Assembly: GCA_021845665.1 (NCBI GenBank) | Contig: JAJZVO010000029.1 | Location: 1 to 52,407 of the forward strand | Origin: Bacteroidota bacterium | Lineage (GTDB): Bacteria > Bacteroidota > Ignavibacteria > Kryptoniales > JAKASW01 | Direction: 5' to 3' | Length of the DNA stretch: 52,407 nt | Shown: positions 1 to 52,407 of the stretch, piece after piece | Numbering within the stretch: the first letter of the stretch is position 1 | Layout: every line of letters begins with the position of its first letter | Notes under the pieces: generated by a model | Told to the model about the DNA's origin: nothing | The model's database searches: none | The model's input: the letters and a program-made list of their open reading frames with translations, nothing else | Made by a program: the position numbers and the translations under genes

Positions 1-1
1 C

Positions 2-142
2 TCCATCAGACTAAAAATCGAAAGTGCCGGTCGAGTTAGGGAAGCGATTGTGAATGGGAAAATAATCCGCCCGACGAAGGGTGGTGCAATAGTCCTCCCC
101 GCCGATTTCAGGGGAGGTACGGTGGACATCAGGACTCGCTGA
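2..142 (+). CDS. C-terminal end of an unidentified protein (partial)
   Basis: An open frame enters from the left edge and ends at TGA 140-142, giving the last 46 residues of a protein. The tail reads ..VNGKIIRPTKGGAIVLPADF.., a short beta-rich pattern like the C-terminal beta-sandwich of many glycoside hydrolases. Glycosidase genes follow on the same strand, which fits that reading but does not prove it. No catalytic region lies inside the window, so no function is assigned. Confidence 0.55.
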   Translation, partial: SIRLKIESAGRVREAIVNGKIIRPTKGGAIVLPADFRGGTVDIRTR

Positions 143-245
143 GTTTGGGCAAGAGATACCTCATTCATTTTCGAGAGTGACTTTGAATCGGCTGGAGAGT
201 GGAAGGGAAGGAATCGCCGGATTCGGGTGATCTCTATCCGGTTAA

Positions 246-286
246 GGCACAATACCGTACGATGGGAGGCGCGGTACTGTTGTGCC
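246..286 (+). promoter_or_regulatory. Bulged hairpin upstream of the esterase gene
   Basis: GGCACAA (246-252) is complementary to TTGTGCC (280-286), and TACCG (253-257) to CGGTA (272-276). Together they form a 12-bp stem with a three-base bulge (277-279) and a 14-base loop. It sits about 60 bp before the chosen esterase start and has no T-run, so it looks more like a leader or operator structure than a terminator. Confidence 0.4.
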
Positions 287-294
287 TGTTGTGC
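277..294 (+). repeat. Two tandem copies of a 9-bp unit
   Basis: CTGTTGTGC occurs twice back to back (277-285 and 286-294), overlapping the right arm of the hairpin at 246-286. The second copy offers an alternative pairing partner for the left arm. It may be a regulator-binding direct repeat or a simple slippage product. Confidence 0.6.
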
Positions 295-348
295 CGGAAT
301 TGTAACTTCAGTCAAGTGATGCTGTTTATGGAGAGAAGGAGAATAAGT

Positions 349-1443
349 ATGAGGCGCTTGCTGTTAGGTGTTTTCTTAATGACGATTTTCGGATGTATCA
401 TGAGCGTTCAGGCGGAGACATTTGTGCCTGCCAGCAACCCATATATTCAATATTCCGGCAGATGGGACTTTTCAGATTCACTGAATCCGAGACATTCATG
501 GCCGGGTATTTATGTCGTAGCTGTGTTCGATGGTGACACGATCGGAGTCAGGATGCAGGACACGGTCAACTATTACGACGTCTATATCGATGGAAAACTG
601 CACGGGATATTCCACGGAGACAAGCCTGGCGACGCCGACTACATCCTTGCGACAAATCTTTCGGATTCCATTCACACTCTCCGTTTGAGCCAGCGAAATA
701 TTTCGTTCGGCATCTATACATTCTCGGGTCTGATACTTCAGGACGGAGCGAAGCTATATCCGCCGCCGGTTCCACCGGAAAGGAAAATCGAATTCATCGG
801 TGATTCATATACAGCCGCCGAGGGAAACGAGGCGACTCAGAAGATCATGCAGTGGACGGCCAAATTTCCCGTTACCGACATTGACAGCGGATTTGCAACC
901 ATCACCGCAAGACACTTCGACGCGCAGTATCACATCACAGCAAGGTCCGGTATCGGAGCGGTCTGCGATTGGCAGGGGCATTTCAAGACCTCGATGTTGA
1001 ATTACTTCGACAGAACGCTGATGGAATCGCCGGAGCCAAAGTGGGATTTCAAGAGTTGGGTGCCAAACCTGGTCGTGATTTGCCTTGGCTTGAACGATCA
1101 CTCCGGACTGGCCGGAAAGAACGGGAAGGTCACCTCAAAGAACTCAAGGATATTCAGGGAAGGATACGCGAAACTTCTCTCAATGGCTCGAGATGCGTAT
1201 CCGGACGTTCCGATACTTGTCTGGGCACCTTACCCGACGTGGGCGCGGCGGAATGAAAGGGAGGTAGTAGCAAAAGAGAGGGCAGAGGGGTTCAAGAAGC
1301 TCTATTACGCTCACTTCGACAGGTTCCCCGGCGGATATGTTGCAGACGGTCATCCTACCGTCGCCACTCACAAGAAGATGGCCGCTGAACTCATTAAGGC
1401 GATTAACAAGATAGGCGTATTCAAACTTGCCAAAAGTAATTGA
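349..1443 (+). CDS. Secreted CE2-like carbohydrate acetyl esterase (SGNH hydrolase)
   Basis: This 364-residue protein has the two-part build of carbohydrate esterase family 2: an N-terminal jelly-roll domain (about 25-170) and a C-terminal SGNH hydrolase domain (about 190-364). Such enzymes remove acetyl groups from xylan or mannan outside the cell. The SGNH blocks are visible: GDSYT with the nucleophilic Ser, GLNDH, and DGHPT with the late Asp/His pair. The frame stays open upstream to 199, but ATG 349 is preferred because AGAAGGAGA precedes it and it opens a typical signal peptide (MRRLLLGVFLMTIFG..VQA). It has no T9SS tail, unlike the next gene, so it may be periplasmic or released another way. 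Substrate specificity cannot be read from the sequence. Confidence 0.85.
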   Translation: MRRLLLGVFLMTIFGCIMSVQAETFVPASNPYIQYSGRWDFSDSLNPRHSWPGIYVVAVFDGDTIGVRMQDTVNYYDVYIDGKLHGIFHGDKPGDADYILATNLSDSIHTLRLSQRNISFGIYTFSGLILQDGAKLYPPPVPPERKIEFIGDSYTAAEGNEATQKIMQWTAKFPVTDIDSGFATITARHFDAQYHITARSGIGAVCDWQGHFKTSMLNYFDRTLMESPEPKWDFKSWVPNLVVICLGLNDHSGLAGKNGKVTSKNSRIFREGYAKLLSMARDAYPDVPILVWAPYPTWARRNEREVVAKERAEGFKKLYYAHFDRFPGGYVADGHPTVATHKKMAAELIKAINKIGVFKLAKSN

Positions 1444-1475
1444 AGCTGGGCTAGACATCCGACCAGGTCACTATT

Positions 1476-1503
1476 TTCACATATGAAAGGTCTGCTTTAA
1501 AAT
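1476..1503 (+). promoter_or_regulatory. Candidate sigma-70-type promoter for the GH5-like gene
   Basis: TTCACA (1476-1481) and TAAAAT (1498-1503) are separated by 16 bp. A start site near 1510 would give a leader of about 45 bases carrying the AGGGAGAGG ribosome-binding site of the gene at 1555. This was found by eye. Confidence 0.4.
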
Positions 1504-1554
1504 CTTAGCTAAACATCGTAGGTCCAACATAGCGAAACAACTTAGGGAGAGGTA

Positions 1555-3810
1555 ATGTCATTGACCTTTACGAATTCAGTGAGGCGTGGATCGAACTATG
1601 TAATTTCAGTCCTTGCGCTTCTTTTCTTGTTTCAGGCGCAAGGGGTGACTCAAACCCTGGACGTGGTGAAATACGACGGGAAAGACGTGTTCCTCAGCGG
1701 GATCAATGTCGCATGGGTGAACTACTCAGCCGACTTGGGTCCCAATGCACCGAGCCTGTCCGACTTCAGAACCATATTTCAGAAAGTCAGAAACAGCGGA
1801 GGAAACGCCCTCAGGTTATGGCTGTATACGACAGGCGCTAATGCTCCGACATACAATTCGCAGGGATATGTTTCGGGACCAGGGCCGGTGGCAATTCAGA
1901 ACCTGCGTGAAATACTTTCTCTCGCACATCAATACCGGGTAGGTCTGATACTCTGTCTTTGGTCTTTCGATATGCTGGGAAAGCATGAAGGACTTGATTC
2001 GACGCTTCTATACGACAACGAGAAGATGCTTACGGACACTTCATATACGATGGCGTTTGTCCGAAACGCGCTCACTCCGTTAGTCGATTCGGTAAAGACC
2101 AGTCCGGCGATAATTGCGTGGGAAGTCTGCAATGAACCGAATGGTATGGTGACAGGAATGGAATATTACACTCAGGACCCGACTGTCCCGATGTCTGCTG
2201 TCCAGCAGTTTACGAACCTGATAGCCGGCGGGATTCACAGGGCGGACCCCGGCGCACTTGTGACCATAGGGGCCGGGAGTTTCAGTATCTTAACAGATGT
2301 CAACATGCCCGCTGCCACAAGGAAATCCGAGTTGGAGACAATAAGTTCGATGTCGCCGGGGGAGTTGCAGGCGATGACGGAAAACTTCAACGTCGCCCAC
2401 AGGCTGAACCTGACGACAGAGGAAATGCAGAACTACCTTGAAAGGGTCGCTTCGCTTCCGGACAGCAACTATTTTTCCGACAGGAATCTGATCGCCGCGG
2501 GAGGCGATTCGCTCGGGACACTCGATTTCTATTGTGACCATTACTACGGCGGCGCATCGCTCTCTCCGTTCACCCACAATTTTTCTTATTGGCAGCTCGA
2601 CAAGCCGGTTGCGGTTGCCGAGTTCTATATGCAAAACACAGATGGCGTGGTTGCGACATCGCTCCTTCAGACACTTTACCAAAACGGCTACGCCGGTGCT
2701 CTTGTCTGGTCCTGGACTGATTTTCCGAAGACTCCAAACAATCCGAATAACGCCGCCAGCGATACATGGGCATCGTTGCAGCAAATGTGGAACTCCTACC
2801 GGCAGGCCGTCGATGTCTTTGGAGCGGACTGGCCGCTCGTTTCTATTGTTAATCCCGTCAATAATGGTTTGTACCCTGACAGCACGCAGATGACTCTCAC
2901 GGCGGCAGTCGTCGATACCTCCGACACGGTCAGCCTCGTCAAGTTTTATGGTGCTGACTCTCTACTGGCGTCCGTGACTGTTCCATCGGACACTTCTACA
3001 GATACACTGTTCTACACTTACGAATGGAAGAACTTGGCGCCGGGGAATTATAGCGTAACAGCAGTGGCAGAGAACCGGCAGGGACAGACGGACTCTTCCG
3101 CCGCAGTCAGCTTCTCGCTGGGTACGCCGCCAACGACATATCTCCCCGCGAACAAAGCCGTTACCAATAATTCGAGCATAGCATTGAAAAGCGACGGCAC
3201 CGTCCAGGGAGGCTCATACTTCGACATCGAAACGAACGATTCGAATGCCACGGTAACCTGGACATTCGATAACATCGCTTCGGCTGGAGTTTACCCGATT
3301 TCTTTCGGCTACGAACTGCATTATCAGTCACCCAAGACTCAGTTTGTCAACGTGAATGGTGCCAGGGTCGACACGGTTGTATTTCAAGGGTCCACATCGG
3401 CTTGGCAGTCTGAAACGATATCGGTCCCGTTGGTGCAGGGGACAAATACGGTACAGATGCAGATATCCTGGGGATGGATGTACCTGTCATATCTGGGCGT
3501 TCCGACTGAAGTAATCACACCGGTCTTGCAGGAGCCGATCGTCGCAACGAGTTACTCACTGAGCCAGAATTATCCTAACCCATTCAATCCGACGACGAAG
3601 ATAGAATTCTCGTTACCTTCCGAACAGCGGGTTAGCCTGGTAGTTTATGATGTACTCGGTCAGAAGGTGCAGGTGCTGCTGAACCAGAAGATGTCGCCTG
3701 GGACTCACATGGTCAATTTCAACGGCGCGAGTCTTGCAAGCGGAGTGTATTTCTACAGGCTTGTGGCAGGGAGTTACGTGAAGACGATGAAGATGCTTTT
3801 GCTGAAATAA
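1555..3810 (+). CDS. Secreted GH5-like endo-beta-mannanase/glucanase with T9SS sorting domain
   Basis: This 751-residue secreted glycosidase has a signal peptide (about 1-33) and a TIM-barrel catalytic domain of the GH5/clan-A type (about 36-420). AWEVCNEPNG carries the expected acid/base Glu194, and VAVAEFYMQ carries the likely nucleophile Glu356. The long WLYTTG and NEP context is most like family 5 mannanases, but an endoglucanase is possible. A helical segment (about 250-315) is inserted before the LDFYCDHYYGG strand. An Ig-like domain (about 428-522), a CBM35/6-like beta-sandwich (about 525-655) and a T9SS type A sorting domain (about 668-751, with QNYPNPFNPTT) follow. It would be exported by Sec, passed through the outer membrane by T9SS and held on the surface or released. 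AGGGAGAGG precedes the ATG. Confidence 0.88.
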   Translation: MSLTFTNSVRRGSNYVISVLALLFLFQAQGVTQTLDVVKYDGKDVFLSGINVAWVNYSADLGPNAPSLSDFRTIFQKVRNSGGNALRLWLYTTGANAPTYNSQGYVSGPGPVAIQNLREILSLAHQYRVGLILCLWSFDMLGKHEGLDSTLLYDNEKMLTDTSYTMAFVRNALTPLVDSVKTSPAIIAWEVCNEPNGMVTGMEYYTQDPTVPMSAVQQFTNLIAGGIHRADPGALVTIGAGSFSILTDVNMPAATRKSELETISSMSPGELQAMTENFNVAHRLNLTTEEMQNYLERVASLPDSNYFSDRNLIAAGGDSLGTLDFYCDHYYGGASLSPFTHNFSYWQLDKPVAVAEFYMQNTDGVVATSLLQTLYQNGYAGALVWSWTDFPKTPNNPNNAASDTWASLQQMWNSYRQAVDVFGADWPLVSIVNPVNNGLYPDSTQMTLTAAVVDTSDTVSLVKFYGADSLLASVTVPSDTSTDTLFYTYEWKNLAPGNYSVTAVAENRQGQTDSSAAVSFSLGTPPTTYLPANKAVTNNSSIALKSDGTVQGGSYFDIETNDSNATVTWTFDNIASAGVYPISFGYELHYQSPKTQFVNVNGARVDTVVFQGSTSAWQSETISVPLVQGTNTVQMQISWGWMYLSYLGVPTEVITPVLQEPIVATSYSLSQNYPNPFNPTTKIEFSLPSEQRVSLVVYDVLGQKVQVLLNQKMSPGTHMVNFNGASLASGVYFYRLVAGSYVKTMKMLLLK

Positions 3811-3858
3811 GAATGCCGGGCATGCCTACGAATATACATCCATGCTGAGATCAGGAAT

Positions 3859-3885
3859 GGCGCCGCTGAGTATGCGGGCGGCGCC
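3859..3885 (+). terminator. GC-rich hairpin after the GH5-like gene
   Basis: GGCGCCGC (3859-3866) pairs perfectly with GCGGCGCC (3878-3885) around an 11-base loop, about 50 bp after the stop codon. No clear T-run follows, so this may be a weak or factor-assisted terminator or an RNA-stabilising hairpin. The rest of the gap before 4052 shows no gene. Confidence 0.35.
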
Positions 3886-4051
3886 GGAGGCCGGCTGTCT
3901 ATTTTAAATTGCGGCTCAAGTCCGGAGTAAATCGTCACGAGTTGCGCCGCGACCTCATTCAGGTGAAGCGAAGATGACTGGGGTAGCATGATCAGCAGCC
4001 TGGGATTAAAATAGTATTAACCGCCGATTTTCAACCTAGGGAGAAATCGTC

Positions 4052-6493
4052 ATGAAGTTCGGATTTTTCGACGACAAGGAAAGAGAGTACGTCATCACAA
4101 ATCCGCGAACGCCTTATCCGTGGATCAACTATCTGGGAAGCCAGGACTTCTTCACAATCATCTCGAACACCGCGGGTGGTTATACCTTTTTCAGGGATGC
4201 GAGGCTGAGGCGGATCACGCGTTTCAGGTACAATAACGTCCCGCTTGACATGGGCGGAAAGTATTTTTATATCAAAGATGGCGATACTGTGTGGTCACCC
4301 GGGTGGAAACCGGTGAAGACCGATCTGGATTCGTACGAATGCCATCATGGTCTCGGGTACACGAAAATAGCCGGGAAGAAAAATGATCTTGAGGCTGAAG
4401 TCCTCTATTTTGTTCCGGTGGATTTTCGCGGGGAAATCCAGAAATTGAAGTTGAAGAATCATGGACACGCGCAAAAGTCATTCAAGGTGTTTTCCTTCGT
4501 CGAATGGTGTCTCTGGAATGCTCTCGACGATATGACGAATTTTCAGCGCAATCTTTCGACTGGCGAAGTTGAGATCGATGGCTCCGCACTCTATCACAAG
4601 ACGGAATACAAGGAACGGAGGAAACATTTCGCGTTCTATTCGGTGAACGCCCCGATTGCCGGGTATGATACTGATCGTGACTCATTCATCGGAATGTATA
4701 ACGGGTTTGAGAATCCGGAAGCGGTCGCGGATGGGAAGTCGAGAAACTCTATAGCGCACGGCTGGTCGCCAATTGCCTCCCATTGTCTTGAAGTAAACCT
4801 TAAGCCCGGCGAAGAGAAGGAGTATGTGTTTCTCCTCGGTTATGTGGAGAATGAGCAGGAAGAGAAATTCGACTCCGAAGGTGTCATCAACAAGAAGCTT
4901 GCCCGTGAGATGATGGATGCCGTGTCCGCGCCGGATAAAGTGGACAAGATGTTCGACGGCCTTCGAGCGTACTGGGACGACCTTCTTTCAATCTTCAGGC
5001 TCGAGAGTAAGGACGAAAAACTCAACAGGATGGTAAATATCTGGAATCAATATCAATGTATGGTGACATTCTGCATGTCGAGAAGCGCGTCATACTTCGA
5101 ATCGGGAATCGGCCGGGGGATGGGATTCCGCGATTCAAACCAGGATATAATCGGTTTTGTTCACCAGATTCCGGAAAAGGCGAAGGAAAGAATTCTCGAC
5201 ATAGCCGCAACGCAACTCCAGGACGGCGGCGCGTATCACCAGTATCAGCCGCTGACAAAGAAAGGCAACAACGAGATCGGAGGGAATTTTAACGATGACC
5301 CGCTCTGGCTCATACTTTCGACGTCTGCTTATCTCAAGGAGACCGGCGACTGGAGCATCCTGGAAGAGAACGTCCCATTCGACAGCGACCCTTCCACCGC
5401 TCAGCCTCTTCTCGACCACCTCAGGCGTTCATTCTACCATGTCGTGAACAATCTCGGTCCTCACAATCTCCCGTTAATCGGGCGCGCCGACTGGAATGAT
5501 TGTCTCAATCTCAACTGTTTCTCCAACAATCCGGACGAATCATTTCAGACCACCGAAAACAGAAAGGGTGGAACGGCGGAGTCTGTTTTCATTGCGGGGA
5601 TGTTCATCCTCTACGGCGGCGAATACGAAAAGATCCTGAGAAAATTGAAGCGGGATCGAGAAGCCGACGAAGCCGGAAAATTAATACAGGACATGAAAAA
5701 GTCGCTCGATGCAGCTGGTTGGGATGGGGAATGGTTCGTCCGGGCGTATGATTTCTTCGGTAGAAAAGTCGGAAGCAGGGAAAACGAAGAAGGACAGATA
5801 TTCATCGAGCCCCAGGGGATGTGCGTGATGGCGGGAGTCGGCCTTGAGGATGGGCGGGCAAGCAAGGCTCTCGAGTCTGTGAAGAAGAGATTAGATTGCG
5901 AGTTCGGCATCGTCCTTCTCAACCCAGCATTTACAAAATACCATATCGAGTACGGAGAGATCTCCACGTATCCTGCGGGCTACAAGGAGAACGCGGGCAT
6001 CTTCTGCCACAATAACCCGTGGATAATGATCGCAGAGACATTGCTGGGCAACGGCGAAAAGGCTTTCGATTATTTCAGGAAGATTGCGCCGTCGTACCTG
6101 GAGGAAATCAGCGAACTGCATAAGATGGAACCTTACGTCTATCCGCAGATGATCGCCGGAAAGGATGCATCGAAGCCCGGTGAAGCAAAGAACTCATGGT
6201 TGTCGGGAACTGCGTCATGGGTATTCTATGCTGTTTCCCAATATATACTCGGCATCAGGCCCGGTTATGACGGTCTTGTAGTCGATCCTTGCATCCCGAA
6301 TGAATGGGAGGGCTTCACCGTTACGCGGCAGTTCCGCGGGGCCAGGTACAGGATCGCAGTCTTCAATCCTGAGAAAGTGGCGAAGGGTGTAAAGCGGCTC
6401 ACAGTCGACGGCGAGGAAATGACCGGCAATGTGGTCCCCGTATTTCCTGCCGGAGGGAGGCATGATATCAAAGTCGTATTGGGGCGGGTGTAG
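4052..6493 (+). CDS. Cellobiose phosphorylase (GH94)
   Basis: This 813-residue cytoplasmic enzyme matches GH94 cellobiose phosphorylases in length and along its whole course. They split cellobiose with phosphate into glucose 1-phosphate and glucose, saving one ATP per disaccharide. The N-terminal beta-sandwich starts with the family pattern [20 protein letters not shown], and the (alpha/alpha)6 barrel carries FRDSNQD (about 359-365) and [11 protein letters not shown], in which Asp483 should be the proton donor. There is no signal peptide. A GH94 enzyme for longer cellodextrins or another disaccharide is possible, but the match to the cellobiose enzymes is close. AGGGAG lies upstream of the ATG. 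It follows the secreted glycosidase on the same strand, which fits intracellular use of its products. Confidence 0.92.
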
Positions 6494-6566
6494 AGGGGGG
6501 CGATAAGTGACAGAGCCGCGGTGTGCCGTTCGAATGTGACTTAGGAAATCAAAACACGGTTGCCAA

Positions 6567-6594
6567 TTGATTTAGAAGAATTCGTCGTTATCTT
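6567..6594 (+). promoter_or_regulatory. Candidate promoter before the HEGGH membrane protein
   Basis: TTGATT (6567-6572) and TATCTT (6589-6594) are spaced by 16 bp, just ahead of the ATG at 6618. This would start the five-gene run that ends near 10095. The leader would be very short and no clear ribosome-binding site is seen. Confidence 0.3.
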
Positions 6595-6617
6595 ATTTCC
6601 GATATCAGAAAAATGAA

Positions 6618-7160
6618 ATGAACAAGTCAATCATAGTATTGGATCTCCTCGTGCTTGCCGTGGTAGTCTACTTCACCTGGTTTATGGCCACGGAATATAA
6701 GACCTTTGCCGGAAGGGCCCACATGCCATTTGTGCTGTGGGTGATCGACACGATCGACCTCCTCATACACGAAGGCGGTCACTTCTTCTTCGGGTTCATG
6801 GGACGCCTCATTTACTTTATGGGGGGCTCGCTTATGCAGGTCGTGATTCCGTCTCTGGCTTTGTGGGTATTCCTGAAATCCGGCTTCAGGTCGCTGATCG
6901 GGACGCTTTACTGGCTGGGCCATAATCTGATCAACGTTTCGGTTTATATCGGTGATGCTCCGTACCGAAGGCTCCCTCTCATATCCGATTCCGCTGTTCA
7001 CGATTGGAATTGGATCTTCAATCATTTAGGCGACATGCAGATGGCGGCTCCCGTTTCGACTACTGTTTTTGTGGGTGGGGTCGTAGCATGTGTTGGGGCG
7101 GTATTCACCGCGGGTTTTTTCCTCGTAAGCGACATAAGAGAAACATTTTTCCTGGAGTGA
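6618..7160 (+). CDS. Small polytopic membrane protein with HEGGH motif (putative metallopeptidase-like)
   Basis: This 180-residue protein has four or five hydrophobic segments. It carries an HExxH motif, HEGGH (51-55), at the end of a membrane segment, in the context LLIHEGGHFFFGF. That placement is typical of M50 site-2-protease-like proteins, where the two His bind zinc and Glu is catalytic. The usual M50 third-ligand motif (NPDG-like) is not evident. LGHNLIN and VHDWNW further on hold candidate third ligands. I cannot name a characterised family. The Dabb-domain gene follows after 5 bp and an ABC transporter after that, so they are probably co-transcribed. Peptidase activity is inference from one motif. 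Confidence 0.7.
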   Translation: MNKSIIVLDLLVLAVVVYFTWFMATEYKTFAGRAHMPFVLWVIDTIDLLIHEGGHFFFGFMGRLIYFMGGSLMQVVIPSLALWVFLKSGFRSLIGTLYWLGHNLINVSVYIGDAPYRRLPLISDSAVHDWNWIFNHLGDMQMAAPVSTTVFVGGVVACVGAVFTAGFFLVSDIRETFFLE

Positions 7161-7165
7161 GACCG

Positions 7166-7489
7166 ATGATTCGACATATAATATTCTTCAAGTTCAAGCC
7201 CGAGATAACGGAACCGGATATAAAGAAGCTGGAGGCCGGACTCGGCGCGCTGCCGGGACTGATTCCGGAAATTAGATCGTACGAATTCGGCCGCGACCTC
7301 GTCAGGTCCGAAAGGTCGTTTGACTTTGCCCTCGTATCGTCGTTTGATGATCTTGAGTCTGTCAAACGATACGGCGTACACCCTGAACACCAGAAGGTTC
7401 TGGAACATATCAATGCCATTTGTAGTAATATCAAATCGGTTGATTTCGAGAATGATAGCGAGCAGGCGGCGAGCCGGATGGATGGATGA
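7166..7489 (+). CDS. Dabb-domain (stress-responsive A/B barrel) protein
   Basis: This 107-residue protein is a single Dabb domain, a small dimeric ferredoxin-like alpha/beta barrel found in stress proteins and some cyclases. It starts with MIRHIIFFKFKPE and continues with the typical pattern ..ALPGLIPEIRSYEFGRD.. and a YGVHPEHQKVLEHI stretch near the C-terminus. The frame is open further upstream into the previous gene, but ATG 7166 matches the domain start and has GGAG just before the upstream stop. Its biochemical role is unknown. Dabb proteins often go with small-molecule metabolism, and nothing here indicates the ligand. Confidence 0.82.
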   Translation: MIRHIIFFKFKPEITEPDIKKLEAGLGALPGLIPEIRSYEFGRDLVRSERSFDFALVSSFDDLESVKRYGVHPEHQKVLEHINAICSNIKSVDFENDSEQAASRMDG

Positions 7490-7538
7490 GGGCGAATGAC
7501 GCGGATTGCATTTGCGAATGAAGACGCAGAGGGGACGA

Positions 7539-8453
7539 ATGTCTGAAACGATTCTCATGACAGAGGGATTGAGTAAACGGTTCGGCAGCAGGTGGGCCGT
7601 GAAGGATCTCAACCTAGATGTGCGTGCCGGAGAGATATTCGGCTTCCTCGGGCCGAACGGCGCGGGGAAAAGCACGACGATCAGGATGATCCTCACGCTT
7701 CTCCTGCCCACGTCAGGCAATGTTAAGATCTTCGGTAAGGAGGTCCGTGGACACAGGGTTGAGATACTTTCGAGAGTGTGCGGGATAGTGGAGAAGCCTG
7801 ACTTTTATCTGTTTCTTTCCGCACATAAGAACCTCGAACTACTCGGCTCACTTTCGAGGAAGGTTACAAGGGATGAAATATATGAGGCGCTCGAAATTGT
7901 CGGATTGAAAGCGAGGGCCGGAGATAAGGTGAAGACTTTTTCTCACGGGATGAAGCAGCGGCTCGGGATCGCGCAGGCGATACTGACCAGGCCGGACCTT
8001 GTCATACTCGACGAGCCGACGTCCGGCCTCGACCCGCAGGGAATGAAAGAGGTCCGCGAACTTGTCCTGAAGCTATCGCGTGAACACGGAACCACGATCT
8101 TCCTGTCGTCACACCTTCTTACTGAGGTCGAAGCAGTCGCTCAAAGAATGGCAGTACTCAATCACGGCGAGCTTATCGCTCAGGGAGCTGTTTCGGAACT
8201 TCTGAGCAATGGATCGTCCTATTTCACAATCTCCGCAACTCCTATGGACAAGGCACTGGCGATACTTCGTCGTGTCAGCTGGGTTGAGGTGGTAGCGGAA
8301 GGAAACGGCATCGATGTGCGCATCGATTCACGCAGGGCGGCTGAGCTGAACAGGCTTCTCGTCACGTCCGGGATAGATATCTCTGCGTTTGCCGCGAAAC
8401 GTACTCTTGAAGACTACTTCCTGAAAATAACGGAAGGAGCCTCCGAAGTATGA
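7539..8453 (+). CDS. ABC-2 type exporter ATP-binding protein
   Basis: This 304-residue nucleotide-binding subunit has Walker A GPNGAGKST, signature SHGMKQRLGIAQ, Walker B LVILDEPTSGLDP and the switch His in SSHLL. A C-terminal extension of about 80 residues is common in the CcmA/DrrA-like ATPases that pair with ABC-2 permeases. ATG 7539 is chosen because AGAGGGG precedes it and MSETILMTEGLSKRFG matches the family start. A TTG in frame at 7506 is less likely. The stop overlaps the permease start (ATGA, 8450-8453), so the two are translationally coupled and form one transporter. The substrate is unknown. Confidence 0.92.
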   Translation: MSETILMTEGLSKRFGSRWAVKDLNLDVRAGEIFGFLGPNGAGKSTTIRMILTLLLPTSGNVKIFGKEVRGHRVEILSRVCGIVEKPDFYLFLSAHKNLELLGSLSRKVTRDEIYEALEIVGLKARAGDKVKTFSHGMKQRLGIAQAILTRPDLVILDEPTSGLDPQGMKEVRELVLKLSREHGTTIFLSSHLLTEVEAVAQRMAVLNHGELIAQGAVSELLSNGSSYFTISATPMDKALAILRRVSWVEVVAEGNGIDVRIDSRRAAELNRLLVTSGIDISAFAAKRTLEDYFLKITEGASEV

Positions 8454-9292
8454 GTCTCTTCGCGGTGGAAATAGAAAAGACCTACCGGCGCTGGCGGACC
8501 TATATCGGCTTTGCCGTCATACTCGCCGCCGTCCTTCTCCTGGAAGTGATAATCAAGCTCGATGAACCACAGATGGCACACGCCTTCTCAGGAGGGCTTA
8601 ACGCTGACTTCCTGATCTCGGGGCATATCCTGAACGCCTGGGTCATTACGGCCTTCATTATGAACTCGCTCTATATCCATGTCCCGTTTCTGGTAGCGCT
8701 TGTGGCGGGAGATATGGTATCCTCGGAGGCTACTTCGGGTACGCTTCGCTTCATGTTGATCAGACCGCCTTCACGCGCGAAAATCATAACCGCAAAATTC
8801 CTTGCGATGATTTTTTACACCGCTTCACTGATCGCTTTTTTCGGAATCTTATGCGTGGGTATCGGTCTCGTCTTTTTCGGGGGAGGGGATCTGGTGAAGT
8901 TCCAGCCAGGACTTCCTCACATTGTCGTCCTGCCGGCGCACATCGCCGCCTCCCGGACCGGTATGGCATTTCTCGCAGCGATTCTTTCGATGTCCGTTGT
9001 CGGCTCGCTCGCGTTCCTCTTTTCTACGCTTGTCGATAATTCGATTGGTCCCATCATCGGGTCGATCGCAGTCGTCATCATTTCCTTCATCCTCGGCAAT
9101 TTGCCTTTCGAGTTCACCGAATCGCTTCGCCCCTATCTTTTCACGACTTATATGGGAATTTGGCAGCTTCTGCTTGACAACCCCATTGAGTGGCCGATTG
9201 TCGGCAAATATGCGCTCGCCCTTATCGGATTTGACGCTGTTTTTTTCGGGATTGCTTATTATGTTTTTGTCAGAAAGGATATTAAGAGCTGA
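8450..9292 (+). CDS. ABC-2 type transporter permease
   Basis: This 280-residue protein has about six membrane segments. An amphipathic N-terminus (MSLFAVEIEKTYRRWRTYIGF) precedes the first one, and a motif like GTLRFMLIRPPSR after the second is typical of ABC-2 permeases (NatB/YhaP-like). It partners the ATPase encoded just upstream, with a 4-bp overlap. A large loop (about 140-170) lies between the middle segments. The pair may export a lipid, peptide or ion. The LolA-like gene downstream could point to envelope lipid or lipoprotein traffic, but that is inference from position only. Confidence 0.88.
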   Translation: MSLFAVEIEKTYRRWRTYIGFAVILAAVLLLEVIIKLDEPQMAHAFSGGLNADFLISGHILNAWVITAFIMNSLYIHVPFLVALVAGDMVSSEATSGTLRFMLIRPPSRAKIITAKFLAMIFYTASLIAFFGILCVGIGLVFFGGGDLVKFQPGLPHIVVLPAHIAASRTGMAFLAAILSMSVVGSLAFLFSTLVDNSIGPIIGSIAVVIISFILGNLPFEFTESLRPYLFTTYMGIWQLLLDNPIEWPIVGKYALALIGFDAVFFGIAYYVFVRKDIKS

Positions 9293-9384
9293 TGATTACT
9301 TATCGATGGAATGGGAGGAGAGCCTCTGCCGATGGAAAGGCTTGCGAGACAACTGACGTGCGAGTGAAGGCAAGGATGGACTTA

Positions 9385-10095
9385 ATGAAGACCCACTTAA
9401 GCTTTGTTTTAGTTATGGCTATTGGGGCCTTTGTTCTGTTCGGGACATCGGAAAGGGTTTCAGCGGCAACTTCGGGAGAAAGAGGTATCGGCTATCTCGA
9501 TAAGGCTATTCACAAGTTTGACGGGATAAATGACTACGTCGTCGACGTGAAAGTCCACATGGACATGAAGGCTGTCCAAATGCCGGACATGGAAGCTAAG
9601 GTATATTTCAAGGAGCCGGATAAGGTCAAAATAGATTCGAAAGGTCTCTTCTTCATGCCGAAGGATGTGGGCGTTATCAATCCGAGGAAATTCGATCCCA
9701 GAAAATTTGAGATAGCCGTAATCGATACGCTGACGTATGACGGCAATCCTGCCGTCCAGCTTTCGCTTGTTCCCAAGAGCGACGAGAGCGGGAACAAGAA
9801 CATCTTCCTGACGATAGATATGAAGGATTGGCTGATTGTTCAAATCGCTACCGCGCCGTATCCCGGCAGGGAAGCGAGCGCAAAGATCAGGTACGGGACT
9901 TTCGACGGATTCAAGATGCCCATTGAAGTAAAGGTCCATCTCGATGTCAAGAACCTGAAGGGTGAAGGACAGATGCTTGGACACGAGCAAAGACGCATAG
10001 ATCAACTGAACGGAAACGTCGATATCTACTACTCCAACTACAAGATCAACACAAATCTTCCTGACAAGATCTTCGAGAAGAAAAGCGGGGAGTGA
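9385..10095 (+). CDS. Periplasmic LolA/DUF4292-like protein
   Basis: This 236-residue protein has a signal peptide (MKTHLSFVLVMAIGAFVLFG..VSA) and a beta-rich body of the LolA/LolB-like half-barrel type: VKVHMDMKAVQMPDMEAKVYF..PDKVKIDSKG, then a long run of alternating strands. Such proteins bind lipids or lipoproteins in the periplasm. An open frame reaches back to ATG 9292, overlapping the permease stop. ATG 9385 is preferred because AAGGA lies eight bases before it and it starts the signal peptide. ATG 9376 is also possible. Its position after an ABC-2 transporter suggests a shared envelope task. The family assignment rests on overall pattern and is moderate. Confidence 0.75.
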   Translation: MKTHLSFVLVMAIGAFVLFGTSERVSAATSGERGIGYLDKAIHKFDGINDYVVDVKVHMDMKAVQMPDMEAKVYFKEPDKVKIDSKGLFFMPKDVGVINPRKFDPRKFEIAVIDTLTYDGNPAVQLSLVPKSDESGNKNIFLTIDMKDWLIVQIATAPYPGREASAKIRYGTFDGFKMPIEVKVHLDVKNLKGEGQMLGHEQRRIDQLNGNVDIYYSNYKINTNLPDKIFEKKSGE

Positions 10096-10132
10096 AAGTC
10101 TCGGTAATTCCCGCATTCATTATTCTATTTTT
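10085..10132 (+). terminator. Terminator of the ABC transporter operon
   Basis: GCGGGGA (10085-10091) can pair with TTCCCGC (10108-10114), including one G-T pair, and a T-rich run ending in TATTTTT follows. The hairpin overlaps the end of the LolA-like gene. Together they suit an intrinsic terminator ahead of the mutS promoter. Confidence 0.5.
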
Positions 10133-10158
10133 CCGCTAAGCCTACGGGCTACTTCTTC

Positions 10159-10187
10159 TTGATAAACTTTCTCCCCTCAAGTATATT
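10159..10187 (+). promoter_or_regulatory. Sigma-70-like promoter of the mutS operon
   Basis: TTGATA (10159-10164) and TATATT (10182-10187) are separated by exactly 17 bp, the best match to a consensus promoter seen in the window. A start near 10194 leaves about 150 bases of leader before mutS at 10347. Confidence 0.6.
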
Positions 10188-10216
10188 CTAAACACACGTG
10201 AGAAAGAGAGAGGAAA

Positions 10217-10312
10217 GTGAAGCACTCAGCCTTCTCTCCTGTGACAGTGATTGCCGTGGGAGAGGTGGGGAAGTCATCATCATCTCTCGATCCGCCGAAG
10301 AAGTCGTGTTAA
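10217..10312 (+). CDS. Possible 31-codon leader ORF before mutS
   Basis: A GTG preceded by GAGAGAGGAAA opens a frame of 31 codons ending at TAA 10310-10312, 34 bp before mutS. Its product would begin MKHSAFSPVTVIAVGEVG. The same stretch contains CTCTCC and GGAGAG able to pair as a stem. It could be a regulatory leader peptide or a chance frame in an untranslated leader. No homologue is recognised. Confidence 0.2.
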   Translation: MKHSAFSPVTVIAVGEVGKSSSSLDPPKKSC

Positions 10313-10346
10313 ACCAAATCCTTAAACGAGAACAATACGGAAGTGA

Positions 10347-12992
10347 ATGAGTAAAGGCGCATCTGCCACGCCGTTGATGATGCAGTATCGGAAGGTCAAA
10401 GACCGTTATCCCGACGCGGTAGTCCTTTTCAGAATGGGCGATTTCTATGAGACATTCGAAGGCGACGCGAAGATAGCGAGCAGTGTCCTTTCACTGACGC
10501 TGACAAGGCGTTCCAATGGCGGGGCGTCCGACGTGCCGCTTGCTGGTTTTCCCCATCATGCTATAAACCAGTACCTGCCGAAACTTGTCAAGGCCGGTTA
10601 TCGCGTGGCAGTTTGTGAGCAGCTCGAAGATCCGAAGCTTGCCAAAGGAATCGTCAAGCGCGATATTGTCGAGGTAGTCACACCGGGAGTAAATTTCTCC
10701 AACGAATCTGCGAAGACTAACAATTACTTTGCAACTTTAGTCTCCGACGGCCGGGAGTTCGGGCTCGCGTTTTGCGATGCGACAACCGGCGAGTTCGGTT
10801 TTGCCCAGGGAGAGCTTCCGGAAATCGATTCATACTTGACTAAAGTCGAGCCCCTGGAAGTCGTTCTTCCCCGCGAAATGTCCGAAGAGCTTGAGCCACT
10901 CATTCAACGGGCGCTGAAGAGGACCGTAATTACCAAACGCGACGACTACATCTTTAACTTCGACTACGCGTACGATAAGCTTATTCATCAGTTTAATGTT
11001 CAGAACCTTAAAGGGTTCGGGCTGGAATCGAGGGCGCTTGCCGTCCGCGCGGCGGGTGCCGCTCTCGACTATCTTTCTGAAACTCAGAACGGGAACCTCT
11101 CCCATATTGTGTCGGTGTTGGAGTTCAGCGTCTCAGGTTTCCTCGAGATCAACAGGACGAGTCGCATACATCTTGAAGTTGTGGAGTCGACATCCGACGG
11201 GGGCGCGACTCTTCTGAATACTTTGGATTTTACATCGACACCGATGGGTGCAAGGCTTCTCAGGCGTACGCTTTTGCAGCCGATGAAAGAAGTCGCCGCG
11301 ATAAATGCCAGGCTCGATTCCGTAGAGGAAGCGATTAAGAATAGTCTGACTTCGAATGAGTTAGGAAACCTATTTTCCGGTTTCGGTGATCTCGAGCGGC
11401 TCGTTGCAAGAGTTTCCACCAGACGCGCGAATCCGCGGGACATGGGATCCCTTCGCGCGATGCTCGAGAGACTTCCTGGGATGAAAGTACAGGCTGCGAA
11501 GCTACAGTCGCCCGAGTGGCGATCCGTCAACGCGGACATGAATCCCGAAGAAACCCTTCTCAAGCGACTAACTGAGTCCTTGGCAGACGACCTCCCGGTA
11601 CAGGCGTCTGAAGGCGGGGTCATAAGGAAAGGATATAATGCAGATCTCGACGAGCTCCGCGGACTCGCGTACAATGCCAAGGATTGGATCGCGCGGATGC
11701 AGGTGACTGAGCGCGAGCGGACAGGGATTTCTTCGCTCAAAGTAGATTACAACTCTGTCTTCGGCTATTACATCGAGGTCACCAAGTCGAACCTCTCGCG
11801 GGTGCCGGAAAACTATATCAGGAAACAGACTCTCGTCAACGCGGAGCGGTTCATTACCCAGGAACTGAAGGAGTACGAGGAGAAAGTCCTCCACGCCGAG
11901 GAGAGAATACAGAAGCTGGAGCTCCAGCTTTTCGAGGAGCTTCGAGATGAGGCATCCTGTCATGCTTCATCCCTGCTGGCGACGTCGCATGCGATCGCTC
12001 TCGCCGACATGTTGATGTCATTCGCGAAGGCCGCAAGGGAGAACGACTACGTCCGCCCGGTCGTCGACGAATCGCTCGATCTGGAAATAGAGTCAGGCCG
12101 TCACCCGGTTGTCGAGAAGGTCCTTCCGAGCGGCGAAACCTTTGTGCCGAACGATATAGCTTTGAAGGAAGGCGAGACTCAGATCGCGCTGATCACAGGT
12201 CCCAACATGGCAGGCAAAAGTGTTTACATACGGCAAGTGGCGGTGATAGTGCTCATGGCACAGGCAGGTTCATATGTGCCGGCGAAGCGTGCACGGATCG
12301 GTGTCATTGACAGGATTTTCACGAGGGTGGGTGCATCGGACAATATCAACGCCGGAGAAAGCACCTTTATGGTGGAGATGCAGGAAGCTGCCAACATACT
12401 GAACAACTCTACTACGAGGAGCCTTGTCCTGCTGGACGAAATCGGAAGAGGGACCAGCACGTTCGACGGCGTGTCCATCGCGTGGTCCATCGTGGAGTAT
12501 CTGCACCAAAATCCCGCCAGAGCTGCGCGCACCTTGTTTGCAACGCACTACCACGAGTTAAACGAACTTTCGGAATTATACCCGCGCGTTAAGAATCTGA
12601 AGGCAGATGTCAGGGAATACGGCGGCAAGGTAGTCTTTCTACACAAGATTGCGGAAGGGAGTGCCGACCATAGTTACGGGATCCATGTTGCGGAGATGGC
12701 TGGTCTTCCGAAAGCCGTGACATCGAGGGCGAAGGAGATACTGAGGAATCTTGAATCCTTTGAGCTTTCAGCTACCGAGTCGGCCGCAGCTGCGATGCAG
12801 ACGGCGGCAAAGATGCCGAGGCCGCGGAGAGTAGTCTCGAAGAACAGGGATGGCGATATGCAGATCGAGCTCTTCTCGCTGGGTGACGAAGAACTGCGAA
12901 AGAAAATCGAGGGCGTGGATCTGAACAATCTGACGCCCATTGAGGCTCTCAACAAGATTGCGGAATTCAAAAAGATCTTAGCTAAGGAGTAA
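10347..12992 (+). CDS. mutS: DNA mismatch repair protein MutS
   Basis: This 881-residue protein is full-length MutS, which recognises mismatches and small loops in DNA and recruits MutL. The mismatch-binding motif GDFYETF (Phe33, Glu35) is present. The connector, lever and clamp domains follow. The ATPase domain has Walker A GPNMAGKS (about 618-625), the ABC-type signature region DNINAGESTFMVEM, Walker B LLDEIGRGTST, and ATHYHEL. A C-terminal helix-turn-helix (NNLTPIEALNKIAEFKK) ends it. It is the first large gene of a close-packed same-strand run, and the HerA-like gene begins 2 bp after its stop. GGAAGTGA precedes the ATG. All key residues are intact, so it should be the functional repair MutS. 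Confidence 0.97.
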   Translation: MSKGASATPLMMQYRKVKDRYPDAVVLFRMGDFYETFEGDAKIASSVLSLTLTRRSNGGASDVPLAGFPHHAINQYLPKLVKAGYRVAVCEQLEDPKLAKGIVKRDIVEVVTPGVNFSNESAKTNNYFATLVSDGREFGLAFCDATTGEFGFAQGELPEIDSYLTKVEPLEVVLPREMSEELEPLIQRALKRTVITKRDDYIFNFDYAYDKLIHQFNVQNLKGFGLESRALAVRAAGAALDYLSETQNGNLSHIVSVLEFSVSGFLEINRTSRIHLEVVESTSDGGATLLNTLDFTSTPMGARLLRRTLLQPMKEVAAINARLDSVEEAIKNSLTSNELGNLFSGFGDLERLVARVSTRRANPRDMGSLRAMLERLPGMKVQAAKLQSPEWRSVNADMNPEETLLKRLTESLADDLPVQASEGGVIRKGYNADLDELRGLAYNAKDWIARMQVTERERTGISSLKVDYNSVFGYYIEVTKSNLSRVPENYIRKQTLVNAERFITQELKEYEEKVLHAEERIQKLELQLFEELRDEASCHASSLLATSHAIALADMLMSFAKAARENDYVRPVVDESLDLEIESGRHPVVEKVLPSGETFVPNDIALKEGETQIALITGPNMAGKSVYIRQVAVIVLMAQAGSYVPAKRARIGVIDRIFTRVGASDNINAGESTFMVEMQEAANILNNSTTRSLVLLDEIGRGTSTFDGVSIAWSIVEYLHQNPARAARTLFATHYHELNELSELYPRVKNLKADVREYGGKVVFLHKIAEGSADHSYGIHVAEMAGLPKAVTSRAKEILRNLESFELSATESAAAAMQTAAKMPRPRRVVSKNRDGDMQIELFSLGDEELRKKIEGVDLNNLTPIEALNKIAEFKKILAKE

Positions 12993-12994
12993 AA

Positions 12995-14515
12995 ATGGAA
13001 CCAACGGGTAAAGTCGTGTCGATTCACGGAGCAACCATTATCGGAGAGACAAATTCCGCGCAGACATTCAGTGTAGGATCCTATGTTTCCGTCCTACTGG
13101 AAGAGAGCAAACTTCTCGGGGTAATCTCGTCGCTCGAGCTCGCGGGAGATGACAAAATCCGGTTCACGGCCAACCTATTCGGAAAGTTCAGCGGGGGAAG
13201 GTATACTCGCGGGACAGAGGAACTTCCATACCCTGGCGCTCCTGTCGAGCTTCCGGAGGAAAGCGAACTCGACTTGATATTCAACACGCACAGGAGATAC
13301 GACTTCGCGCTGGGCGAGATTTCATTGCTGAAGGGAAAAAGGAATTACATGGACCCAGATAAGTTCTTCAGCAGGCATGTCTCCGTCGTCGGGGCTACCG
13401 GGTCGGGTAAGTCGTGTGCGGTCGCGACGATCCTTCAGAAGGTCGCCAAACTTCCCGGCGCCCGGATCATTCTTCTCGATTTGCACGACGAGTATGGCGA
13501 TGCATTCGGAGATCTTGCGGAGAAGGTTAACATAGGCGAGTTCGAGCTTCCGTATTGGGCAATGAACTTCGATGAGCTTGTGGAGACATTCGTTGACCCG
13601 GATGATCCCGCCGCGCGCAGTGAATCAGTCGTCATGTCTGAAATCCTTCTAAACAGCAAGCGGTCGAAGAACCCAGCATACAAGGACACGCTCACAATCG
13701 ATTCTCCGGTATATTTCGATTTGTCGGACATCAAAGTTAAGATGCAGGCTCTCGATACCGAGAGGCTCCCGAACGGAAAAGAAGGACCGTTTTACGGAAG
13801 TTTCACCAGATTCCTGTTCAAGTTCGACACGAAGGTCAACGACAAGAGGTTCGAATTTCTGTTTAAGCCGAAGAAGTTCAGGACGACCGAAACATTTTCG
13901 CAGTTCCTCGATCTCCTTTTCGGGTTGAAGTCGGGGAAATCGCTCGTCGTGCTCAACCTGAGCAACGTTCCACCTGAAGTCATCAACGCCATTGCCTCGC
14001 TTCTTTCCAGGCTCGTGTTCGATTTCAACATGTGGAACCAGTATCGCGCGAATCTTCCAATACTCCTTGTCCTCGAAGAGGCTCACAACTACCTTAACGT
14101 TAGAAGTTCATCGCAGACGGCGCGGCGGACGATTGAACGAGTCGTCAAAGAAGGTCGGAAGTACGGCGTCAGCGTCATGATAGTCAGCCAACGCCCGCTG
14201 GATATAGCCGAATCTATAATGTCACAATGCACCAACTTCGTGGTGATGCGCTTGTCTAATCCCGACGACCAATCATACATAGGAAAGCTTGTCCCGGAAT
14301 CGATGACCGATTTGCTGGAGGTCATACCTGCTCTCAAGCAGGGAGAAGCGCTGCTGCTCGGAGATGCATGCATACTTCCCCTCCGTACGAAGCTGGACGC
14401 TCCCGATCCGTTTCCGAAGAGCAAAGACGTTGACTTTTACACCAAGTGGAGCATCCTGCCTCCCGCTGTGGATCTCGATAACGTGGTTGAACGCTGGAGA
14501 AAGATCAGTTACTAA
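12995..14515 (+). CDS. HerA-like FtsK/HerA-superfamily ATPase
   Basis: This 506-residue protein has an N-terminal HAS-barrel-like domain (about 1-75) and a RecA-fold motor with Walker A GATGSGKS (about 133-140). A first acidic strand LLDLHDEYG and a second one VLEEAHNYL (near 360) follow, with the conserved VSQRP motif after them. HerA proteins form hexameric DNA-pumping motors, usually paired with the nuclease NurA. In some phage-defence systems they pair with SIR2 or DUF4297 proteins. None of these partners is next to it. AAGGAGT precedes the ATG. The gene starts 2 bp after mutS and its stop abuts the next ATG, so expression is shared with mutS. A role in DNA processing is likely, but the exact one is unknown. 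Confidence 0.88.
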   Translation: MEPTGKVVSIHGATIIGETNSAQTFSVGSYVSVLLEESKLLGVISSLELAGDDKIRFTANLFGKFSGGRYTRGTEELPYPGAPVELPEESELDLIFNTHRRYDFALGEISLLKGKRNYMDPDKFFSRHVSVVGATGSGKSCAVATILQKVAKLPGARIILLDLHDEYGDAFGDLAEKVNIGEFELPYWAMNFDELVETFVDPDDPAARSESVVMSEILLNSKRSKNPAYKDTLTIDSPVYFDLSDIKVKMQALDTERLPNGKEGPFYGSFTRFLFKFDTKVNDKRFEFLFKPKKFRTTETFSQFLDLLFGLKSGKSLVVLNLSNVPPEVINAIASLLSRLVFDFNMWNQYRANLPILLVLEEAHNYLNVRSSSQTARRTIERVVKEGRKYGVSVMIVSQRPLDIAESIMSQCTNFVVMRLSNPDDQSYIGKLVPESMTDLLEVIPALKQGEALLLGDACILPLRTKLDAPDPFPKSKDVDFYTKWSILPPAVDLDNVVERWRKISY

Positions 14516-15748
14516 ATGAACCAAAGACAATTGTTTCACGCAATCGAACATGTTGCGTCGAAGGATTACAGGTCGGACGAAGAGCTGCTGGAAAGTGTCG
14601 TCCGGGAGATAGCCAATTCTGACCAGATAAGGATAAAAGGGGGAAGGATCTGGAAACTGATTCCCCGTAAGAATGCTTATATACTCGTGCGGCAGCTCGG
14701 GAAAATGAAGCCTCTTGAAGAAAATTACGCGATCAAGGTTTCGGAATACCCGGATTTCGTGAGGATCGGCAATGAGAAGACACTGCTGACCCTCGAGAAA
14801 AATGCCGACCTCCGGAAGGGAGGGATCATGAAATATTCCGCGACGGGAGTCGGTGATAAGGTCAAGGTCAAGGGGATACCACTGTACCAGTATATTCTTT
14901 CCTTCAATACCGAGGAGGAAGATCAGGACCTGTTCGATACACTCAACGTCATCGGAAGCGCCGTGACTGCAGTGCTGCGTGGAAGGCATGCGCTCGCGCG
15001 TACGAGGCAGCTTGAACAGGACATGGACCAGGCACGTGAGATCCAGCGAAGCATATTGCCGGAGCATGAGCACAAGTACGGCGCCTTCCAGCTTTTCGGC
15101 GTGTCGCTCCCGGAGCGCGTCGTGGGAGGAGATTTCTTCGATTACATAACCGCCGGCGAAGAGGGCGAATGGCTCGGCGTGGCGGTAGGAGACGCAGCCA
15201 GCAAGGGACTTAGCGCCGCCGTGGAAGCTTTGTATGTATCCGGCGCCCTCAAGATGGGCGTCGAGCTCCAGACGAATATGTCTTCACTTGTCCGCAAGAT
15301 CAATAACCTGGTGAACTCCACCTTCTCCGATTCCCGATTCGTAACGCTCTTCTACGGTGAGTTCACCGACGAAAAGAGCGGGCTCTTTCTTTATGTGAAC
15401 GCGGGGCACAATCCTCCGATGTTCTTTCGCAAATCAACGGCGGAGGTCACGCAGTTGATTACCACGGGACCTGCACTCGGTATCGCGCCGAACGCTAAGT
15501 ACAGCATCGGAAACGTGAACTTCGAGAAGGACGACGTATTGCTGCTTTACACGGACGGAGTGTCTGAGGCGAGCGACAGCAACTTCAGTCTGTACGGTGA
15601 AGAAAAATTAAAGAAGAAACTCTCCGAAGTGGCGAGCCTCGAGCCGAAGCGCATATGTTATGAAATACTCGACTCTGTGCAGAGGTTCTCGGCGTCTTCA
15701 GCTTACGGAGACGACAAGACCATAGTCGTAATCAAAAGAATGGCATAG
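14516..15748 (+). CDS. SpoIIE/RsbU-type PP2C serine phosphatase with N-terminal sensor region
   Basis: This 410-residue protein ends in a complete PP2C-like phosphatase domain (about 165-410). The helical linker QAREIQRSILPE is typical of RsbU-like proteins, and the metal-binding Asp motifs GGDFFDY, VGDAASKG, LLYTDGVSEA and YGDDKT are all present. The first 165 residues look like a GAF-type sensor but show no clear ligand motif. Such phosphatases usually dephosphorylate anti-sigma-factor antagonists in partner-switching pathways. No anti-sigma kinase or STAS-domain antagonist gene lies nearby, so the target is not known. The ATG directly follows the HerA stop, implying coupling. Confidence 0.88.
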   Translation: MNQRQLFHAIEHVASKDYRSDEELLESVVREIANSDQIRIKGGRIWKLIPRKNAYILVRQLGKMKPLEENYAIKVSEYPDFVRIGNEKTLLTLEKNADLRKGGIMKYSATGVGDKVKVKGIPLYQYILSFNTEEEDQDLFDTLNVIGSAVTAVLRGRHALARTRQLEQDMDQAREIQRSILPEHEHKYGAFQLFGVSLPERVVGGDFFDYITAGEEGEWLGVAVGDAASKGLSAAVEALYVSGALKMGVELQTNMSSLVRKINNLVNSTFSDSRFVTLFYGEFTDEKSGLFLYVNAGHNPPMFFRKSTAEVTQLITTGPALGIAPNAKYSIGNVNFEKDDVLLLYTDGVSEASDSNFSLYGEEKLKKKLSEVASLEPKRICYEILDSVQRFSASSAYGDDKTIVVIKRMA

Positions 15749-15756
15749 GAGGTCCG

Positions 15757-17322
15757 ATGTCTGAAGAGACAGTTCGGATTCAAGATAGATATTCGAGCGG
15801 TGCTGTTGGAAGTGCACCCCGCGTCAAGCTTGTGAAGGCATTCTCTAACGCATTCAAGAACGTAATTGCCACTGCCCGCACGTGTTACTCTTCCAAAGGG
15901 ATCATCGAAGACGAAGCAGTTGAGGTGGAAAAGTATGCCGAGTTGGCAAAGAGTATCTACGATGCCGGTCACCACACTACTTTCCAGCACGCGTCGTTTC
16001 AGTTTCAACTTTCGAACGTATCCCGCCAGTTCCTCTGGTCTTTTCTCCACTCGCACCCGTTTTACAACTCGGAACAAGTCAGCCAACGATACGTGGAAGT
16101 CAAGGAGGGGAACTTCTTCGTCCCTCCGATTAAGGGCGAAGCCCTTGATATTTACCTGCAGGCTGTTGCGAGACAGCTCGATGCATACCGTCGTCTTGTG
16201 GATCTCTTAAAGAAGCCTGCGGCGCATGAATATCTTGTAAGGTTTCCACATAGAAAAGACGACAAACGCTTTTCCGGCGAGATAAAGAAAAAGGCGCAGG
16301 AGATCGGAAGATATGTATTGCCGGTGGCGACTTTTTCGTACTTGTATCATACCGTCAGCGGAATAACACTCCTTCGATACTCGAAAATGCAGAAGGCGGG
16401 CGATACCTCTTTTGAACAGCAGCAGGTAGTTGGGATGATGGTGGACGAGCTGCTGAAGTTTGATCCGAATTATAGAATTGTTCTTGAGGAGCCTCTTGAT
16501 GAGAGTCTGCTGGTAGAGAATGCTTACAGGAACGCAGGAGCGGGTTCGAAATTCATAGAAGAGTTCGACATGGACCTGGAGGGGCATACTTCAAGACTCG
16601 TCGATTACAAAATCAATTCTGAAAGAGTCGTCGCTGATGCCGTTAGGGAGGTACTGGGTATTACGGGCGGCGAGTTGGCGGACCAGGAAGCGATTAACCT
16701 TGCCATCAATCCAGCGAGGAACCGGGTGCTCGGGAATTCGCTCGTCCTGACAACTCACGACAAAATATCCCGTGCCTTGTTCCACGCCTCCTATACATTT
16801 AAGAAAAAGCTAAGCCATACAGCAGACTCTCAGGATCAGCGACACAGGATGACACCGGCGTCGAGACCCGTTATTGCGGAACAGATGGGGGATTCCCCAG
16901 ATTACATCATGCCTTCGCTTGTGAGGATGGAGCCCGAAGCGGAGGAACTTTACAAGGGGACAATGGATTTCACCTGGGACTCCATCAACAGACTCCTATC
17001 GGTCGGAGTGGATAAACAGTTCGCCGCGTATCTCCTGCCGAACGCGTTCCCGATTAGATTCACCGAGTCCGCGGATTTATTGAACCTGCATCACAAGATC
17101 GAGATGCGCCTTTGCTATAATGCCCAGGAGGAGATCTGGAGGGCATCTCTCGATGAAGTCGAGCAAATTAAGAATATCCATCCCGGACTCGGAAAGTTTC
17201 TTCTACCGCCATGCAGCATAAGACTTCTCGCGGGGACGAAGCCATATTGTCCGGAAGGCAAGCGTTACTGCGGCGTTCCAGTGTGGAAACTGGACACGTC
17301 AGAGTACGGCAGGACGATCTGA
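15757..17322 (+). CDS. Tandem ThyX-fold protein (FAD-dependent thymidylate synthase-like), non-canonical motif
   Basis: This 521-residue protein is about twice the usual ThyX length and looks like two ThyX-fold halves (about 20-260 and 285-515). The first half keeps the ThyX context GHHTTFQHASFQFQLSNVSR followed by SEQVSQRYVEV. Where ThyX has the RHR of its RHRxxSxNExSxRY signature, this protein reads HSH, and the motif is one residue longer. The second half has SRALFHASYTF and SQDQRHRM, also off-pattern. ThyX makes dTMP from dUMP with methylenetetrahydrofolate and FAD, and the RHR region binds FAD and dUMP. Activity here is therefore uncertain, and a changed substrate is possible. AGGAGGT precedes the ATG. 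The gene lies mid-operon between the phosphatase and the kinase. Confidence 0.78.
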   Translation: MSEETVRIQDRYSSGAVGSAPRVKLVKAFSNAFKNVIATARTCYSSKGIIEDEAVEVEKYAELAKSIYDAGHHTTFQHASFQFQLSNVSRQFLWSFLHSHPFYNSEQVSQRYVEVKEGNFFVPPIKGEALDIYLQAVARQLDAYRRLVDLLKKPAAHEYLVRFPHRKDDKRFSGEIKKKAQEIGRYVLPVATFSYLYHTVSGITLLRYSKMQKAGDTSFEQQQVVGMMVDELLKFDPNYRIVLEEPLDESLLVENAYRNAGAGSKFIEEFDMDLEGHTSRLVDYKINSERVVADAVREVLGITGGELADQEAINLAINPARNRVLGNSLVLTTHDKISRALFHASYTFKKKLSHTADSQDQRHRMTPASRPVIAEQMGDSPDYIMPSLVRMEPEAEELYKGTMDFTWDSINRLLSVGVDKQFAAYLLPNAFPIRFTESADLLNLHHKIEMRLCYNAQEEIWRASLDEVEQIKNIHPGLGKFLLPPCSIRLLAGTKPYCPEGKRYCGVPVWKLDTSEYGRTI

Positions 17323-17327
17323 ATGCA

Positions 17328-18992
17328 ATGTTGAGGGACCTCTATCTCATCTCTGTCTTTTTCGTGATGTTCGTAGTAACGGCCTATGCGTATTACCGTC
17401 ATAGGCGGGGCGGCTACACGGTGCTGCAGGGTTGGAATTTCATTCCTCTCGGATTGGCGCTTGTGACCGGGGGGATGGCGATGGAGGCCTTCCGTTCCCT
17501 AATCTTGCATTCAGGCGAAGGGAATGCGATGGAGAGTTTGCGTTCGCTAGTCATATATCCCGGCAAGTTGTCTCTCGCTTACCAAATCGTTCAGAACTAT
17601 GGAATGTTCTTACCCGGAATCGCGCTGGTCGGTTACGGCGTTGTTCGCGTTATCCCCTCCCTGGACGCATACATAGCCAGTCTTGCGGACAAGAAGATTG
17701 TCGAACAGAACAAGATTTTCACGAGACACCTTCTGAAGCTCCAGGAGAACAGTATGGTGCTTGCATCGCCGGGAAGCGTCCAGGACGTTCTTCAGAGAAT
17801 CGTTTCGAATGCGCAGGAAGTAACGGGGGCATATTTTTCGGCGCTATTGCTTTTCAATCCCCGGTCCGACACACTGGATTCGAGTTACTACGCAGGGAAT
17901 GGCAGGGAAGTTCTCCAGAAGCTAGTCGAAAGTATGGACATCGACCTGAGGAACATAGAACTCCCTCCGGAAAAGATAGATTTCCTGAGAAATATCGCCC
18001 GCGGAGGAAAACCGTACTTTGCTACCGACATTAGTGAGCTGTTGACTTTCTATGTCGGTGATCGCAAAGTGCCGTCATCGATCAAAGAATGGGATGTGCA
18101 AAGGTATGTGCTTGTTCCGCTGCATGTCGACGGTGTGCCTGACGGACTGTTATGTTACTTATTCAAATCGGCGGAATACTCGGGTGCACTCCTGGATCTG
18201 TTTGCGCACCAGTGCTCGCTCGCGCTCAGGAACGCCAAGCTGTTCGACGAGATGCAACAAAACACTATTGCCCTGGAAATACAAAGACGGAAAGCGGAGA
18301 ACGCAAACCGATCCAAAACAGAATTTCTCGCGAACATGAGCCATGAGCTGCGAACTCCATTGAACGCTATCATCGGATTCAGTGAAATACTCCAGACTGA
18401 TTTGACGGGACTGCCTCCCGATATGTCGCGAGAATTTATTGAGAACATTAACAAGAGCGGGAGACATCTCCTCGAACTCGTGAACGATTTACTCGATCTT
18501 TCGAGGCTTGAAATCGGAAGAATGAGACTTGAGAAATCGAATTTCGAGCTGGAAGAGGAGCTCCTACAGGCTGTGAAAATTGTGGAGCCGATGGGCCATG
18601 AAAAAGAGATTCACTTCGATATATCTGTCGGGGGGGCTATCTCAGAAGTTTATGCCGATCCTCAGAAGATCAGACAGATTGTGATCAATTTGCTGTCCAA
18701 TGCGGTGAAGTTCAGCCACCAGAATGGAACAATTAATCTGAAGGTCTGGCGAGATTCGAGTGCGCTTCATTTTTGCGTCGAAGATTTTGGGATGGGCATA
18801 AAGAGAGAGGATATAGACAGGCTCTTCACACCTTTTGAACAGTTGACACAGAATCCCTATGCCAAGAAATACCGCGGCGTCGGACTCGGCCTTGCTTTGA
18901 CGCGGAGGCTGGTTGAACTGCACGGCGGGAGGGTGTGGGCCGAAAGCGAACTTGGAAAGGGTTCGAAGTTCTATTTCACATTGCCGCAATAA
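17328..18992 (+). CDS. Membrane-anchored hybrid-less sensor histidine kinase with GAF domain
   Basis: This 554-residue protein has three or so N-terminal membrane segments (about 5-22, 34-50 and 88-112), a short coiled coil, a GAF-type sensor domain (about 150-300), a HisKA domain with MSHELRTPLNAIIGF (phospho-acceptor His near 338), and an ATPase domain. The ATPase boxes are NLLSNAVKFS (N box), VEDFGMGI (G1) and GVGLGLALTRRLVELHGG (G2). It should sense a signal and pass phosphate to a response regulator, but none is encoded nearby. ATG 17328 follows the ThyX-like stop by 5 bp. An upstream in-frame extension would run through that gene and is rejected. Its stop overlaps the helicase ATG by one base. 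Confidence 0.9.
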   Translation: MLRDLYLISVFFVMFVVTAYAYYRHRRGGYTVLQGWNFIPLGLALVTGGMAMEAFRSLILHSGEGNAMESLRSLVIYPGKLSLAYQIVQNYGMFLPGIALVGYGVVRVIPSLDAYIASLADKKIVEQNKIFTRHLLKLQENSMVLASPGSVQDVLQRIVSNAQEVTGAYFSALLLFNPRSDTLDSSYYAGNGREVLQKLVESMDIDLRNIELPPEKIDFLRNIARGGKPYFATDISELLTFYVGDRKVPSSIKEWDVQRYVLVPLHVDGVPDGLLCYLFKSAEYSGALLDLFAHQCSLALRNAKLFDEMQQNTIALEIQRRKAENANRSKTEFLANMSHELRTPLNAIIGFSEILQTDLTGLPPDMSREFIENINKSGRHLLELVNDLLDLSRLEIGRMRLEKSNFELEEELLQAVKIVEPMGHEKEIHFDISVGGAISEVYADPQKIRQIVINLLSNAVKFSHQNGTINLKVWRDSSALHFCVEDFGMGIKREDIDRLFTPFEQLTQNPYAKKYRGVGLGLALTRRLVELHGGRVWAESELGKGSKFYFTLPQ

Positions 18993-20977
18993 TGGAATCA
19001 AAGAAATACACGATTAAGAAGAGCGTCGTCGGCGAAGCCGAGCGGCGTGTGTTTAAAATAGATTACGAGCGCGATCTTAACGCCGACCAGCTCGAGGTTG
19101 TCAGGACCGTCGACAGCCCGGTACTGGTCATCGCAGGTGCAGGAACAGGCAAGACCAAGACGCTTATTTACCGCGTCGCCTACCTTGTGGAACTCGGCGG
19201 AAATCCGAGGTCGATCCTCCTGCTGACATTCACCAGAAAAGCCGCCGACGAGATGTTGAAGCGAGCCGCATCGCTGCTGAAGTCGGCTTCCGCCGAACAG
19301 GTCGCCGGCGGGACATTCCATTCGTTCGCAAACATGACACTTCGCCAGTACGCAAAGATCCTTGGTTACGGTGAGCAGTTCACGATCCTTGACGATTCTG
19401 ACGCTGCAGACGTAGTGAACCTTCTGAGAACCAGGCTGCGACCCGAAAAGAAATCGCAGAGGTTCCCGAAGAAAGAGACACTCATCGATTTGTACAGCAA
19501 GTCTGAAAATACACTCACCCCGATCGAGGAAATAGTCTTCAAAGAGTACCCGCGTTTCATAGAAGAAATCGAGGATATCCTCAAACTGAAACGACAGTTC
19601 GATGAATACAAGAGGAAGTACAACCTGATGGACTACGACGATCTCCTTAAAAATCTCAAGGAGCTTCTTTCGCAAAACGAGCAGATCAGGAAAACTGTCG
19701 CGGGGAGATTCAGCTACGTGATGGTCGACGAGTTCCAGGACACTAACAAAGCGCAGGGAGAAATTGTCAGGCTGCTCGGCACGGATAAAGAGAACGTAAT
19801 GGTTGTAGGAGACGACGCGCAGAGTATCTACTCCTTTCGGGGGGCACACTTCCGGAACATTTTTGATTTTCAAAACTATTTTCCGAACTGCAAGATCATC
19901 AAGCTGACTGAGAACTATCGTTCCACGCAAGGCATTTTAAATTTCACGAACAAGGTCATCGAGGCTGCGAAGGACAAGTTCGAGAAAGAGCTGTATTCGA
20001 GGAAGAAGGCAGGGGATAAGCCGGCAGTCGTCGCCGCGGAGACCGAGAACGTGCAATCGAAGTTTGTGGTACAGCGCATACTCGAGCTCCGCGAGGCAGG
20101 CATTACCTTGAACGATATCGCCGTGCTGTTCCGGTCGTCGTATCTTTCATTCGACCTGGAGATCGAGCTGACGCGTGCCAACATCCCATACGTGAAGTTC
20201 GGCGGAATGAAACTCGTGGACGCGGCGCACATAAAGGACATAATCTCGTTCTTGCGGGTGATAGAAAATCCCCAGGACGCCGTCGGATGGCACAGGATAC
20301 TTCTCCTTCATCCGGGTGTGGGGCCGAGAATGGCGGAGAGAGTACTCGACAACTTGACGAGACAGGGAACTCAGGACAACCCCGCTCTGGAGGAATCGGA
20401 GGGGAAGATACCTCCTAGTGCGGAGGAACTGATCGGCTTCATTTCTGAAGAAGGGAGAAGGAATGGACAGCCGGTAGAGTATGTAGAGTCGGTGCTCAGG
20501 TATTATCAGCCGCTGATGCAGAGCAAATACGACGACTACTCGAAGCGTCAGAAGGATCTGGAGATGTTTGCGTCTATCGCAGAGAGGTATAAATCACTGC
20601 AGAGCTTCCTTTCCGACCTGGCATTGGAGCCACCTACTGAAAGCGTAGTGGACCTCGGTGAAAAGGACAAAAAGGAAGAACAGATCACGATTTCCACTAT
20701 TCATTCTGCGAAGGGGCTGGAGTGGAATAGTGTCTTCGTGATCTGGGCACTTGACGGAAAGTTTCCGTCGATGTACGCGACGGACGACGACGATGCCATC
20801 GAGGAAGAGCGTAGATTGATGTACGTGGCCTGTACGCGCGCGAAGGACAATCTCTACATAACCTATCCGATGAATACTTACGACCGTGAGAGCGGTAGAA
20901 TATTTACCAAGCCCAGCAGGTTCATCGACGTGGTGCCGCAGGACTTTTATGAGAAATGGAACCTCGTTTTTGAGTAG
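18992..20977 (+). CDS. UvrD/PcrA/Rep-family superfamily 1A DNA helicase
   Basis: This 661-residue helicase begins with a short lead and then DLNADQLEVVRT (Q motif), Walker A GAGTGKTKT (about 48-56), motif Ia TFTRKAADEM, motif II VDEFQDTN, motif III GDDAQSIYSFRGA, motif IV TENYRST, motif V TIHSAKGLEW and motif VI EERRLMYVACTRAK. Proteins of this class unwind DNA 3' to 5' in excision repair and replication restart. The set is complete, so it should be active. Family members are usually 650-750 residues, and this one is slightly short at the C-terminus. ATG 18992 overlaps the kinase stop with no ribosome-binding site of its own, so translation is coupled. With MutS and HerA it gives the operon a DNA-maintenance character. 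Confidence 0.94.
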   Translation: MESKKYTIKKSVVGEAERRVFKIDYERDLNADQLEVVRTVDSPVLVIAGAGTGKTKTLIYRVAYLVELGGNPRSILLLTFTRKAADEMLKRAASLLKSASAEQVAGGTFHSFANMTLRQYAKILGYGEQFTILDDSDAADVVNLLRTRLRPEKKSQRFPKKETLIDLYSKSENTLTPIEEIVFKEYPRFIEEIEDILKLKRQFDEYKRKYNLMDYDDLLKNLKELLSQNEQIRKTVAGRFSYVMVDEFQDTNKAQGEIVRLLGTDKENVMVVGDDAQSIYSFRGAHFRNIFDFQNYFPNCKIIKLTENYRSTQGILNFTNKVIEAAKDKFEKELYSRKKAGDKPAVVAAETENVQSKFVVQRILELREAGITLNDIAVLFRSSYLSFDLEIELTRANIPYVKFGGMKLVDAAHIKDIISFLRVIENPQDAVGWHRILLLHPGVGPRMAERVLDNLTRQGTQDNPALEESEGKIPPSAEELIGFISEEGRRNGQPVEYVESVLRYYQPLMQSKYDDYSKRQKDLEMFASIAERYKSLQSFLSDLALEPPTESVVDLGEKDKKEEQITISTIHSAKGLEWNSVFVIWALDGKFPSMYATDDDDAIEEERRLMYVACTRAKDNLYITYPMNTYDRESGRIFTKPSRFIDVVPQDFYEKWNLVFE

Positions 20978-21002
20978 GGTCCCCTACTATGCCGTTTCAA
21001 TT

Positions 21003-21024
21003 CGGTCGGGTGTCTACCCGACCG
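21003..21024. terminator. Bidirectional hairpin between convergent helicase and xyloglucanase genes
   Basis: CGGTCGGGT (21003-21011) and ACCCGACCG (21016-21024) form a perfect 9-bp stem with a GTCT tetraloop. It lies in the 47-bp gap between two convergent stop codons, with a T-rich stretch after it on the plus strand. This is the expected place and form for a shared terminator. Confidence 0.7.
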
Positions 21025-23817
21025 TCATTTCATTAGTACCATTTTCCCTGATGAGACGAAGCGGCTTCCGTCGCTTCCCGCCGCAGTAACGGAGTAGATG
21101 TATACCCCACTCGCGAACATATCCATGCTGACAGTTTCCCGGTAACTGCCGGGTTCCAGCAGACCGAACTTTTTTTCGAGTACCCTTTGACCGAGGACAT
21201 TGTACACCTCGAGTGTAACCTTGCTCGCGACGGGAATCTGGTAGGCAATCATTGTGGTGGGGTTGAAAGGGTTAGGGAAGTTCTGCGACAGTTTGTAGGA
21301 CTCCAGCCTTGCTGTGGGGGAAAGCCTCACGCCGGTTAAAATCGAAGCGGTTACCACTGAGATACTGTTAGACGTAGCTGTGGTATCGGCTCCGTTAGTA
21401 ACGTATCCCGTTAGTGTGTACATGCTCGAAGCCTGGACGTTTCCAACGGAAAAAGTCGAAGAGGTTTCTGAACTAGTGAAAATCGTGTCCACCCCTGGCC
21501 CAAAGAAGTGGAGCAGGTAAGCAAGCGTTTTGCCATTTGGATCTGTGGCCGTGCTCCATGTTACCGATACTTTCTGATCGAAGTGAGCGATGCTGTCTGC
21601 GGGTAGTGCATTGAACTTGAACGTGGAGGGGGCGGAAATGGTGTCGCCCCCAATCGGCTCACCGTATAAAACGCCGCGTCCTTCTGCCGAGATGTAACAC
21701 CTTCCATACACCCGGGGATCGCCCGAGATCTGGTGAAGATAGCCGAACTGATGGGAATCGTCATTGATTCTCGTCCATGATGCACCGGAGTCAATGGAAA
21801 GAAACATTCCCAATTTTCCACCTACAATTCCCCAGAGATATATCGCAGGGTAAGTCTTTGCCGGAGCAGATTGTCCGAAGCCAAGAAGGAATGCGGCGGT
21901 CACGTTTGTGACCTTCGATGCGGTATTGCCCGAGTCAATGGAGTGAAAAAGTCCGCCTCCGCCGCAGCAGATCCAGACGTCTCCATCATGACCGGGTGTT
22001 GCGCTCAAATTACCGTCCTGAGATTGGTAACCTGGTACTGAGGGTAAACCGGTGATGGTGCGGGAGAACGTTTTCGCCGCGTCTGTCGATACCCAGAGCT
22101 GGCCGTACGATGCCAGATAAGCATAAAACTTCCCCGGGTCCACCATATCCGCTATCGGAGGTACTGCCGGTACACTGCCGCCGCACGCAGTCCACGTGTT
22201 TCCGAAGTCTGTCGAATATGATAGTGCGGAGCCTGTAGGCGCCCAGACGATGGTTCTTCCGTCAGCCGAGATCGCTATTGACCACGTCCCGCCCGCAGTC
22301 GCGCCTCTTGGGCGTTTCGGAAAGTCTCGCCATGAACTTCCTCCATCTTTGGAATATGCACCATACGGCGCCGCATTATATGCCTTCACTATCGTGGAAG
22401 GGACCTTTGAGGCAAAGGCAAGCGAAAGCGTCGTGCCCTTCGGTGGATTGTATCTCCCCTGGGGAGGGGATGTATTGAGCTGGTCATTCCTGAATCCATC
22501 ATAGTCGCCCATCGCCGACACGACGTTTGTGAATGGTGGACTTATGATTTGCATCGGCACTGTTTCTTCAAGGTTCTCGTCTTTGAAATACCATGTAGGC
22601 GTGGTTGCGAACAGGTTATCGCACGCCCAAATGCCGAATCCGGTTCCGAACATAGCCTTGCTGGAATCGAACGGATCCATCGCAATGCACGCCAGCCAAT
22701 GGGGATTAACCGTAGATGTGTAAGGCGCGTAGCTGTGATCAAGCGAGGCACCGATCAGCCTGCCGCGCCAGGTCGAGCCGCCATCGGGACTCAGGTAAAC
22801 TTCGTCCATCGGAGACCATTTGTCTAGCGTACTGACGATAAGAATCCTCGGATCCTTCGGATAAACTGAGAGGCCGCTGAAGCCGTAAGAGCCGGAGGAA
22901 GGGGAGATGTTTGTCCAGCTTCTGGCCGATATGTTGTATCGCCAGACCGATCCGGACGTGGCGCCGTTCGGGCCCTGATAATTAGCAAATGTCAGGTAGA
23001 GTACGGTATCTGCGATGGCACCTCGGATTGCCATAACATTGGTTGGTTGGCCCTGCACGGTGTCCCATGTTATGCCGCCGTCGGTGGTCTGGTAAAGACT
23101 TTGACCGGACGTGTTGGCGGCGGCGACGAAGATCCTCTTACTGGGCATACTCAAGGATCCGCTTGTCGGATCGATTTTCACGAAATTCACGTTGGTAGGA
23201 GTGAACGATGTGACCGCGTTCCAAGTCGCTCCGTAGTCTGTGGATCTCCACAAAGCAGATTGGGCAGGGCTTGTCGCCGGATTCGAAGAGGTTCCCATGA
23301 AGAGTATGGAATCGGCATTCGGATCTACCTGCAAACGCTCGCCGCATCCGCGTCCATCTTCGTTTCCGCCGACTTTAAACTTGAGTGGAATTATCTTCCA
23401 GCTGTTGCCTTTGTCGGTAGAAGAAAGGAGTGCACCGTTTCCAGCCCATGACTGCGTATACTTGCCCGTTTCCATGTATACGCGGTTCGTATCGTTTGGG
23501 TCGAGTGCGATGGAGAATATCCCCATGAAGTCTGAGTTGTTTCTGTCCATAGTATCTGTCAGTGGTGTCCATCGGCCGACCGAGTTCTCCCATCTGTATG
23601 CTCCTCCCATATCGGTTCTCGCATATGCCAGACCTTGGGCGGTTGGGCTGTATATGATTCCCGGCACGAATCCACCGCCTCCGTCAATCACGCTCCGCCA
23701 TTGATAGGATATCTCCTGAGCCTTCGTCGATAGGGCGAAGACAAAGGAGAATGTGAACAGTTCAAAGACAGCGACTGCGGCATGTGCAGACGAAAAAAAT
23801 CGATCTTCAACTTTCAT
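21025..23817 (-). CDS. Secreted GH74 xyloglucanase with T9SS sorting domain
   Basis: This 930-residue enzyme has a signal peptide (about 1-34) and a GH74 double seven-bladed propeller (about 37-740). Its repeats carry the TDGG/TDYG..W Asp-box pattern. The family start GGGGFVPGIIYSP..LAYARTDMGGAYRW holds one expected catalytic Asp (Asp69), and AMGDYDGFRND near residue 435 holds the second. GH74 enzymes cut the glucan backbone of xyloglucan. An FN3-like domain (about 745-840) and a T9SS type A tail (QNFPNPFNPTT, about 845-930) follow. ATG at 23817 is chosen because GGAGGA precedes it and it opens the signal peptide. An upstream open stretch to 23952 is probably untranslated. It shares its T9SS route with the GH5-like enzyme at 1555-3810. 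Confidence 0.93.
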   Translation of the reverse strand: MKVEDRFFSSAHAAVAVFELFTFSFVFALSTKAQEISYQWRSVIDGGGGFVPGIIYSPTAQGLAYARTDMGGAYRWENSVGRWTPLTDTMDRNNSDFMGIFSIALDPNDTNRVYMETGKYTQSWAGNGALLSSTDKGNSWKIIPLKFKVGGNEDGRGCGERLQVDPNADSILFMGTSSNPATSPAQSALWRSTDYGATWNAVTSFTPTNVNFVKIDPTSGSLSMPSKRIFVAAANTSGQSLYQTTDGGITWDTVQGQPTNVMAIRGAIADTVLYLTFANYQGPNGATSGSVWRYNISARSWTNISPSSGSYGFSGLSVYPKDPRILIVSTLDKWSPMDEVYLSPDGGSTWRGRLIGASLDHSYAPYTSTVNPHWLACIAMDPFDSSKAMFGTGFGIWACDNLFATTPTWYFKDENLEETVPMQIISPPFTNVVSAMGDYDGFRNDQLNTSPPQGRYNPPKGTTLSLAFASKVPSTIVKAYNAAPYGAYSKDGGSSWRDFPKRPRGATAGGTWSIAISADGRTIVWAPTGSALSYSTDFGNTWTACGGSVPAVPPIADMVDPGKFYAYLASYGQLWVSTDAAKTFSRTITGLPSVPGYQSQDGNLSATPGHDGDVWICCGGGGLFHSIDSGNTASKVTNVTAAFLLGFGQSAPAKTYPAIYLWGIVGGKLGMFLSIDSGASWTRINDDSHQFGYLHQISGDPRVYGRCYISAEGRGVLYGEPIGGDTISAPSTFKFNALPADSIAHFDQKVSVTWSTATDPNGKTLAYLLHFFGPGVDTIFTSSETSSTFSVGNVQASSMYTLTGYVTNGADTTATSNSISVVTASILTGVRLSPTARLESYKLSQNFPNPFNPTTMIAYQIPVASKVTLEVYNVLGQRVLEKKFGLLEPGSYRETVSMDMFASGVYIYSVTAAGSDGSRFVSSGKMVLMK

Positions 23818-24126
23818 TGAAATCCTCCGTTCTCCGGTAGTTGGACAGGTCTGGTCTGACTTAACACGAAAGATTTCTCTCGGATTTGTCCGCGGCTTTC
23901 CGTTGGTACGGATGATCTCTGCTGTCTTCAAGCCCTGGACCTGACATAACACTACATCTGCTTAGTCAAATAAAACGCGGTAACCCCTGCCGGTACGAAC
24001 ATGCTATCGCCGGCGTTATCGCTAACACGACTTCGAAAAGCTAACTGATGGTTGGTGCATTGTCAAGTCTTGGTATGTCCGTGAACGCACGGCGCCGACT
24101 TCGCGACAGCTTGTCCTGCGATCGGA
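23818..24126. other. Intergenic region upstream of the xyloglucanase gene
   Basis: No gene is supported here. The stretch lies between the 5' end of the minus-strand xyloglucanase gene and the stop of the minus-strand DMT transporter gene. It contains a candidate minus-strand promoter (24038-24066) and, close downstream of it, CGCCGGCG (24008-24015) flanked by ATCGC repeats, which could be an operator. No terminator hairpin with a T-run is obvious. Confidence 0.5.
24038..24066 (-). promoter_or_regulatory. Candidate promoter of the xyloglucanase gene
   Basis: Read on the minus strand, TTGACA (24066-24061) and TAGCTT (24043-24038) are 17 bp apart. The -35 element is a perfect consensus. The leader would be about 210 bases long, so a nearer start, such as the weaker TTGACT with 15-bp spacing around 23960, cannot be excluded. 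Confidence 0.4.
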
Positions 24127-24978
24127 TTATCTGTCGAGAAGTTCGGAAGTCAGGAGTCCTGCCAATATAAGCGTACCGCCTGCGATGCCGATCCAGCCGA
24201 CGAACTCTCCGAATGCAAAGTACGCGACAATGTTTGCCATGACAGGCTCCATGGAAAAAATTATCGCAGCGCGGACTGGCGTCGTATCTCGCTGGTATTT
24301 TGTCTGGAGATAAGTTGCAAACACAGTCGCGAGTATGGATGTGTAGAGAAGTGCCCACACGAGGCCGGTCGTTAGATGAACATGCATGGTCTCAAAATAG
24401 GGGGCGACCGAAATCGAAAGCATTGCGGTGACCGCAAGCTGCAGTAGTGTCAGCTTAGACACATCATGCTTCTTCGAGAAGATGTCGAGATAGACGATGT
24501 AGATCGCGTAGGAGATGGCGCAGAAGAGCGTAAAGAGGTCCCCGATGTTAAAACCTTGCCCGCCCGGCGAGGTCAAGACGTAAAGCCCTACGGCCACGAG
24601 TCCAACTCCAATAAGGTTGCCTCTCGACGGCATTCTCTTTTCTATGACCGCTTGAGCGATAGGTGTGAAAGCCACGAGCAACCCGGTGATAAAGGCTGAT
24701 TTCGAGGCGGTTGTGTACTTCAAACCGACTGTCTGGAATGCAAATCCGATCATCAGGAGAAATCCCAGGAAGAGGCCCCCTTTGAACGTCTCTCTGTCCA
24801 TAGAGAAGTAGTTCTTCCTGTAAATGACCGGAAAGATCAGGGCGGCAATTCCAAATCGCAGGGCGAGGAATGTCAATGGAGACGCGTCGTTGAGCGCGGA
24901 CTTCACCACGGCGAAAGTCCCACCCCATATTAGCGTGATTGAAAGGAGAATAAGCTCCGCTTTATGAGAGCGTGACAT
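24127..24978 (-). CDS. DMT-superfamily (EamA) transporter
   Basis: This 283-residue inner-membrane protein has ten hydrophobic segments in two EamA repeats. The first begins AELILLSITLIWGGTFAVVK and the second around the SYAIYIVYLDIF segment. It ends in the typical MEPVMANIVAYFAFGE..GIAGGTLILAGLL pattern of drug/metabolite exporters such as YdcZ/RhaT relatives. The substrate is unknown. ATG 24978 is chosen. A TTG at 24990 is possible. AAAGGA lies very close before the ATG. The gene overlaps the end of the upstream UbiA-family gene by 17 bp, so the two are coupled. Confidence 0.85.
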   Translation of the reverse strand: MSRSHKAELILLSITLIWGGTFAVVKSALNDASPLTFLALRFGIAALIFPVIYRKNYFSMDRETFKGGLFLGFLLMIGFAFQTVGLKYTTASKSAFITGLLVAFTPIAQAVIEKRMPSRGNLIGVGLVAVGLYVLTSPGGQGFNIGDLFTLFCAISYAIYIVYLDIFSKKHDVSKLTLLQLAVTAMLSISVAPYFETMHVHLTTGLVWALLYTSILATVFATYLQTKYQRDTTPVRAAIIFSMEPVMANIVAYFAFGEFVGWIGIAGGTLILAGLLTSELLDR

Positions 24979-25888
24979 ATCCTTTGACAAAGCTTATCAA
25001 TTCGGATTTGTAGAGGATTGCTATAACCGAAACGACATACAACACCGTGTTTAATATCATGGGCTTATCCGTAAGGAGCGCTTTCGTCGGATTTTCTCCG
25101 AGTCCCGTCTTGTGAACCAAAAAGAGATATCTGAAAACTCCATACGTCACAAAGATCGTTGTGAAAATCAGTGCCTCAGTATGGAACGCATGGACCGTCC
25201 GTTCCGATACCGTATAAAGTGCATAAGCGATTATCACACTTGCAGCGGATATTGAAAGTATCTGGTCGATCAGGCCGAGGTCGTAATCAGATAGCACTTT
25301 CCTTGTCGTTTCGTCGAGGCCTTTTGGCATCAAGACGAACTCGCTTCTTCGTTTGGCTACTCCAAGGAATATGGAAAGAAAGAGCGTCGTCATGACAAGC
25401 CAACTGGATACTTTCACATCGATTGCATAACCGCCCGCCAGTATTCGGAGAATGAAACCCGTGGCAATTACGAAAAGGTCTATCAGAACAATACGTTTCA
25501 ATCCGAAAGAATAGAGAATATTGATCGCAACGTATCCGGCGATGACCAGACTCACCGTAAGAGGTGAACCCAGGATCAAAAGCAATACAAGCGACAAAGC
25601 CAATAGTAATACAGACAACGACCATCCCTCGCCGATCCCGACGGTCCCCGCTGCGATCGGGCGGTCGCGTTTTACCGGATGCATCCTATCGAACTCCTTG
25701 TCCGCTATATCGTTGATGACATAGACCGCCGATGCTGCGAAACAAAAGGCGACGAATGTAAGGAGAGATCTGTAAAATAAATCGAGAACGAGCAGGTTCT
25801 TCGAGAAGATGAGCGGAACGAAGACGAATGCATTCTTTACCCACTGGTGTGGTCGCATCAGGCCGAGGTAATCTTGAACTCTCTTCAT
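24962..25888 (-). CDS. UbiA-family decaprenyl-phosphate phosphoribosyltransferase-like
   Basis: This 308-residue polytopic protein has the UbiA prenyltransferase fold with about nine membrane segments. Its first Asp-rich motif, NDIADKEFDRMHPVKRDRPI (about 63-82), is the form found in decaprenyl-phosphate phosphoribosyltransferases (Rv3806c type) rather than in quinone or heme enzymes. Those transfer 5-phosphoribose from PRPP to a polyprenyl phosphate, the first step toward polyprenyl-phospho-arabinose. LMRPHQWVKN near the start also fits. Homologues occur outside actinobacteria, where the end product is often unknown. The epimerase partners DprE1/DprE2 are not in the window. GTG 25891 is an alternative start. 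Confidence 0.85.
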   Translation of the reverse strand: MKRVQDYLGLMRPHQWVKNAFVFVPLIFSKNLLVLDLFYRSLLTFVAFCFAASAVYVINDIADKEFDRMHPVKRDRPIAAGTVGIGEGWSLSVLLLALSLVLLLILGSPLTVSLVIAGYVAINILYSFGLKRIVLIDLFVIATGFILRILAGGYAIDVKVSSWLVMTTLFLSIFLGVAKRRSEFVLMPKGLDETTRKVLSDYDLGLIDQILSISAASVIIAYALYTVSERTVHAFHTEALIFTTIFVTYGVFRYLFLVHKTGLGENPTKALLTDKPMILNTVLYVVSVIAILYKSELISFVKGYVTLS

Positions 25889-26048
25889 CACCCATTTCTT
25901 AGTTTAACAGACTCAATTTAGTCAAAGGCGGCGTTGTGAAACAAATAGTGTCTTCTGGAGGATTACGGATATGGGGTGCCGGCCCATGATGTCAAATTAA
26001 TGCGGGAGGGATTACCTGGGATGCTCGATCCCTGGCCATCGATTGATA

Positions 26049-26077
26049 TTGTTAATTCCGTCACAGAAAAATACATT
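26049..26077 (+). promoter_or_regulatory. Candidate promoter at the very start of the TauE/SafE gene
   Basis: TTGTTA (26049-26054) and TACATT (26072-26077) are 17 bp apart. A normal start site would fall at about 26083, which is the ATG itself. There is no ribosome-binding site, so the message could be leaderless. Confidence 0.35.
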
Positions 26078-26082
26078 ATGTA

Positions 26083-26967
26083 ATGCTAACTGAATTCCTA
26101 TTTTTGTTTCTCGTTGCCATCTTCGCGGGTTTCTTCGGGGCCTTAGTCGGGATCGGAGGCGGCGTAATCATTGTTCCCGCACTTACACTTCTGTTCCATC
26201 TTCCTATTCATATGGCTATTGCAGCCAGCATTGTTTCTGTAATAGCGACTTCGATTGCCGGTGCGCGATCGTACGTGGATCAGCAGATCACGAATGTCCG
26301 CCTCGGGATGTTCCTTGAAATCTCTACGACCGGCGGCGCGCTCATCGGTGCGTTGATCGGAGTTCTCATGCACGGTTATGTATTGAGCCTTATTTTCGGA
26401 GCCTTGATTTTCTATATGGCAATCATGTCGTATCGGAGCAGGAACAAGGAAGAAAAGATGATCGATTCAGGTGCCTATGACGCTGGGCATCTTGACGGTG
26501 TGGCGAAGGCACTTCTGCTGGAAGGTACTTACCACGACGAAGCGGTCCAACGCGATGTAAACTATCACGCCACGAAACCGATCGCCGGAAGCGTTGTATC
26601 GTCTTTGGCAGGAGTCGGCTCCGGATTGCTTGGGATTGGCGGCGGTGTTATCAAGGTCGCGGCCATGAACACGATGATGAGCATCCCGATGAAGGCGTCT
26701 GTCGCGACAAGCAAGTTTATGATAGGCGTAACTGCAGCCACAAGTGCGGTCGTGTATTTCATCGCAGGCGGAATCAATGTCTACGTCGTCGCTCCGGTCG
26801 CTTTGGGTACAATGCTCGGTGCGACGGGGGGCAGCTTGGTGATGAACAAACTCCACAGCAAGGTCATCAAGACGATTTTCTTCTTTTTAATGATTTACCT
26901 TGGTTATGAAATGATCGCAAAAGGATTATCCATGGGATACAATATCAAAATACCGGGGTTGATGTGA
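26083..26967 (+). CDS. TauE/SafE-family (TSUP) anion permease
   Basis: This 294-residue membrane protein has eight or nine hydrophobic segments in two halves. Each half begins with the glycine-rich TSUP signature, GALVGIGGGVIIVPAL (about 21-36) and GVGSGLLGIGGGVIKVAAM (about 177-195). The family moves sulfite, sulfoacetate or other organosulfur and carboxylate anions across the inner membrane. A loop of about 50 residues between the halves is hydrophilic. The next gene overlaps its stop by one base and encodes DUF1634, a protein often found beside TSUP genes, so the two probably form one complex. Confidence 0.92.
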   Translation: MLTEFLFLFLVAIFAGFFGALVGIGGGVIIVPALTLLFHLPIHMAIAASIVSVIATSIAGARSYVDQQITNVRLGMFLEISTTGGALIGALIGVLMHGYVLSLIFGALIFYMAIMSYRSRNKEEKMIDSGAYDAGHLDGVAKALLLEGTYHDEAVQRDVNYHATKPIAGSVVSSLAGVGSGLLGIGGGVIKVAAMNTMMSIPMKASVATSKFMIGVTAATSAVVYFIAGGINVYVVAPVALGTMLGATGGSLVMNKLHSKVIKTIFFFLMIYLGYEMIAKGLSMGYNIKIPGLM

Positions 26968-27362
26968 TGGCTATTGACGAGAAGCAACTTAAGGCTGAAA
27001 CACAGGACATAAACAAGATAGTCTCGATCATACTCGCGACAGGTATGTACGCGACTATCTTTTTCTATCTTATCGGTCTGATCCTGGTATTTGTAAGGGG
27101 GACGCATATCCCGAAGTTGTCGCAGCAATACTTCCATTCTTTCGGCGGTTTCTTCACCTCGCTGTTCGGACTGCATGCTCGCGCATTTCTGTATCTTGGG
27201 ACGATCTTCCTTATACTGACGCCCGTAAGCAGGGTCATCATATCGATATTCGCCTTCAAGAAGGAGAAAGACTATAAATATGTCGGGGTCACGACCGTAG
27301 TCTTCTTGATTATTCTAATCTCGGTTCTTATTGGGAGCATATTCAAGATAAACGTCGGCTAA
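26967..27362 (+). CDS. DUF1634 membrane protein, partner of the TSUP permease
   Basis: This 131-residue protein has three membrane segments (about 18-40, 70-90 and 105-125) and matches DUF1634. The pattern includes IVSIILATGMYATIFFYLIGLIL and HARAFLYLGTIFLILTPVSRVI. Proteins of this family are nearly always encoded next to TauE/SafE permeases, and their role is not established. ATG 26967 overlaps the upstream TGA (TGATG), a sign of coupling. A GTG three bases earlier is possible. The gene ends about 100 bp before sppA. Confidence 0.88.
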   Translation: MAIDEKQLKAETQDINKIVSIILATGMYATIFFYLIGLILVFVRGTHIPKLSQQYFHSFGGFFTSLFGLHARAFLYLGTIFLILTPVSRVIISIFAFKKEKDYKYVGVTTVVFLIILISVLIGSIFKINVG

Positions 27363-27415
27363 GAATTGCGGCTTCCGAGGGGAAAGGAACATGGATATTG
27401 GGGAAAACATCTAAA

Positions 27416-27444
27416 TTGATTTTGACGTTGGGATGTTGTAAAAT
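27416..27444 (+). promoter_or_regulatory. Candidate promoter of the sppA operon
   Basis: TTGATT (27416-27421) and TAAAAT (27439-27444) are separated by 17 bp, 24 bp before the sppA ATG. The leader would be about 18 bases and has no clear Shine-Dalgarno sequence. Confidence 0.45.
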
Positions 27445-27468
27445 CTTGAGTCATTAAGACTTACACAG

Positions 27469-28362
27469 ATGAAAGAATCTACAAAAGTATTCCTTTGGGC
27501 AATAGGTATAATCTTAGGCGCCAGTGTGGTGATAGCCGTGATTGTGCTGGCAAGCGGAGGCGGAGGGAACGAATATGATCTCTCCGGGTCGAGTCCGAAG
27601 GTAGCAGTGGTAAGTCTGAGCGGGACGATAATGACTTCGAGAGGAATCGTAGCTACGTTGCAGGCGTATGCCGAGAACAATAGTGTGAAGGCGATCGTTC
27701 TCAGGATAGATTCACCGGGCGGCGGAGTCGCCGCGAGCCAGGAGATTTTTGAAGAAGTCAAATCAATTCGCGATACAGTGAAGCCGATCGTAGTTTCGAT
27801 GGGGGCGATTGCTGCCAGCGGGGGGTACTACGTGAGCTGCGGCGCGACGAGGATCGTTGCGAATCCCGGAACGATTACCGGGAGCATAGGCGTGATCGCG
27901 ATGTTTCCGAATTACGCAAAACTAATGGAGAAGCTCGGACTTCAGATGGATGTGATAAAGAGCGGGAAGTACAAGGATTCAGGTTCGCCGTTTAGAGCGA
28001 TGACTGAGGCCGACAAGAAGTACTTCCAGGGTGTGGTTGAAAACAGTTTCGATCAGTTTTTGGATACGGTTGCTAAACAGAGAAAGCTGCCGATCGACAG
28101 GTTAAGAAAGTTTGCTGATGGTCGGGTGTTTACAGGCGAACAAGCACTGAAGCTTGGTCTCGTGGATACTCTCGGTTCTCTTGAAGATGCGATATCTATC
28201 GCGGCAAAACTTGGGGGCATCAAGGGGAAGCCGGTTGTGGTTGAGCCAAGAAAGCGGAGGACACTTGTCGATATGCTTCTCGGCGATTTTGTCGAGAAGT
28301 TTCATTTCCTGGAAAAAGACTTCATCGAGCAGCCGATACTTCAATACAGATTCGCGCAATAG
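27469..28362 (+). CDS. sppA: Signal peptide peptidase SppA (short form, S49)
   Basis: This 297-residue inner-membrane serine peptidase degrades signal peptides left in the membrane. It has one N-terminal membrane anchor (about 7-29) and a single S49 domain, as in the short Bacillus form. The nucleophile Ser117 lies in MGAIAASGGYY, and the general base Lys169 lies in SGKYKDSGSP, 52 residues on, as in the Bacillus enzyme. The oxyanion and fold motif IDSPGGGV is also present. It heads a same-strand run with an HU gene 12 bp downstream. Confidence 0.93.
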   Translation: MKESTKVFLWAIGIILGASVVIAVIVLASGGGGNEYDLSGSSPKVAVVSLSGTIMTSRGIVATLQAYAENNSVKAIVLRIDSPGGGVAASQEIFEEVKSIRDTVKPIVVSMGAIAASGGYYVSCGATRIVANPGTITGSIGVIAMFPNYAKLMEKLGLQMDVIKSGKYKDSGSPFRAMTEADKKYFQGVVENSFDQFLDTVAKQRKLPIDRLRKFADGRVFTGEQALKLGLVDTLGSLEDAISIAAKLGGIKGKPVVVEPRKRRTLVDMLLGDFVEKFHFLEKDFIEQPILQYRFAQ

Positions 28363-28374
28363 AAAGGGGAGATA

Positions 28375-28713
28375 ATGAGCGTTACTAAAGCAGACATTGT
28401 TGAAGAAATCGCCCTACAGACCGGCCTGACAAAAATCGAAACTCAGGCTGTGGTCGAAGGTTTCTTGGCTTCCGTTAGAAATGCTCTCGCGGAAGGGAAG
28501 GCGATTGAGATTAGAGGGTTCGGAAGTTTCAAGATCCGGAAAAGAAAGGGGAGGATGGCACGGAACCCCAAGACCGGGCAGGCCTATCCGGTGAAGGAAC
28601 AATATGTCCCATATTTCAAAGTGTCAAAGGAATTCAAGGCCTTCGTCGACGAACATCTCGGCAGGGAATCGCAGGGTGAAAAGGGAAGCGTTGAGGAGGC
28701 CGCTCAGGGATGA
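28375..28713 (+). CDS. HU/IHF-family DNA-binding protein
   Basis: This 112-residue protein is a histone-like DNA-bending protein. The N-terminal helices (TKADIVEEIALQTGLTK) and the beta-arm core IEIRGFGSFKIRKRKGRMARNPKTG are intact, including the Asn-Pro pair that wedges into DNA. It is slightly closer to IHF beta in style. A charged tail of about 15 residues (HLGRESQGEKGSVEEAAQG) extends past the usual 95-residue length. AAAGGGGAG precedes the ATG. The last 4 bp overlap the next gene (ATGA). Confidence 0.94.
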   Translation: MSVTKADIVEEIALQTGLTKIETQAVVEGFLASVRNALAEGKAIEIRGFGSFKIRKRKGRMARNPKTGQAYPVKEQYVPYFKVSKEFKAFVDEHLGRESQGEKGSVEEAAQG

Positions 28714-29684
28714 CGGGAAGGTTCTGTCCCGAATGCGGTGCCGAGACCAACGGTGACTTCAAGTTCTGTCCGAACTGCGGCAGCAAGCTCCCTGAAGCTT
28801 CGCCGGAAAGGGGAGAGAAGATTCAAGAATCCGGAAAGGAGACGGTGCCAAACGGCGCTCTCAAATGTCCGGTATGCGGCTTTGAGAATATGCCAGGATC
28901 CAAGGCTTGCGATTCTTGTGGTTCGTTCCTTGCGGGAGGAAACATTCAATCAGTAGAATCTACCCGCCGAACGGTTGGAGACGAGCGAGCTTCAGCAGTA
29001 CGTGAAATCCCGGGAAAACAAAATCGTCCTAAGAAAGAGGGCAAGAAACCTCCTAAACGAGCTTCGCGTGAAAAGAATCATCCGCGTAAGAAACTGCACC
29101 TTGAAACTTATCAGAGCGTCGCCATCGCCGCTGCGCTTCTCCTGGGAGCAATTTTCATCTATGGACTTATGAGCTCAAGAACTCGCACTCAGCAGCCAGG
29201 CGGTGGCAGCATGCCGCCCCAGCAGACATCCGCAGCCGGACAACCGAACCCCAATGTGCTCCACGAAATTAACAGGCTCAGAGAAGTCGTCGGAAAGGAA
29301 CCCGACGATCTCAACTCGCTTCTGGAACTTTCCAATATGTTGGAGGACAACGGCTTCTATGGTCAAGCGGCTGTTTACTATAAGCGCTATCTTAGCAAAG
29401 AACCGCGCAACGTGGATGCGAGAGTGGATTATGGCGTAACACTATTCGAGGGAGGAAATACACAAGGGGGAATAGCGCAGATCAAGGAGGCACTTAAGAT
29501 CGACCCCAAGCATCAGAAGGGTTTGTATAATCTTGGGATAATTTACCTTAATTCGGGTGAGTTCGAGAAAGCGAATGCTGAATTCGAAAAATGTGCGAAG
29601 GTAAATCCCAACACCGAAGTAGGCAAGAAAGCCGAACAAATTTTACATGAACATCAAAACATTACATCGCAGGAGGTGAATTAG
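28710..29684 (+). CDS. Double zinc-ribbon, single-pass membrane protein with TPR repeats
   Basis: This 324-residue protein starts with two zinc ribbons, CPECG..CPNCG (6-24) and CPVCG..CDSCG (54-72). A basic linker (KKEGKKPPKRASREKNHPRKK) and one membrane segment (VAIAAALLLGAIFIYGLM) follow. After a Pro/Gln-rich stretch come three TPR repeats (about 190-310; LLELSNMLEDNGFYGQAAVYY and KGLYNLGIIYLNSGEFEKANAEF). The ribbons would be cytoplasmic and the repeats periplasmic, a scaffold-like build. The function is unknown. It overlaps the HU gene by 4 bp and ends 1 bp before the small ribosomal protein gene, so it is likely co-expressed with both. Confidence 0.82.
   Translation: MTGRFCPECGAETNGDFKFCPNCGSKLPEASPERGEKIQESGKETVPNGALKCPVCGFENMPGSKACDSCGSFLAGGNIQSVESTRRTVGDERASAVREIPGKQNRPKKEGKKPPKRASREKNHPRKKLHLETYQSVAIAAALLLGAIFIYGLMSSRTRTQQPGGGSMPPQQTSAAGQPNPNVLHEINRLREVVGKEPDDLNSLLELSNMLEDNGFYGQAAVYYKRYLSKEPRNVDARVDYGVTLFEGGNTQGGIAQIKEALKIDPKHQKGLYNLGIIYLNSGEFEKANAEFEKCAKVNPNTEVGKKAEQILHEHQNITSQEVN
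29671..29679 (+). promoter_or_regulatory. Near-perfect Shine-Dalgarno sequence for the small ribosomal protein
   Basis: AGGAGGTGA stands six bases before ATG 29686, inside the end of the preceding gene. It matches the 3' end of 16S rRNA over nine bases. It fixes the start of the very short downstream gene and shows that this organism uses Shine-Dalgarno initiation. Confidence 0.8.
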
Positions 29685-29685
29685 A

Positions 29686-29781
29686 ATGCCGAGTGGTAAG
29701 AAAAGAAAACGCCATAAGATGGCCACGCACAAGAGGAAAAAACGGCTCCGCAAGATGCGTCACAAGAAAAAGATCCGTTAA
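29686..29781 (+). CDS. AURKAIP1/COX24-type small basic ribosomal protein (31 residues)
   Basis: This 31-residue protein, starting MPSGKKRKRHKMATHKRKKR, is almost half Lys and Arg. It matches the AURKAIP1/COX24 domain proteins of Bacteroidota. These are related to mitochondrial mS38 and to mycobacterial bS22, which bind the small ribosomal subunit near helix 44. The KRKRHKMxTHKRKKR core is typical. The very strong Shine-Dalgarno sequence implies high output. A terminator hairpin follows directly (29798-29829), so it is the last gene of the sppA run. It is too short for many gene finders. Confidence 0.85.
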   Translation: MPSGKKRKRHKMATHKRKKRLRKMRHKKKIR

Positions 29782-29797
29782 GTCTGTCTGAATCATT

Positions 29798-29829
29798 CCC
29801 GATCCGCTCGTTTCTCAGAGTGGATCGGG
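29798..29829 (+). terminator. Hairpin ending the sppA-HU-TPR-ribosomal protein run
   Basis: CCCGATCC (29798-29805) pairs perfectly with GGATCGGG (29822-29829), and CTC/GAG inside the loop can extend the stem. It lies 16 bp after the stop codon. The downstream bases are A/T-rich but not a pure T-run. Confidence 0.55.
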
Positions 29830-29864
29830 ATGAATTATCTCATACTAGCAGGGAGTTTTTCAGG

Positions 29865-30773
29865 ATGAACGTAGTTAGGCGGGCCGGACTCTATCTGTTT
29901 ACGGCAATAGGCCTTATTCTGGTATCTCAGGCTGCTTTCGGCTGGGGATTCTGGGCGCACAGGACTATTAACAGGTATGCGATGGCACTCCTCCCCGAAC
30001 CACTAGAGGCCTTTTATCAGGACCACGTCGATTATTTAACTGCTCGCGCCGTCGACCCGGACAAGCGCAGAGGCGAATGGAAGGATGAGGAAAACTACCA
30101 TTACATGGACATGGACGATTATGGGACTTACCCGAATTTCAATGTACCTCCCACATTCAAGGAAGCAGTGGAAAAATACGGCGAGGAAAAGGCTACAAAG
30201 GACGGGATGGTAGCCTGGCGAGTCGGGCTCGACGTCGACAGTCTTACGGATGCTATGAAAGCGTACGATGTCTCTCTAGTGCTTCATCTGTCTGCAGACC
30301 TCGGGCATTACGTGGTGGACATGCACGTGCCGCTGCACGCGACAAGGAATTATGATGGCCAGCTCACGGGCAACATTGGAGTCCATTATCGATGGGAGAC
30401 CGGGATCCCCGACCGTTACGGAAAGGAGTATAGTTTTGACGGACTGGAAAAGGCAACGTATGTAAAGGACCCGGTTCGACATGCAATCAAGATTCTCACC
30501 CGCAGCTACTCTTTTCTGGGGAGGCTTTTTCGGGCAGACAGCATAGCCAAGGCAGGCATTCCAAAGGATAGCCTTTACAGTGTTGAGATGAAGAATGGCA
30601 GCAAGGAATACACATACTCCGACGAGTACTACAAGAAATTCAACGACCAACTGAACGGCATGGACGAAAGCCAGATGCGCGAAGCGACGGAAGCCGTTGC
30701 CTCTTATTGGTACACCGCATGGGTGAACGCCGGCAAACCGAGATTCTGGGAAGAAGGGAAAAATGAAAACTAA
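29865..30773 (+). CDS. S1/P1 nuclease-like zinc-dependent secreted protein
   Basis: This 302-residue protein has a signal peptide cut before Trp27 (..[16 protein letters not shown]). In S1/P1 nucleases and phospholipase C the mature N-terminal Trp itself binds zinc, and the same arrangement is seen here. Further candidate ligands are the His of [34 protein letters not shown] and GVHYRWE. The set suggests a trinuclear zinc site that cleaves single-stranded nucleic acid or phosphoesters. The classical GN-H-W.D pattern is altered, so the substrate is uncertain. ATG 29865 is chosen with AGGGAG nine bases before it. An upstream in-frame start at 29820 would sit in a terminator hairpin. It overlaps trpB by 11 bp. 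Confidence 0.82.
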
Positions 30774-32151
30774 ACAATCTCCAAATCGAATATTACTGAC
30801 CGAGAGAGAAATACCGAAGAAGTGGTATAACCTAACTGCCGACTTGGAGGATAAGCCGCGTCCGCCTCTTGACCCGCAGACTCATCAGCCGATTTCGCTG
30901 GACAAGCTCAGCGTCATATTTCCACAAAACCTCATCGAACAGGAAGTCGCTTCTCAAAGGTTCATAAAGATCCCTGAGGAGCTTCTGGAGGCTTACGCAA
31001 AATGGCGCCCGACACCTCTGGTCCGTGCACGCGGCCTCGAGGAGCTCCTGGAAACGCCTGCTCACATTTACTTCAAGAACGAAAGCGTAAGCCCGGCAGG
31101 CAGCCATAAACTGAACACCGCCCTGGCACAAGCATATTACAACAAGCTGGAAGGTGTCAAGAGGCTAGTCACCGAGACGGGCGCAGGCCAGTGGGGAAGC
31201 GCCCTCGCAATGGCATGCATGACCTTCGAGCTCGGATGCAAAGTCTTCATGGTAAAGTCTTCATACAACCAGAAGCCGTACAGACGGGCCATGATGCACA
31301 TGTGGGGGGCCGAAGTATCTGCGAGCCCTAGTGAAGAGACAAATGCGGGAAGATTGCTTCTCGAGCAGCACCCGGATTCGCCGGGAAGCCTCGGAATGGC
31401 CATCAGCGAGGCCGTGGAAGTCGCGGCGAGCGACAGCGAGACGAAGTATTCGCTGGGAAGCGTACTCAACCACGTCCTTCTTCACCAGACAATTATCGGC
31501 GAGGAGGTTTTGAAGCAAATGGACAAGATTGAAGAATACCCCGACACGATAATAGGTTGTGTCGGAGGGGGTTCTAACTTCGGAGGGTTTGCCTTCCCAT
31601 TTGTCCGTGAAATACTTGAACAAAGGCCTCGCGCGAAGAAGATGCGGGTGATCGCGGTCGAGCCTTCGGCATGCCCCACTTTAACGAAAGGGGTGTTCGC
31701 TTATGACTTCGGTGATACGGCAGGCCTGACGCCGCTCCTACCGATGCACTCTCTAGGGCACGATTTTGTGCCGCCGGCTATCCATGCGGGAGGATTAAGA
31801 TACCATGGAGTGGCACCGCTGATTTCTGCTCTCGTGAATCTCGGGATAATCCACCCTGTGGCATACACCCAGAATGAAGTCTTCGATGCGGCATTGAAGT
31901 TTGCCCGAAGCGAGGGTATTGTCCCCGCACCGGAATCGTCTCACGCTATCAGGGCTGCTATTGACGAAGCTCTTCGCGCAAAATCCGACGGCAAGAAGGA
32001 AGTCATCGTTTTCAATCTTTCCGGCCATGGCTACTTCGACATGAGCGCCTACGACGATTACCTCGAGGGGCGGCTCGCCGACAGCACGGTTGACGAAGAT
32101 GACCTTCAGAGATATCTGAACCAACTCCGGCACCAGTCTTTCGAGTCCTGA
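30763..32151 (+). CDS. trpB2: Tryptophan synthase beta chain, TrpB2 type
   Basis: This 462-residue enzyme is the long TrpB2 form of tryptophan synthase beta, which joins serine (or O-phosphoserine in some lineages) and indole using PLP. The PLP lysine is Lys116 in [11 protein letters not shown]. The cofactor phosphate loop is [11 protein letters not shown], and [12 protein letters not shown] is the family's substrate loop. TrpB2 proteins carry an N-terminal extension, present here (about 1-80). No trpA or other trp gene is near, as is common for TrpB2, which may act as an indole salvage enzyme. It overlaps the nuclease-like gene by 11 bp and has AGAAGGG upstream, so it is probably co-transcribed with it. 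Confidence 0.93.
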
Positions 32152-32186
32152 TGTCGTTCTTGCTTGTCGACCGATTTCTCGTTTTC

Positions 32187-32215
32187 TTGATTTTTACTGA
32201 AGGCGTTGATAACTT
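32187..32215 (+). promoter_or_regulatory. Candidate promoter before the YtxH gene
   Basis: TTGATT (32187-32192) and TAACTT (32210-32215) are 17 bp apart. A start near 32222 gives a short leader holding AAAGGAGGT (32232-32240) before the ATG at 32246. Confidence 0.4.
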
Positions 32216-32245
32216 CAAAATGAGTTAAAACAAAGGAGGTATATC

Positions 32246-32626
32246 ATGGCACACGATGATGATGGGTTGACAAGCGGGTTGTTAATCGGGTTCATAGCCG
32301 GAGGCATCGTAGGTGCGGTTACCGCGCTGTTGCTCGCGCCGAAGTCCGGCGAGGAATTACGCAAAGACATAAAAAGCAAGTCTGATGAGATCAGGGAAAC
32401 CGCACAGGCTCAACTTCGCCAGGCGCGGGAGCGAGCTGACGGTCTCGTGAAGGAAGGAAGAAGGCGCTCAGAAGAACTCGTCAGTCAGGCAAAGCGGAAA
32501 GCAGACGCTCTGCTCTCGGATGCCGGGAGCGCGATCGACCAGGCCAAAGGAGAGGGCGGAAAATTAAAGTCAGCCATAAAAGCAGGGACAGATGCGTTCA
32601 AAGAAGAGAGAGCCAAGAATAGCTAG
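32246..32626 (+). CDS. YtxH-domain envelope/stress protein
   Basis: This 126-residue protein has a glycine-rich membrane anchor, GLLIGFIAGGIVGAVTALLLAPKSGEELRKDI, which is the YtxH signature. A long charged coiled coil rich in Ala, Lys, Glu and Arg follows (about 45-126). YtxH-like proteins are general-stress proteins of unknown molecular role. AAAGGAGGT lies before the ATG. A DUF948 gene follows 12 bp later, the usual pairing in many bacteria. Confidence 0.9.
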   Translation: MAHDDDGLTSGLLIGFIAGGIVGAVTALLLAPKSGEELRKDIKSKSDEIRETAQAQLRQARERADGLVKEGRRRSEELVSQAKRKADALLSDAGSAIDQAKGEGGKLKSAIKAGTDAFKEERAKNS

Positions 32627-32638
32627 GAGGGAGAGAGC

Positions 32639-33025
32639 GTGGCGACAGTGTTCTTGATAGTGGCCTCGATCGCTCTTCTGGCGATTGCTGCCGCGAGTGT
32701 TTACTCGATAATATTGATGAAGGATGCCAAGAAAGTTCTGAAGCAGATGGAGATTTCTGTCAGGGAAATCTCGGAGACTTCCCGCCCGGTCCTCGAAAAC
32801 ACCGGAGTGATTACAGGCAAGATCAGGGAGATAGCCGAGAATGTGGATGGAGAGTTTCTGAGTGTCAAAGGGGCTGTCGACTCGTTAGTGGGCGCCGTCG
32901 AAGATATTGTCGACCTTGAACGAAAAGTGAGATCGAAAGTCGAAGACCCGATCATGGACACTGCAGGATACCTTGCCGCCCTTACTAAGGGTGTCAGGAC
33001 TTTTCTGCGGGTCTTGAAAAGCTAA
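32639..33025 (+). CDS. DUF948 membrane-anchored coiled-coil protein
   Basis: This 128-residue protein starts with a membrane helix (VFLIVASIALLAIAAASVYSIIL) and continues as an amphipathic helix with heptad spacing (LKQMEISVREISETSRPVLENTG..). It matches DUF948, a family commonly encoded beside YtxH. The start is GTG 32639 with AGGAGGGA immediately upstream (32625-32632), overlapping the YtxH stop. The function is unknown, but co-occurrence suggests that the two proteins act together at the membrane. Confidence 0.88.
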   Translation: MATVFLIVASIALLAIAAASVYSIILMKDAKKVLKQMEISVREISETSRPVLENTGVITGKIREIAENVDGEFLSVKGAVDSLVGAVEDIVDLERKVRSKVEDPIMDTAGYLAALTKGVRTFLRVLKS

Positions 33026-33031
33026 TTAAAG

Positions 33032-33086
33032 CCTGTCCGGAATATATATCCTCATCCGGTACGACTTTCCTAGATTTCCCGACAGG
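33032..33086 (+). promoter_or_regulatory. Nested inverted repeats before the EF-G-like gene
   Basis: CCTGTC (33032-33037) is complementary to GACAGG (33081-33086), and CCGGA (33037-33041) to TCCGG (33055-33059) inside it. The outer right arm ends just before the AAAAGGAG ribosome-binding site of the gene at 33101. It could be a terminator for the DUF948 gene, though no T-run follows, or a leader structure affecting translation. Confidence 0.35.
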
Positions 33087-33100
33087 GAAAAGGAGATGAA

Positions 33101-35197
33101 ATGAAGGAATATCTTCCATCCAGTCTGAGGAACGTAGTACTAATCGGCCATGGCGGCAGCGGCAAGACAACGTTTGCGGAAGCCGTACTGTATGCCGCCG
33201 GAATCACCTCCAGAATGGGAACGGTTGCGGAAGGGAACACCGTTTCAGACTACAATCATGATGAGATCGAAAGGAAATTTTCCGTTAGCACTTCGCTTCT
33301 CCATGCCGATTGGGGAGACAAGAAATTTAACATGCTCGATCCGCCGGGGTATCCGGATTTTCTCGGCGAAGTTAAAGCTGCAATGCGCGTTACCGACCTT
33401 GCCGTGGTTTTCGTGAAAGCGGTAGAGGGAATCGAGGTCGGCACTGAGATAGACTGGGGTTTCAGCAAGGAGTACAAAGTCCCGGTGATTTTTGTAGTGA
33501 ACAAGGCGGATTCGGAGAACTCCCGCTTCGAAGCGAGGCTCCAGGAAATAAGGGATAAGCTTACGCACGACGCGTTCGCAGTTCAGATCCCTGTCAATGA
33601 GGGAACGGGGTTCGACAGCGTGATCGATTTCCTGAAGATGCGTCTCTTGAAGTTCAGCACGGACGGAAAGGGAAAGTACGCGGAAGAAGAGATACCCGAT
33701 TCACTTAAGGCTGCAGCAGATAGATACCGCGCGGAACTGGTGGAGCAGCTTTCCGAAACAGATGAGAACTTACTGAACGCTTTCCTTGAGAACGGGACGC
33801 TCACCGAGGAGCAGATATCCGAAGGGTTGAAGAAGGCGATTGCAGGCAGGAAGCTCTTCCCGGTTTTCCCGGCTGCCGGGATCCGACTGACCGGTGTCGC
33901 ATCGATTCTCGATTTTATCGGAAGTTACGCCCCATCGCCCGACGGAATGCCGCCGGCGGCTGGTTTCAAGACGGAGGGGGGAAAGGAAGAGATCGGGATC
34001 CTCTGCGACCCGGGTGCAGATCCGGTATTGTTTATTTTCAAGACGATCTCCGAAAGGAACATCGGTGAGCTTTCACTGTTCAGGGTTTATTCCGGCATTG
34101 TCATGCCCGGAATGGACTTAGTGAATCAAGTGAACGGTAAATCTGAGCGGCTCGGCACACTGTACCTCCTTAACGGCAAAGACAGGAAGGAAACGCCGAA
34201 GGTTGCAGCTGGAGACATAGCTGCAGTGGTGAAGCTCAAAGATACTCACACAAACAACACATTGAGCGGGAAGAATCATCCGGTGGCGATGAAGAAAATC
34301 GATTTTCCCGACCCGATAATGAGGGTTGCGATCGTCTCCAAGAATCGCCACGACGAAGACAAAGTCGCTTCGGGTCTCCACGCGCTTCACGAGGAGGATC
34401 CGACGTTTGTTGTGGAAGTCGATCCCGAGCTGAAGCAGACGGTGCTGAGCGGACAGGGTGAAATGCATCTGCAGGTTGTGACGAGGCGCCTGAAGGAAAG
34501 ATACGGCGTAGAGGTGGAGATGGTCGAGCCGGATATTCCTTACCGCGAGACCATCAGGGGCGTTGCCGCAGACTCGGAGTACAAGCATAAGAAGCAGTCC
34601 GGGGGCCGCGGACAATATGGTCATGTCCATTTGAAGCTCGAGCCTCTTCCGAGAGGGAAGGGATTCGAATTCGTCGATGCCGTAGTCGGCGGCGTGGTTC
34701 CCGGCAGGTTCATCCCTGCGGTAGAGAAAGGTGTGATCGAGTCGCTGGAACGCGGCGTAGTATCGGGGCACAAGGTCGTGGATGTGAGGGTGACGTTGTT
34801 CGACGGTTCCTCACACCCGGTCGACTCGGACGAAATTTCCTTCAAGATTGCCGCTTCAATGTCGTTCAGAAAAGGTTTCAAAGAAGCCAAACCGATACTT
34901 CTCGAACCAATTTACGAGCTTGAGGTGCTGGTCCCTGACGAACACATGGGGGACATAATGGGCGACATCTCAGGACGGCGCGGTAAGATTCTCGGTATGG
35001 AAGCCGAGGGAGCCAACCAGAAAATCAAGGCGCAGGTACCTTTGAAAGAGCTTTACAAATACGCCAACATCCTTCGAAGCATGACACAAGGACGCGGCGT
35101 CTTCAAGCAGAAGTTTTCTCATTATGAAGAAGTGCCGAAGGAAGTTGCGGACAAGATCATTGCCGAAGCACAAAAAGAAAAAGTCGAACAAGAATGA
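33101..35197 (+). CDS. EF-G-like translational GTPase paralogue (EF-G-2 type)
   Basis: This 698-residue protein has the full EF-G domain order: G domain (1-270), domain II (about 285-375), III, IV (about 450-590) and V (about 595-680). G1 is GHGGSGKTT (16-24) and G4 is NKAD (134-137). G3 reads DPPGY (80-84) instead of DTPGH, so the His that positions the hydrolytic water in standard EF-G is a Tyr. The same change occurs in the second EF-G of Thermus and relatives, which still binds and hydrolyses GTP, so it marks the paralogue rather than a dead enzyme. The canonical fusA is not in this window. The exact role, in recycling or stalled ribosomes, is unknown. Confidence 0.9.
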   Translation: MKEYLPSSLRNVVLIGHGGSGKTTFAEAVLYAAGITSRMGTVAEGNTVSDYNHDEIERKFSVSTSLLHADWGDKKFNMLDPPGYPDFLGEVKAAMRVTDLAVVFVKAVEGIEVGTEIDWGFSKEYKVPVIFVVNKADSENSRFEARLQEIRDKLTHDAFAVQIPVNEGTGFDSVIDFLKMRLLKFSTDGKGKYAEEEIPDSLKAAADRYRAELVEQLSETDENLLNAFLENGTLTEEQISEGLKKAIAGRKLFPVFPAAGIRLTGVASILDFIGSYAPSPDGMPPAAGFKTEGGKEEIGILCDPGADPVLFIFKTISERNIGELSLFRVYSGIVMPGMDLVNQVNGKSERLGTLYLLNGKDRKETPKVAAGDIAAVVKLKDTHTNNTLSGKNHPVAMKKIDFPDPIMRVAIVSKNRHDEDKVASGLHALHEEDPTFVVEVDPELKQTVLSGQGEMHLQVVTRRLKERYGVEVEMVEPDIPYRETIRGVAADSEYKHKKQSGGRGQYGHVHLKLEPLPRGKGFEFVDAVVGGVVPGRFIPAVEKGVIESLERGVVSGHKVVDVRVTLFDGSSHPVDSDEISFKIAASMSFRKGFKEAKPILLEPIYELEVLVPDEHMGDIMGDISGRRGKILGMEAEGANQKIKAQVPLKELYKYANILRSMTQGRGVFKQKFSHYEEVPKEVADKIIAEAQKEKVEQE

Positions 35198-35352
35198 ATA
35201 TCCGACCGAATCCAGAATTCTGAACGCAAACTTTCAGGAATCAGAGCGGTCCGCTGATGGCAGACTGGTCGCAGTTTGGCGCGAGAGAATGCGAGGTGGT
35301 CCGTGGAAGTACAGCGCGATGTTCGACGGTTCGAATTGCTGAAAGAGTGATT

Positions 35353-35859
35353 ATGGAACGTTTGTGGTCACCATGGAGATCGAAATATATTCAATCCTTT
35401 TCAGAAAAGCGCGCGGACAAAGAAAAGTCTTGTGTCTTTTGCGACAAGCTTTCCCAGAATGATGACGAAAGTAATCTTATCGTTCACAGGAGCTCGATGT
35501 GCGCGATAATCATGAATATCTATCCGTACAACAGCGGCCATGTAATGATTGTCCCGTTCGCGCATAAGGGGACATTCGAGGACCTGACGGAAAAGGAGCA
35601 TCTCGACATAATGAGCGAGACGGGTCTTGCAATTCGACTTCTCCAGTTGACCTCGCACCCGGACGGGTTCAATTTCGGCGCGAACCTCGGCAGAGTAAGC
35701 GGCGCCGGAATCGCGGAACACGTTCACTTCCATGTGGTTCCGAGATGGAGCGGCGATGTGAATTTCATGCCTGTTCTTGCGGATGCAAAGGTGATTTCTG
35801 AAGGGCTTGAACAGACTTACGGCAGGCTGGCCGAAGCATTGGACTCTCTCAAGGGGTAA
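35353..35859 (+). CDS. HIT-family nucleotide hydrolase/transferase
   Basis: This 168-residue protein has a histidine triad, HVHFHVVPRW, whose middle His attacks the alpha-phosphate of a nucleotide. An N-terminal MERLWSPWRSKYI and a CVFC pair (about 28-31) match the bacterial HIT group close to Ap4A phosphorylase and adenylyltransferase relatives. The CxxC may form half of a zinc site. Upstream open frame exists to 35257, but the domain starts at ATG 35353 and AAAGAGTG precedes it. It stands alone between the EF-G-like gene and wecB. Confidence 0.9.
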   Translation: MERLWSPWRSKYIQSFSEKRADKEKSCVFCDKLSQNDDESNLIVHRSSMCAIIMNIYPYNSGHVMIVPFAHKGTFEDLTEKEHLDIMSETGLAIRLLQLTSHPDGFNFGANLGRVSGAGIAEHVHFHVVPRWSGDVNFMPVLADAKVISEGLEQTYGRLAEALDSLKG

Positions 35860-35996
35860 AAAGCAGGATCGTTCCGGTATCAGTTGGGATATTTGGGGAT
35901 GTGCGCTGAAGCGATATGGAAATTGTCGCTCCGACAGGAAACTCTCCTCGAAAGGGGCTAAATTATAGTGAAAAATTGGACTATTCAGGATGACCA

Positions 35997-37142
35997 ATGT
36001 CGCATAAGGTGCTTTTCATATTCGGGACTCGGCCGGAGGCCATAAAGATGGCCCCGCTCATAAAGGAGGTTCAAAAGACATCCGGACTTCGGGCGATTGT
36101 CTGCGTGACGGCTCAACACCGCCAGATGCTCGACCAGGTATTGCGCATATTCAAAATCAAACCTGATCACGACCTCAACATCATGACGAATAACCAGAGT
36201 CTATTTGATATAACATTGAAAGTCGTCTCCGGCCTTCAGAAGATTCTTGTTGACGAGAAACCGGACCTTGTGGTGGTTCAGGGCGATACGACGACTACTT
36301 TCGCGGGCGCCCTTGCCGCTTACTACACCCGTACGAGGGTTGCTCACGTCGAGGCCGGTTTGCGTACCGGTAACAAGTTCGCTCCGTTTCCTGAAGAGAT
36401 TAACAGGAGGCTAACCAGCGTGATCGCCGATATCCACCTTCCCCCCACGGGATGGGCACGCGACAATCTCCTGAAAGAAGGAGTCGACCCATCTGCCGTC
36501 TACGTCACGGGGAACACGGTCATCGACGCGCTCTTCTATGTCGTCGATGGGCTGCGGAAATCGGCGCCTGATTTCAACGGGCTGTTCGGCGGTATTGATC
36601 TTAGTAAGAAGGTTGTCCTCATAACCGGACACCGCAGGGAGAATTTCGGCGAAGGGTTCATCAACATTTGTGAAGCTATCAGGGAACTCGCTGACAATAA
36701 GCCTGATGTGGAATTTGTTTACCCCGTCCATTTCAATCCCAATGTTCGAGTTCCTGTGAACAAAATTCTCAGCGGAATAAAGAACGTTCATATAATTGAG
36801 CCGCTCGATTATGAGCCCTTCGTCTATGCGATGGACAGGTCTCATATTATCCTGACAGACTCGGGTGGTGTTCAGGAAGAAGCCCCTTCGCTGGGGAAGC
36901 CGGTTCTGGTTATGCGCGATACTACCGAGCGGCCTGAAGCGGTTGAAGCAGGCACTGTCAGGCTCGTCGGCACCGACCGGCTGAAGATAGTCGGTGAGGT
37001 GACGAAGCTCCTTGACGATGCGGCAGAGTACTCCTCCATGAGCAGGGCGCACAATCCTTACGGCGACGGAAAGGCGTCCCAGCGCATCGTGAAGATATTT
37101 CTAGAGCATCTTGACAAGTACGCTACTGCGGGAGCGGACTGA
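35997..37142 (+). CDS. wecB: UDP-N-acetylglucosamine 2-epimerase (non-hydrolysing)
   Basis: This 381-residue enzyme interconverts UDP-GlcNAc and UDP-ManNAc, a precursor for surface polysaccharide. The GT-B fold motifs are present: FGTRPEAIKMAPL at the start, VQGDTTTT, HVEAGLRTG, PEEINRRL, ITGHRRENFG and LTDSGGVQEEAPSLGKPVL, with the acidic and His catalytic residues in their family places. AGGATGA precedes the ATG. The run that follows on the same strand (HAD phosphatase, membrane protein, Gfo/Idh/MocA oxidoreductase) may handle a sugar derivative made from UDP-ManNAc. No ManNAc dehydrogenase (WecC) is nearby. Confidence 0.95.
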   Translation: MSHKVLFIFGTRPEAIKMAPLIKEVQKTSGLRAIVCVTAQHRQMLDQVLRIFKIKPDHDLNIMTNNQSLFDITLKVVSGLQKILVDEKPDLVVVQGDTTTTFAGALAAYYTRTRVAHVEAGLRTGNKFAPFPEEINRRLTSVIADIHLPPTGWARDNLLKEGVDPSAVYVTGNTVIDALFYVVDGLRKSAPDFNGLFGGIDLSKKVVLITGHRRENFGEGFINICEAIRELADNKPDVEFVYPVHFNPNVRVPVNKILSGIKNVHIIEPLDYEPFVYAMDRSHIILTDSGGVQEEAPSLGKPVLVMRDTTERPEAVEAGTVRLVGTDRLKIVGEVTKLLDDAAEYSSMSRAHNPYGDGKASQRIVKIFLEHLDKYATAGAD

Positions 37143-37146
37143 CGCT

Positions 37147-37818
37147 GTGTTTCGGATTCGGGAGTATTCCCTGGCGCTTTTCGATCTCGACGGCACTCTC
37201 GCCGATACGCATCAGCTTATTTTCGACAGCTTCAATTTCATACTTCGCAAATACAGATCTACAGAGATGACTCCGCGCGAGATACTTTCCTATTTTGGAC
37301 CGCCTGAGGAGATATGCATAGTCAATATGATCGGCGCCGACAATTTCGATTCGGTATGGAAAGACTTCATCGAATATTATTCGTCCCATTTGAACGAGAC
37401 TATGGTGTTCGGTGGAGTGAAGGAACTCCTGTCGGAGTTGAAGTCGGCCGGAAAGCTTATCGGAGTTTTTACGGCGAAAGGTTCGAAGACAGCGGAGATC
37501 ACGCTCGGATATCACGGGCTCAGGGCGTATTTCGATATTGTCGTAACTGGTTCTCATGTGAAGAATCACAAGCCGCATCCGGAGGGTATCGATGTTGCGC
37601 TCAGGAAGCTTGGCATAGACGCGTCCGACACCATCGTTATCGGTGATTCTCCGTCGGATTACAAGGCTGCCGCTGCTGCCGGGACAGGATTTGTTGCGGT
37701 CACATATGATACCGTTTCGAGAAATCGGTTCGACTCGATAGATTGTGTGAAGGCTGCGTCTGTCGAGGAACTTCACCGACTGTTATCTCGTGAAGGCGAC
37801 CGGGTCCAACAAGGATGA
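37147..37818 (+). CDS. HAD-superfamily phosphatase (phosphoglycolate phosphatase-like)
   Basis: This 223-residue protein is a subfamily-I HAD hydrolase with motif I FDLDGTLADT (nucleophile Asp and acid/base Asp), motif II (FTAKGS), the motif III Lys in NHKPHPEG, and motif IV VIGDSPSDYKAA. The helical cap between motifs I and II fits phosphoglycolate phosphatase and pyrophosphatase PpaX relatives. GTG 37147 is chosen, 4 bp after the wecB stop. In-frame codons upstream lie inside wecB. The stop overlaps the next start (ATGA). The substrate cannot be read, and a sugar phosphate is likely from context. Confidence 0.85.
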   Translation: MFRIREYSLALFDLDGTLADTHQLIFDSFNFILRKYRSTEMTPREILSYFGPPEEICIVNMIGADNFDSVWKDFIEYYSSHLNETMVFGGVKELLSELKSAGKLIGVFTAKGSKTAEITLGYHGLRAYFDIVVTGSHVKNHKPHPEGIDVALRKLGIDASDTIVIGDSPSDYKAAAAAGTGFVAVTYDTVSRNRFDSIDCVKAASVEELHRLLSREGDRVQQG

Positions 37819-39173
37819 AGTACTCGCTGTTTGACAGGTATGCATGGTATTTGAAGGGGGCGGCTCTACTGATAGCTCTGCTGACCTACTGGCGTTTTCG
37901 CGAACTCAACCTTTCCGCCGTGTACACGTACGTGGCGCAGGGCGATGTAATTCACTCGGTGCTGCTTCAGAGCGTCGCAGTCTCCAGGTCGATCGTCTGG
38001 GACTTTTTCGGTCTGATAGACGGGTTCGTTACTCCGCATTCGATAAAGTTTCTAAGGTACGCAGGGCTTTTGATTCTTGTCCTCGATCTTTATCTCCTCT
38101 CGGCCGTCGTCGAATATATCCTCGGTCAGAAATTCTGGGGATTCCTCGGTGTTTTTCTCTGTGCTCTTTCTCCTTTCGCGGTCGTGGCCGCGGTTTCCGG
38201 GGGGTCCGCCGCTACGGCGGTCGCCCTGATGCTTCTATTTATTATGGCACTTTATCGAAATCTATATGTCTACGCCGGTGTCCTGGCCGGAATTTGTTTC
38301 GCCGCTAACTTGCCCGGACTAATCATGTTTCTCGTGACGGTACTGGACTTACTGCAAAATCTGCAGGACAGGAAACGGATTGTGACAAGACTGCTTTCAT
38401 CGGCAGCGGGGTTCGTTGTAGTGATGGCTCTAGCATATTTCTACTCTGTGTACTCGGGGGACGCAAAGGTGTTCTCGGTCCCGGTTAGCGAGCACGATCT
38501 ATCCTGGATTATCAGCGGGGCGATTCCTCTCCTGATCGTCAACCTCCTCAATATTGCCGGAATAGTCTATGTCATCGTGAAGAAGCGCTATGATGTTTAC
38601 AGGACTCACTTTCATACTCTGATGATGTGGATAGCGTCTCTGGCGCTTTGCATAGCACAACCTACCACCGCGAATCTTCTCGTCGCACTGACGGTATCAA
38701 GCATACTTGCGATGTTTTTTCTCCAGGGCTTCGACTCGCTTTGGAAGATCAAACTCATTTCTCCGGATACGTTCGTGTTCTTGTTTGTAGTCGTATTTCT
38801 GTTTGGGGATTTATACTCTAATAATATATTCCTAAAGGGGATTGTGCTGGAGAATTCGTTTGAGAAAAATGAAGCCGTGGGAGATGTTGTGAATTCGATT
38901 GCCCGCCAGAAAGGTGAGGCGAGTATCGTCAGCAATTTCGTGCCTGCCGAGTTGTCAGTGAAGCTTGGGAGAAAAGTCTATGAAGTGGGAGACGGCATCT
39001 TACCGGAGGGGAATTTTGTTGGGCAATCGGGTACAATCATATATGTGGCACGGCGGGACTCGAAATTAAATACGCTTACGTCCGGATGCAGGCAACTTTC
39101 GAGTACGCGTTTGATTCAGGATAATAGGACATATTTCGTTCAGGTCGTTGGATGCAGGAGAGAGCATGAGTGA
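37815..39173 (+). CDS. Polytopic membrane protein, GT-C-like (unrecognised)
   Basis: This 452-residue protein has about ten hydrophobic segments in the first 345 residues and a soluble C-terminal domain of about 100 residues. The layout resembles GT-C glycosyltransferases of the ArnT/PMT type, but the usual acidic DD/DE motif in the first loop is not evident, so the assignment is structural guesswork. It starts by overlapping the HAD gene (ATGA) and its end overlaps the oxidoreductase start by 8 bp, so it is part of the wecB run. It probably acts at the inner membrane in envelope sugar metabolism. Confidence 0.7.
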   Translation: MKYSLFDRYAWYLKGAALLIALLTYWRFRELNLSAVYTYVAQGDVIHSVLLQSVAVSRSIVWDFFGLIDGFVTPHSIKFLRYAGLLILVLDLYLLSAVVEYILGQKFWGFLGVFLCALSPFAVVAAVSGGSAATAVALMLLFIMALYRNLYVYAGVLAGICFAANLPGLIMFLVTVLDLLQNLQDRKRIVTRLLSSAAGFVVVMALAYFYSVYSGDAKVFSVPVSEHDLSWIISGAIPLLIVNLLNIAGIVYVIVKKRYDVYRTHFHTLMMWIASLALCIAQPTTANLLVALTVSSILAMFFLQGFDSLWKIKLISPDTFVFLFVVVFLFGDLYSNNIFLKGIVLENSFEKNEAVGDVVNSIARQKGEASIVSNFVPAELSVKLGRKVYEVGDGILPEGNFVGQSGTIIYVARRDSKLNTLTSGCRQLSSTRLIQDNRTYFVQVVGCRREHE

Positions 39174-40164
39174 GAAGGTCAAAATCGGTGTAATCGGAGT
39201 TGGACATTTAGGTCAGACACACGCGCGGCTCCTGAAGCAAGTGAAACGGGCAGACCTCGTCGGGATATACGATGTCGACAGGTCGAAGGCAGAGGCACTT
39301 GCCGGCGAACTTGGCGTCAAGGCATTTTACTCCGTAGATGAGTTGGCTGAAGTGGCGGATGCAATCTCGGTAGTAGTGCCGACCAGCCACCACTACGAGC
39401 TTGCCGCAAGGCTCATGAAGGGTGGCAAGCATTGCTTTATAGAGAAGCCGGTGACAGTGACCGTCGAAGAAGCCGAAAAAATATCTGCACTTGCCGATGA
39501 AACGAAGGTGAAGGTCCAGGTCGGGCATGTGGAAAGATTTAACCCGGCGGTCCTGGCTCTTTCGAATCTGAAGATCGAGCCAATGTTTGTCGAATGCCAC
39601 AGGCTTGCGCAATTCAAGCCGCGCGGCATCGATGTAGCGGTTGTGCTCGATTTGATGGTGCATGATATCGATCTTATTCTCAATTTCGTGAAAAGCCCGG
39701 TGACGAGCATCGATGCTAGCGGGGTTGGAGTCATCTCGGATACTGTCGACATTGCCAATGCGAGAATAAAATTCGCAAACGGGGCGGTTGCGAATCTTAC
39801 TTCGAGCAGGATTTCACAGCATCCGATGAGGAAGATGCGGATGTTTCAGCGGGACGGCTACATCTCGATTGATTTCGCCGAAGGGATCGCCGAGGTGTAT
39901 CGTGCAACCAGGCCCGACTCCGCCACGCCGACCGGACTTGCCCTGGGAACGATCGGGATCGGGGACGCTGCCCGCATCATAACTTATGAGCAACCGGAAG
40001 CCCCGCAGGTGAATTCGCTCAAGATGGAACTGGAGCTTTTCATTCAGAGCATTATTGACAATACACCGACAGCTGTAGGCCCGAAGGACGCATTGAATGT
40101 CATGATTGTGGCAGACTCCATTGTAAAACAAATAGAGGAATCGAAGAAGCTTCTGAAATTGTAG
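39166..40164 (+). CDS. Gfo/Idh/MocA-family NAD(P)-dependent oxidoreductase
   Basis: This 332-residue sugar dehydrogenase starts with a Rossmann domain, IGVIGVGHLGQTHARLL, followed by the conserved EKPVTVT loop, whose Lys takes part in catalysis. The C-terminal alpha/beta domain carries the DLMVHDIDLIL motif with candidate catalytic Asp and His. Relatives oxidise C3 of UDP-GlcNAc-type sugars or make inositol derivatives. ATG 39166 has AGGAGAG before it and overlaps the previous gene by 8 bp. Its position in the wecB run suggests a nucleotide-sugar substrate. Confidence 0.9.
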   Translation: MSEKVKIGVIGVGHLGQTHARLLKQVKRADLVGIYDVDRSKAEALAGELGVKAFYSVDELAEVADAISVVVPTSHHYELAARLMKGGKHCFIEKPVTVTVEEAEKISALADETKVKVQVGHVERFNPAVLALSNLKIEPMFVECHRLAQFKPRGIDVAVVLDLMVHDIDLILNFVKSPVTSIDASGVGVISDTVDIANARIKFANGAVANLTSSRISQHPMRKMRMFQRDGYISIDFAEGIAEVYRATRPDSATPTGLALGTIGIGDAARIITYEQPEAPQVNSLKMELELFIQSIIDNTPTAVGPKDALNVMIVADSIVKQIEESKKLLKL

Positions 40165-40165
40165 T

Positions 40166-41626
40166 ATGACTAAGAAGAAGAACTTTAAGATAGATGAGTC
40201 CATACTAACGGAACTTGGTGTACTGGCCGATGAACTCGGGTTCGAAGCATACGTCGTCGGAGGTTACGTCAGGGATTTAATTCTTGGGAAAGGGAGCAAA
40301 GATATCGACGTTATGGTGGTCGGCGATCCGCTTCGTTTTGCAAGGCAGGCGGCCGAACGGCTTAACGCGACCAATTTCGTGGTATTTGAAAAGTTTCGCA
40401 CGGCCCAGATGGCGGCCGCCGATAAGAAGGTTGAAATTGTCGGTGCCAGAAGAGAGTCGTATAATTCGGACTCTAGAAAGCCGAAGGTTGAAGAAGGGAC
40501 TCTCGAAGAAGACCTGTCGAGACGGGACTTCACCATAAATGCCATGGCGATCCGCATCAACCGACCGGCTTGCTCCGGCGGTAAGGCAGGGAAAAATGAT
40601 GAGACAAACAAACGGGTTCTATCGGGTGAGGTCGTGGATATTTTTGGCGGCATGGCTGCGCTTTCGGACAAGATAATCGACACGCCTCTCGATCCGGTCG
40701 AGACTTTCAGTGAAGATCCGCTCCGGATGCTTCGTGCCTTGCGGTTTGCGTGCAGGTTCGAATTCAAACTGGCTCCCCGCGTAATGGAAGCCGTCGTCGC
40801 GATGAAGCAACGACTGGCTATTGTGTCGCAGGAGCGGATTACTGACGAATTCATGAAGATACTCTCGGCGTCGCGTCCTTCAATTGGTCTGAAGCTAATG
40901 CAGGACACCGGCATCATGAAGATAGTCTTCCCGGAGATTAGTGAGATGCCGGGTGTAGAGCAGCGCAACGATCATCATCACAAAGATGTCTTTCTTCACA
41001 CACTAAGTGTCGTAGATCATCTTGCCGAGGTCAGCGAGAACGTGTGGCTGCGTTTCGCGGGGCTCGTACACGATATTGCGAAACCCGATACGAAAAAATT
41101 TATTGATGGTATCGGCTGGACTTTTCACGGTCACGACGAGATCGGTGCGCGCCGGATGAAGAAATTGTTCCAGCGGCTCCGTCTGCCGGGCGACAATCTT
41201 CCATATGTCGAGAAACTTGTCAGGCTTCATCTCCGACCGATGGCTCTGGCCGTCGAGGGAGTAACGGATTCCGCCGTTCGCCGCCTTCTTTTCGAAGCAG
41301 GGGATGATTTCGAGGATCTTATGAAGCTCTGCCGGGCAGACATCACCAGCAAGAACAAGAGACTGATTGAGGAATATACTAACAACTACGACCTCGTCGA
41401 AGAGAGGGCGCGATTGGTCGAAGAGAAAGACAAGATCCGGAACTGGCGGCCTCCCATCAACGGAGAGGAAATAATGTTAATCTTCGGCCTCAAGCCAGGG
41501 AAAGAGGTCGGGATATTGAAAAAAGCGGTAGAGACAGCAGTCCTGGATGGGCGGATATCCAATGACCATGACGCCGCGCTATTGTTTCTTAGGGAAAATG
41601 GGGAAAAAATTCTCTCCCATTCATGA
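40166..41626 (+). CDS. tRNA nucleotidyltransferase / poly(A) polymerase family protein with HD domain
   Basis: This 486-residue class II nucleotidyltransferase carries GGYVRDLILGKGSKDIDVMV with the two metal-binding Asp, then RRDFTINAMAIR, the RNA-binding neck DPLRMLRALRFACRF, and an HD domain (HHKDVFLHTLSVVDHL..RFAGLVHDIAKP). It is the family of CCA-adding enzymes, which repair the 3' end of tRNA. Some members add only A or C, and motif inspection cannot settle which. A Ser/Lys-rich insert (about 132-150) after TINAMAIR is unusual. ATG 40166 starts 1 bp after the oxidoreductase stop, but functional linkage with it is unlikely. Confidence 0.92.
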   Translation: MTKKKNFKIDESILTELGVLADELGFEAYVVGGYVRDLILGKGSKDIDVMVVGDPLRFARQAAERLNATNFVVFEKFRTAQMAAADKKVEIVGARRESYNSDSRKPKVEEGTLEEDLSRRDFTINAMAIRINRPACSGGKAGKNDETNKRVLSGEVVDIFGGMAALSDKIIDTPLDPVETFSEDPLRMLRALRFACRFEFKLAPRVMEAVVAMKQRLAIVSQERITDEFMKILSASRPSIGLKLMQDTGIMKIVFPEISEMPGVEQRNDHHHKDVFLHTLSVVDHLAEVSENVWLRFAGLVHDIAKPDTKKFIDGIGWTFHGHDEIGARRMKKLFQRLRLPGDNLPYVEKLVRLHLRPMALAVEGVTDSAVRRLLFEAGDDFEDLMKLCRADITSKNKRLIEEYTNNYDLVEERARLVEEKDKIRNWRPPINGEEIMLIFGLKPGKEVGILKKAVETAVLDGRISNDHDAALLFLRENGEKILSHS

Positions 41627-41705
41627 AACAGTCACTTATCTAATCCGTCTAAGTAAAAGAGGCAATTAAAAGTCTGAATCTATTCATATTCTGAGGAGTT
41701 GTTAA

Positions 41706-43055
41706 ATGATTAAGAAATTGATGACTCTGGGTATTATCTTTGTATTCGTACCTATGGCATTTGGGCAGCAGGAAGGTGCTGCGAAGCAGCTGACGCTTCA
41801 AGACTGTATAGACATCGCGCTGCACCGCAACACGACGGTATTGCAGTCTCAATATCAATCGCAGGGTCAGAGTGCGAGACTTCTAAGCGCATATGGACAA
41901 CTCTTGCCGAGTGTAAGTGCGACAGGCGATTTTTCATATCAATACAACGAGATTAAAAGCGGCGTGCAAGTTGGAGGAGTTATCATACCGCTGACCGCAA
42001 CGGCGATTTCGCGGCGTTATTCGGCAAGTGTTGGAGCAAACTATACGCTCTTCGACGGAATGGCGAACTTTGCCGGGCTAGACCTTGTGAAATCGCAGAG
42101 CGCATCGACATCTTTGACTTACGACAGGGCAAGGCAGACGGCGGTATACCAGACCATTCAGAACTATCTCGCCGTGTTTAACGCTCGTGACCAGCTGAAG
42201 ATAAGCGAAGATAATTTAAAGAGAGACCAGCGTCAGTTGGAACAGATCAAGGAGTCAAACAGTGTCGGTTCGGCTTCACTTGCCGATGTTTACCAGCAAC
42301 AGGCGGTGGTGAGCGGAGATGAATACTCATTGGTTCAGGCGAAGAACGCTTACGAACAGGCGCAGGCAAATCTGAAATTCTTTCTGAGTATCCCTGTCTC
42401 TCAGAACGTTGACTTCAGCGATCCGAAGGTGAGCAGTTCGATCGATACCACACAATTTTCCGCATTGAATGCTAAGTACAGTGACGTGCCGGTACTCGTT
42501 GAAAGAGCTATCGATTCTCGCCCGGACTACAAGGCGGCGTTAGAAAACGTCAACGCAAGCAAATCGCAAGTCGCGATAGCGAATGCAGCATACTCTCCTA
42601 CACTCAGTGCGTTTGCCAATTATGGTATCAATGGACCAGGCACAAGCACGATAAACCAGAACAAGAGCTTCTACGGTGGATTGGAGCTTTCGCTTCCGAT
42701 ATTCAACGGTTTCCAGACTCAAACGAATATTCAAGTGGCTGATATTAACCTGAAGGCGGCCGACCAGACGCTCGATGCCACGAAACAGCAGGTTCAATTG
42801 GATGTCTACAAGGCGCTCCTTAATCTCTATTCCTCGGAAAAAGGGTATGAATCTGCCGTGAATGCGTTTGCTTACGCCAAAATCAATCTTGAGACTGCTC
42901 AAGAGAAGTTTAAGGTCGGTAGCGGCACCCTGCTGGATGTGCTGACCGCTAATGCCTTGTACACGCAAGCCGAATCGAATCAGGTCGTAGCCGCGTATAC
43001 ATACATCCAGGCCAAGATGCAGGTGGAATACGCCACCGGAACAATCAAATACTGA
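41706..43055 (+). CDS. TolC-family outer membrane efflux protein
   Basis: This 449-residue protein has a signal peptide (MIKKLMTLGIIFVFVPMAFG) and two TolC/OEP repeats of long helices. LTLQDCIDIALHRNTTVLQSQ opens the first and SRPDYKAALENVNASKSQV opens the second. It forms a trimeric channel through the outer membrane for the adaptor and ABC transporter encoded just downstream. GAGGAG precedes the ATG at good distance. The adaptor starts 9 bp after its stop, so it is the first gene of the export operon. No promoter is clear in the 80 bp before it. Confidence 0.94.
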   Translation: MIKKLMTLGIIFVFVPMAFGQQEGAAKQLTLQDCIDIALHRNTTVLQSQYQSQGQSARLLSAYGQLLPSVSATGDFSYQYNEIKSGVQVGGVIIPLTATAISRRYSASVGANYTLFDGMANFAGLDLVKSQSASTSLTYDRARQTAVYQTIQNYLAVFNARDQLKISEDNLKRDQRQLEQIKESNSVGSASLADVYQQQAVVSGDEYSLVQAKNAYEQAQANLKFFLSIPVSQNVDFSDPKVSSSIDTTQFSALNAKYSDVPVLVERAIDSRPDYKAALENVNASKSQVAIANAAYSPTLSAFANYGINGPGTSTINQNKSFYGGLELSLPIFNGFQTQTNIQVADINLKAADQTLDATKQQVQLDVYKALLNLYSSEKGYESAVNAFAYAKINLETAQEKFKVGSGTLLDVLTANALYTQAESNQVVAAYTYIQAKMQVEYATGTIKY

Positions 43056-43064
43056 GGAAAAATA

Positions 43065-44345
43065 ATGGCGACTAAGAAAAAGAATAAGAAGATATTCATA
43101 CTCTCCGGAGCAGGGTTGCTCGTGGTGATCCTCGTCGCGGCCATAGTGATCGGCGGTAAGAAGGAACCGGTAATCACCGTGCAGACCGAAAAAGTCGCGC
43201 GCCGTACCATCACTCAAGTCGTTACGGCATCGGGGCAAGTCGAGCCGAAAGATCTGGTGGCGATCAACCCGGAAGTCTCCGGACAGATTGTCGACCTGCC
43301 GGTTATCGAAGGGCAGAAAGTTGCTAAGGGGCAGGTGATAGTGAAGATCCGTCCCGACCAGTATATCGCTCAGCTGCAACAGAGCGAAGCCCAATTACAG
43401 TCGGCGATGAGCCAGGAGCAACTTGCCAAGGCGAATCTCAGCAATGCGGAATCCATGTACAAACGAGCACAGGCACTTTATGCAAAGGACCTCGAGAGCG
43501 TGCAAGATCTGCAAGCTGCAAAAACGACATACGAAGTTGATCAAGCCACTTACATGTCCTCCAGGGCTAATGTGGACCAGGCAAAAGCACAGGTCGGCGT
43601 CAACCAGGACGCCCTAAACAAAACTACCATCCGCTCCCCCATGGATGGCGTGGTTACAGTTTTGAATTCGAAACTCGGTGAGACGGTACTTGGAACGAGC
43701 TTCACGACGGGTACTGAAATCATGGATATTGCGAACATGAATTCGATGGAAGCCCAGGTGAACGTCGATGAAAACGATGTGGTTCTCGTCGCCGTGGGCG
43801 ATACTTCAGTCCTTTCCGTGGACGCTTTCCCTAACAAGAAGATCAAGGGTATTGTCTACCAGATTGCGACTTCCGGTACCACGACAGGCGCAGGGACGCA
43901 GGACCAGGTCACAAACTTCCTCGTGAAAATCAAGATTGTTAATCCGACTCAGTATGATCTTAAACCCGGCATGTCTGTCACAGCGGACATTCAGACTGCA
44001 ACACACCGCAATGTACTGTCGGTTCCGATACAGAGCGTAACGATCAGAACTCCCAAATTGCCCGAGGGCGGAGCACGAGGGGGCAAGAACATGAAAGGCC
44101 AGGGAGTGCGTGAAAAAGCGCAGGAAGTTGTCTTCGTTGTCAAGAACGGAGTTGCCCACACGGTGCAGGTGAAGCGTGGCATAAGTGACGATAATTACGT
44201 AGAGATCACTTCCGGATTGAAAGAGGGCCAAGAGGTGGTTAGCGGAAGCTTCGTCGCTATCAGCAGAGAATTGAACGACGGATCCAAGGTCAGAATAGAG
44301 AACAACAAGATGATGGCGACGAAGGCTGTCGGAGGCGGATCATGA
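43065..44345 (+). CDS. MacA-like periplasmic adaptor protein
   Basis: This 426-residue membrane-fusion protein has an N-terminal membrane anchor ([19 protein letters not shown]) and a lipoyl half ([21 protein letters not shown]). A helical hairpin of about 100 residues, rich in Ala and Gln, reaches toward TolC. The second lipoyl half ([10 protein letters not shown]), a beta-barrel and a membrane-proximal domain follow. It links the inner-membrane ABC transporter to TolC. Its stop overlaps the ATPase start by 4 bp. The MacA type fits the MacB-like permeases downstream better than an RND pump. Confidence 0.93.
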
Positions 44346-45076
44346 AAGTCATAGAACTCGTAAAGGTCAACAAAGTCTACGACATGGGCGCCGAGGTCCA
44401 GGTCAACGCCCTCAGAAATATTTCGCTCTCGATTGAAAGAGGCGAGTACGTTGCCATAATGGGGCCGTCAGGGTCAGGCAAAACCACGCTCATGAATATT
44501 CTCGGATGCCTGGACACCCCGACCAGCGGTCTCTATCTTTTCGACGGCGTAAACGTGAGCGACATGGACGATAATGAGCTCGCCAGGATTCGCAATCAGG
44601 GAATCGGCTTTGTCTTTCAAACGTTCAACCTCATTCCGCGCTCCGACGCGCTCCACAATGTCGAGCTCCCGCTGATCTACAGCGGAGTCCCGTCGGCGGA
44701 ACGGAAGGAGAGGGCATTGAAGACGCTTGAAATGGTCGGGCTCGGAGAGCGAGTTCATCATAAGCCTAACGAGCTCTCCGGCGGACAGCGTCAGCGCGTG
44801 GCGATAGCCCGCGCACTCATAAACAATCCATCCATCATACTCGCCGACGAGCCGACGGGCAACCTTGATTCAAAAACGGGCGACGAAATAATGCTCTTCT
44901 TCGAGGAGCTTCACGATAAGGGGAACACGATCATTCTCGTGACGCACGAAGAGTATATTGCTGAACACTCAAAGAGAATAATCAGAATCAAGGACGGCGA
45001 AATCGAAAGTGACTTGCCGATCGAGAAGAACGGCAAAGTGAAAACAACTCATCCAAGCGAGAAGGCGCAGGCATGA
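44342..45076 (+). CDS. MacB/LolD-type ABC transporter ATPase
   Basis: This 244-residue ATPase is a stand-alone version of the MacB nucleotide-binding domain. It has Walker [20 protein letters not shown]-loop FQTFNLIPR, signature [15 protein letters not shown], Walker [12 protein letters not shown] and a switch His in VTHEE. MacB in E. coli fuses ATPase and permease, while here they are separate genes. It would energise the permeases that follow, and it is the only ATPase in the locus, so it must serve up to four permease proteins. It overlaps the adaptor gene and the first permease gene by 4 bp each. Confidence 0.94.
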
Positions 45077-46299
45077 CTTTAGGGGGCGAACTGAAGGAAG
45101 GGCTCAAGCTTTCACTTGCTGCACTGCGAGCGAATAAAGCGAGAGCCGTCCTGACCATGCTGGGTATCATAATAGGGATAATCTCCGTCACGCTGATGGG
45201 AGCCGCGATCGAAGGGCTGACGCGCGCTTTCAACAACAGCATTTCGTCGATCGGAGCCGACGTCCTCTACGTCCAGAAGTGGCCGTGGATGGATACCGGC
45301 GAGGACTGGTGGAAGTTCCGTAACAGGCGTGACCTGGAAATCGATTACGCCGACAAGATCAGGAAGGACGCCACACTGTTTTCCGCCGTGGCGCCCGTCG
45401 TCGGAAGAATGGGCACGCTGAAGTACGAGAACAAGACGGCCAATAACGTTCAGGTGCAGGGGACGACATCGGATCTCCTGTATGTCTCTAACATGGGCTT
45501 TACGGAGGGACGATTCTTCACTGACGAGGAGACAAAAGGAGACCGCCCGCTTGCCGTAATCGGTGCCGATGTGGCAGACCAGCTGTTTCCAAACCAGGAC
45601 CCGATCGGCAAACAACTGAAAGTGAACGGCCTTTCGTTCAGGATTATCGGCGTGAGAAGCAAGCAGGGGAGTTTCATGGGGATGTTCAGTCTCGACAATG
45701 TCGTGATTATTCCCATCGGACGTTTCCAGAGCATTTTCGGAAAACATTTCCATCCTTCCATCGAGGCAAGAGTCTCCGATCCGAGCGACATGGAGAACGC
45801 GAAAGAAGAGCTTCGCGGGATAATGAGAAAGGTAAGAGGATTGGCTCCGCTCCAGGAAGACGATTTCTCGATCAACCAGCAGGATTTGCTGACAAGTGCA
45901 TTCGACAAGATCGCCGGAACAATCGGCGCGGTCGGTCTTTTTGTAACTGCACTCTCGCTGTTTGTGGGAGGTATCGGCATCATGAACATAATGTTTGTCA
46001 GCGTCACGGAGCGCACGAAGGAGATCGGGATCAGGAAAGCGATGGGAGCCAGGCGCCGGACGATACTGGTCCAGTTTCTTATAGAATCTTCGCTGATCTG
46101 CCTGGGTGGCGGCCTCATCGGGCTTGCTTTCTCTTATCCGCTAAGCCTGCTTGTCGATAAGGTCCTTCCCACGTCGCTCCCCATTTCCATAGCAGTGATA
46201 GGCATTATCATTTCGCTCACGGTGGGAGTGATATCCGGCATCATTCCTGCGTTCAGGGCGTCGAGACTCGACCCGGTGGAGGCGCTCAGATATGAATAA
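45073..46299 (+). CDS. MacB-like permease, type A, copy 1
   Basis: This 408-residue FtsX/MacB-type permease has an N-terminal membrane helix ([20 protein letters not shown]) and a large periplasmic domain (about 45-275). Three C-terminal helices follow, with [22 protein letters not shown] at the conserved coupling region, and it ends in [11 protein letters not shown]. Such proteins transmit ATP hydrolysis mechanically to the periplasmic domain and adaptor. It shares long identical stretches with the type A copy at 48040, such as [17 protein letters not shown], but is clearly different from the type B gene next to it. Type A and type B genes overlap by 8 bp. Confidence 0.93.
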
Positions 46300-47539
46300 G
46301 AGCTTCCTTTGGTCTGAGTGGTCCGAGAGTTTTTTCATGGCTCTCTCGGCGATTCGCTCGAACAAGCTCAGATCGGTACTAACACTCCTGGGTATAGTCA
46401 TTGGAGTCTTTTCGATAATTGCCGTCACGACGGCGATGCGCGTGATGCAGAATTCGATCGAAAGCGAGCTGAATTCACTCGGATCAAATGTTTTTGTGAT
46501 AACGAAATACCCCGTGTTCCATGCCGGCGGCCCGGGGTCCTGGGCGAAATACAGGAATCGTAAGGACATCACCTACGACCAAATGCTCAAGTTCACGGAA
46601 CGGGCGACTCTGGCAAGCAACGTCGGGGCAGAGGCAGGCAGAGGAGGAAGGATCGCCCAATATGGCGCTCAAAAATCGAATCCGAATGTTACGATAAATG
46701 GAGTCACTCCGGATATTTTCGAGGCGGAGAACAAGAAGATAGACGAAGGAAGACCGATAAGTCAGAGCGACCTCGAGACGGGACGCCTCGTTTGCGTTGT
46801 CGATCCAAACCTTGTGAAGACACTCTTTCCCCATTCAGACCCAATCGGTGAAAAGGTTAGAGTTGACGGGATCGGTTACGAGGTCGTCGGGACGATAAAG
46901 GATGAAGGGAATGTCCTCGGCGGCGGGCAACCTTACATGATGGTCCCGATCACGACATTCTTTGCCCGTTACGGGAAGGAGAGAACGCTTGACGTGTACG
47001 TTCAGGCGAAGAGCCAGCAGGTTTTTGATCAGGCTCAGGAACAGGCACAAGGAATCATGAGGGCTATCAGGAGCGTGCCTCCCGGAAAGGAAAACGATTT
47101 TGAGATGGTCTCGAACGCATCCCTCATCGACCAGTTCAACCAAATTACATTCTATGTAAGAATCGGTGCGATAGTCGTAAGCGCCATAGCTCTTCTCGCG
47201 GCAGGAGTCGGCATCATGAACATCATGCTCGTCGGCGTGACTGAGAGGACCCGTGAGATAGGGGTTAGAAAGTCGGTCGGTGCGACGCGCAGGAATATAC
47301 TTACGCAATTCCTCCTCGAAGCTGTCGTGTTGTGTGAGGTCGGGGGAGTATTCGGCGTTTTGATGGGGCTTCTGGGAGGGAATCTTGCAGCTCTGGCGAT
47401 GCATATGAGAGCTGCATTTCCTGTCGACTGGGCTGTGATCGGGCTAGTGGTTTGTTCTATAGTTGGTATTACATTCGGCGTTTATCCCGCTTACAAGGCG
47501 GCGAGCGTCGATCCGATTGAGTCTCTGCGATACGAGTAG
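46292..47539 (+). CDS. MacB-like permease, type B, copy 1
   Basis: This 415-residue permease has the same MacB layout: an N-terminal helix (SVLTLLGIVIGVFSIIAVTTAM), a large periplasmic domain, and three C-terminal helices with AAGVGIMNIMLVGVTERTREIG. It differs from type A throughout the periplasmic domain. The two types very likely form a heterodimer, since MacB-like permeases act as dimers and A and B are always together here. The overlap with the type A gene (8 bp) implies equal translation. A terminator-like hairpin follows at 47549. Confidence 0.93.
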   Translation: MNKSFLWSEWSESFFMALSAIRSNKLRSVLTLLGIVIGVFSIIAVTTAMRVMQNSIESELNSLGSNVFVITKYPVFHAGGPGSWAKYRNRKDITYDQMLKFTERATLASNVGAEAGRGGRIAQYGAQKSNPNVTINGVTPDIFEAENKKIDEGRPISQSDLETGRLVCVVDPNLVKTLFPHSDPIGEKVRVDGIGYEVVGTIKDEGNVLGGGQPYMMVPITTFFARYGKERTLDVYVQAKSQQVFDQAQEQAQGIMRAIRSVPPGKENDFEMVSNASLIDQFNQITFYVRIGAIVVSAIALLAAGVGIMNIMLVGVTERTREIGVRKSVGATRRNILTQFLLEAVVLCEVGGVFGVLMGLLGGNLAALAMHMRAAFPVDWAVIGLVVCSIVGITFGVYPAYKAASVDPIESLRYE

Positions 47540-47544
47540 AGACG

Positions 47545-47570
47545 AAATCCCGCTTTCCGCGGGTTTCAAT
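47545..47570 (+). terminator. Terminator-like hairpin after the first permease pair
   Basis: CCCGC (47549-47553) and GCGGG (47559-47563) form a short GC stem with loop TTTCC, followed by TTTCAAT. It begins 9 bp after the stop of the type B gene, so it may attenuate transcription into the second pair. Confidence 0.45.
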
Positions 47571-47639
47571 CGTTAAGGTATGAGTAACGATCCTGAAACA
47601 ATTTGTGAACGTAATTTAAAATAAGTGAAGCGGTGAGGT

Positions 47640-47672
47640 CCTGAAGGGTGAGATGCGATCTCCTCCTTCAGG
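47640..47672 (+). promoter_or_regulatory. Long hairpin in the permease spacer
   Basis: CCTGAAGG (47640-47647) pairs with CCTTCAGG (47665-47672), and GAGAT (47650-47654) with ATCTC (47658-47662) inside it. No T-run follows. It may be a second terminator, an mRNA-processing stem or a remnant of an intergenic repeat. Confidence 0.4.
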
Positions 47673-47737
47673 AATTTCAACGATAAAGACGCGGAGATGT
47701 TCATCTGTTTTCTTCGTGTCGTTTTGCAGAAGGACCA

Positions 47738-48043
47738 GTGAACATGACATCTCCGGCTCGACCGGACAGATACAGCTCGACCTCGTTTACGGAAGAAGAC
47801 TTATTTGCCTTTGCTGATGGACGGGCGGGTGCAAGTAATCGATTATTGCTGCCCGTAATTATCCCGGCGTCTTTCCACGGTTGTCTTCGTTATCGCGAGT
47901 CAAACCTTCCTGTCAAGTCTCAACTCGGCGGGCATTTGACCTGGGATTTTTCAGCTGCCGTATGTTGTTTTTCTAATGATGTTCGCCCACACGAAATTTG
48001 CAGCGACTCGAAGTCGGCCAAAGAAGTAGGAACCACAATATGA
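47738..48043 (+). CDS. Doubtful 101-residue ORF before the second permease pair
   Basis: A GTG start preceded by AGAAGGA opens a frame that ends at TGA 48041-48043, overlapping the likely start of the second type A permease. The product begins MNMTSPARPDRYSS and shows an EEDLFAFADGR stretch that recalls the start of anti-sigma zinc-finger proteins. It lacks the His/Cys pattern and any later domain. I recognise no family. It may be a degraded gene or chance. Confidence 0.2.
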   Translation: MNMTSPARPDRYSSTSFTEEDLFAFADGRAGASNRLLLPVIIPASFHGCLRYRESNLPVKSQLGGHLTWDFSAAVCCFSNDVRPHEICSDSKSAKEVGTTI

Positions 48044-49266
48044 TGAATATTAGTTCAGAACTGAAAGAGGGTCTCAAGCTTTCGATAGCGGCGCTCGCCG
48101 CAAACAAAGCGAGGGCCGTTCTTACTATGCTCGGCATTATTATCGGCATAATATCGGTGACCCTTATGGGCTCCGCGATAGATGGCCTGAACAATGCCTT
48201 CCAGGCAAGCATATCCTCGATCGGAGCGGATGTGCTGTACGTTTCGAAATGGTCCTGGCTTTCCAATGGCCAATGGTGGAAATATCGTGACAGGCGCCGG
48301 CTGCACGTATCATACGTCAGCGAAATAAAAAGAGACGCAACCCTGCTTGCGGCAGTCGCTCCAATGGTGCAAAGGCTTGGTACCATCACTTACCGAAACA
48401 AAACGGCACAGAACGTTCAGGTGGAAGGAACGACGGCGGACTATGCCTACGTGGCGAAGATGGATTTCACCCAGGGGCGCTTCTTCACCGATATGGAAGC
48501 AAGGGGAGATGCGCCGGTTGCGATATTAGGAGCCGACGTGGCGACCCAGCTCTTCCCGCTCCGCGATCCTATCGGCCAGACTATAAGGATCGACGGGCTG
48601 CCCTTCAGGGTCATAGGCGTCAGGAGCAAACAGGGAAGTTTCATGGGAATGTTCAGCCTTGACAACGAAGTGCTTATTCCGATCGACCAGTTCCGCAATA
48701 TTTACGGAAGACATTTCTTCCCGACAATCGAAGCGCGGGTGGTTAACCAGAAAGAAATGTCCAATGCCAGGGAGGAACTGATAGGAATAATGAGAAAGAT
48801 AAGAGGTCTCTCTCCTTTTCAGAAAGATGACTTTTCAATAAACCAGCAGACGATGTTTCTAGACGCATTCAACAAAGTCGTCGGGGTTATCGAGAAAGTC
48901 GGGCTCTTCATAACCGCCCTCGCTCTGTTTGTGGGAGGGATAGGTATAATGAATATCATGTTTGTCAGTGTGACTGAACGGACCAAAGAAATAGGAGTCC
49001 GGAAGGCGCTTGGAGCGCGAAGGCGGACAATATTGCTTCAGTTTCTCATCGAGTCGTCTCTGATCTGCCTTGGTGGCGGTCTCATCGGGCTGGGATTCTC
49101 GTATCCTTTGAGCATGCTCGTCGATAAATTTCTCCCGACCACGATGCCTGTCTCGCTGGCAATCGTGGGAATATTGATATCACTTCTGGTGGGAGTGGTC
49201 TCGGGAATCGTCCCTGCATACAGGGCCTCAAGACTTGACCCCGTGGAGGCGTTGAGATATGAATAG
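48040..49266 (+). CDS. MacB-like permease, type A, copy 2
   Basis: This 408-residue permease is a paralogue of the protein at 45073-46299, with the same topology and the same conserved blocks ([58 protein letters not shown]). The start may be ATG 48040 or ATG 48043. The second aligns exactly with the start of copy 1, and the first is better spaced from AGGA. It overlaps the type B gene by 8 bp, as in copy 1. With no ATPase of its own, it presumably uses the one at 44342-45076. Confidence 0.92.
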   Translation: MMNISSELKEGLKLSIAALAANKARAVLTMLGIIIGIISVTLMGSAIDGLNNAFQASISSIGADVLYVSKWSWLSNGQWWKYRDRRRLHVSYVSEIKRDATLLAAVAPMVQRLGTITYRNKTAQNVQVEGTTADYAYVAKMDFTQGRFFTDMEARGDAPVAILGADVATQLFPLRDPIGQTIRIDGLPFRVIGVRSKQGSFMGMFSLDNEVLIPIDQFRNIYGRHFFPTIEARVVNQKEMSNAREELIGIMRKIRGLSPFQKDDFSINQQTMFLDAFNKVVGVIEKVGLFITALALFVGGIGIMNIMFVSVTERTKEIGVRKALGARRRTILLQFLIESSLICLGGGLIGLGFSYPLSMLVDKFLPTTMPVSLAIVGILISLLVGVVSGIVPAYRASRLDPVEALRYE

Positions 49267-50506
49267 GAGCTCGATTTTTTCAAGGTTTTCGGAAAGCTTT
49301 CTCATGGCGCTTGCCGCGATACGTTCAAATAAACTCCGATCGATCCTTACACTTCTCGGTATAGTGGTCGGGGTCTTCTCGATAATTGCCGTGACCACCG
49401 CGATGCAGGTGATGCAAAATTCTATAGAAGGACAGTTGAACTCCCTGGGCTCCGATGTCTTCGAGATCACCAAATTCCCGGTGTTTCACGCCGGCGGGCC
49501 GGGATGGTGGACTAAGTACTGGAACAGGAAAGATCTCACTTACGACGATGTGGTGAAGTTGAGAAAGCTCGCAACTCTGGCGAAGAGTGTGGGGGCGACA
49601 TCGGACGAAGGCGGAATGATCGCCATCCACGGTCAGCAGAAGACAAATCCGAACACCGATGTCATGGGAGTAACTCCGGAAATCTTTGAAGCTGAGAACA
49701 AACCGTTGGGTGAGGGAAGGGCGATAAGCACAAGCGACATGGATGTTACCCGGCTCGTGTGCGTGATCGACCCGAATATGGCAAAGACTCTGTTTCCGCA
49801 TTCGGATCCGCTCGGACAGGATGTAATGGTAAACGGGATAGGCTATGAGGTCATCGGTGTCATCAAGAATCAGGGAGCCGTCCTCGGGGAGGGCAACCCG
49901 TATATGATGATTCCGTTGACGACTTTCTTTGCCAGGTACGGGAGCAGAAGGAGCCTCGATATCTATGTGGAGGCAATAAGCCAGAAGTTTTTCACGGAAT
50001 GCGAAGAACAGGTGGAGGGGATTCTTCGGGCCATTAGGCAGGTCCCTCCGGGCAAGCCGAACGATTTTGAAATGATCTCGAATGCCTCGTTGATAGAGCA
50101 ATTTAACAATATTACGAAATACGTCAGAATCGGTGCCATTGTGGTGAGCGCGATCGCCTTACTCGCCGCCGGCGTCGGAATCATGAACATTATGCTCGTC
50201 GGGGTAACCGAACGAACGAGGGAGATAGGAGTGCGGAAATCGATAGGAGCCACGAGAAGGAACATCCTTATGCAATTCCTGTTGGAAGCGATCGTGCTTT
50301 GTGAAGTTGGCGGTGTATTCGGTGTTCTTCTAGGTCTGCTCGGTGGAAACCTCGCCGCGGTGGCGCTGCACATGAAAGCGGCATTCCCCCTCGATTGGGC
50401 AATAATCGGGTTGGTGGTCTGCTCGTTGGTAGGCGTAATATTCGGAGTTTATCCGGCGTACAAGGCGGCGAGCGTTGACCCGATTGAATCTCTGAGATAC
50501 GAGTAG
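49259..50506 (+). CDS. MacB-like permease, type B, copy 2
   Basis: This 415-residue permease is the paralogue of the protein at 46292-47539. It has equal length and conserved blocks SNKLRSILTLLGIVVGVFSIIAVTTAM, IGAIVVSAIALLAAGVGIMNIMLVGVTERTREIG and ASVDPIESLRYE (long runs with only scattered changes). It likely dimerises with its type A neighbour. Mixed dimers with copy 1 cannot be excluded. It is the last gene of the export locus, and a hairpin (50614-50648) separates it from the convergent gene. Confidence 0.92.
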   Translation: MNRSSIFSRFSESFLMALAAIRSNKLRSILTLLGIVVGVFSIIAVTTAMQVMQNSIEGQLNSLGSDVFEITKFPVFHAGGPGWWTKYWNRKDLTYDDVVKLRKLATLAKSVGATSDEGGMIAIHGQQKTNPNTDVMGVTPEIFEAENKPLGEGRAISTSDMDVTRLVCVIDPNMAKTLFPHSDPLGQDVMVNGIGYEVIGVIKNQGAVLGEGNPYMMIPLTTFFARYGSRRSLDIYVEAISQKFFTECEEQVEGILRAIRQVPPGKPNDFEMISNASLIEQFNNITKYVRIGAIVVSAIALLAAGVGIMNIMLVGVTERTREIGVRKSIGATRRNILMQFLLEAIVLCEVGGVFGVLLGLLGGNLAAVALHMKAAFPLDWAIIGLVVCSLVGVIFGVYPAYKAASVDPIESLRYE

Positions 50507-50522
50507 AGGAGAGAAGGGAATA

Positions 50523-50675
50523 GTGGAATATCAAAAATCTTGGATCGATGGATTTATTGGTGGAGGACCCGGTGGCAACGGTTGGGTGCAATGGACTCTT
50601 AGAGCCTGCCGAACGACTGAAGTCAAACTGGAGTCAGGAGTTCAGTCGATCATCCGTCATTCATTGATTCAATAA
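50523..50675 (+). CDS. Doubtful 50-residue ORF after the permeases
   Basis: A GTG with GAAGGGA upstream opens 50 codons (start MEYQKSWIDGFIGGG) ending at TAA 50673-50675. It lies in a 193-bp convergent gap and covers a hairpin, which argues against a real gene. No family is recognised. Confidence 0.2.
   Translation: MEYQKSWIDGFIGGGPGGNGWVQWTLRACRTTEVKLESGVQSIIRHSLIQ
50614..50648. terminator. Hairpin between convergent permease and Rossmann-protein genes
   Basis: CGACTGAA (50614-50621) pairs perfectly with TTCAGTCG (50641-50648) around a 19-base loop. It lies midway between two convergent genes, and A/T-rich sequence follows on the plus strand. It is a plausible shared transcription end. Confidence 0.45.
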
Positions 50676-50699
50676 TTCGTTATTCCATCATACCCTGGC

Positions 50700-52406
50700 T
50701 CACGCCTTCATCCTGAGCCCCTTCTCCTCATACGAGAATATCCAGCCGACGATCCTGCCGGGCTCTATTGTCTCGAAATTATTCCAGTAGTCCTTAGTGT
50801 AGATGAATCTCGAGCTTGTGTCACCGGGGGGGATAGGTGCGGTCATTTTTCTGATTTCCATGAAGCGCTCCTTCCACAAAGCCATGTTCGAAACCCTTAG
50901 GTCCACCCAGCCGTCGTGTGCCCAGGCGTCGATCGCTTTGGGGCTTGAGTGAAGAACGTCCTCGCCTCTGAACGGCGGTATCTTTATCTCTTCGCCGCGT
51001 AGCAGGCTCTTCCCGTCGGGAAGGAGAATTGGAATCCCTATTGAGATAATTTCGGAACGCAGCCTCGCATTATTGCGGATCAGTTCGCAGAGCTGCGCCG
51101 ACAACTGTTCCGCAGAGGTATTCTGCACAAGAGAAAAATTTCCGTACTGTTTTGAAAGGAGGTAGCTCTCGTATAAGAGCTTTGAGAGCCGGGGCGGACC
51201 GAGGAGTTCGAACGCAATGCTGTCCACCTGATGTTCGCGCTCGAGCTCTCGCATCCTGTCGAATGCCGAGTGGAACATATAGCCAGCCCTGTAAGTCGGA
51301 GCCAGGGTAGCATTGTCAAGTGCGTTGATTATGTCATGCCCTGTGTTTCCGCCTTTGATCTCGAAGATCACGTCTTCCGCTATTTCTTCAGGCGTGACGT
51401 ACTCCATCTGCCCGGGTGTAGTTATCGCTTCAAACTCTCCGCGTGAGAACAACCCGTTTTCCCCTGTGTCCACGAATACCGACTTCAGCGTCTCGCCGGT
51501 CTTCGTTGTTTTTGCTGCGGTTTTCAACTCGAGCTTCTCGTTTATCTTATAGGGATCGTCGGGGGAGCAATCCTGCAATACGATGGGCTTGCCTCTCTTC
51601 ATGATCTCGCCGTAGCTGACGCGCTTCCATGCGATGGCCGCCGTCGGTTTGATCTCTTTGGTTATCGGCGCATCGGGAGTCCGCCCCATAAGAAACATCA
51701 GCAGTGTGTGTGCACCTGCTACGGCAGACTTGCTGAGAAGAACGCTGCTCGGTTTCTCTTCGCTGTGAGTATAAGGAATGTTCAATCCCATCCCGCCTGT
51801 CCCGCTTGTCCCAATCTTCAGGTAGATCTTTGTGCCGACATCCTGCATTGATCGGTACAGGATCTGAACGTGTCTGATTAGCTGAGGAGTGTAAAGAGTG
51901 CAGAGCATCCTTTCGATAGAATCGTAGAGGATGTTTTCCGTGCCATCCTTTGCCTTATCAAGTTCCTTGAGTAGCGACCGGCTTGATTGGAACTGATCCT
52001 GATAGGCTATTGCTGTGGCAGAATTAATGCAATCGATAATTACTTCCGGCCGATAGTCGGTGAGTAGATTGTAAATCGTACTTTGTTTCAACACGTCTTC
52101 GGATAGCTCGCCGAGAGTGTCCGCAATTAAAGCGCGGCGGCGTTCGGAGTTTCCGAGTATTTCTTCTCGCTGCAGATCCTTGAAGTCTTCGCGAACGAAG
52201 ATATTGCCGCAGTATGGGACGAAGAAGTCAGGCGCCAGGTCGGGATATTCATTCCGGATCTGTGCCACCGCGTCGATGGCTTCGGATTTCAGAAGTGACG
52301 AGATAATGATCTTCTCCGGTTTTTCCGGGATAAGCCGTCGACAGACTGCAGATCCAACCAGGCCCCATCCGCCAAGAACAAGGACTGTTTTTCCTTTGAA
52401 GATCGG
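50700..52406 (-). CDS. Unrecognised NAD(P)-binding Rossmann-fold protein (5' end beyond the window)
   Basis: The frame runs from TAA at 50700-50702 up to the right edge, so the start lies outside the window. The visible part is 568 residues. It opens with a Rossmann strand and loop, KTVLVLGGWGLVGSAV, near the true N-terminus, so only a few residues should be missing. Later blocks such as YLKIGTSGTGGMGLNIPYTHSEEKPS and KGGNTGHDIINALDN look conserved, but I cannot assign them to a named family. It may be an epimerase/dehydratase- or saccharopine-dehydrogenase-like enzyme of larger size. A GTG at 52268 could start a 522-residue form, but it would lose the cofactor loop and is rejected. Confidence 0.75.
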   Translation of the reverse strand, partial: PIFKGKTVLVLGGWGLVGSAVCRRLIPEKPEKIIISSLLKSEAIDAVAQIRNEYPDLAPDFFVPYCGNIFVREDFKDLQREEILGNSERRRALIADTLGELSEDVLKQSTIYNLLTDYRPEVIIDCINSATAIAYQDQFQSSRSLLKELDKAKDGTENILYDSIERMLCTLYTPQLIRHVQILYRSMQDVGTKIYLKIGTSGTGGMGLNIPYTHSEEKPSSVLLSKSAVAGAHTLLMFLMGRTPDAPITKEIKPTAAIAWKRVSYGEIMKRGKPIVLQDCSPDDPYKINEKLELKTAAKTTKTGETLKSVFVDTGENGLFSRGEFEAITTPGQMEYVTPEEIAEDVIFEIKGGNTGHDIINALDNATLAPTYRAGYMFHSAFDRMRELEREHQVDSIAFELLGPPRLSKLLYESYLLSKQYGNFSLVQNTSAEQLSAQLCELIRNNARLRSEIISIGIPILLPDGKSLLRGEEIKIPPFRGEDVLHSSPKAIDAWAHDGWVDLRVSNMALWKERFMEIRKMTAPIPPGDTSSRFIYTKDYWNNFETIEPGRIVGWIFSYEEKGLRMKA

Positions 52407-52407
52407 A

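Follow-up and report, generated by a model that had tools for sequence, protein, structure and literature searches.

Does a ThyX-like protein of double length, in which the RHR signature of the first half has been altered, still make thymidylate, or has it turned to another reaction? This question is raised by one gene in the window, i.e., the whole stretch of 52,407 nucleotides that was analysed. Thymidylate synthase is an essential enzyme, and its ThyX form is a target for drugs. A preliminary description of the gene had regarded it as a fusion of two ThyX-like halves and had proposed that the changed signature serves a new chemistry or a new substrate.

Fold and genomic setting of the double-length protein

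The protein is encoded by a single open frame on the + strand, with the following parts.

15757 to 17322, + strand: double-length ThyX gene, 521 aa in one frame (TIGR02170, 91.2 bits, curated cut-off 87.9)
15805 to 16512, + strand: half 1, residues 17–252, predicted complete ThyX fold with the putative dUMP-side role (VIA-align to 3hzg_A)
16573 to 17319, + strand: half 2, residues 273–521, predicted complete ThyX fold with the putative FAD-side role (VIA-align to 1o26_C)

The frame is far beyond chance, since it is kept at 52–93% identity in at least 80 other genomes, and the earlier guess that this form occurs elsewhere is thereby borne out. Pfam Thy1 (PF02511) matches two stretches of the protein, with an E value of 5e-53 for the whole. 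The score of 180.2 bits, against a curated cut-off of 24.8, places it in the ThyX superfamily, and in the genome search each half separately exceeds this cut-off.

We have predicted the structure with AlphaFold2 (59 sequences; mean pLDDT 89.6, pTM 0.87) and compared the halves with solved ThyX structures by VIA-align. Half 1 (17–252) superposes on M. tuberculosis (Mtb) ThyX 3hzg_A with a Z score of 14.0 (3.3 Å, 210 residues), and half 2 (273–517) on T. maritima (Tm) ThyX 1o26_C, which contains FAD and dUMP, with a Z score of 13.6 (2.5 Å, 200 residues), while the first unrelated structure in the list reaches a Z score of only 3.4. In the model, then, both halves are complete ThyX folds, as the preliminary description had supposed.

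The immediate neighbours of the gene are as follows.

14516 to 15748, + strand: SpoIIE/PP2C-type phosphatase gene, upstream, 8-nt gap; also a neighbour in genomes G007, G018 and G065
17328 to 18992, + strand: histidine kinase gene, downstream, likely start ATG 17328; also a neighbour in G065 and G018

More widely, genes for MutS, a HerA-like ATPase, the SpoIIE phosphatase, the double ThyX, the histidine kinase and a UvrD-type helicase lie head to tail over 10347–20977, and the gaps between the first five (2, 0, 8 and 5 bases) are operon-like. Beyond them, 21025–23952 on the − strand encodes a 975-aa protein with a sortilin/VPS10-like stretch and, by eye, a C-terminal sorting-type tail (NFPNPFNPTTMIAYQIP...) as in secreted proteins of the Bacteroidota group.

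Active-site residues and their division between the halves

According to a review of crystal structures (PMC6514825), each active site of M. tuberculosis ThyX is built from three subunits: subunit A gives RHR 95–97 and R199, subunit C gives R87, S105, R107 and the lid Y108, and subunit B gives S71 and R190. We have examined the corresponding positions of the double ThyX, judging invariance in an alignment of 59 related sequences. The sites that matter are listed below.

16024 to 16026, + strand: R90, counterpart of Mtb R87, which contacts dUMP (role from PMC6514825); invariant in 59
16048 to 16056, + strand: H98-S99-H100 where RHR is expected, the vacated FAD side of half 1; H98 and H100 invariant in 59
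16072 to 16092, + strand: E106-Q-V-S109-Q-R111-Y112, dUMP loop and lid tyrosine; invariant in 59
16309 to 16311, + strand: R185, counterpart of Tm R147 and Mtb R172; invariant in 59, with A, S, L and others in half 2
16828 to 16848, + strand: S358-Q359-D-Q-R362-H363-R364, intact RHR and the counterpart of Tm Q75; Q359, R362, H363 and R364 invariant in 59
17107 to 17109, + strand: R451, counterpart of Tm R174 and Mtb R199, a dUMP contact; invariant in 59, with C, A or Q in half 1

In half 1, the invariant R90, S109, R111, Y112 and R185 represent the role of subunit C together with the counterpart of Tm R147. The positions of the A role read H, S/A/Q, H and mostly C/A/Q, that is, RHR is lost. 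As described earlier, HSH stands in its place, with one extra residue between it and the conserved EQVSQRY. In the predicted model, HSH comes after the end of helix 90–97, much as helix 354–363 ends with the RHR of half 2. In half 2, the invariant Q359, R362, H363, R364 and R451 represent the A role, and the residues of the C role are lost, including S-x-R-Y and the conserved R of 'RxxLP'. The second half had also been called deviant for its SQDQRHRM, but this string contains an intact R362-H363-R364 and can be matched residue by residue, with no gap, to T. maritima RQWFRHRI (Q75-W-F-R78-H79-R80). The deviation of half 2 consists in its missing S-x-R-Y and RxxLP arginine.

The contiguous canonical motif RHR-X7/8-S(x)RY is therefore not found within either fold, and its parts have to be collected from both, half 1 supplying S-x-R-Y together with the arginine of RxxLP and half 2 supplying RHR together with the R199 counterpart. 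Because half 1 keeps the C role and half 2 keeps the A role, each without the other, the two halves are, judged from their residues, complementary, with one site complete and its mirror-image site vacated. One complete canonical site is retained, since what is missing in half 1 is present in half 2 and the reverse. The view of the preliminary description that selection rather than decay has kept the protein is supported; its proposal of new chemistry or substrate is not, given that the residues missing in one half are present in the other.

The arginine that binds the FAD phosphate (Mtb R190) is absent from both halves of the type I doubles in the 59-sequence alignment. In these proteins the FAD phosphate would have to be held otherwise, with R207 or K447 as candidates. 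As the divergent doubles keep S71 and R190, the subunit-B residues, mostly in half 1, the third contributor to the site seems to be a half 1 too. In addition, the C-terminal part of half 2 has four invariant cysteines, C453 (17113–17115) and C486, C498 and C505 (17212–17274, + strand), in a 'CPEG..YCG' context; C486..C498-PEG..C505-G together with C453 may form a metal site.

Overall, we consider it probable (about 0.87) that the double ThyX is a working FAD-dependent thymidylate synthase, its activity being predicted, in which two ThyX subunits have been fused and have become complementary and half degenerate. An ordinary ThyX consists of four identical chains that form four active sites. To each of these, chain A contributes RHR and an arginine, chain C the S-x-R-Y loop and more arginines, and chain B the contacts to phosphate. 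In the fusion, half 2 would take the role of chain A for FAD and half 1 that of chain C for dUMP; half 2 would bind FAD through its RHR and close on the dUMP held by a half 1, either of the same chain or of the partner chain. Two fused chains would then assemble into one pseudo-heterotetramer with two complete and two vacated sites. The expected catalysis is the normal ThyX reaction, in which the methylene group would pass from CH2-H4folate via reduced FAD to dUMP.

It might be argued that all four sites still work and that half 1 uses its HSH for a different mode of FAD binding; the invariance of H98, H100, R207 and D216 in half 1 and of H354 and R370 in half 2 of the type I doubles would speak for this. 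However, the vacated site has lost both of its sides: half 1 is without the counterparts of RHR and R199, and half 2 without those of S-x-R-Y and R172. In the divergent doubles, this place shows no HSH and no common substitute for it. We thus regard four working sites as very improbable.

Thymidylate synthesis in genomes with the double form

In the own genome of the double ThyX, no match to ThyA (PF00303) was obtained by a search that was positive in 9 control genomes, and no second ThyX and no DHFR were found. A dUTPase is present, and so is a thymidine kinase, hence salvage is possible. The preliminary description had named clear thymidylate synthase activity in a genome with no other thymidylate synthase as the combination that would contradict its proposal, and the genomic half of this combination, neither thyA nor another thyX, is what we have observed.

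Among 197 genomes of the class, 34 carry a double of the window's type and 3 a divergent form. ThyA was detected in none of these 37 and in 42 other genomes of the class (Fisher test, p 8e-5, a value that ignores relatedness and is illustrative only). Across 50 named genomes with the double, weak partial ThyA-like matches appear in only one, and a second, broken Thy1 in one; a second ThyX is almost always absent from genomes with doubles. The comparison genomes are mostly drafts from metagenomes. The double ThyX is the sole candidate for a thymidylate synthase in its own genome and in nearly all the others that carry a double.

In G058, G173, G180, G191 and G227, all of which carry a canonical or double ThyX, open frames of ~300 codons match ThyA weakly and over a part only (E 1e-7 to 1e-10). 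Such weak PF00303 matches, seen in G227 and some genomes of the class and covering only about positions 94–222, were rejected as ThyA, the same kind being found in genomes with canonical ThyX; they are perhaps another family with the ThyA fold.

A genome of the same genus (G018) is rated 100% complete and is also without ThyA. The HerA-like, SpoIIE and histidine-kinase genes follow one another there as in the window, but the double ThyX is missing from among them and has left no significant remnant. Instead, a canonical ThyX (309-codon open frame) is found on another contig. Here one ThyX form has replaced the other.

These observations bear on two further explanations. According to the first, the altered signature reflects new chemistry or a new substrate, e.g., the methylation of a different nucleotide, as by PolB in the synthesis of polyoxin. 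Paralogs of ThyX with changed substrate do exist (PolB, PMC5954106), and half 1, taken alone, has HSH for RHR, with H98 and H100 invariant. PolB, however, is an extra paralog and not a sole enzyme, while the double is the sole candidate in its own genome and in nearly all others with doubles, has been exchanged for canonical ThyX in G018, and has all the residues that read the base and phosphate of dUMP, once. We judge this explanation to be very improbable.

The second holds that the protein is a decaying or regulatory pseudo-enzyme and that thymidine comes from salvage or from an undetected synthase. The thymidine kinase would fit this, and an atypical ThyX of Corynebacterium glutamicum is, by the title of PDB entries 3fnn/3ge9, dispensable for thymidylate synthesis. 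On the other hand, the pocket residues are invariant over many phyla, the protein is the sole candidate in dozens of genomes, and the genus member that lacks the gene has canonical ThyX instead; we consider a pseudo-enzyme very improbable. In our opinion the reading as a working thymidylate synthase is carried by the computed results, namely two ThyX folds, complementary and invariant residues, no other thymidylate synthase, and a natural replacement by canonical ThyX.

Other double-length ThyX proteins and comparison with known systems

Doubles of the window's type occur in the 50 named genomes from Bacteroidota, Acidobacteria, Nitrospirota, Planctomycetes, Verrucomicrobia, Sumerlaeota, Myxococcales and others; no protein of this type was found in IMG/VR. 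Further double-length ThyX proteins have been found in Thermomicrobium roseum (43% identity), the Microcystis phages LMM01 and Mvi-JY20, a gut phage contig, a Bacillus licheniformis plasmid, one IMG/VR contig, two genomes of the same phylum and three of the same class. Throughout this set, S-x-R-Y without RHR characterises half 1, and RHR without S-x-R-Y characterises half 2, where the Bacillus licheniformis plasmid protein reads RHNR.

As the halves aligned weakly with a profile of Bacteroidota-type canonical ThyX, the residues were counted in a mixed alignment with Tm, Mtb, clostridial and viral single proteins, the Tm and Mtb sequences being verified against PDB entries. The polarity of the split is identical in 22 of 22 diverse doubles. 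The dUMP-side (C-role) residues are kept at 88/88 positions in half 1 and 1/88 in half 2, and the FAD-side (A-role) residues at 87/88 in half 2 and 17/88 in half 1. Actually, 13 of these 17 are the third residue of HSH or HHH, which falls on the H96 column. Single ThyX proteins (n=11) keep 44/44 of both residue sets.

In a tree of the halves, all half 2s lie on one side of a branch (81/91) and the half 1s need one extra change; AU tests give p values of 0.20–0.50 for all arrangements and reject neither a single fusion nor separate fusions. It is conceivable, though we think it unlikely, that all bacterial and phage doubles descend from one ancient fusion that divided the two reciprocal sites of a homodimer for good, and also that the vacated sites of type I (invariant H98, H100, R207, D216; H354, R370) have become a regulatory or second-ligand pocket absent from canonical ThyX.

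Several single cases were noted besides. The proteins L118, L119 and L120 (from G044, G034 and G014) are much more divergent doubles; the second half of L119 is undetected by Pfam Thy1, its model from 4 sequences only (pLDDT 38) is useless, and no other thymidylate synthase was detected in these three genomes. L141, on the gut phage contig MT835736.1, is a compact double with the CPEG cysteine motif and may stand midway between the clostridial single proteins and the doubles of bacteria. In G112, three Thy1 stretches are spread over two contigs, and we read them as one double split by assembly.

These results suggest that a four-site homotetramer can become a two-site division of labour, alike in very different lineages. 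The double ThyX is a natural test of why ThyX is tetrameric and of how asymmetric pseudo-oligomers evolve. In practice, a motif search for ThyX in one stretch would miss it, and thymidine auxotrophy does not follow from a genome's having neither ThyA nor a contiguous RHR..S motif.

Proteins of this kind are named FAD-dependent thymidylate synthase in databases. Valas and Bourne in 2009 (PMC3224940) mentioned a ThyX 'domain duplication' in Chloroflexi that 'has not been characterized', and the open literature searched, which excludes subscription journals, gave no description of the complementary split. The protein they meant is probably WP_012643046.1 of Thermomicrobium roseum, a species now placed in Thermomicrobiota. 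It is 43% identical over 94% of the length, with the same split and the same C-terminal cysteine motif, but has HHH for HSH and is encoded on a megaplasmid. The thymidylate synthase YP_851034.1 (491 aa) of Microcystis phage LMM01 is also of double length, with 'QERSTRY' in half 1 and 'NRHR' in half 2, and its predicted structure is the best full-length BFVD match to our model, but it is only ~16% identical by structure alignment and has neither HSH nor the C-terminal cysteine motif.

Clostridial-type single ThyX proteins (C. difficile WP_121959915.1, Geoalkalibacter WP_052465129.1) share GISR..SQRY with half 1 and CPEG..CG with half 2, but have one domain with a complete contiguous motif; the cysteine motif is common to this type and absent from Tm and Mtb ThyX. 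Compared with canonical homotetrameric ThyX/FDTS (T. maritima TM0449, M. tuberculosis 3gwc/3hzg), each half has the same fold, and the residue sets of the dUMP and RHR parts are complete, once over, but the double has two folds per chain, RHR and S-x-R-Y on different halves, no R190 counterpart, and HSH in the vacated place. Because it belongs to the superfamily by its scores and does not have the contiguous canonical motif, we have filed it as a split-site variant of ThyX.
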